NCBI GenBank assembly: GCA_024280855.1
Contig: JAJRPG010000100.1
Coordinates: forward strand, 1 to 35,725
Direction: 5' to 3'
DNA: 35,725 bases
Origin: Planctomycetota bacterium
GTDB taxonomy: Bacteria; Planctomycetota; Phycisphaerae; UBA1845
Positions 1 through 35,725 of this stretch are shown here, in pieces. The first letter of the stretch is position 1; the number at the start of each line of letters is the position of its first letter. A model generated the notes under the pieces. It made no database searches. It was not told where the DNA came from and saw only the letters and a list, made by a program, of their open reading frames with translations. The position numbers and the translations under genes were made by a program.

Positions 1-512
1 ACACCACAATCGTCGGAACCATAGACCCCAGCGACGTCACTATCATCAATTGGCAACAACCCGGCGCATCACCTTTTTCGCAAACCTATCGCGCAGCGAA
101 CTCCATAGGATCACTAGGCTGTGACCGTCTTCTATTCGTAGGCGGCACGGACAACTCCTATAATTTCAATGGCCAAGGCTACAACGGTCAGCCATCAAAC
201 CCGCTGGACCAAACCTTCATCTACGAGCCATCCCTAAACAAATGGTCGCTCGTAGACGACAGCGCAGGCACGCACACTCCAACAATGGACCATCGAGGCT
301 TGGCACTTTTTGATGACAAGTGGGTGACAGTAGGCGGCATGACCGGACCAGGTATATCTACAGACTTAGTCCAAGCCATGTCAATCTCCGGCGCGTGCGC
401 CCCCATCGTGGTACCAGCAGCATCCGCGTGGACCCTGCTGGTGCTAACGCTCTGCATTATGGTAGTCGGGACGGCCTTGCTCGAGCGAAAAAGCAAACAA
501 ATTCAAGCCTAA
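1..512 (+). CDS. Secreted kelch-like protein with VPxxSxW C-terminal sorting tail (C-terminal part)
   Basis: The reading frame is open from the left edge (first full codon at 3) to the TAA at 510-512, giving about 169 residues; the start lies outside the window. It contains kelch/galactose-oxidase-like pieces: RLLFVGGTDNSYNF, then a FIYEPSLNKWS strand, then a second RGLALFDDKWVTVGGM repeat. The last 35 residues read VPAASAWTLLVLTLC, a hydrophobic stretch and then ERKSK. This is the layout of the VPT-S-W-x-L / IPTL-type sorting tails common on planctomycete exported proteins: motif, one membrane helix, basic end. I infer a surface or exported beta-propeller protein. The ligand or enzymatic role cannot be read from this fragment. 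Confidence 0.75.
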   Translation, partial: TTIVGTIDPSDVTIINWQQPGASPFSQTYRAANSIGSLGCDRLLFVGGTDNSYNFNGQGYNGQPSNPLDQTFIYEPSLNKWSLVDDSAGTHTPTMDHRGLALFDDKWVTVGGMTGPGISTDLVQAMSISGACAPIVVPAASAWTLLVLTLCIMVVGTALLERKSKQIQA

Positions 513-803
513 ATCTTCTTAGCAGCGGGTAAATCCTCCTAGATGTATTCTGGTTTTCTAGTCAATCTAAAAGTCCGAATACTATTTTCTCAAAACAAAC
601 AGGGAATATAGGCAGTCTACCCTGCAAGCCTCGCCAGCGAATCGAGTCGCCCGCTATTCAAGTCGATAGAGCCTACTGTAGGGTGCAGCGATACCAGTAT
701 GGTCATAGCAATCTTATGCTGCGCGCCTAACAGAAAATACCGACGCGAGAAACAGGGCGCTGGACAACTGTAAGGTGCCCGCGCGAATCGTAACAAAAGA
801 GGA
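513..803. other. Intergenic region without a recognised gene
   Basis: This 291-base gap separates the kelch-like gene from the sensor kinase gene. Short open frames in it have no recognisable protein pattern. No clear intrinsic terminator follows the TAA at 510-512, and I could not find a convincing -35/-10 pair for the kinase gene. Confidence 0.5.
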
Positions 804-3167
804 ATGACAAGGTCCATGCATTCGCAGAAAAGAACAACACCAAGTCAGTGGGGTAGCAGGCGCATCCTCGCCACGATTCTAACTATCATTTTCGTGACCG
901 AGACGTGCGCGATGTTTCTCCTACCATTGATATTACCACCCGACATCCACCCATGGATCGAGGCGTTCTCCGATGCCACCCTGTTGAGTCTTGGTAGCCT
1001 ACCACTCCTCTGGATTCTGCTTATCCGCCCCATGCGTATCGACTTTCAAAGATCGCTTAATCATTCTCAGCGGATGATAACCGCATTGGACGAAAACTCG
1101 ATTGTAGCCAGCACTGATCCATCGGGTACGATCACCTATGTCAATGACAAGTTCTGTCAGATTAGCCAGTATTCACGGGAAGAATTAATCGGGCAGAATC
1201 ATCGAATCGTCAATTCAGGACATCACCCCCGCGCATTCTGGGTAGAAGCATGGAAGACAATCGCAGCAGGGAAAACCTGGCACCGCGAAGTATGCAACAA
1301 AGCTAAGGATGGTTCGTTGTATTGGGTTGACACAACCATCGTCCCGTTCAAGAACAAGACTGGAATAATTACACAGCATGTAGCCATTCGATCTGACATC
1401 ACCCAACGAAAGGCAGCAGAAAAACAGTTACTGCAAGAAGCTCAAACAAAGGCAACCTTAAACGACCTGTTAGCACTCTCTGTACAAGCTACGTCCAAGG
1501 ATGTATTGGTCAATGAATCATTGGACATCCTGCTTGCGGTGGATTTCATGACTGTCAAAAGAGAAGGTGCGATTTTCCTGGTTGGAGAACAATCCGAAGA
1601 GCTGGTTCTGACAACCTATCGAAATCTCTCTCCACCACTTTTGGCCCAATGTGCCAAGGTACCGTTCGGACATTGTCTGTGTGGACAGGCTGCTCAAACG
1701 GGAGAAGTACAATTCGCTTCCTGCGTAGATACAAGACACAAAATTCAATTCGAGACCATGAAGCCACACGGACACTATAACGTCCCAATTCGGAGAAATG
1801 GCAATACACTCGGTGTTATAGCTATCTATTTACCTGAAGGCGCGCAGCGTAGTGAGTTTGAAATCAAATTTCTTGAAACAGCCGCAGACATCTTAGCCGG
1901 TGCGATTCTTCGCATCGATGCGGAGCAGGAACTTCAGTCCAATAATATATTGCTGTCACGAGCCATGTATCAAGCAGATTCAGCCAACAAGGCGAAAAGT
2001 GAATTCCTCGCCAACATGTCGCACGAGATTCGCACACCCATGACAGCTATCTTAGGGTTCGCCGAGAATATGCTCGACACCGATCTGCCTGTTTCGGAAA
2101 GGATGAATTGCATCCACACCATTCGCCGCAATGGTGAATACCTGATCGGCCTCATTAACGACATTCTCGATCTTTCCAAGGTTGAATCGGGAAAAATGGA
2201 TATTGAGCATAAAGATTGTCACCCGTGCCAGATCATCGCAGATGTAGCCGCACTCATGCGCGTGCGGGCCGATGCCAAGAATCTACCGTTCAACATCGAA
2301 TATGTGGGAACCATTCCGGAAATTATCCAAAGCGACACCACGCGCATACGACAAATTCTCATCAATCTAGTCGGTAACGCAATCAAATTCACCGAGTCCG
2401 GAGCGGTAAGACTTGTTACCCGCTATGTCGAATGTAATGATGTACCTTGCCTACAGTTCGACGTGATGGATTCGGGGCGGGGTATGACACAAGAGCAAGT
2501 GGCCAAGCTATTCCAGCCATTCGTCCAAGCTGACAGTTCAACGACGAGAGTCTTCGGCGGTACGGGCCTTGGTTTGACGATTAGCAAACGATTCGCTGAA
2601 CTACTTGGCGGAGACATTACCATACCAGAAACTGAATTACACCGAGGTACAACCTTCCGCGCAACAATCACTACCGGACCTCTCGACGGTGTGATAATGC
2701 TCGAGAATCCTCTATCGGCCACGATGGTAACTGAATCTATCACTACCATCGCGCCGGGGAAGACGTCCGACCTTCAAGGCCTGCGCATCCTTCTTGCGGA
2801 GGATGGTCCTGACAACCAGCGCCTCATTTCATTCGTATTAAAGAAGGCTGGGGCTGAGGTAGTTGTGGAAGAAAATGGTAAACTCGCGTTGGATGCCGCG
2901 CTCAAGGCACACGAAGAGCGGATACCATTTGATTGTATCCTAATGGATATGCAGATGCCCGTGATGGATGGCTACGAAGCCACCGGACAACTACGTCAGC
3001 AAGGATACACCGGGGCCATCATCGCACTCACCGCCCACGCCATGGAAGGCGACCGCGATAAGTGTATTAAATCCGGGTGCAACGATTACGCAACAAAGCC
3101 CATCAATCGGCAGAAGCTAATAGAGACAATCCATAACAATTTGGCGATAGTCGAGGCTGCTACATAA
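804..3167 (+). CDS. Hybrid sensor histidine kinase (2 TM, PAS, GAF, HisKA, HATPase, REC)
   Basis: A 787-residue membrane-bound hybrid two-component kinase. Two hydrophobic helices lie at about residues 22-46 and 55-76. A PAS domain follows (about 103-200, with the [16 protein letters not shown] segment), then a GAF-like domain (about 215-375). The HisKA segment [19 protein letters not shown] carries the phospho-accepting His407. The ATPase domain shows [10 protein letters not shown] (N box), DSGRGM (G1) and GGTGLGLTI (G2). A C-terminal receiver domain starts near residue 660, with phospho-acceptor Asp715 in [15 protein letters not shown]. There is no HPt domain, so phosphotransfer must continue to a partner elsewhere. 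AGAGGA lies directly against the first ATG; ATG 816 is a possible alternative start. No response regulator or output gene lies next to it, and the signal sensed is unknown. It converges on top6A. Confidence 0.9.
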
Positions 3168-3201
3168 ATATCGCTTGCGGAAAGCGGTAAGAAGTAGCCC
3201 A

Positions 3202-4356
3202 TCAATCCAGCCACTGCTTCTTATCTTTAAGCTTCATAGGCACATATTCTTCAGTTAGATAAGACAAGTTTTTAGAGATCATAGCCTCGACTTCCATCTT
3301 AAAGCCGTTGGTTAGCATCTTCTTGATTTCTTTTTGCCACGGCTTTTTCTTGGCGAACCAGGTGTAGTTAGCTATTTGTTTCGCACGCTTCACGTCGTTG
3401 GCGTCAAGTTCGATCTTCACGTCGTCACTCATACCGCAGCGATCGTAATCAAAACTGGACACCCCAATATACTTTGCATCGGGGATAGCCATCCGCCTTG
3501 ATTCGTAGGCTAAATTGATTGAGCCATGCTTAATCACCGAGTAAATATAATACCCCCACGGATCATTATCGAGCAGCACATAAACCGGCAGCTTCAACTC
3601 CTCGTGCATGCGCCGCAACAACCTTCGCATCCCACGCGCAGGCTGACCGCCGCCGTGCGAGAGAATGCAGTCGTGCGTTTGCCAAAAACGATCTTCGTGA
3701 AACCTTCGCCAGATGGTGTCTTTTTCAACGTGCAAAATAAACTTAGCTTTACACTTCTTGAACTGGATCATGTCCGGCTCACAAATACTCGGCACCGCAT
3801 AGCCAGCGCTACCCATCGCGGAGCAGTCCAACGTGTTGCCATCATCCACCAGCGTAATAGGCCCAACCAAATTGCCTCGGTTGCTCGCAAAAACGTGTAG
3901 CTCTTCGCGCAGCGTATCGATCGCCACTTCGAGGTCTTCGATAATCGGATCGGACTCAGCCTGATCGTCAAAGGTTTTTTCTTTCGTACCTTTGATGGTG
4001 TGCTTACTCATGTAATAAATCTGACGAATGCTAGCCGTCTTGCCCATGTCGATCAGGTCTTTGCACTTCGAGCCAACGAGCATGGTCTGCATAAACCGCT
4101 TAGCTTGGCCATAGTTAAAAAAGTTTCGCGACTGTTTATTGCTACCCATCTCAACGTGGCGGGTTTTTTCGTTATAAGAAACATTACTTAACGAGCGCGT
4201 AGGAATAGCGATAGCCGGGTCTTGCGCCCGCTCAGCCATCTTAACAATACTCAGCGCAAGATTCTCAAGCTGCTTCTTCGTCTGCTCACTATTTCGCTTG
4301 ACCACACGCTTAGGGCCGCTTGATGTTTTGGTAGTTTTAATTGTCTTCTTAGCCAT
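3202..4356 (-). CDS. top6A: DNA topoisomerase VI subunit A
   Basis: This 384-residue protein is the cleaving subunit of a type IIB topoisomerase (Spo11/Top6A family). It makes the transient double-strand break through a tyrosine while subunit B binds ATP. The winged-helix segment SIRQIYYMSKHT holds the tyrosine pair Y114/Y115, and by family alignment Y115 is the likely nucleophile. The Toprim metal site is visible as Glu211 in FILHVEKDT and Asp263/Asp265 in VLLDNDPWGYY. Length matches the archaeal subunit. The N-terminus carries about 30 extra residues rich in Lys, Thr and Ser. It lies 66 bases downstream of top6B on the same strand, so the two are probably one transcript. The family is typical of archaea and plants and patchy in bacteria. 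Confidence 0.93.
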   Translation of the reverse strand: MAKKTIKTTKTSSGPKRVVKRNSEQTKKQLENLALSIVKMAERAQDPAIAIPTRSLSNVSYNEKTRHVEMGSNKQSRNFFNYGQAKRFMQTMLVGSKCKDLIDMGKTASIRQIYYMSKHTIKGTKEKTFDDQAESDPIIEDLEVAIDTLREELHVFASNRGNLVGPITLVDDGNTLDCSAMGSAGYAVPSICEPDMIQFKKCKAKFILHVEKDTIWRRFHEDRFWQTHDCILSHGGGQPARGMRRLLRRMHEELKLPVYVLLDNDPWGYYIYSVIKHGSINLAYESRRMAIPDAKYIGVSSFDYDRCGMSDDVKIELDANDVKRAKQIANYTWFAKKKPWQKEIKKMLTNGFKMEVEAMISKNLSYLTEEYVPMKLKDKKQWLD

Positions 4357-4422
4357 GCTAGGTTCTCATCTATTTGTTCGCACTGAAAATAGTCCAGCGA
4401 TAATTTTGAAACAAGACGCGAT

Positions 4423-6372
4423 CTACTTTCTACGTTTCTTCTTTTTCTTACTCTGCTTCAAGCTAACATTCGCCACCTTCTTGGGCGCATCATCTTCAAA
4501 CAGCGCCTCAGGCCCATCGGTTTCTTCATCACGGTTCACCACAACTGTGTTAGCTAAGCCAAGGTCATTACCGGGCTTAGCCTTTTTTATCACCTTGCCA
4601 TGATCGTCGAATTCCATGTCCGCCGCAGCTGTGTAGTTTTGCGAAAGTGCGATGAGTGATTGCCTAAAATCCTCTTTATTAAAAGTCGTAATAGATCGCG
4701 TAGCCTCTACGACCTCATCAATATACCTTGTGAACACATCGCGGCGTTTGGCAAAATCTGATTTCTTTTTCTTACGCTTCAACAACGTACCGAGTCGTCG
4801 CGCACACTCCGAGATGCCAAGCTTTACTTCTTTACGAATCTCGTCGTAGTCCGCAATCGCTTCCTTACCCTCAGATATAAACGGAACCCACACACTAGCC
4901 ATGTGTACTAAAATCACCAAAGGCCCGCGAGGCATGGCACCAGACGATTGCGAAAGGGTGTAATTATTCCACTTTGTTTCCAGCACGCTCTTAAACGTAC
5001 AACACGAACTCTGCTGATAAAGAAGCGGCACACGATTTGCAAAACGTATCACGCGCGCCTGAGCCGGTTCTCGTTTACCCTTCTCTTCATCAGGATTCTC
5101 GTCGTGCCTATCGCGCCCCAATTCGCCGCCATAGGCTAAGCCCACTTCGATTTGAAACGGATTACCCCGATACACGCTCGGCGGCCTGGTGCTCGCAGTA
5201 TAAAACTCTGCTTTGATTCCCTTTAACAAACCAGCTAGGATCGCTTCAACACCGATCGGCGCCAAGCAATTCGTCGATGGCGCTTTGAGCTTGGTATCTT
5301 GCAGAACGCGATAAAGCTTTTCGATGACAGGCGTTTCCATACCGCTGACCCATGTCGCGGTGGTGACACCAGCTTTGGCGCAAACGCTTTTCGCCACAGC
5401 TGGGCTTACCCGGGAAAACTCGCCGGTTAAAAACGCGCCCAGCTTTTGGTGCTCGGTATCCTTAGCCATCTTGATCATCGTGCCCAGCTCAATCCCATAA
5501 GGGTGAGGCTTGATCTCTTTGGTCTCGTCGGGAAGCTCGTCGGTACCACGTTGTAAATCAAGCGTCGCCCCAACAGGCGGATGAAGAATGAGCGTCGCAT
5601 GAGGATTAGCTATCGCTGTCAGCTCAATATATTCTTCAACGCTCTGCCGACCTTTGTTATAACTAGCGACGAGTTCGATCGTGACTTCCGTACCGTGTGG
5701 AAAATCAACTTCGATCGCTTCATCTTTGATAATGTCCGGGCGATTTTTCTTCGTATCGATCGCAAGCTTGTATAAATGAGCCACCGCTCGACTGGACGTG
5801 CGCGAAATAATTTGAATCGGCTTACCCGTCGTAATCAGCCCGTACATCCCAGCGGCACTGATACCAATACCCTGCTGGCCGCGCGACATCTTCAGCCGAT
5901 GAAACTTGGACCCGTACAACAACTTGCCGAACACATTAGGTATCTGATTTTTTACAATGCCCGGACCGTTGTCCCGAATCCGAACAGAAAAGCGGTCGGT
6001 GTCCGTCTGCTTCACCCAGATTTCGACCTCCGGCAGAATGCCTGCTTCTTCGCAGGCGTCCAGACTATTATCCACCGCTTCCTTTACTGTGGTCAGTAGC
6101 GCTTTACGTTTATTATCAAAACCGAGCAGATGGCTATTTTTGGCGAAAAATTCCGAGACGGAGATTTCCCGCTGCTGCTTAGCCATCGACTCCGCCGTCG
6201 CACGGGTACGAGGCGCTTTGCCAGAGCCTGGCTTTGAATTACTCTTGGTTGCTGCTTTCTTTTTACCCACGGATTCACTGCTCCCAGCCAACGGTTCAGT
6301 CTGCCCCAGGCCAAAGCCTAATGTCAATTGCGAGGCCTTGTCCGATTTTTCGACGAGCTTTTGATCGGCCAT
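4423..6372 (-). CDS. top6B: DNA topoisomerase VI subunit B
   Basis: This 649-residue protein is the ATP-binding clamp subunit of topoisomerase VI, which relaxes or decatenates duplex DNA together with Top6A. The GHKL ATPase fold is clear: Glu98 and Asn102 in KEAVDNSLDACEE, DNGPGI at 134-139, and the lid RGQQGIGISAAGMYG from 164. An H2TH-like middle and a transducer domain follow; the PFISEGKEAI segment contains the likely switch lysine. The first 65 residues are low-complexity (Lys/Ser/Ala-rich), and the protein ends in SKKKKKRRK. Both are additions to the usual core and probably contact DNA. GGGGGAG lies about 8 bases before the ATG at 6372. The gene diverges from dnaA, with 317 bases between them. 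Confidence 0.93.
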   Translation of the reverse strand: MADQKLVEKSDKASQLTLGFGLGQTEPLAGSSESVGKKKAATKSNSKPGSGKAPRTRATAESMAKQQREISVSEFFAKNSHLLGFDNKRKALLTTVKEAVDNSLDACEEAGILPEVEIWVKQTDTDRFSVRIRDNGPGIVKNQIPNVFGKLLYGSKFHRLKMSRGQQGIGISAAGMYGLITTGKPIQIISRTSSRAVAHLYKLAIDTKKNRPDIIKDEAIEVDFPHGTEVTIELVASYNKGRQSVEEYIELTAIANPHATLILHPPVGATLDLQRGTDELPDETKEIKPHPYGIELGTMIKMAKDTEHQKLGAFLTGEFSRVSPAVAKSVCAKAGVTTATWVSGMETPVIEKLYRVLQDTKLKAPSTNCLAPIGVEAILAGLLKGIKAEFYTASTRPPSVYRGNPFQIEVGLAYGGELGRDRHDENPDEEKGKREPAQARVIRFANRVPLLYQQSSCCTFKSVLETKWNNYTLSQSSGAMPRGPLVILVHMASVWVPFISEGKEAIADYDEIRKEVKLGISECARRLGTLLKRKKKKSDFAKRRDVFTRYIDEVVEATRSITTFNKEDFRQSLIALSQNYTAAADMEFDDHGKVIKKAKPGNDLGLANTVVVNRDEETDGPEALFEDDAPKKVANVSLKQSKKKKKRRK

Positions 6373-6689
6373 CCTTGACGCTCCCCCCTATTGTTTCCAG
6401 TTCTCCCAGTCGCCGGGATGATAGCCCACCATCCCGCCATCGCAACTGTTGATGCCATCGAACCGATCATCGGCCCTTTCCCCACCCAGACGCCAATCAG
6501 CCCCTGCAAGGCACAATCCGGGCTGTGAATTTATGCTATCAATCTGTTCTTGGCTCTGTCGCAATGCCCACGAATTTGGTAGGATGCGGTTGCTTCGTCA
6601 GACGATGTCCACGAGGCGAATTATTGTGTGGTGTAACCATCACAGCTACAGCGCAAATGTCTCTGACGGACGACTGCTAAAGATCACTC
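6373..6689. other. Divergent intergenic region between top6B and dnaA
   Basis: These 317 bases must hold the promoters for both the leftward top6BA operon and rightward dnaA. I looked for consensus DnaA boxes (TTATNCACA on either strand) and found none. I found no -35/-10 pair that stands out. Open frames across it have no plausible protein pattern. Confidence 0.5.
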
Positions 6690-8009
6690 ATGGCTAATTG
6701 CTCGCCTTCTTTTCGTGATGATGTCTTCGGACACATAGGCCTAAACCACCCAGACCTGGTCCGGGCGTGGTTCAACGACCTTCAACTCATCGATTTGAGC
6801 GCAGGCGTACTTTCCGTCCAGGCGAATAATGGCGCGCAGCTAAAATATCTTCTTGAACATTGCCAGCCCGCTTTTGCCGAAGCTGCCCAAGCTGCCACCG
6901 GCAGACTCGTATCCGTAGCCTTTGACGCAATAGAAAACCCGAACGACCCCTACCTCGCCGGCCAATCTGGCACAGGCTCTACTTCCGACGAATTACAACT
7001 TCGCCCCGAAAACACCTTCGAACACTTCGTCACCGGACCTTGTAACCGCCTCGCCCACGCCGCAGCCACAGCCGTCGCAACCGCTCCAGGCGAAACGTAT
7101 AACCCCTTCTTCATTCACGGTGGCGTAGGCCTGGGCAAGTCGCACCTGTTACAAGCCATTTGCCACAAGATTCGCAGCGAGAATAAACAGGCTAAAATCC
7201 TCTATATTTCCTGCGAAACATTCATCAATCACTTTATCGAATCCGTGGAACGCGGAGCGATTCACCAATTTCGCTATCGCTACCGCCATGTCGATGGCCT
7301 GGTGATTGACGACGTCCAATTTCTAGCTGAACGTGAACGTAGTCAGGAAGAGTTTTTCCACACGTTCAACGCCCTACATCAGTCGCAGCGGCAGATTATC
7401 CTCACGGCTGATTGCTCACCAAGCGAAATTCCCAGCTTAGAGGAAAGGCTGGTAAGTCGATTCAACTCCGGTCTCGTCGCGTTGGTCGAAAGACCATGCC
7501 TCGAAACGCGCATGGCTATCCTTCGTAAAAAGGCCAAGCTCCGCTGCGTTGAAGTTCCCGAAGATGTCATTCGTTTAATCGCAGGCCGACTCGACACCAA
7601 CATCCGTGACCTGGAAGGCGCTTTGCTAAAACTAGACGCCCTCAGTCACGCCCAGGGAAGTCCCGTTACTATTGAGTTAGCCCGGTCTTCGCTAGGCCCG
7701 CTCCCAGGCCGGTCGGTCTCCATTCCCATCATTCTCGACATCGTAGCTAAGCGGTTCAACGTCAAGGTGACTGAGCTTCGGGGCAAAAAACGGTTCAAAG
7801 CGGTCACTTATCCGCGACACATATGTATGTACCTAGCCAGGCAACTGACCGACCAAAGCTTAGAGCAAATTGGCGGGTACTTCGGTGGACGCGACCATAC
7901 CACCGTACTCCATGGCAGCCGCACCATTGCGAAACAGGCAAAGGCTGACCCGGACATGCAGCGGGTGCTCGACCAGCTTCACACGGAGGTCCAACATGCC
8001 GCTTACTAA
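6690..8009 (+). CDS. dnaA: Chromosomal replication initiator protein DnaA
   Basis: A 439-residue replication initiator: an AAA+ ATPase that binds DnaA boxes and opens the origin. Residues 1-80 form a poorly conserved domain I, and the linker that follows is short. The AAA+ core has Walker A GGVGLGKS at 144-151 and Walker B LVIDDVQFL with Asp207/Asp208. Domain IV carries the DNA-binding signature GGRDHTTVLHG with Asp402/His403. The length is typical. The Shine-Dalgarno sequence before ATG 6690 is weak, so the exact start is less certain than the gene. It is followed by dnaN, a DciA-like gene and gyrB in the same direction, the classic origin-proximal order except that recF is absent. Confidence 0.96.
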   Translation: MANCSPSFRDDVFGHIGLNHPDLVRAWFNDLQLIDLSAGVLSVQANNGAQLKYLLEHCQPAFAEAAQAATGRLVSVAFDAIENPNDPYLAGQSGTGSTSDELQLRPENTFEHFVTGPCNRLAHAAATAVATAPGETYNPFFIHGGVGLGKSHLLQAICHKIRSENKQAKILYISCETFINHFIESVERGAIHQFRYRYRHVDGLVIDDVQFLAERERSQEEFFHTFNALHQSQRQIILTADCSPSEIPSLEERLVSRFNSGLVALVERPCLETRMAILRKKAKLRCVEVPEDVIRLIAGRLDTNIRDLEGALLKLDALSHAQGSPVTIELARSSLGPLPGRSVSIPIILDIVAKRFNVKVTELRGKKRFKAVTYPRHICMYLARQLTDQSLEQIGGYFGGRDHTTVLHGSRTIAKQAKADPDMQRVLDQLHTEVQHAAY

Positions 8010-8119
8010 CACTGATATCAGCTGTCGGTTGCCTGTTAACTACCTGTCATTTTCCCGACGAGAAAAGGAAGTGCCTGGGAGCCTGTTAATAGACCGCCCG
8101 AATCGCACAGCTTTACTCA

Positions 8120-8128
8120 CAGTTATTG
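8120..8128 (+). promoter_or_regulatory. Near-consensus DnaA box candidate
   Basis: In the dnaA-dnaN gap the stretch TTTACTCACAGTTATTGACA contains TTACTCACA, one mismatch from TTATNCACA. It is a single degenerate site, so this is weak evidence on its own. It is listed because of its position between dnaA and dnaN. Confidence 0.25.
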
Positions 8129-8230
8129 ACATGTGCTTTAAGGTGACAATCTTTCGTTATAACCTTAAACTACGGAACTTACGCGAAGGCGGGCTGGGAT
8201 AACGATGGATTGTATCAGACATACTAAGAC

Positions 8231-8263
8231 TACTACATATATATTATATAAGAGTATAATAGG
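8231..8263. promoter_or_regulatory. Very AT-rich tract upstream of dnaN: candidate unwinding element and/or -10 region
   Basis: The tract is almost pure A and T (TACATATATATTATATAAG) and then contains a perfect TATAAT at 8255-8260, 43 bases before the dnaN start. No good -35 hexamer is found at 16-18 bases spacing. Position between dnaA and dnaN and the low melting stability fit a DNA unwinding element, and the TATAAT could serve the dnaN promoter. Both readings are inference. Confidence 0.4.
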
Positions 8264-8302
8264 ACACCAGATAAGTTACTTACGAAAAGGGGAGCAGAAC
8301 AG

Positions 8303-9409
8303 ATGAAGCTGCGATTCAACCGAGAAGAGATGGCTGATGCACTACGCTCGATTTGCGCCGTAGCCGCTGCCCGTACCCCCAAGCCAATACTGCGATGCGT
8401 ACACCTCGAAGCTAAGAGCGATGTGTTGTTACTCTCCGCGACTGATTTAGAAGTTTCAGTTCGCTGCGCCGTAACACAAATCGAAGTGGACCAACCTGGC
8501 GAGACAGTTGTCGTCGCAGACACGCTCTCGCGTATCGTGAGCGAGTGTAACGATGAGCTTCTTAGTTTAGAGATAGCGGATAGTCAGCTTCACCTTCGCG
8601 GTGAGGGTAGCCATTTTCAAGTCGTCACGATGGACGCCAAGGAATTCCCGGCTGTGCCTTCGATGGTCGATACGCCAGACATTGCTATCCCCGGCAAAAT
8701 TCTAAAACGTATGATCGAGTGGACCCTTTTCGCCGCTGCGAAGGAAAGCACCAGGTATGCCATCAACGGCGTGCTATGGGAGCTTAACGGCAAGGAACTC
8801 ATCCTGGCAGCCACAGATGGTCGGCGTCTTTCTTTGTCGCGTGGTGAGCTTGAGACGAACGGCAACGATACGTCCTTCAAAATTATTGTACCCAGCAAAG
8901 CTATGAACTTGCTCGCCCGCTTACCGGGTGATGGCGACCAACCTATCGGCGCAAAAATGTCCGGTAGTCAGTTGCTGCTAAGTGTAGGGTCAGCCACGAT
9001 TGGCACAGCCCTGGTCGAAGGCAACTTCCCCAAGTACGAAGATGTGATTCCCAAAGACTGCGACAAAACGATGGAGATGAATACCGACGATTTTCTCGGC
9101 GCTTTGCGACGGGCAGCTTTGCTGACCAACGAAGAGTCTAAAGGTGTGAAGCTGTCTTTGTCCGACGGTAATCTCACCCTATCAAGCCGAGCGCCCGAGC
9201 AAGGCGAAGCGACGGTCTCCATCTCCGTGAAATACAAAGGTGAATCTTTGGAAATCGGGTTCAACCCCGTATTCCTGACAGACGTATTGCGCGTGTCGGA
9301 TGCTGATAGCTTGACCATGAGCTTCAAAGACTCGAATCGGCCAGGACTCATCAAGCAGGGCGATGCGTTCACTTATGTCGTCATGCCGGTGAACTTGGCT
9401 TCGGCGTAA
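8303..9409 (+). CDS. dnaN: DNA polymerase III beta subunit (sliding clamp)
   Basis: A 368-residue beta clamp, the ring that tethers the replicative polymerase to DNA. The start MKLRFNREEMADALRSICAV and the repeated clamp folds match the family, including LEVSVRC, INGVLWEL, ATDGRRLSLS and the C-terminal ending DAFTYVVMPVNLA. Length agrees with the usual 365-380. A clear Shine-Dalgarno AGGGGAG lies about 9 bases before the ATG. The upstream gap of 293 bases contains the AT-rich tract and a near-consensus DnaA box, and a perfect DnaA box follows directly after the stop codon. Confidence 0.96.
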   Translation: MKLRFNREEMADALRSICAVAAARTPKPILRCVHLEAKSDVLLLSATDLEVSVRCAVTQIEVDQPGETVVVADTLSRIVSECNDELLSLEIADSQLHLRGEGSHFQVVTMDAKEFPAVPSMVDTPDIAIPGKILKRMIEWTLFAAAKESTRYAINGVLWELNGKELILAATDGRRLSLSRGELETNGNDTSFKIIVPSKAMNLLARLPGDGDQPIGAKMSGSQLLLSVGSATIGTALVEGNFPKYEDVIPKDCDKTMEMNTDDFLGALRRAALLTNEESKGVKLSLSDGNLTLSSRAPEQGEATVSISVKYKGESLEIGFNPVFLTDVLRVSDADSLTMSFKDSNRPGLIKQGDAFTYVVMPVNLASA

Positions 9410-9414
9410 CGTAT

Positions 9415-9423
9415 TGTGGATAA
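9415..9423 (-). promoter_or_regulatory. Perfect consensus DnaA box
   Basis: The plus strand reads TGTGGATAA, the exact complement of the consensus DnaA box TTATCCACA. It lies 6 bases after the dnaN stop and just upstream of, or overlapping, the start of the DciA-like gene. It is the only perfect match I noticed in the replication block, so it may autoregulate the operon or belong to an origin rather than be a full origin by itself. Confidence 0.55.
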
Positions 9424-9430
9424 TGGGCTT

Positions 9431-9793
9431 ATGGATAGCAGGCAGCTACAATGGGTCAACCGGAACAGGTCGCGTGGCTCGCGGACCCAAGGGGTAGGCG
9501 ACATCGTTGGCCAGTTGGTCTCGAAGTTAGAGGACAGTTGGCACGGAGACCGAGACGCACTGCGAGAAGCTGTGTCGTCCATTACGGATGAGAATTTTGC
9601 CAGGCATTGCAAGCTTGGATGGATAGACCAGCGTGTCGTCACGATTTTAGTGGATGAGCCTACGTTGGTTTTTGAGATGCAGCGAAAATGGCAACAGCCA
9701 TTGGAAAAGAAATTGAAACTCGCGCTAAAAAGAGGGCGCAACTATCGTATCAGGTTTGATTTCGATAGTCATGATTTACAAAAACGGGGATAA
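9431..9793 (+). CDS. DUF721 / DciA-like replicative helicase-loading factor
   Basis: A small protein of 120 residues matching the DUF721 (DciA) pattern: VGDIVGQLVSKLEDSW, then GWIDQRVVTILVDEPTLVFE, then MQRKWQQPLEKKLKLAL. This corresponds to the family's beta strand with a conserved Trp and the following amphipathic helix. DciA proteins help load the DnaB helicase in bacteria that lack DnaC or DnaI. It sits between dnaN and gyrB, where many genomes carry recF and a DUF721 gene. The start is uncertain: ATG 9431 is chosen, while GTG 9416 adds five residues but lies inside the DnaA box. Neither has a strong ribosome binding site. Confidence 0.75.
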   Translation: MDSRQLQWVNRNRSRGSRTQGVGDIVGQLVSKLEDSWHGDRDALREAVSSITDENFARHCKLGWIDQRVVTILVDEPTLVFEMQRKWQQPLEKKLKLALKRGRNYRIRFDFDSHDLQKRG

Positions 9794-12424
<2,631 letters not shown>

Positions 12425-12647
12425 CTAATCGCGAAAATTTACCATATTAGTCCCCGCCATAACGAGCACGGGGTACAAAACGTTAAGCAGAGTTGCCATG
12501 TTCTCCTCGCTGGAGAGGAGTATGACGATCAGCGACTACTCGCCTGCTATCTCCGCAAAGCTATCGCGCAAGGTACAGCAAAAACCTAATTCAGACGATA
12601 CGCAAGTACATTGACCAATTAGTAGTAGCCTCAGCCGTGTAACGCCG

Positions 12648-13514
12648 CTAATTGCCTCTAGCTTTTTCTGCTTCCTGGAAAGCAAATTGCGCACGGAGAT
12701 CGTCTCGATGTCGCGCATAGGCTTCAGATAGCAATTGCCAACCTTCGCTATCTTCAATCGCAAATTTCGGCAACACGACATAGGAGCGTCGTATAAGTTG
12801 TGCATTCGTTTGATCGGTTGTCGTATGAAGCTGTAAAGGCGCAGAATACTCAATACGCATATTGTCGTCCGTATTCAAATCGTCGATCGTCTTGATACCG
12901 ACGTCTTCTGCGATTTTGAGTATATATTTCTTTCTCATGATAAACGTGGATAGTACGTCCGTCCCCAGAGGGAACAGTACAGAGTTAAGATCAGAAGCCA
13001 TGCCCGGGTTGTTTCGATAAAGGTCTTCGATGCTCGATAAACGCATGTCCAATCGTACGTCACTGCCCATTAAAATGATGTCCGCCGCATCTCCACCAAA
13101 CAGCATAACGTACTTAAACGAGTTAGAATAAGTAGCCAGCAGACATCCAAGGTCTTCAGCGGACATGCCATAAAGGTGTAGCCACTGTGCCCACATGCCC
13201 CCTTCGCTGAGTTTGCTTTTGCCCAGCTCGAAAAATTCCTTCGTAAATAAATTGCTGACACCGCTAATCCACGGATTGGAAGGCTCCGAAATGACCAGGT
13301 CATAGGTGCCATCTTCGCTCAGAAAAAGCTGGTTACGAGCGTCATTAAGATAAAGCTTGACGCGAGAATCTTCGAGAGGTTGATTATTCCATTCGTCAAA
13401 AAAGTGACTCGCTTCCACCACCGCTGGTTCGATTTCTACAACATCAATTTGTGTAGGGCTTTCATGCCGCGTTACCGCCCCTACCGTGACACCGCTGCCC
13501 AACCCGATAACCAT
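12648..13514 (-). CDS. Spermidine-synthase-like methyltransferase-fold domain (3' part of an interrupted gene)
   Basis: This 288-residue piece begins MVIGLGSGVTVGAVTRH, the nucleotide-binding loop of the spermidine synthase / SAM-methyltransferase fold. It continues with DVVEIEP, DLVISEPSNPWISGVSNLFT and WLHLYGM, all characteristic of membrane-fused spermidine-synthase-like proteins. It is exactly in frame with the gene upstream: 19 codons (TQNLLGHLPFFLRPSPKKV) and one TAA at 13572-13574 separate the two. Those 19 codons also fit the family, so the two pieces appear to be one 874-codon gene broken by a single stop. Without the upstream part this piece would start inside its first beta strand, and there is no clear ribosome binding site. 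Confidence 0.7.
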   Translation of the reverse strand: MVIGLGSGVTVGAVTRHESPTQIDVVEIEPAVVEASHFFDEWNNQPLEDSRVKLYLNDARNQLFLSEDGTYDLVISEPSNPWISGVSNLFTKEFFELGKSKLSEGGMWAQWLHLYGMSAEDLGCLLATYSNSFKYVMLFGGDAADIILMGSDVRLDMRLSSIEDLYRNNPGMASDLNSVLFPLGTDVLSTFIMRKKYILKIAEDVGIKTIDDLNTDDNMRIEYSAPLQLHTTTDQTNAQLIRRSYVVLPKFAIEDSEGWQLLSEAYARHRDDLRAQFAFQEAEKARGN

Positions 13515-13571
13515 GACTTTTTTGGGAGACGGACGAAGGAAAAACGGCAGGTGGCCAAGGAGGTTTTGAGT

Positions 13572-15272
13572 TTACATATCCGCTGGACTATTGGACGCAT
13601 CGATTTTTCCGTTGTTAGCCATCCAAATCGTGTCGAAAGTCTTATCCTTCCCCACAGTCACCACCGCCGACGGCCCTTCGTCGTACCAAATCAATTCATA
13701 CTTCTCAATTTCCTCCATCAAGCCTTCGCGCGTGTGATTGTCAAATTTCGTTACATTATCAAATGCACCCATACCCATAAGCAAGGGATTCCAAGGCGGT
13801 GGATAAAGGTGCATAGCCAAGATGGCCATCGCAATGACACCACCACCCAATAGCGAACGCATCGGGTTTTTCTTTTCGCTCGACTTCGCCAAGGACTGGA
13901 AAGCCACAAAGGCAGCTACCGCGTTAAGTGAAACGCCCACCAGCATCGCGCCGCGAACATGTAGCCAGGGTAGAAGTATCAATCCCCCGGCCAATGCCCC
14001 AAAAACTGCGCCGACGGTGTTAATACCGTATAGTTGCCCCACTGGACGATTCAATTTATCTTCGTCAGTAATCGCAGCCCTAACCAAACAAGGAAAAGTC
14101 GCTCCCATCAGCAAGGCCGGTGGCAACATTAAGACCAGCGCCAATAACAATTGCGTATGCAAAAACCATTCTCGATGACCTTCCAGGGCCGTGTATAGAC
14201 TCATGAAAGCAACCGGCAACTCGTCGTAAACATACATGCTCGCCCAGGACAATAAAGCGACGCCAAGTTGCAATACGACTAAACCTCGAACGACACCCAA
14301 CCGTTGACCGCGGGCATACAAGCGGTCAGCCAGCACCCCACCAAGCCAGCCGCCAATCCCTATACCCAGCAGGAAGGCGAGTAGCATTATCGAAAACGCG
14401 TACGCGCTTCCCCCCAAAACCAAAGTCATCAAACGAAACCAGGCTAACTCATAGACCAAGCCGCAAAACCCTGCGATTCCTGCTATGATGCCCAAGGTTA
14501 TCAACCCCCGGCGTTGGCTTGGCACGCTTTCTTCAGCATCGGACGAAACGGGTTTTGTGAAAATCCAAGCCCGCCAACCCAACAAAAGTGCCGCTAACGC
14601 GACGACGATGTTTGCTGAACAAGCAATTTTAGTCGTCGCCGACATGCCAAAACCAGGAAGCAGCACAAACCCCGCCAGCCCCGTCCCAATCACCGCGCCG
14701 AGCGTGTTCGCACCATAAAGTCGCCCTACGACCGTACCTGTATTGGATGATCGAGCCGACGCAAAACGCACCAGTAATGGAAGCGTCGCGCCCATGCAAA
14801 CGGTCGGCGGAAGGAGCAGGATAGCTAGGATCAAGAACTGAACGAAAGTAAAAAGCGTAGGCCCAGGTGACATGCTCACCCAAAAACCGGAGTACACCGT
14901 AATTGCAATTTTCAAAGCCGCCGGAAAAAGCAATGCGTAAACACCAATCAGCGCTTCGAGAATCGCATAAACCAACAACGGCCTTTTGAATTGGTCTGCC
15001 CATCGACCAGCCAAAAACGCCCCAAGCGCCAATCCGCCCATGAACGATGCCAATACGGCGCAAATCGCCATCTGGCTAGCACCCAATGCCAGATGAAGTT
15101 GACGAGCCCAAATAGTCTCATAAATGAGAGAAGTTGCGCCGCTAACCAAAAACAATGCAACAAATACCCATACGGAAACTATGCGCACGTTTTGCTTGGG
15201 AATGGCCTCTTGTTCAAGACGTTTCCCTTGTTTGCGACTTTTCTTGGAATTGTCAGACTTGCTGCTTCGCAC
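13572..15272 (-). CDS. Membrane part of a fused MFS-like/spermidine-synthase-like protein, ended by an in-frame TAA
   Basis: 566 residues with about twelve hydrophobic helices in two similar halves: SLIYETIWARQLHLALGASQ near the start and GLVYELAWFRLMTLVLGGSA near the middle show the internal duplication. After the membrane part comes the beginning of the synthase domain (WYDEGPSAVVTVGKD, then ANNGKIDASNSPADM), which stops abruptly at TAA 13572-13574. Related proteins run straight on into the SAM-type fold, and that fold is present in frame immediately downstream. The start is taken as GTG 15272, which has no good Shine-Dalgarno. The gene lies just downstream of tRNA-Ala on the same strand. 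Known relatives are proposed aminopropyl- or methyltransferase-like membrane enzymes; the substrate is unknown. Confidence 0.75.
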   Translation of the reverse strand: MRSSKSDNSKKSRKQGKRLEQEAIPKQNVRIVSVWVFVALFLVSGATSLIYETIWARQLHLALGASQMAICAVLASFMGGLALGAFLAGRWADQFKRPLLVYAILEALIGVYALLFPAALKIAITVYSGFWVSMSPGPTLFTFVQFLILAILLLPPTVCMGATLPLLVRFASARSSNTGTVVGRLYGANTLGAVIGTGLAGFVLLPGFGMSATTKIACSANIVVALAALLLGWRAWIFTKPVSSDAEESVPSQRRGLITLGIIAGIAGFCGLVYELAWFRLMTLVLGGSAYAFSIMLLAFLLGIGIGGWLGGVLADRLYARGQRLGVVRGLVVLQLGVALLSWASMYVYDELPVAFMSLYTALEGHREWFLHTQLLLALVLMLPPALLMGATFPCLVRAAITDEDKLNRPVGQLYGINTVGAVFGALAGGLILLPWLHVRGAMLVGVSLNAVAAFVAFQSLAKSSEKKNPMRSLLGGGVIAMAILAMHLYPPPWNPLLMGMGAFDNVTKFDNHTREGLMEEIEKYELIWYDEGPSAVVTVGKDKTFDTIWMANNGKIDASNSPADM

Positions 15273-15303
15273 GATAATTTTATTTGCATTGGGAAATTCG
15301 TAT

Positions 15304-15376
15304 TGGAGCCAGCGAGACTCGAACTCGCGACCTTCTGCATGCCATGCAGACGCGCTCCCAACTGCGCCATGGCCCC
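15304..15376 (-). tRNA. tRNA-Ala (anticodon GGC)
   Basis: A 73-base cloverleaf reads on the minus strand from 15376. The acceptor stem GGGGCCA pairs with TGGCTCC and contains the G3:U70 wobble pair that defines alanine identity. The D arm GCGC/GCGC, anticodon stem TCTGC/GCAGA with loop ATGGCAT (anticodon GGC) and T arm GCGAG-TTCGAGT-CTCGC are all complete. The discriminator is A, and no CCA end is encoded. A good promoter lies just upstream. Confidence 0.95.
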
Positions 15377-15388
15377 TTCACCGCAGGC

Positions 15389-15417
15389 ATTATCAGCGAT
15401 CCTCTCAGCGTTGGCAA
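15389..15417 (-). promoter_or_regulatory. Promoter of tRNA-Ala
   Basis: On the minus strand TTGCCA (15412-15417) and GATAAT (15389-15394) are separated by exactly 17 bases, a near-consensus sigma-70 promoter. The -10 ends 12 bases before the first base of the mature tRNA, leaving room for a short leader. Confidence 0.65.
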
Positions 15418-15724
15418 GCACAACGCCCAGCGCGCCCTTCGACCCCAAAGCCCCGACTTGCGACGAACCAATCCAAATGCTTATGGCCAAAAATGCTGCG
15501 CAGAAAAATGTCAGCCCATGAAATTCTAATGACTGCGATTTTCTCCCCTATCAATTTCCAAATACAGAACGGGTTTCTTCGTCGTCCGAATAAAATCTTC
15601 GTTCAAATCGCACTAGAACAACAACCCGATTCTATGCTTCAACAAGCGTATCCGAATATGACCGTCCGATATTAAATATATCAAAAAAGCGCATACTTTG
15701 CGCCCCATAACCATGATTCTACAG

Positions 15725-15753
15725 TTGGAATATCGTTACAATGTTTCTACAAT
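15725..15753 (+). promoter_or_regulatory. Promoter of the xerD-like gene
   Basis: TTGGAA (15725-15730), a 17-base spacer and TACAAT (15748-15753) form a sigma-70-type promoter. Transcription would begin near 15760. This places the upstream in-frame ATG at 15741 before the transcript and favours ATG 15852 as the real start. Confidence 0.55.
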
Positions 15754-15851
15754 GGACCTGCAGTGTAGATGTTTGGGCCACTAATCGTCGTATTGCTGAC
15801 GAACGACTGGCACTAAAAATTAGGGGAGCGTTTCCACGCAAGAAATACATC

Positions 15852-16775
15852 ATGCTTGTCGCCACACGGACAACTAAGCCGACGATGAAACCTGCGCCAG
15901 TCGTCAAACGATTCTTGGATTACATATTCTTGGAGTGCGGACTGTCCGGAGAAACGGTTACAGCCTACCAGTGCGACCTGCGCGAATTTTGGAACTCCCT
16001 CGTAGATGCAGACGTCGAACCTAGCGAAATATCCTTCGAAGATGTGCAGCGACATCTCATGCAGTTGCACGAACGCAAGCTAAAGCTTTCTTCAATCGTC
16101 CGACATTTTAGCACGATCAAAGTTTTCCTTCGTTTCTTGAACCAGGAAAAAATCCTCCGACGCGATATTACAAGCTTCATGGAGTCGCCCCGAAGATGGC
16201 GAACCATCCCCCGCGTCATCCGCTATGACCAGGTTAAATCGCTATTGCACGCCCCCGACCTGCATGATGAATTCTTTCTGCGCGACCGGGCATTACTGGA
16301 ACTTCTGTACGCCACCGGCATGCGCGTGAGCGAAGTCGTAGGCCTCACCCTCGACAACATAAATCTCAAGCTAGGCTACCTCCGCTGCATGGGAAAAGGT
16401 CGAAAAGAGCGTATCGTTCCTATCGGTAGCCACGCGATAGAAGCCCTCAAGCATTATTACGAAGACCTACGCCCTAGACTCCTTGGCGAGAATCACACCG
16501 ATGCGATTTTTCTCTCCAGAACCGGCCGACCGCTCGACAGAACAAACATCTGGCGACTGGTCCGTAAGTACGCCGTCATCGCCGGCATAGAATATAAAGT
16601 CTCCCCGCATACACTACGACATTGCTTCGCAACCCATCTACTCCACGGCGGCGCAGACCTGCGCGTTGTCCAGGAGTTGCTAGGCCACGCCGACGTGACC
16701 ACTACACAAATTTACACCCATGTAAACGAGACTCAGCTTCAACGCATCCACGAGAAGTGTCACCCCAGGCCATAG
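15852..16775 (+). CDS. xerD: Tyrosine recombinase XerD-like
   Basis: A 307-residue site-specific tyrosine recombinase, the usual length for XerC/XerD, which resolve chromosome dimers at dif. The N-terminal SAM-like DNA-binding half starts at FLDYIFLECGLSGETVTAYQ. Catalytic residues are all present: Arg158 in ATGMRVSEV, Lys in GKGRKER (182-188), His253-x-x-Arg256 in HTLRHCFATH, His279 in LLGHADVTTTQIY and nucleophile Tyr288. ATG 15852 is chosen because the upstream promoter would start transcription after the earlier ATG at 15741, and the extra 37 residues do not resemble the family. XerD fits better than XerC by its HTLRHCFATHLLHGGADLR style, but the distinction is not certain. Confidence 0.88.
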   Translation: MLVATRTTKPTMKPAPVVKRFLDYIFLECGLSGETVTAYQCDLREFWNSLVDADVEPSEISFEDVQRHLMQLHERKLKLSSIVRHFSTIKVFLRFLNQEKILRRDITSFMESPRRWRTIPRVIRYDQVKSLLHAPDLHDEFFLRDRALLELLYATGMRVSEVVGLTLDNINLKLGYLRCMGKGRKERIVPIGSHAIEALKHYYEDLRPRLLGENHTDAIFLSRTGRPLDRTNIWRLVRKYAVIAGIEYKVSPHTLRHCFATHLLHGGADLRVVQELLGHADVTTTQIYTHVNETQLQRIHEKCHPRP

Positions 16776-16858
16776 GCGCACCATTCCACATGCGCTAAGA
16801 TGCCTTTAGGCTCCGAACGCTTACATTAAAGCACGAAGCCGATGTGGAGTAACCTCGC

Positions 16859-17452
16859 GTGCAACTTGATTTTTCTAACACAACTCACCTGGACGATAAT
16901 CAGCTACAAAACATGATTATGCACGCGACCGACGGGTGGTCCGTTGGCGATGTTGTCGTGCGTGTGCGATATAGCCGGGGCGCAGATTTTTCAGGAACCT
17001 GCGTTTACGCCACCCAGCGGATTTACATCAACCTAGGAAAACATCTTCGCTATCCTTATATCATGAACACGCACATCGCACGCGGTAAAACGCACCTGGG
17101 CCAATGGGGCAAACCGGCCTACACCGTGGAATTCGCAGACGGTTTGCAGATCGCAGCTTTCATTTATCTACACGAGTTGTACCATCTGCTTGTTAAAATC
17201 GCAGACCGCAACAGGCGACAGAAGGAGACCATGTGCGATAGGTTTGCCACCCGATATGTCGTCGCCAATTACGGCGCAACCGTCCGAGATGACGCCGGAG
17301 CCGTCGCTCTTTCGGACAGTTGGGATGTACAAGATTTAGACCGTTTTGTCGCGAGGGCAAGAGTAGGCTCGCATCAAAATGCCGAGCAAACTCCTTCGGT
17401 CCTAAACCACGACCAGCAGCATGCACAGCAAGTGCTAACGTTTGGACTATGA
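16859..17452 (+). CDS. Hypothetical protein with HELYH metallopeptidase-like motif
   Basis: I do not recognise this 197-residue protein as a named family. It contains HELYHLLVK (His105, Glu106, His109), a zinc-peptidase HExxH motif in a helix. Fifteen residues later comes KETMCDRFATRYV, placing an acidic residue (Glu124 or Asp127) where a third zinc ligand would sit, as in ImmA- or SprT-like folds. No signal peptide or membrane helix is visible, so it would be cytoplasmic. The start is GTG 16859, supported by GGAG about 10 bases upstream. The C-terminal 50 residues are polar and probably disordered. It sits 83 bases after xerD and 160 bases before queF; co-transcription is possible. A protease or peptidase-like role is inferred from the motif only. 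Confidence 0.7.
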   Translation: MQLDFSNTTHLDDNQLQNMIMHATDGWSVGDVVVRVRYSRGADFSGTCVYATQRIYINLGKHLRYPYIMNTHIARGKTHLGQWGKPAYTVEFADGLQIAAFIYLHELYHLLVKIADRNRRQKETMCDRFATRYVVANYGATVRDDAGAVALSDSWDVQDLDRFVARARVGSHQNAEQTPSVLNHDQQHAQQVLTFGL

Positions 17453-17612
17453 ACTATTTACCAAGCCGCGTGGCTTCACCCGCACGGACTTACGAATCTA
17501 TTAGACGTGCCCATGGCAAGTGATAGGCAATTTGAAATCGGGAATTCACTAGCAAGCGACATGGGACTTAAGTCGTCAAGTCAGTAACTCCAAATTCAAC
17601 AAGGACTTTTGA

Positions 17613-17999
17613 ATGAACAATAACGATAAAACAATCGAAACTTTCCCCAACCCGCATCCGAACAGACAGTACCTCATCGAGCATCACGTTCATGAATTCA
17701 CCAGCATGTGTCCCAAAACAGGTCAGCCGGACTTCGCCACGCTCCGCATTCAATATGTAGCTAACGATGCCTGCATCGAGTTGAAAAGTTTCAAGCTATA
17801 CCTCCAGCAGTTCCGCATGAAAGGCATTTTCTACGAAGACATCACCAACGTCATCTTAGACGACCTCGTCTCCTCCATGGCCCCTTATTGGCTACAAGTC
17901 CAATCCACCTGGAGCGTAAGAGGCGGCATCCACAGCGTCATCACAGTAGAACACGGCGACCAGGAAACTGGTGAATTAATTTCAGAAAGTGACGACTAG
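17613..17999 (+). CDS. queF: NADPH-dependent 7-cyano-7-deazaguanine reductase
   Basis: A 128-residue single-domain QueF that reduces preQ0 to preQ1 in the queuosine tRNA-modification pathway. FTSMCPKTGQPDFATLRI carries the catalytic Cys33 and Asp40, and ELKSFKLYLQQFR (from residue 56) is the QueF signature, which binds NADPH and substrate. The length fits the short, unimodular type. AAGGA lies about 7 bases before the ATG, a good ribosome binding site. No other queuosine genes (queC, queD, queE, tgt) lie in the window. I inspected the 160 bases upstream for a preQ1 riboswitch and did not see one. Confidence 0.95.
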   Translation: MNNNDKTIETFPNPHPNRQYLIEHHVHEFTSMCPKTGQPDFATLRIQYVANDACIELKSFKLYLQQFRMKGIFYEDITNVILDDLVSSMAPYWLQVQSTWSVRGGIHSVITVEHGDQETGELISESDD

Positions 18000-18049
18000 T
18001 CCGCCACGAGTTGTATTGAATTAAGGAAGGTCAGTCTCTTACAGAACCG

Positions 18050-18067
18050 TCCCGATGTACGTCGGGA
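18050..18067. repeat. Short palindrome TCCCGA-TGTACG-TCGGGA
   Basis: A perfect 6-bp inverted repeat with a 6-base loop lies 50 bases after queF. No run of T follows, so it is a poor intrinsic terminator. A similar palindrome, TCCCGA-TGTT-TCGGGA, occurs at 33741-33756 and shares the core TCCCGATGT, which suggests a small dispersed palindromic element. Confidence 0.45.
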
Positions 18068-18133
18068 TGAGGAAGCGGTCTCTTAGCCGCCAAGCCTAAT
18101 CCTCATCAACCAACTCCTGGCATTAACCTTCAA

Positions 18134-18568
18134 CTACACTGCCCTTGCTTCCCCCTCCCCCAACAACCTGAGTACATCCACATTAGATGGTAGCCCCATC
18201 GCCGTCCGTCTAATTTCCTCCGCCGATGCCCATCGCACCTCGGCTATTTCCTCTGGTGCAGGAACTATCTCACCCTCAAGATGCGTCACGAGCCAAACCA
18301 CTAAGACGTAACCATGCTCAACCAATCTAACCGCCCCCAGCCGCTTCGCCGGCTTCACAACAATACCAAGCTCTTCCTGCAATTCTCTTTGAACCGCCTG
18401 CCGGGAAGTTTCACCTCGTTCGACATGCCCGCCCGGAAAGCACCAATAGCCCCCCCGAACGACCTGCGTCGCACGCTTGATAAACAAATAGCGATCACGC
18501 TGCACCAATATCCCAATCACACCGCGTCGAATAGAAATCTTTACCTTTTTCTGTTGGTGCTTTTCCAT
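18134..18568 (-). CDS. Nudix hydrolase (MutT-like)
   Basis: A 144-residue Nudix-fold pyrophosphatase. The Nudix box GGHVERGETSRQAVQRELQE runs on through ELGI at residues 46-69 and has every consensus position (G-x5-E-x7-REU-x-EE-x-GU), so the metal-binding acidic residues are intact. Surrounding strands (GVIGILVQRDRYLFIKR, GGYWCFPGG) are typical of small MutT/NudG-like proteins, which hydrolyse nucleotide diphosphate derivatives. The exact substrate cannot be told. It converges on queF and lies downstream of the prepilin-like gene's terminator, so it probably has its own promoter. Confidence 0.9.
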   Translation of the reverse strand: MEKHQQKKVKISIRRGVIGILVQRDRYLFIKRATQVVRGGYWCFPGGHVERGETSRQAVQRELQEELGIVVKPAKRLGAVRLVEHGYVLVVWLVTHLEGEIVPAPEEIAEVRWASAEEIRRTAMGLPSNVDVLRLLGEGEARAV

Positions 18569-18605
18569 GTACTTCTCGCTTACCCCGTACCTTTATAGTA
18601 AGCGC

Positions 18606-18637
18606 AAAAAAACGGGGCCGTCCAAGGACGACCCCGT
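18606..18637 (-). terminator. Intrinsic terminator of the prepilin-like gene
   Basis: Read on the minus strand, the 12-bp stem ACGGGGTCGTCC / GGACGGCCCCGT has a 2-base loop and one G-U wobble, and is followed by seven T. It lies 31 bases after the stop of the gene at 18668-19639 and is a strong Rho-independent terminator for it. Confidence 0.85.
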
Positions 18638-18667
18638 CGATAAATTCTACATTAGGCTAACTATCAA

Positions 18668-19639
18668 TTACGGATAAATTAATGTGTCCGTAGATGAATA
18701 ATTAGTAATGCCTACGCCAAATACATCCTGGCCTGGATAAGGCTCAGGAGAGAACTCGCCTGGCAGCGTACCATGAATTAATAGTTTACGATTCACATCG
18801 TCCCAATTGCCAGTACCATCAATGACGGTATAAATGTTGTCCTTATCAATACCAACAATTGGCTTTCGTTCAAAAGTGGCATGTCCGTCAGCGAAAAGGC
18901 AGTTTTGACCTTCGCCTGCACCTCTACCACCATGATTGGAAGAATTGAATCTTCTCCAATCCTTTGGTGACGAATCAGAAAGAATATCATCTCCCAATGG
19001 GGTTTTCCAGGCATTAGTGCTAACGTCTGTCACGGTTGTAGCCGTATAGAACGGACCTTTGTCAGCAATAACAATCATACGAGAGTCCATACCTTCACGA
19101 GGCCTTGTATCTCGAGGGCCGAATGGCACTTGATAGCCATAACTCACGTTGTCGTAAGTTTCAAAGTCGTAGTAAAGCTCTAAGTTTTCAGTGGGATCTT
19201 TTTGGTCCGAGCTACTTGGGCAGATAAATTGCTGAACTGTAACATCGCCCGAGCGAATCAGCATCCAAAATGACCGTGTGACTGAGAGCAGCGAGCTCCT
19301 GTTGCCACCGTTCCTGTCGTCTGCCTTGCTTTCCTCATGACGCTGATATCCAACGCCATTATTGCCCGCGGCTACGTCTCCAAAGTAACGAACACTTTGG
19401 GTGCCATCCGGCAATTTCTTGTCAAATGCAGGTACAGGCCAACGCTCCTGGTTGTCATTGGCATAAATCTTACACGACGTACCAATACCCTTGATATTGG
19501 ACTGACACACCAAACGCTTACTCAACTCACGAGCACGCGAAAGGCTAGGTAGCAAAATCGAGATAAGCAACGCGATGATCGCAATCACCACGAGTAGCTC
19601 GATCAGCGTAAAAGCTCGCATCTTAATTCTTTGTTTCAC
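18668..19639 (-). CDS. Prepilin-type N-terminal methylation domain protein with C-terminal DG-H motif
   Basis: A 323-residue type II/IV pseudopilin-like protein. The N-terminus [20 protein letters not shown] is the prepilin signal: a short basic leader, F-T-L-I-E with Glu at +5, then one hydrophobic helix. The rest is a large extracytoplasmic domain. Near the C-terminus [19 protein letters not shown] matches the H-Xn-DG motif of the large planctomycete paralogous family. GTG 19639 is chosen as start because GGGAGA lies about 7 bases before it; ATG 19621 is the alternative. It stands alone with its own strong terminator and no secretion-apparatus genes, as expected for one member of an expanded family. 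Confidence 0.9.
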
Positions 19640-20370
19640 TGTTCTATCTCCCTTGTAATGTTCCTCTGTAGTGTTCTCACACTTTAGCCAAAATTAGAGC
19701 CAGACACCACTAACAGCCAAAAGGCAGTCACGCCCAACGAAAGTGTGCCCCCCATATGCAAGCACAACTTTCAAACGCATAGGCGATTCAAATACGCCTG
19801 ATGTCCAGCTCACTAACTTCCTAACTCCCAAGGCCCAACAGATCGTCCGATCACACGCTGCGTAACAAAAAACGTTACGTAATACAAGCCGTGGTCGATT
19901 GCGATCATGCAATAACCAAAACGTCTATATGAAACTATAAAAACGGACACATCAGCCGCACATCGCTATCACGCGACCCGGTTGTGGAGACTCCGTAGCC
20001 AGCCAGCGCGCTGTAAAACAAAAACGCCAGCTACGAATCCAAAACCAAATCTCGGCTACGCATGCGCAGTACCAGACCGTTTGGTTACTAGCTTCTTATT
20101 AGAATGTCTGTGGTGTGGGTTGAGTCAGATAGAGGCGAGGGAAATACTGGGTACAATAGATAATTATAACGGCTACCGCCTGCTTGGATATATTATGATA
20201 ACGGTATCAAATCTGAATAAATCGAGCCCTCTTCGCTCATCGGTACAAATCGTACAACACGCACGAATTCATACACTTCTCCACAATCACCACCTAAACT
20301 CTACCCCAATTTTAATCACATGTCAATAGTTATCGTACTTTAATAATGGCCCAACCTTAATCGCCAATCC
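19640..20370. other. Long non-coding gap upstream of the prepilin-like gene
   Basis: This 731-base stretch has no gene I can support. A short inverted repeat CGTAAC-AAAAAAC-GTTACG lies at 19861-19879, overlapping the palindrome TTACGTAA. The open frame at 19982-20329 has no recognisable pattern and no ribosome binding site. Codon-like structure is lacking, so the stretch is probably regulatory or degraded DNA. Confidence 0.5.
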
Positions 20371-21369
20371 TTAACCTATACGCAATCGGTCAAAATCAAT
20401 GTCAAACAGCTTGGCTACCCCCAGCCCAAGCATGTGAGCCTGGGCAAGATAGGACACTTGCTCTGGGGAAGCCGCTATTGCTTCCAACCCTTTCCTGGAT
20501 CGTGTATCGTTCAAAATGGAAACACCAACAGCGTCCAGCGCGACCGGATCAGACGAAACTAAAATGGAGCCAAGATCAGAAATTGAGCCGCTATTGGCGT
20601 TAGGCCCCCCACGATACACTACACGCAAGGCGTCTACCACATTAAGTTTCAATTTGTCTTTAATTTCTGGCAAAGCAACAATGTCAGCTATAAATGGGGA
20701 ACAGCCGTTACCATGGAATCTTGCGGGATGCTGGACTAAACCATGAGAAAGATTTTTCAGGCAACAGGTGATCGAGGCAATGTTGTGAGTCTTCAAGAAC
20801 GGCACGTTGATGATAGCTGTTACTTGATCCAGTACGCGAGATAAATGGTCCGAACCGCTTCCAAAATCGCTCGCAACACTACGATAGCCCGCAGTCATTG
20901 GCCGTGTTTGATACCGCTTCACAATGCTGATAGGGGCTTCGATGCAAACGATTTTGCTCAGAGGCCAGCCGGCGTCCATCAGGGATTCAATCATTACCTC
21001 AGCCAGAGTCAACGTCGTACCAATGATCTCCTGTGCGGATGAGTTGAACTTCAAACCAATAACATCTCGATCACTAAGCAAGGCGTGCCATGAGGATTCG
21101 AGAGATTTTTCTTTGGTTAAGGTTTTAAGTGCCGCTTCAATCATTTCCCCCAACAGATTCTTGTGGACTTTTGCGTCAAGAACGACGAAATCAGATGTCA
21201 CCTCCACGACATGGGCTGTGCTGGGTGGAGTTTTTTGTCCTGGCTTAGGCGGTGGCGCATCCTGAGCGAAAGCGCTGAGCGCGGGAGCTGCAGCCGTGCT
21301 TGATGCGATGCTCAAGAACGTCCGGCGCGAAACCTTTGGCGTTAGATTATTGTTTTCCGGTTTTGGCAT
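20371..21369 (-). CDS. Tat-exported DUF362 domain protein
   Basis: 332 residues. The N-terminus contains SRRTFLSIASSTAAAPALSA, a twin-arginine signal followed by a hydrophobic stretch and an AFAQ-type cleavage region, so a folded protein is exported to the periplasm-like space. The mature part matches DUF362: VIGLKFNSSAQ, IESLMDAGWPLSKIVCIEAP, INVPFLKTHNIASITCCLKN and LGSILVSSDPVALDAVG. Related proteins are often fused to ferredoxin-type iron-sulfur domains, but no such cysteine clusters are present here. The function of DUF362 is unknown. There is no obvious operon partner; the DUF2617-like gene upstream is separated by a terminator. Confidence 0.88.
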   Translation of the reverse strand: MPKPENNNLTPKVSRRTFLSIASSTAAAPALSAFAQDAPPPKPGQKTPPSTAHVVEVTSDFVVLDAKVHKNLLGEMIEAALKTLTKEKSLESSWHALLSDRDVIGLKFNSSAQEIIGTTLTLAEVMIESLMDAGWPLSKIVCIEAPISIVKRYQTRPMTAGYRSVASDFGSGSDHLSRVLDQVTAIINVPFLKTHNIASITCCLKNLSHGLVQHPARFHGNGCSPFIADIVALPEIKDKLKLNVVDALRVVYRGGPNANSGSISDLGSILVSSDPVALDAVGVSILNDTRSRKGLEAIAASPEQVSYLAQAHMLGLGVAKLFDIDFDRLRIG

Positions 21370-21480
21370 CTGCTGATCATTCGTGCAACCTACTGCAATC
21401 TCAATAACTTATCGGCAATGCCTGGGCCATTTGTAAAACCGTAGGCTTAGGTTGTGTAGCTGCCCGCAAAATGGACCAAC

Positions 21481-21517
21481 AAAAAAAGCGTGCCCTGCCA
21501 GGTTAGCAGGGCACGCT
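21481..21517 (-). terminator. Intrinsic terminator of the DUF2617-like gene
   Basis: A perfect 12-bp stem AGCGTGCCCTGC / GCAGGGCACGCT with a 7-base loop is followed by seven T on the minus strand. It lies 26 bases after the stop of the gene at 21543-22133. AAAAATTCTTTTT beyond the other side could allow some termination in the opposite direction. Confidence 0.85.
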
Positions 21518-21542
21518 TGGAAAAATTCTTTTTCAGTCAAAA

Positions 21543-22133
21543 CTACCAAGCCGCAATTTTTCGCGAGCCGACTTCAAAAATGGACTGCGTTTTCAGCAAC
21601 GTCAACTCTTCCGGGAAAGCATGAAACGTGTGTATGAGCAATTCGTGATCCCTTGCATCGAAATCGACGAACGAAAACGGCGCAAGCCCTTCATGCTCCC
21701 ACTCAGGAAAAACCTCAAATAACCCGCGATTTTCAGCATGGTGCATATAGTCCCGATGCGTAGCTGGAAATAGTTGTGGCGTCAATTTTTCTATCTGAGT
21801 TGAAAGAATATACTTTACATCATGCTGAAAAGACTGCGCATGATCCCGCTCTCCCCTGAAACGGAATGACGTAGCTAATCCCGCTTTAGGAAGAAGGTCT
21901 AGATCGTCTGCAATCACTTCCGTCAGTATCTGATCCCCAATCTGTACACTGACTACATGTGATAAGCCCACCACCCAAATCTCTGCTTGATAGCGCTCTC
22001 GCTCTACACGCGCGACACGTTGGATGTTAAAAAGTTCCGGGTGCAATGCCCTTTGGTAAAGGCAAAAATGCATGTCGTCTACCCGTTGTTTCGTCTGTGC
22101 TGGTTCCAGCTGTCCTCGTTCCACTGTTGTCAC
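21543..22133 (-). CDS. Conserved hypothetical protein, probably DUF2617 family
   Basis: A 196-residue soluble protein with the opening DDMHFCLYQRALHPELFNI and the later segment YQAEIWVVGLSHVVSVQIG, a pattern I associate with DUF2617, whose role is unknown. No signal peptide, membrane helix or catalytic motif stands out. The repeated His and Asp residues (FRGERDHAQSFQHDVKYI) may bind metal, but that is only a guess. The start is GTG 22133, with AGGG shortly before it. It ends in a strong terminator and appears monocistronic. Confidence 0.7.
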   Translation of the reverse strand: MTTVERGQLEPAQTKQRVDDMHFCLYQRALHPELFNIQRVARVERERYQAEIWVVGLSHVVSVQIGDQILTEVIADDLDLLPKAGLATSFRFRGERDHAQSFQHDVKYILSTQIEKLTPQLFPATHRDYMHHAENRGLFEVFPEWEHEGLAPFSFVDFDARDHELLIHTFHAFPEELTLLKTQSIFEVGSRKIAAW

Positions 22134-22230
22134 CTATCCCTATAAATTAAAAGGTCCGTTTTCCTCACCCGATCAGATTATAATGGTAGCATGTGTCAAT
22201 TCCATGTTTTTCTTTGAGATATCGTTAAAT

Positions 22231-22258
22231 TTATGTAAATGTACATAATTTTACATAA
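22231..22258. promoter_or_regulatory. Operator-like inverted repeat TTATGTAAA-N10-TTTACATAA
   Basis: Perfect 9-bp arms separated by TGTACATAAT, which itself contains the palindrome ATGTACAT, so there are about four related half-sites in 28 bases. It lies in the divergent gap between the DUF2617-like gene (98 bases from its start) and the small exported protein (170 bases from its start). This looks like a binding site for a dimeric or cooperative regulator. The regulator is unknown. Confidence 0.5.
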
Positions 22259-22427
22259 CTTCAGGTATTATAGGACGATGCGCCATATTCAGGCACTTAT
22301 TGCGCCCCTGTTTACAATGTAGTTACACGGGGCAGTATCGCCCAAATGCCGGTTTCCCAGGATATGGATCATCATGGACCATAATTGGCGGTTGCTCGTG
22401 GTTTTGACTGCGCTATAATGACCAGCG

Positions 22428-22856
22428 ATGAAAAAAGCCGTATCTATAAGTTTGATCTGCTGCATTCTCACAGCCCAGCTATGGTTGAGGCCAGATTCCG
22501 TTCACACTGACGATATTGAGGCACAGCCAAACTCACAGGTCGCGGACGCTGCGGACAAGGTAGTCGAGGGTGATGCGGTTGATGGTGAGCCGGATAGTGA
22601 GACGGGTACGCCGCAGGATCAGCCAGTGAATCCAATCCTCGCCCGCGCAGCCGTGGCTGACAAAAGTGGGCGTCTTACAAAACCATTGAACATCAGCCGA
22701 GTATTGGCCTTGGCTAATCATGGCCAGGCTGTGAATTGTCAGCGAGATCCGCGAGGCGAACACTGTGAACGCATCGCATCCGCCACTCGATGTAGAACTG
22801 CTCATCAATTGGCTATCGCCCTCCCGACCAGGCCTCATGCCCCACCTTTGGCGTAA
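22428..22856 (+). CDS. Small exported protein with a probable internal frameshift
   Basis: The annotated frame gives 142 residues. MKKAVSISLICCILTAQLWL is a likely signal peptide (possibly lipoprotein-like by its Cys pair), followed by an acidic Asp/Glu/Gln-rich region and NISRVLALANHGQAV. After about position 22736 this frame becomes rich in Cys and Arg and looks unlike protein. The +1 frame instead reads IVSEIREANTVNASHPPLDV and then ELLINWLSPSRPGLMPHLW, ending at TGA 22884. Removing one A near 22736 joins the two as ANHGQAV-IVSEIREANT. I infer an indel in a real gene. The family is not recognised. It lies upstream of secDF, where yajC is often found, but it does not resemble YajC. Confidence 0.5.
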   Translation: MKKAVSISLICCILTAQLWLRPDSVHTDDIEAQPNSQVADAADKVVEGDAVDGEPDSETGTPQDQPVNPILARAAVADKSGRLTKPLNISRVLALANHGQAVNCQRDPRGEHCERIASATRCRTAHQLAIALPTRPHAPPLA

Positions 22857-23047
22857 TCTCGTCCCGCACTTTAGGCGGAGATGATTTCAGCTTGAGACAT
22901 TAACTACGTCAATATAAAATATAGAGCGCGCAGCCATGCAGGCTTTACTTATTTTTCTTAAATTTAGATTTTTGAACTACGCGATTGATTCGTCGTCGGC
23001 GCGAAGGAGCAGCTGCGACGTTGCCTAATATATGGAGATGAAACGGA

Positions 23048-26000
23048 ATGAATGATCCCAATCGGCTAATGAAATGGCTATTGATTATTGGTCTGGTAGT
23101 ACTGTCTTTGGTGATTCTTTACCCACCGGGTGAAAAGCTAAAGGGCGGTATCGACCTGGTCGGCGGAACGAGCATGTTGTTCGAGATCGACACGACAGGT
23201 TTAGAGCCTAACCAGATGAGAGACTTGTCTACGAAGGTGATGGAAGTCCTGAAAGATCGCGTAGACCCCAACGGTCAGCGCAACCTGGAATGGCGACCAG
23301 TCGGCAATACCCGTCTGGAAATTCGTATGCCTCGACCGCCAAAGAAGGCCATCGAACGTCGCAACCTATACAACAAGGCTATTGAAAAGCTTGCCGAGTT
23401 GCATCTGTCGCGCTTTGAAGTTGAATCCGCGCTGAACGCCGGCGATGATGGCCGAGAGGCAGCGATGGCTGGCTTGGTGAAGGGCGTTAGCGAGCGAACG
23501 CCTTTAATCGAAAATCTCCAAACGGCATACACGGCATTGTCAGCCATTGATAGCGAAGAAGACTTAGCTGGGTCAGACGCGGCGAAGGCGGCTTATGAAA
23601 CTGCGATCAGCGAACTATTGGCTACGACTATGCCAGTGAATCGGTTAACAGATATCTTATCGCTGAAAGTTAGCCCACGGCGTGATGCAGAGCTGGATAA
23701 ACTTCGTAAAGAGTTTCCATCTTACGATTCATCATCTGGTGGCAATCGTTTAGAAACCGTCGAAAAGGCGTATGGATTGTGGGCAAAAAACAAGGCTGAC
23801 CTTGAAGACCCATCGGATTTGAAGCGGTTGCTTCGTGGTGCGGGCGTGTTGGAGTTTCGCATCTTAGCTGATCGCGACGCGGCTTCTCCGGGTAATACGA
23901 CAGAGCCTTCGCAACCGATTGCGCGTTATACGGATCAGTTGTCCAAGTTAGGCCCGCGCCCACAAGCGGGGGACCGTTTCATCTGGTTGCCTATCAACGA
24001 CATTTTGAGGTTTACCCAGGCGGACAATATGGAAGATTTCGAGGCGACCAAAGGTTTGCCCGGGCGACCTATCATTGAAGAATATGCAGGTCGCTATTAC
24101 ACGTTGTTCCATAACGACGCCAACATGTCCATGTTGCAGTCGAAGGGTACGGGAGCGAGATGGAAGCTGATCTCTGCCTTCCCGGATCGTGATCCTATGT
24201 CTGGTGAGAATGTGGTTTCGTTTACTTTAGACCCACACGGAGGCCAACAGTTTGGCGAGCTGACCGGCAACAACAAGGGACGCCAGCTTTGCATCGTGTT
24301 GGACAACGCGGCTATGTCTCGTGCGAATATTTTGGACCGCATTACCACGCGATGTCAGATCAAAGGTGGTTTCACATTGGAACGCGCTCAAAACTTAGTG
24401 CGTATTCTCGACGCCGGCTCGCTACCCGCCCGACTTCGTGAGACGCCGTTGCAAGAGCAGACGGTTGGCCCAAGCTTGGGCGAGAGTAATCGCGTGAAAG
24501 GTCTGCGGGCTGCGGCGATTGGCGGTATTTCTGTAGCAGTGTTCATTCTGCTTTACTACGGCATCGTGGCGGGAGGCATGGCTAATGTCGCGCTGGCGAT
24601 GAACCTGCTCATGGTACTAGCGATCATGGCGCTCGTGCAGGCAACGTTCACGTTGCCAGGTATCGCGGGTTTGATCTTAACAGTAGGTATGGCTGTGGAT
24701 GCCAACGTGCTGATTTTTGAGCGGTTTAGAGAAGAGCGCGATCGAGGTGTCGTATTCAAAAAGGCGCTGAACGCTGGATACGACAAAGCGTTTTCTACCA
24801 TTTTCGATGCCAACATCACGACACTGCTGACTTGTGTCATACTCGGTTTTGTCGGTAGTGAAGAAGTCAAAGGCTTCGCCATCGTGCTGGGCATTGGTAT
24901 TGTCACCAGTATGTTTACGTCGTTATTCGTGACTCGTCTTGTGTTTAATACACTGATCGCTAAGGGCATGTTGAAAGACTTGTCGATGCGTCGAATCATT
25001 GGCAAGGTGTCGATTGACTGGTTGGGTATGTATCGCAGCTTCGTACCGATCTCGCTTATTGCGGTAACGCTGGGATTATCCCTCTTTTTCGGGCTGACCA
25101 GTACGAACAAAGAAGCCGTCTTTGATATCGAATTTCTAGGCGGGACGAGCATCCAGATAGATTTCGAAAAAGGCATCGTCATGAAAGACCAGGAGGCCAC
25201 CGATGCGATTACCTCTACCGACGCGGGTAGTGCCGCAAGTTGGCTTCGCACGTCAGCCGATTCACTCGCCTCTGCGACGGTATCGCCGGGCGAACAGCCA
25301 GGTCAGTTCACGATGACTTCCAGTGAGCTTTCCGGGACGCAGTTGGGTGCATTGATGCGAGCGGCGTTGGGTAATGATATTGACCGAGACGGTATTCAAG
25401 TAGCAGGACGTACGGCGACCTTTATTACCAAGTCAGGTCAGATGGCCATGGCTGATTTTGAGCAGGCAAGAGTCAATGCAGAACAGGCCGTGCGCCGGGC
25501 AGGTAATCGATTGGGCGGCGCTCGTGTTCAAAGCGTGACTGATATCGAAGGCGCTGAGGACAAAGGACCGTCTTACGAAATTTCTACCATCGAAACCAAT
25601 CGTGACATGGTGCAGACAGCTGTGTTAGCCGTGTTAGGTGATAAGCTGGCTGTGCAGCGGTCGATCAACTTTACAACAGTTGAAGACGAAGAGCTGACAC
25701 GCGCAGGTTATTTTGTGGTAGAAGCTGATGACCATTTTCTTTCAGATGTGGTCGGTGGCGATGCCACGTTTGACATCAGGCGTTTTCGTGGAGGAGCGGC
25801 TGTTCAGGTTGCACTCGATGCAAACGAAGAGGCTATTACGACGCAAGAAGTCGATCGGCGATTGCGTGAGGTTAGCTTGCAACCAGAGTTCGATCAGTTG
25901 CGAACGCTGGACTCGGTCGTCTTCCCATTAGGGAATGCATCCAAAGGTGCAGATGGTCAAGACCTGTATAGAGGTTTTGCCATACTCGCGGTGGACGAGG

Positions 26001-26836
26001 CCTTGTTGTATGACAATGATCCTACTCAGTGGGAAACGTCGCTCGCTCAGATTAAATTGTCTCAGGTGCAAGCTGCACTGGGTAGCGAGAAGTCGTTCTC
26101 GAAAGTCATTGCTTTTGCACCACAAATTGCCAAGCAAACCAAAAACCGTGCGATCTTCGCAGCCGTACTCGCATTCGCTGCTATCGTGGCCTACTTATGG
26201 CTACGGTTTGGTTCTAAAGATTACGGATTGGCTGCGATCGTTTGTCTGGTACACGATGTGTCCATCACGCTGGGCTTGATAGCTGCTTCGCATTTTATTT
26301 TCAGCACGTTCATAGGTAAGGCGTTTATGATAAGCGATTTCAAAATCGACTTGCCCATGATCGCGGCTCTACTCACGGTGGTGGGTTATAGCCTGAATGA
26401 TACGATCGTGGTGTTCGACCGAATCCGTGAAAACAAGGGTAAGGTCGGTAAGCTGAGTCACACTCTTATTAACAACAGTATCAATCAAACCCTGTCTCGA
26501 ACGCTGCTGACATCGTTCACGACAGCTATGGTTGTGTTAGTGTTGTATGTGTTTGGCGGTCAGGGCGTGCATGGGTTTAGCTTTGCCCTGCTGATTGGTG
26601 TCGTTGTCGGTACTTACAGTTCGGTCGCAGTGGCGGCTCCGTTGTTGCACCGTCCGATTATCCTGCGACGAGTGGTTACGGTTATCATAGGGCTTGGCGC
26701 GGTAGGCATTGTCTACGCGGAAGTGCCTAGCACAACTGCTCAGCTGGTATGTGCCGGGATCATCGCATCTATGGTGGGTTATAGCCTGATGAAGAGTGGC
26801 GTTAAGCAAAATTATCGACAAGTTGCGAATGCGTAA
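23048..26836 (+). CDS. secDF: SecD-SecF fusion, protein translocase accessory subunit
   Basis: A 1262-residue fusion of SecD and SecF, the proton-driven membrane pair that pulls exported proteins from the SecYEG channel. SecD begins with a membrane helix (residues 9-28) and GGIDLVGGTSMLFEID, then a large external domain. Its membrane block (about 487-650) shows GIAGLILTVGMAVDANVLIF and FDANITTLLTC, with the conserved Asp. SecF starts near residue 660 with its own IEFLGGTSIQIDF motif and ends with a membrane block including VVGYSLNDTIVVFDRIREN. The external domains are longer than in classical SecD and SecF. Fused SecDF is common in Planctomycetota and Bacteroidota. A palindromic hairpin lies 43 bases after the stop. 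Confidence 0.95.
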   Translation: MNDPNRLMKWLLIIGLVVLSLVILYPPGEKLKGGIDLVGGTSMLFEIDTTGLEPNQMRDLSTKVMEVLKDRVDPNGQRNLEWRPVGNTRLEIRMPRPPKKAIERRNLYNKAIEKLAELHLSRFEVESALNAGDDGREAAMAGLVKGVSERTPLIENLQTAYTALSAIDSEEDLAGSDAAKAAYETAISELLATTMPVNRLTDILSLKVSPRRDAELDKLRKEFPSYDSSSGGNRLETVEKAYGLWAKNKADLEDPSDLKRLLRGAGVLEFRILADRDAASPGNTTEPSQPIARYTDQLSKLGPRPQAGDRFIWLPINDILRFTQADNMEDFEATKGLPGRPIIEEYAGRYYTLFHNDANMSMLQSKGTGARWKLISAFPDRDPMSGENVVSFTLDPHGGQQFGELTGNNKGRQLCIVLDNAAMSRANILDRITTRCQIKGGFTLERAQNLVRILDAGSLPARLRETPLQEQTVGPSLGESNRVKGLRAAAIGGISVAVFILLYYGIVAGGMANVALAMNLLMVLAIMALVQATFTLPGIAGLILTVGMAVDANVLIFERFREERDRGVVFKKALNAGYDKAFSTIFDANITTLLTCVILGFVGSEEVKGFAIVLGIGIVTSMFTSLFVTRLVFNTLIAKGMLKDLSMRRIIGKVSIDWLGMYRSFVPISLIAVTLGLSLFFGLTSTNKEAVFDIEFLGGTSIQIDFEKGIVMKDQEATDAITSTDAGSAASWLRTSADSLASATVSPGEQPGQFTMTSSELSGTQLGALMRAALGNDIDRDGIQVAGRTATFITKSGQMAMADFEQARVNAEQAVRRAGNRLGGARVQSVTDIEGAEDKGPSYEISTIETNRDMVQTAVLAVLGDKLAVQRSINFTTVEDEELTRAGYFVVEADDHFLSDVVGGDATFDIRRFRGGAAVQVALDANEEAITTQEVDRRLREVSLQPEFDQLRTLDSVVFPLGNASKGADGQDLYRGFAILAVDEALLYDNDPTQWETSLAQIKLSQVQAALGSEKSFSKVIAFAPQIAKQTKNRAIFAAVLAFAAIVAYLWLRFGSKDYGLAAIVCLVHDVSITLGLIAASHFIFSTFIGKAFMISDFKIDLPMIAALLTVVGYSLNDTIVVFDRIRENKGKVGKLSHTLINNSINQTLSRTLLTSFTTAMVVLVLYVFGGQGVHGFSFALLIGVVVGTYSSVAVAAPLLHRPIILRRVVTVIIGLGAVGIVYAEVPSTTAQLVCAGIIASMVGYSLMKSGVKQNYRQVANA

Positions 26837-27167
26837 TTTGGTGTGACGCGACGCGCGTTATATAGTGAATAAATTGCCTCCAGGCCCATGAGAGACGACT
26901 CTCATGGGCCTGGTTTGTAAACTGCTTGCGCGTCATGTGGTTGGAAATAGCTGATATGCCAATACGGGGGATGTGGAATGCCAGAATCTCCGTCCGCCAT
27001 CTTTTGTCGGTAGGCATAGGATGGGACACCAAGAGCTTATTCTTTGCATCCTGAACATCCCGCTTGCCAAATCCGCACAAAAAGGTAACGTCGATGGTTC
27101 GTTTGCGCGCAAAATGAACATAACGCCAATCAAGGCGTGAAAATCCAAACATGGTGGGGAAGACGAA
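26837..27167. other. Gap between secDF and the M29 aminopeptidase
   Basis: 331 bases containing the hairpin at 26880-26913. The rest (26914-27167) carries an open frame on the minus strand with a weakly protein-like stretch, but it runs through the hairpin into the secDF end and has no ribosome binding site. I found no convincing promoter or RNA gene. Confidence 0.45.
26880..26913 (+). terminator. Long perfect hairpin after secDF, probable terminator
   Basis: A perfect 15-bp inverted repeat CCAGGCCCATGAGAG / CTCTCATGGGCCTGG with a 4-base loop lies 43 bases after the secDF stop. It is followed by TTTG rather than a long T run, so it may be a terminator or an mRNA-end stabiliser. Confidence 0.6.
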
Positions 27168-28286
27168 ATGAAAGATCCGCGAATTACAAAATTAGCTGAC
27201 GTATTAATCAACTACTCAACGGAGCTTAAACCCGGCGAGAAAATTCTTATCGAAGCCATCGACATTCCCTCAGAGATGACCTGCGAATTGGTCCGCCTAG
27301 CCAGACAGGCCGGGGCAGACCCGCTTGTCACCATCAAGAATCAACAGGTTCACCGCGCGCTTCTCATGAATTCATCAGAGTCACAGCTTGGTCTCATAGC
27401 CGAAGTCGAAGCCCTGCGCATGAGCAAAGTCGATGCCTACATTGGGCTTCGCGGTTCACACAACATCGCCGAATCTTCTGATGTACCCGAAGCCGCCCAC
27501 AAACTATACCAAAACACTATCTGGCAGCGTGTTCATCAAGAAATTCGCGTGCCCAAAACGCGATGGGTCGTCCTACGTTGGCCACATCCCGCCATGGCCC
27601 AACAAGCGAACCGTAGCACCGAAAGCTTTGAAGACTTTTACTTCGACGTATGCACCATGGACTACGCACGCATGTCAAAAGCCATGCAGCCTTTAGTCCA
27701 GCGCATGAATAAAACGGACAAGGTTCATCTCGTGGGGCCAGGGACTGATTTGAAATTTTCAATCAAAGACATCCCCGCGATAGCTTGTGACGGTAAGCTA
27801 AACATCCCCGACGGCGAAGTTTTCACCGCGCCTGTGCGCGACAGCGTCAACGGAACATTGCAATATAATGCCCGCACCATTTATCAAGGCGTTGTCCACG
27901 ACCAAGTGAGATTCGAATTTGCAAACGGAAAAATCGTTAAAGCTACCAGCACCAACTCAGAGCATCTCAACAAAGTTTTAGACTCTGACGAAGGAGGCCG
28001 GTACATCGGAGAATTCGCCATTGGTTTTAATCCGTTCGTCACTGAACCCATGCTAGATATTCTTTTTGACGAAAAAATCGCCGGTTCGTTCCACTTTACG
28101 CCAGGCCAAGCTTACGAAGAAGCCAACAACGGCAACAAAAGCGCCATCCACTGGGATATTGTCTGCCTACAAGACGAAGCTCACGGCGGTGGAGAAATTT
28201 GGTTTGACAGCCAACTCATTCGCAAAGATGGCCTATTCGTCGTCGATGACTTAAAAGCGTTAAATCCTGAAAATCTAAAAGGTTAG
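27168..28286 (+). CDS. M29-family aminopeptidase (thermophilic-type metalloaminopeptidase)
   Basis: A 372-residue cytoplasmic metalloaminopeptidase of family M29 (AmpS/aminopeptidase T type), which removes N-terminal residues from peptides with two metal ions. Likely ligands are visible: Glu217 in NIPDGEVFTAP, Glu282 in GRYIGEFAIGFNP, His309 in SFHFTPGQAYEEANN, and His328 with Asp330 in SAIHWDIV. The N-terminal Rossmann-like half opens with KLADVLINYSTELKPGEKIL. The length is slightly shorter than the usual 400 or so. GGGGA lies about 8 bases before the ATG. It is a single gene, with no peptidase cluster around it. Confidence 0.9.
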   Translation: MKDPRITKLADVLINYSTELKPGEKILIEAIDIPSEMTCELVRLARQAGADPLVTIKNQQVHRALLMNSSESQLGLIAEVEALRMSKVDAYIGLRGSHNIAESSDVPEAAHKLYQNTIWQRVHQEIRVPKTRWVVLRWPHPAMAQQANRSTESFEDFYFDVCTMDYARMSKAMQPLVQRMNKTDKVHLVGPGTDLKFSIKDIPAIACDGKLNIPDGEVFTAPVRDSVNGTLQYNARTIYQGVVHDQVRFEFANGKIVKATSTNSEHLNKVLDSDEGGRYIGEFAIGFNPFVTEPMLDILFDEKIAGSFHFTPGQAYEEANNGNKSAIHWDIVCLQDEAHGGGEIWFDSQLIRKDGLFVVDDLKALNPENLKG

Positions 28287-28491
28287 CGTTTACATCGATA
28301 TTAAAAATAATTGTTTTGACGAATCATCCAGGCCCGGACAAATTGTTCTTGACGCCGAATTTCTCCACAATAAAATTCCATAGGAATTGCGGTCGTGGGA
28401 ATTGCCCAGCGAGCGAACATCGCTTTACTATTTTCGACGCAGGTTAGTCGTCGATCCCGTGGCTGCCAGTAAGGAATTAGTGAGGAAGGAC

Positions 28492-28881
28492 ATGCCGAAC
28501 GACGCATTTTTCGATACGCATGAACAACGGCCTTCGCCACAGGACTCGCCACAGCTTTTACCAGATATGATGCCCCTTACCGTTGATCCCCAACCCACGT
28601 GTATTGAAGCCACGGACGAGCAAAAAGCAGATGCCTTTTCAACGCTTCACACAGGGCGCGATCAAGAACTTGAGTCTGACAGCCATGAGCCACTTGCCTT
28701 GCAGGATTCTACAGAGTTAGCTCTCGAAAGAGCGATCAATCCTCTAGCCGCTGATGAAGATGAGCATGTTGACGATGATCTCGATGACGACGACGATGAT
28801 GAATTAGAAATCGAAATCGAAATCGAAATTGATGACGACCTTCTCGACGACGATGATGAACTCGATGACGATGACGATTAA
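28492..28881 (+). CDS. Small acidic repeat protein with Asp/Glu-Ile tail
   Basis: A 129-residue protein that I cannot assign. The first 85 residues are polar and Pro/Gln/Glu-rich. The last 40 consist of Asp runs plus ELEIEIEIEIDD, giving an extremely negative tail. Start ATG 28492 is chosen for the strong GAGGAAGG just before it; an upstream ATG at 28387 would add 35 residues without support. Such tails occur on nucleic-acid mimics, chaperones and acidic subunits such as RNA polymerase delta, but no fold here supports any one of them. It precedes the Arg-rich protein, its charge opposite. Confidence 0.55.
   Translation: MPNDAFFDTHEQRPSPQDSPQLLPDMMPLTVDPQPTCIEATDEQKADAFSTLHTGRDQELESDSHEPLALQDSTELALERAINPLAADEDEHVDDDLDDDDDDELEIEIEIEIDDDLLDDDDELDDDDD
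28807..28830 (+). repeat. Tandem hexanucleotide repeat (GAAATC)4
   Basis: Four in-frame copies of GAAATC/T encode Glu-Ile repeats in the acidic tail. The flanking 28753-28881 is rich in GAT/GAC triplets. Such tracts can expand or contract by slippage. Confidence 0.7.
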
Positions 28882-29048
28882 CAATATCCAATCGTTCACG
28901 CCTAGCCCCGATAATTGTTTCTCAGTATTTGTTTGGTAGTAGTCCGAGAATGATCTGTAATTCACGTCACTTGAGGACGCTACAAAAAGGTTTCCAATCG
29001 TTATCAAGGCTCGATCAAGTAGTCTTGTGCATGATCCGATGCATAAGC

Positions 29049-29429
29049 ATGTCACAAACACCAACTGAAATCGCCGCAGAGCAAAGAACGTCAGTCGAAT
29101 CAGACCGTCGGGCAGGAAGTCGCTCGTCTCGAGCCACGGTTGATCGACGATCAGGCATGGATCGACGTCGCGGGCCGGGAAGACGTCGCGGCGAAGTACG
29201 CCGGGCGGCTGAAGAAGGTGAAATAACAGGTGAACTACTCGAGTTTATCATGACCATCGACGAGTACAAACGCATCAATGAACGACCTTTTCCAACTTGG
29301 TCGGAAGTCTTCGAACTCATCCATTATCTAGGCTATAGAAAAGTCGCCCCCCGCGCAGACCACATCAACACCGCCAGTGGTAGCGATGCGCTAGAATCTC
29401 CATGCGGCAACGACAACGAATCAGCTTAG
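29049..29429 (+). CDS. Small conserved Arg-rich protein
   Basis: 126 residues. An N-terminal low-complexity segment carries repeated basic units (TVDRRSGMDRRRGPGRRRGE), followed by a helix-rich segment AEEGEITGELLEFIMTIDEY and KRINERPFPTWSEVFELIHY. This layout, basic tail then an IDEYKR.N.RPFPTWSEV core, is one I associate with a conserved planctomycete protein of unknown role. The core resembles a small DNA- or RNA-binding helical domain, and the basic tail would suit nucleic-acid contact; both are inference. ATG 29049 is preferred because the tail begins there, but no clear ribosome binding site supports it. It follows the acidic-tail gene by 167 bases. Confidence 0.65.
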   Translation: MSQTPTEIAAEQRTSVESDRRAGSRSSRATVDRRSGMDRRRGPGRRRGEVRRAAEEGEITGELLEFIMTIDEYKRINERPFPTWSEVFELIHYLGYRKVAPRADHINTASGSDALESPCGNDNESA

Positions 29430-29453
29430 TATTTCAGAAGCCCCTATTAATTC

Positions 29454-29486
29454 CCATCAGAGCCGCACGGCGCAAGCCTGCGGGCA
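29454..29486 (-). repeat. Dispersed repeat, copy 1 (33 bases identical to 33880-33912)
   Basis: The stretch beginning CCATCAGAGCCGCACGGCGC is the exact reverse complement of 33880-33912. Beyond the identical core, the 29487-29530 flank has patchy similarity to the sequence near the second copy (GGCAT-CGCACA and CATG-CAGG pieces). This suggests a longer diverged element of about 80-90 bases. Confidence 0.65.
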
Positions 29487-29678
29487 TACATGTGGGCATA
29501 CCGCACAAGCTTGAGAACATGCCTCAGGAGGTCCGCGCGCCATAGACGCTGTCTCCAGATAGTCACCAAGCTGGGCGTTAGGTACGCTGAACGATTCCCG
29601 CTTGTACACGAATGGCAACTTAATGTAGTTCAGATGCAATGAGTTGTTGTAATATGCGTAGCGTTCGAAATCGCCGAG

Positions 29679-30902
29679 CTAGTCATCAAATAAGTGATGC
29701 GCATCCGAAGACTCATGCGGCGGCTCGTTCAGACTGGGAAACAGCGACGTGTGCATTGCTGACGATTCATAAAGCACCACGGGGTAACCGCTCAGCCTGT
29801 CGTATAGCATGACCAACTGCTTGGCAAATCGTTTCAAGCCAAATCGCTTTTTCGCTAAAAGATGACCCTGCTCCGCTAAAAATTCTCGTCGCTCAGGCTG
29901 GGTGATGACTTCTCTCAACGCAACAGCTAGTTTTTCAGGATTGTGTGGCGACACAAGTAACCCGTGCTTACGATCAGTGATGACTTCAGGAATCGCGCCT
30001 ACCGTCGTAGCTACGACGGCTAACTTGTGAGCCATTGCTTCCAAAAGCGAAATCGGCAAGCCCTCGTTGTGACTCGCAACGACATAGACGTCGGCCCAAT
30101 CAAGCAACTCGGCCTTATCTTTTCCGCGCACTTCACCTACATATCGCACCACATCATCAAGACCAGTTGCGACAATCTTTTGGTTTAATGTTTTAGTATC
30201 CCCCGCACTACCTTCCGGGCCTGCGAGAACAAGCTCAAACTTTACCTTTTCATAATGCAATCTTTCGCACGCACATAACAGATCATCGATGCCCTTCCAA
30301 TGGTCCATACGGGCTAACAATAGCAATCGACAAGGGCCAGGTTGCGTCGCAGCGTGTTTGTCCGTAGGTATCTCGACGGAATTTTCAATGACGTGTATTT
30401 TTGCGTGAGGCGACATACTTGCGATACTTTCCTGCCAGGAACATGACAGTGCAATCACGGCGTCCGCCTTCGCTAACGACCAACGAACAAAGGTTCGTTT
30501 GAACATTCCAAGCTGTGCAAAAAATTCATCGAAACTAGCACCGTGAATATGCAGCACCGCATGAGCGCCCGCCTGCTGAGCGATGAGCATGTCTAATGCC
30601 GCTCGAAAAAATGAGAATCCGCTACAGGTGTGAATGTGTGCGATGGGCGATTGGCTAGACCGTAACGTGCGTCGTAAATCAAGCAGTCGGCGAATATGAC
30701 GGCCAAGGCGACTTACCAAAGACTCGGCTGAGTTACTGCTGTGCGTGGTTTCAAAATGTTGTACGCGATACTGCCCAGCATAATCAAGGCTATCCATTTG
30801 CGCAACGACCGTAGTTATCCCACCCACCGCTGAGGTCGGCGGGCCTACGACGGTAATTATCTTAGGTCCGTCAAAATGAGTTAGCTTGGTTCGTTGCCCC
30901 AC
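29679..30902 (-). CDS. Glycosyltransferase family 4 (GT-B) protein
   Basis: A 407-residue cytoplasmic GT-B glycosyltransferase, likely using a nucleotide sugar to build a surface glycan or glycolipid. The N-terminal half has a GPPTSAVGGITTV loop and LHIHGASFDEF. The C-terminal half has LLLLARMDHWKGIDDLL, YVGEVRGKDK and the E-x7-E motif with Glu280 and Glu288 in SHNEGLPISLLEAMA. GTG 30902 is chosen as start because GGAG lies about 8 bases before it. No other glycan genes surround it, so the pathway is unknown. Neighbouring gaps on both sides exceed 200 bases. Confidence 0.9.
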   Translation of the reverse strand: MGQRTKLTHFDGPKIITVVGPPTSAVGGITTVVAQMDSLDYAGQYRVQHFETTHSSNSAESLVSRLGRHIRRLLDLRRTLRSSQSPIAHIHTCSGFSFFRAALDMLIAQQAGAHAVLHIHGASFDEFFAQLGMFKRTFVRWSLAKADAVIALSCSWQESIASMSPHAKIHVIENSVEIPTDKHAATQPGPCRLLLLARMDHWKGIDDLLCACERLHYEKVKFELVLAGPEGSAGDTKTLNQKIVATGLDDVVRYVGEVRGKDKAELLDWADVYVVASHNEGLPISLLEAMAHKLAVVATTVGAIPEVITDRKHGLLVSPHNPEKLAVALREVITQPERREFLAEQGHLLAKKRFGLKRFAKQLVMLYDRLSGYPVVLYESSAMHTSLFPSLNEPPHESSDAHHLFDD

Positions 30903-31304
30903 AAATGCTTCTCCGAAACCGCAGTCATTGCGGGTTACGCACGGTAAACACGTTATCGTCCTGATAACCTTATGCGTATTCGTCGGTAGCCTATGGGGCG
31001 TGGTTTAGATCGGTTTTCCTCTGGCGATTTATGAAGCCCAGAACTACAGAGCATCTCTTGCCGAGTGCATAATAGTTGCGCCAGGATCAAGCAGCAGGAT
31101 GGCTTGGGTAAGCGTCGCGTCATAGACGCTACAAATTTGAAAATGCCTCCGGAGCGGCGTTTACCCGTGTTTATTCAAAGCCGTGCTACAGGGGCAGTGC
31201 CGTGGGCGCGCCTATCGGTCATTCGCAAGACATTTCCACCGCGTGTGCCCATGTCACCCACATGCTAAAACGGTCGTGCGCAACAGACCGTCGCTAGCTT
31301 TGGT
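30903..31304. other. Gap between the glycosyltransferase and recA
   Basis: 402 bases. It includes the probable recA terminator (31267-31291) and an inverted repeat AGCGTC-N8-GACGCT at 31111-31130. I see no gene in it and no recognisable structural RNA. Confidence 0.45.
31267..31291 (-). terminator. Probable terminator of recA
   Basis: On the minus strand ACGGTC / GACCGT form a 6-bp stem with a 10-base loop, followed by TTTT once the pairing T is included. It starts 14 bases after the recA stop. The stem is short, so confidence is moderate. Confidence 0.4.
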
Positions 31305-32438
31305 TTACGCACGCTTTCTTTTTAGCGGCGCGGCCTTCTTCGATGATTTAGATACGGGCTTACTTACAGGCTTGGTAACAACCATTTTGACGTCACTCTT
31401 AGCCTTTTCTGCGCTTTCTTCGGTTGGTTCCGCTGGGCGACGTTTAGCAATAACAGCCGCGTAAATTTCCTGGAAAAGTTCTGGATTATCCAGCAGATAC
31501 TGCTTGGCGTTTTCTCGCCCTTGTCCTAATCGTATATCTTTATAACCAAACCACGAACCGCTCTTGATAACGATGCCGTCAGCATCAGCTAGATCGATCA
31601 AATCTCCCTCAGCACTGATCCCGCTATCAAACATGATGTCGAACTCGGCTTCTCGGAACGGCGCAGCTACTTTATTTTTAACCACCTTAGCCCGGACGCG
31701 GTTTCCAGATATCGTATCGCCATCTTTAATAGCTGCGATGCGACGAATATCTAAACGGACCGAAGCATAAAACTTTAGCGCACGACCACCCGGGGTAGTC
31801 TCCGGGCTACCAAACATCACGCCGATCTTCATACGAATCTGGTTAATAAAAATGACGACCGTTTTGGACTTGCCAATGGCTGCGGTCAATTTTCGCAATG
31901 CCTGGCTCATCAACCGAGCTTGAAGCGCTACATGCGTATCGCCCATACTGCCTTCAATTTCCGCTCGCGGAATCAAAGCAGCTACGGAGTCAATGATAAT
32001 GACATCGACAGACCCGCTACGCACAAGCATTTCGGTAATCTCAAGCGCTTCTTCACCGGACTCCGGCTGACTAACCAGCAGCTTCTCGATGTTAATGCCA
32101 CATTTTTTTGCCCACGTCGGATTGAGCGCATGCTCGGCATCGACAATAGCTGACACGCCACCTTCTCGCTGAGCAGCTGCGGCGACGTGTAGCGCGAGTG
32201 TGGTTTTACCGGATGATTCCGGGCCATACATTTCAATAATTCGGCCTCGCGGCAATCCTTTACCACCTAAAGCAAGGTCGAGCGAAAGCGTGCCCGTGGA
32301 AATGCCATCCACCTCGGCCTGCATTTTATCCATCTGGAGAATCGCGCCCGTACCAAACTGTTTTTCAATCTGCTGCAGCGCTCGGCCAAGTGCTTCCTGA
32401 CGTTTCTCTTCCTGCTTGTCGGTCATGACAATTTTCAT
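31305..32438 (-). CDS. recA: Recombinase RecA
   Basis: A 377-residue strand-exchange ATPase for recombination and SOS signalling. Walker A GPESSGKT lies at 72-79. [19 protein letters not shown] is the Walker B region, and [20 protein letters not shown] forms the DNA-binding loop L2. [12 protein letters not shown] and the end of the core are standard. The C-terminal tail is unusual: instead of the acidic tail of E. coli RecA it is strongly basic ([22 protein letters not shown] is the last stretch). ATG 32438 fits AAGGA about 9 bases upstream; a second ATG lies four codons later. The 111 bases upstream contain an inverted repeat (32503-32531) and an AT-rich palindrome. Confidence 0.96.
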
Positions 32439-32502
32439 GATTCCATCCTTGTTGTGTGATGACTTTATGATTTACGCAGCATACCGAAGCGACTGCTCAA
32501 TA

Positions 32503-32531
32503 TGTCGGCCCACACAAAGGAAACGCCGACA
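32503..32531. promoter_or_regulatory. Inverted repeat upstream of recA
   Basis: TGTCGGC and GCCGACA, 7-bp arms with a 15-base spacer, lie 65-93 bases before the recA start. It could be a hairpin ending the kinase transcript or an operator. No T run follows it on the minus strand, so termination is not strongly supported. Confidence 0.35.
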
Positions 32532-32532
32532 C

Positions 32533-32562
32533 GTTTAATACTTAATTACTTAATCGTTAAAC
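32533..32562. promoter_or_regulatory. AT-rich palindrome with tandem TACTTAAT upstream of recA
   Basis: GTTTAA (32533-32538) and TTAAAC (32557-32562) flank two perfect tandem copies of TACTTAAT (32539-32554). The stop codon of the kinase gene lies inside it. It could contain the recA promoter or a damage-response operator; no LexA-type consensus is recognisable. Confidence 0.4.
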
Positions 32563-33458
32563 TGTAGCATGTTAATGTACCCATCGACCCGCTGATTAAT
32601 CTCGTCGCGGCCAAGCTTTTCTACGCGACGTAATGAAAAATCTTCGATTGTAAATGACGCCGCTACCGTGCCATGAACCATAGCCCGGCGAATGGTGTCA
32701 CGATCAAATCGGCCTTGCTCAGCCAAGTAACCCAACACGCCGCCGGCGAAACTATCGCCTGCTCCGGTGGGGTCACGAACCTCTTTAGAAGGAAATGCCG
32801 GAATAGCTATTGGCCCTTCTTTGGTGAGAAGTAAAGCGCCGTGTTCACCTTTTTTGACAATGACAAAATCAGGCCCAAGCGTAAGCAAAGCCTCACCCGC
32901 TTCGACTACATTCAACTTATCCGTAAGCATCTGCGCTTCGGCGTCGTTAATAATTAGCCCGTTCACCATGCGAAGTGTTTCGAGCAGGGATTCTTTTTCA
33001 ATATTAATCCACAAGTCCATCGTGTCGCAGACAACGAGCTTGGGCTTGGTTATTTTAGATAGCAATTCACGTTGCAAGGCAGGATGAGAATTAGCCAAAA
33101 AGACAATGTCGCTATCGGCAAAAGAAGCCGGGACGGACGGACCATGCTCACCTAAAACATTAAGATCAACTGAAAGCGTATCCCTCTTATTGACATCGTC
33201 CTGATACTTCCCCGTCCAGCGAAAAGTTTTACTGCCTGCTCGCTCTTCCAAGCCAGCTAGGTCGATATTTTTCGAGGCGAGGGTCTGCTTAAACTCAGCC
33301 GGGAAATCTTCACCCACCACGCCCACGAGACGAACCGGGACATATTGACACGCAGCAAAAGCAAAATACACAGCCGACCCGCCCAAGACGCCATCCGCTT
33401 GTCCGTAAGGGGAGATCACCGTATCGATGCCGATGCTGCCGGTAACTAATAATTGCAC
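32550..33458 (-). CDS. PfkB-family carbohydrate/nucleoside kinase
   Basis: A 302-residue ribokinase-fold kinase that phosphorylates a sugar or nucleoside with ATP. The C-terminal PfkB signature DPTGAGDSFAGG is present, with catalytic base Asp235. The N-terminal signature region GGSAVYFAFAACQYVPVRLVGVVGEDF is also visible. Substrate choice (fructose-type sugar, adenosine or other) cannot be read from the motifs. Start GTG 33458 is supported by AAGGA 8 bases upstream. It lies 111 bases upstream of recA on the same strand and could be read into it, but their functions are not obviously linked. Confidence 0.9.
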   Translation of the reverse strand: MQLLVTGSIGIDTVISPYGQADGVLGGSAVYFAFAACQYVPVRLVGVVGEDFPAEFKQTLASKNIDLAGLEERAGSKTFRWTGKYQDDVNKRDTLSVDLNVLGEHGPSVPASFADSDIVFLANSHPALQRELLSKITKPKLVVCDTMDLWINIEKESLLETLRMVNGLIINDAEAQMLTDKLNVVEAGEALLTLGPDFVIVKKGEHGALLLTKEGPIAIPAFPSKEVRDPTGAGDSFAGGVLGYLAEQGRFDRDTIRRAMVHGTVAASFTIEDFSLRRVEKLGRDEINQRVDGYINMLQFND

Positions 33459-33740
33459 GATTAAATCCTTATATATCGTTTACGTTTTCAGCTACGACAC
33501 ACACGCCGCTTCGCGGTACATGCTATAAACATAGCAGAAAACTATATCCAAGTGTCAAAACAAATCCACTCAACGCCTTGATACTACTACATCATCGGCC
33601 GATAGGCAAGCATAATGTTAGATAAATGTTAGGTTGTATGTTTGGGCTATTAGAGGAGGATGTTTCACTTCAAAAATGAGCATTTATAGTGCCAACCTAG
33701 CTGACACTAAGCCAGAATTCAAGCCGCGGGCGAAATGAAA

Positions 33741-33756
33741 TCCCGATGTTTCGGGA
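33741..33756. repeat. Short palindrome TCCCGA-TGTT-TCGGGA
   Basis: A perfect 6-bp inverted repeat with a 4-base loop. It shares TCCCGATGT with the palindrome at 18050-18067. No gene is directly associated with it. Confidence 0.45.
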
Positions 33757-33822
33757 GTTTGCGCGCACGCCAAATTGTAATATATCCCAATCATAAAGCA
33801 TGACTTCTCCAGCAGAGCACTT

Positions 33823-33912
33823 GGCGCAAGCCTGGTGACATGTCTGTGCGATGCCATATCTTCAAAGTCTCACAAGACTTGCCCGCAGGCTTGCGCCGTG
33901 CGGCTCTGATGG
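33823..33912 (+). repeat. Dispersed repeat, copy 2, with its own inverted repeat
   Basis: GGCGCAAGCCTG (33823-33834) and CAGGCTTGCGCC (33886-33897) are perfect 12-bp inverted arms about 50 bases apart. The right arm lies within the 33-base stretch (33880-33912) identical, in reverse orientation, to 29454-29486. The layout suggests a small hairpin-forming mobile or REP-like element of roughly 90 bases. Confidence 0.6.
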
Positions 33913-33983
33913 CGTCAGTCGAATTTATGCCCAACATTCAGATATTTCTAGGAAATTACGTCACGAATCATTACAATAGAATA

Positions 33984-34301
33984 ATGCCTGACCTCATCAG
34001 TGAAAACCTTGTCCCCTTCGCCGGAACCTTCGAAACCTCAGCTATGGGACGCGGCGAGCCAGGCCTGCCTTCAGGCTTTAACTGGCGTGATGAAGAGTTC
34101 ACCATCGAGCAGCGAATCGACTCCTGGAAAAAGTCCTCCCCGGAAGGAGGCAAAGCCGGAAACGAAGTGTACCTAAGGCGGCACTACTACAGACTCCGCA
34201 TGAACGACGACAGCGTCTGGGTCGTATACTTCGTCCGCCAAACCCCAAAATCCGGCAACATAAAACACCGCTGGTTTTTATATACCTGGGATGAAGGTTG
34301 A
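33984..34301 (+). CDS. Small conserved protein, DUF6504-like
   Basis: 105 residues. The core reads MPDLISENLVPFAGTFETSA, then GEPGLPSGFNWRDEEFTIEQ and YLRRHYYRLRMNDDSVWVVY, ending in HRWFLYTWDEG. This compact beta-rich layout (W-R-x-x-x-Y/F, R-x-Y-Y-R-x-R, W-x-L-Y) resembles DUF6504-type proteins of unknown role. I chose ATG 33984 because the conserved part starts there. The frame is open to ATG 33840, but that extension crosses the dispersed repeat. No clear ribosome binding site supports either start. A perfect hairpin follows after 16 bases. Confidence 0.65.
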   Translation: MPDLISENLVPFAGTFETSAMGRGEPGLPSGFNWRDEEFTIEQRIDSWKKSSPEGGKAGNEVYLRRHYYRLRMNDDSVWVVYFVRQTPKSGNIKHRWFLYTWDEG

Positions 34302-34317
34302 GATATAGTCTAAGAAT

Positions 34318-34338
34318 CGTCGGGTCGATGACCCGACG
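34318..34338 (+). terminator. Perfect 9-bp hairpin, possible terminator
   Basis: CGTCGGGTC / GACCCGACG is a perfect 9-bp stem with a 3-base loop, 16 bases after the stop of the DUF6504-like gene, followed by TTTC. Its GC-rich stem suits a terminator, but the T run is short. It sits only 11 bases before the next start codon (34350), so it could also affect translation there. Confidence 0.5.
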
Positions 34339-34349
34339 TTTCACTGCTG

Positions 34350-34703
34350 ATGGATGTTAAAATGGTAACAGATACCAAGGCTTCAGAAACATTTTCTTTG
34401 TTGAAGATCAAGCGCAGACGAAGGTATGCTATATTCTTTTTTTTCTTTACTGGCATTTCATCATTTGTCGTTGCTGCTGTAACTTTGATGATGGGGTACA
34501 AAGCTGATGCGTATTTTTTGATAGTGTTTATTTGTGGATCACTAATAACTTTCTTCCTTCTTACATTAACCGGATATTCTAAATGTCCAAGATGCCGTAA
34601 ACTTTATTTTCTTCCAGACATGATCAATAATAAACGTCTCTATGGCGGGATATTTAGTACGAAGTGTATTCATTGTGGGTTATCGTGGCGCGACTCGACC
34701 TAA
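34350..34703 (+). CDS. Small membrane protein with CxxC zinc-ribbon
   Basis: A 117-residue protein. A basic stretch (KIKRRRRYAI) precedes two adjacent membrane helices (about 27-50 and 53-73, FFFFFTGISSFVVAAVTLMM and FLIVFICGSLITFFLLTLTG). A cytoplasmic tail then carries two Cys pairs, CPRC and CIHC, about 25 residues apart, a plausible zinc ribbon. The family is not recognised. The start may be ATG 34350 or ATG 34362; neither has a strong ribosome binding site. Its AT-richer codon use differs from the conserved genes on the left, so the right-hand block may be acquired DNA. Confidence 0.6.
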   Translation: MDVKMVTDTKASETFSLLKIKRRRRYAIFFFFFTGISSFVVAAVTLMMGYKADAYFLIVFICGSLITFFLLTLTGYSKCPRCRKLYFLPDMINNKRLYGGIFSTKCIHCGLSWRDST

Positions 34704-34743
34704 GCCGCTGTTGAAAAAGATGTCGTAAAGAAAAACCCGAACC

Positions 34744-35217
34744 ATGGATACAGACAATTTAATTCCTATTTCGTTGATGGAAAAAGGCGATCAAGCAGAT
34801 GATTACAGCCTTGGTAATTTAGCCGTTGAGGCAGAAGAATATATAGCTTCGCAAAGCTGGTGTAAATCCGCCTTAGATGGACACTTTGGATTAGGTTATC
34901 ACGGAATAGTTGGTGTATTCCTTTTTGAGATCGAACCTACCCATGAACAAGTTGATAGGCTGCTCTGGGTAGTTACTGGTGATTTGCCGCCTGCATACCT
35001 GGTTTGTGATGATTGTCCGAATCCGGTGTCTGCACTAAAAGCGTATATTATGGAAATGCGTAGATGGGTTGAGGCGGTATGCCACAAACAAGACATTGGA
35101 GAACATATTATTAACGTTAATGTGCCACCGACGAAAGAATTTGCTGAGATGCTTCAAGGGCGTCTTGATTTTCTAGAGGAAAAAACACTCTCCCGTCCAG
35201 GACAAGAGCCGGGTTGA
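34744..35217 (+). CDS. Hypothetical soluble protein
   Basis: A 157-residue protein without signal peptide or membrane helix. The recognisable core is YHGIVGVFLFEIEPTHEQVD, then LLWVVTGDLPPAYLVCDDCP and EMRRWVEAVCHKQDI. The WVVTGDLPPAYLV pattern is reminiscent of DUF4826-type proteins, but I am not sure of that match. The start has no obvious Shine-Dalgarno. It lies 40 bases after the zinc-ribbon gene, so the two may share a transcript. No catalytic motif is visible. Confidence 0.6.
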   Translation: MDTDNLIPISLMEKGDQADDYSLGNLAVEAEEYIASQSWCKSALDGHFGLGYHGIVGVFLFEIEPTHEQVDRLLWVVTGDLPPAYLVCDDCPNPVSALKAYIMEMRRWVEAVCHKQDIGEHIINVNVPPTKEFAEMLQGRLDFLEEKTLSRPGQEPG

Positions 35218-35245
35218 TTATTGTCGAATAAATCAAGCCGAGTGG

Positions 35246-35271
35246 CCCATGTCCTTCTTTTTGGACATGGG
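35246..35271. other. Hairpin after the hypothetical gene
   Basis: CCCATGTCC / GGACATGGG is a perfect 9-bp stem with an 8-base loop (TTCTTTTT), 28 bases after the stop at 35217. It lacks a T run after the stem; the T-rich stretch is in the loop. It may be a weak terminator or an mRNA-stabilising element. Confidence 0.4.
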
Positions 35272-35426
35272 GGAGTCGATGATGCGCATTTGATCAATGC
35301 ACGATGCAGGTAAGGAGAGCAATTGGCCAATGCTGGCCCATTTAACTGATATACATGAACACCGTGATTGCATTGAGAAACTTTACAATTATAATCCCTA
35401 TGCATGCAGGTCGGAGGCTCATGTAA

Positions 35427-35725
35427 ATGTGGAAAAACACCCTGGCAGATCCAATGCTAATTTTAAGCTATTTTGTTGTCCTTTCAGGTTCAGTTGTAAT
35501 CATAGGAGCAATGGCACATATAGTAAGAATCAAACTTACCACCAGCCAAAGACTAAGTAAGTCATTTTATCGTATCCAATGGTTTGGGCTTGTGCTGTGC
35601 GGATTGGTTCTTGTAGTAAAAGCGGCCCAGCGAATTTGGTACATTGCTACATCACAAGGTCCGGAATTTACTGACGATTCCTGGTTGCGTCATATTTGGA
35701 TCATCTTTGCAGTTTCTGCGGTATG
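35427..35725 (+). CDS. Membrane protein, N-terminal part, cut by the window edge
   Basis: An open frame starts at ATG 35427 and runs without a stop to the end of the window, giving about 99 residues. A very good Shine-Dalgarno GGAGG (35413-35417) lies 9 bases upstream. The translation begins MWKNTLADPMLILSYFVVLS, with helices at about 8-30 (including SGSVVIIGAMAHIV), 47-64 (WFGLVLCGLVLVV) and one beginning near 89 (IWIIFAVSAV). The fragment is therefore a multi-pass membrane protein. Between helices 2 and 3 lies an external loop, IWYIATSQGPEFTDDSW. No family is recognised from this part. Confidence 0.7.
   Translation, partial: MWKNTLADPMLILSYFVVLSGSVVIIGAMAHIVRIKLTTSQRLSKSFYRIQWFGLVLCGLVLVVKAAQRIWYIATSQGPEFTDDSWLRHIWIIFAVSAV

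Follow-up and report, generated by a model that had tools for sequence, protein, structure and literature searches.

The window, i.e., the whole stretch of 35,725 nucleotides analyzed here, comes from a planctomycete genome and carries the genes for both subunits of a topoisomerase VI (topo VI) next to a block of replication genes. The features of this locus are as follows:

3202..4356, minus strand: top6A, topo VI subunit A (384 aa), identified from its open frame and from Pfam/NCBIfam profiles
4423..6372, minus strand: top6B, topo VI subunit B (649 aa), identified from its open frame and from Pfam/NCBIfam profiles, with GHKL ATPase and transducer intact
6373..6689, no strand: divergent intergenic region of 317 bp between the start codons of top6B and dnaA
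6690..8009, plus strand: dnaA (439 aa; Pfam/NCBIfam); the genome has a second DnaA gene
8303..9409, plus strand: dnaN, sliding clamp (368 aa; Pfam/NCBIfam)
9416..9793, plus strand: ORF of 125 aa, without Pfam or NCBIfam match
9851..12424, plus strand: gyrB (857 aa), the sole GyrB/ParE gene found in the genome (Pfam/NCBIfam)

The gene order is therefore top6A and top6B on the minus strand, separated by 66 bp, then the divergently oriented dnaA, dnaN, 125-aa ORF and gyrB on the plus strand. Several relatives have an ORF resembling the 125-aa one at the same place, between dnaN and gyrB. Open frames and profiles confirm the claim of an earlier note on this DNA that top6A and top6B are complete, share their upstream region with dnaA and lie near dnaN and gyrB. 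Top6A matches the Pfam Toprim profile (E 2.5e-58) and NF003333/PRK04342.1-2 (539.8 bits, cut-off 465), which is a Top6A-family model despite its description as "DNA topoisomerase IV subunit A." Top6B matches the transducer profile (E 5.7e-53), PRK04184 (648.1 bits, cut-off 274) and TIGR01052 (499.8 bits, cut-off 380.7), and DnaA matches TIGR00362 (449.2 bits, cut-off 343.9). The second DnaA gene of the source genome is located outside the window (contig C102, 33644-34933); at least two Bac_DnaA_C matches are found in 141 of the 150 genomes sampled in the class.

Topo VI passes one DNA duplex through a double-strand break made by Top6A, under the ATP-dependent control of Top6B. The residues that we take to be catalytic align with those of the solved subunits 2ZBK, 1D3Y, and 2Q2E. 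In Top6A, Y115 (within RQIYY), E211 (within VEKDT), and D263 and D265 (within LLDNDP) occupy the positions previously claimed for them, and the GHKL site of Top6B is intact, as had also been proposed. Moreover, E98, N102, D134, G136, G138, the GQQGIG loop (165-170) and K503 of Top6B are invariant across 20 aligned rows. Both sides of a type IIB topo VI are present: a Top6A with a winged-helix catalytic tyrosine and the Toprim E/DxD acids, and a separate Top6B with GHKL ATPase and transducer, scoring above the curated cut-offs. The likeness to the archaeal enzymes from Methanosarcina mazei (2Q2E) and Saccharolobus shibatae (2ZBK) spans most of both subunits, and the catalytic tyrosine, the Toprim acids, the GHKL site and the transducer lysine are all in register. 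However, unlike the solved archaeal chains, Top6B of the window reaches 649 aa and has unmatched N- and C-terminal stretches. Another difference from archaeal topo VI is that the genes adjoin dnaA, in a bacterium that also has gyrase.

Profile searches of the source genome (96% complete) gave one PF00521 (GyrA/ParC) match, on contig C42, and one PF00204 (GyrB/ParE) match, which is the gyrB gene of the window. As each gene is single, it can be concluded that gyrase is present and that topo IV is missing from the assembly. Thus, gyrase does accompany topo VI, as had been stated, and the suggested search for parC and parE elsewhere in the genome found neither gene in this assembly. Topo IV is a type IIA enzyme whose architecture differs from that of topo VI. 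Its cellular job, the unlinking of sister chromosomes, is the one proposed below for topo VI.

Within the sample of its class (taken to be Phycisphaerae), Top6A exceeds the family cut-off in 92/150 genomes and Top6B is present in 92/150; 91 genomes have both subunits and 93 have at least one. In the family of the source organism (f1), Top6A is found in 44/51 genomes and Top6B in 47/51. At the scale of the phylum, in a sample limited to genomes with a completeness of at least 90%, Top6B is present in 110/195. The description of topo VI as patchy in bacteria is therefore not apt for this class. A tree of Top6B was calculated from 96 rows, corresponding to 84 genomes of the class (window included) and 12 named rows, none of them archaeal; rows shorter than 500 aa were dropped and SH-aLRT was the only support measure. 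The tree groups by family, with 20 label changes vs. 50.4 in shuffles. Families f5, f14, f16, and f17 form one group each, f7, f10, f18, and f21 are broken up, one f4 row is nested inside f1, and f2 is unresolved from one f3 row. In view of these broken-up families and nested rows, inheritance would be mostly, perhaps not wholly, vertical. An archaeal origin of bacterial topo VI, as put forward by Allen and Maxwell (2024; PMC11302465), could lend some credit to the hypothesis that the genes were acquired recently, from an archaeon or from some other bacterium, with no relation to core replication. However, the class- and phylum-wide distribution and the clustering of Top6B by family, in a tree whose reach does not extend to a deep donor, contradict a recent date. 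This hypothesis was rejected as highly improbable, in agreement with the earlier view that topo VI is no stray gene here.

Topo VI is incomplete or absent in two genomes whose congeners have it. G005 has a short Top6A remnant with an in-frame stop (C35:156272-156367) and no Top6B, so that topo VI is apparently in decay; its congener G015 has both genes. G046 possesses neither Top6 gene; its congeners G003, G013, and G032 have them.

The relationship between topo VI and topo IV was examined in the same samples. In the class, a second GyrA/ParC gene together with a second GyrB/ParE gene is found in 14/150 genomes, none of which has topo VI. In other words, both topo IV genes occur in 0/93 genomes with topo VI vs. 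14/57 without (Fisher p 4e-7, a value uncorrected for kinship), which is consistent with topo VI replacing topo IV as a decatenase. If a duplicate of just one of the two genes is enough to be counted, the figures become 3/93 (G019, G099, and G141) vs. 19/57; second copies in these three genomes and in others may be split or extra gene pieces. Second B subunits of G048, G053, G072, G078, G080, and G149 have open frames of 642-659 aa, presumably the size of ParE, and in G053 and G072 the second B gene adjoins the second A gene. A GyrB tree was computed for 60 genomes, comprising the 14 with topo IV, 30 of the 93 with topo VI and 16 of the 43 with neither; nine independent pairs in it differ in topo VI on supported branches. 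Topo IV differs in the opposite direction in three or four of these pairs and in the same direction in none, the remaining pairs being alike in this respect (p 0.125-0.25); this tree-controlled test is not significant. It should also be noted that 43/150 genomes of the class lack topo VI as well as the full pair of topo IV genes. Therefore, gyrase alone seems to be enough in these organisms and topo VI is not obligatory.

In the phylum sample overall, 11 of the 110 topo VI genomes have a second GyrA/ParC gene. Outside the class, at least two PF00521 genes are found in 11/86 genomes with topo VI vs. 48/80 without. Ten of these 11 genomes (G206, G210, G228, G261, G271, G279, G283, G291, G295, and G340) also have at least two PF00204 matches, some of them fragmentary or weak, and are possible examples of planctomycetes with three type II topoisomerases. 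Mutual exclusion thus has no exception in the class sample but is a strong tendency in that of the phylum, where a strict rule had to be abandoned. We take the genera Anaerohalosphaera and Sedimentisphaera to belong to the class of the window. With Pirellula, Lacipirellula, and Thermogutta, they are listed among the Planctomycetota by Allen and Maxwell (2024; PMC11302465); these members of the same phylum resemble the source organism in that they combine topo VI with gyrase and lack topo IV. According to the same study, topo VI bacteria outside Pseudomonadota and Terrabacteria are devoid of topo IV (PMC11302465). Our phylum sample suggests exceptions to this pattern among Planctomycetota, the extra type IIA genes being only putative ParC/ParE. 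Each family was represented by a single species in that study, whose main text contains neither "operon" nor "dnaA" (PMC11302465). Relative to it, the sampling of a whole class and phylum, the link to dnaA, and the occurrence of topo VI together with extra type IIA genes outside the class are additions of the present analysis.

Because gyrase is present and topo IV absent, decatenation appears as the most economical role for topo VI. Gyrase would supply negative supercoiling. Topo VI would most likely ensure the ATP-driven unlinking of precatenanes and of replicated sister chromosomes, as topo IV does elsewhere. Upon ATP binding, Top6B would dimerize and capture one duplex, and Top6A would cut the other one by means of Y115 and its Toprim metal site. 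In a study of the M. mazei enzyme, topo VI is described as slow in relaxation and as acting preferentially in decatenation; the removal of precatenanes was proposed there as what may be its main role in vivo (PMC8837201). Moreover, Allen and Maxwell suggest that topo VI stands in for topo IV and mention, as unpublished data, that M. mazei topo VI complements an Escherichia coli parE mutant (PMC11302465). Thus, little is new about the enzyme or the role proposed for it, and the idea of a replacement decatenase is already in print (PMC11302465).

The position of the genes beside dnaA was then compared among relatives, the linkage states being assigned by hand from profile match tables, contig extents and locus maps. 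Of the 47 f1 genomes with Top6B, 41 are decidable, a contig end intervening in G153, G163, G164, G178, G181, and G183. In 32/41, top6B is divergent from dnaA. At most 506 bp lie between the start codons, as placed, in 28 of these genomes, including the window, and 1.9-3.8 kb lie between the two genes in G071, G176, G182, and G186. In the nine others (G045, G083, G152, G158, G159, G161, G162, G184, and G189), top6B is not adjacent to dnaA. For G162 and G189, where the near dnaA was not found in the assembly, this state means that no dnaA lies within 4.7 and 7.7 kb upstream of top6B, respectively; for G152, it means that top6B and dnaA sit on separate contigs, whose visible upstream parts measure 1.1 kb for top6B and about 5 kb for dnaA. 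Retention of the neighboring genes was counted in the 31 linked loci besides the window, each locus being used only when there was room to see the gene. In these loci, dnaN is in place in 29/29 cases and gyrB in 24/24. top6A is found within 3 kb of top6B in 13/19 cases. In the other six, top6A is on another contig (G065, G142, G169, and G182) or about 20 kb away (G160), and no Top6A was found in G151, whose assembly is 71% complete. As for the outer neighbors in the window, the histidine kinase is retained in 1/13 loci (38% identical) and the spermidine-synthase-like gene in 0/17; the congener G171, which keeps the latter gene (80% identical), has less than 2 kb of room and therefore stands outside this count. 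Since top6A is sometimes elsewhere and the outer neighbors are mostly not kept, it appears that top6B, and not the whole operon, is tied to dnaA.

The 41 f1 rows of the Top6B tree whose state could be decided require at least six gains or losses of the link, most simply losses with topo VI retained. Linked genomes are found on both sides of the deepest f1 fork; the link is thus probably ancestral to the family and was lost several times. By contrast, a divergent top6B-dnaA pair was found in none of the 40 Top6B loci of the class that were mapped outside f1 (they stem from 40 of the 84 genomes with Top6B beyond f1, and at least 2.1 kb is visible upstream of top6B in each). In 25 of these 40 loci, top6A is absent from the stretch fetched around top6B. 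Accordingly, a placement of top6 next to dnaA in relatives, suggested for checking, stands for most of f1 and falls in the loci mapped outside it, where the genes lie at the unrelated loci that the earlier note had named as the outcome speaking against it. Two non-f1 arrangements may be mentioned. In G106, top6A and top6B are found beyond the far side of gyrB, and in G125 (L200), top6B, top6A, and gyrB are in tandem, forming another replication-gene neighborhood. In the literature on topo VI, covered with most subscription papers outside its scope, no title or opening of an abstract pointed to a top6B-dnaA pair. As far as this search reached, the family-level pairing looks new to print.

How can this arrangement be explained? 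It can be imagined that a single event in the f1 ancestor placed top6B beside dnaA, and that the gene was kept there by inertia, without regulatory or functional meaning. The restriction of the link to one family among the mapped loci, its several changes while topo VI was kept, and the frequent separation of the A and B subunits elsewhere are consistent with this possibility. However, the outer neighbors of the window are mostly lost, which makes simple regional inertia weak on its own, and we consider this explanation possible but clearly not the leading one. In our opinion, the window probably encodes a functional A2B2 topo VI, largely vertically inherited in the class and acting as a topo IV-like decatenase, and its position next to dnaA reflects an ancestral arrangement of the family. 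top6B would probably be kept at dnaA by the shared divergent regulatory region and by the conserved dnaA-dnaN-gyrB block; an action at the origin is a less probable reason.

An origin-coupled topo VI, located beside dnaA because it acts at initiation or is timed with it, for instance through control by DnaA or through the gene dosage of an origin-proximal position, was also considered. The conservation of the divergent pair in most decidable f1 genomes while the outer neighbors change would fit such a coupling, and so would the location, across dnaA from top6B, of gyrB, which encodes the ATPase subunit of the second type II topoisomerase. The near-DnaA-boxes would fit it too: in 28 intergenic regions of 30-1200 bp (one from the window, 27 from relatives), 17 were counted vs. 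5.0 expected from single-base shuffles, and exact boxes occur in G022 and G190. Ten of the 17 belong to genus g2, where they may hint at DnaA autoregulation. However, the number of near-boxes per region never exceeds three, unlike in an oriC cluster, and region 6373..6689 of the window contains no DnaA box within one mismatch, as is also the case for its two congeners. Moreover, the pair is missing from all mapped loci outside the family and is unstable within it. The GC skew of G151, a single scaffold, varies from -0.089 to +0.035 over 20 stretches of 20 kb with no clear switch, and gives no usable origin signal; this scaffold is 71% complete and contains runs of N, which renders the test uninformative. 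Origin coupling is therefore judged unlikely. The role at the origin that the position had been taken to suggest is not supported, the link being limited to one family and mainly to top6B, with no DnaA box in the shared region of the window. What is supported is the class-wide, non-stray presence of topo VI, the absence of topo IV genes from the assembly and the conserved dnaA neighborhood in the family.

A search for a DnaA-box cluster in the shared top6B/dnaA region found none, and the only exact TTATCCACA box of the window is at 9415-9423, just past the dnaN stop. A weak sigma-70-like match is present in the intergenic region (minus strand, 6445-6418) and is, alone, no evidence of a promoter. 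Promoter and terminator scans of 3100-8400 gave seven and five sites, vs. 4.5 and 5.1 in shuffles, and nothing usable.

A further, rather improbable, idea is that Top6B is co-regulated with DnaA, the dnaA gene of f1 having on either side a gene for the ATPase subunit (Top6B or GyrB) of one of the two type II topoisomerases of the cell, and that the supply of Top6B sets the decatenation capacity. This would explain why top6B stays while top6A wanders. If true, the supply of Top6B, and not that of Top6A, would pace decatenation with the initiation of replication. The top6B-dnaA pair thus offers a concrete regulatory hypothesis. More generally, the class lends itself to a natural comparison, as its families may have topo VI, topo IV or apparently only gyrase, and it also includes close relatives in which topo VI seems to have been lost.

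Finally, additional ORFs are found inside some of the f1 loci. In G170, from the same genus as the source organism, a three-ORF insert (L122:7340-9296) parts top6B from top6A. An ORF resembling one of this insert lies between top6B and top6A in L131 and L135 (G174 and G180); it looks like a secreted glycosidase, an impression gained from the sequence alone. In a subclade of f1 (L124, L132, L137, and L206), at least two ORFs with C-terminal sorting signals, which we take to be of the PEP-CTERM type, are located between top6B and dnaA.
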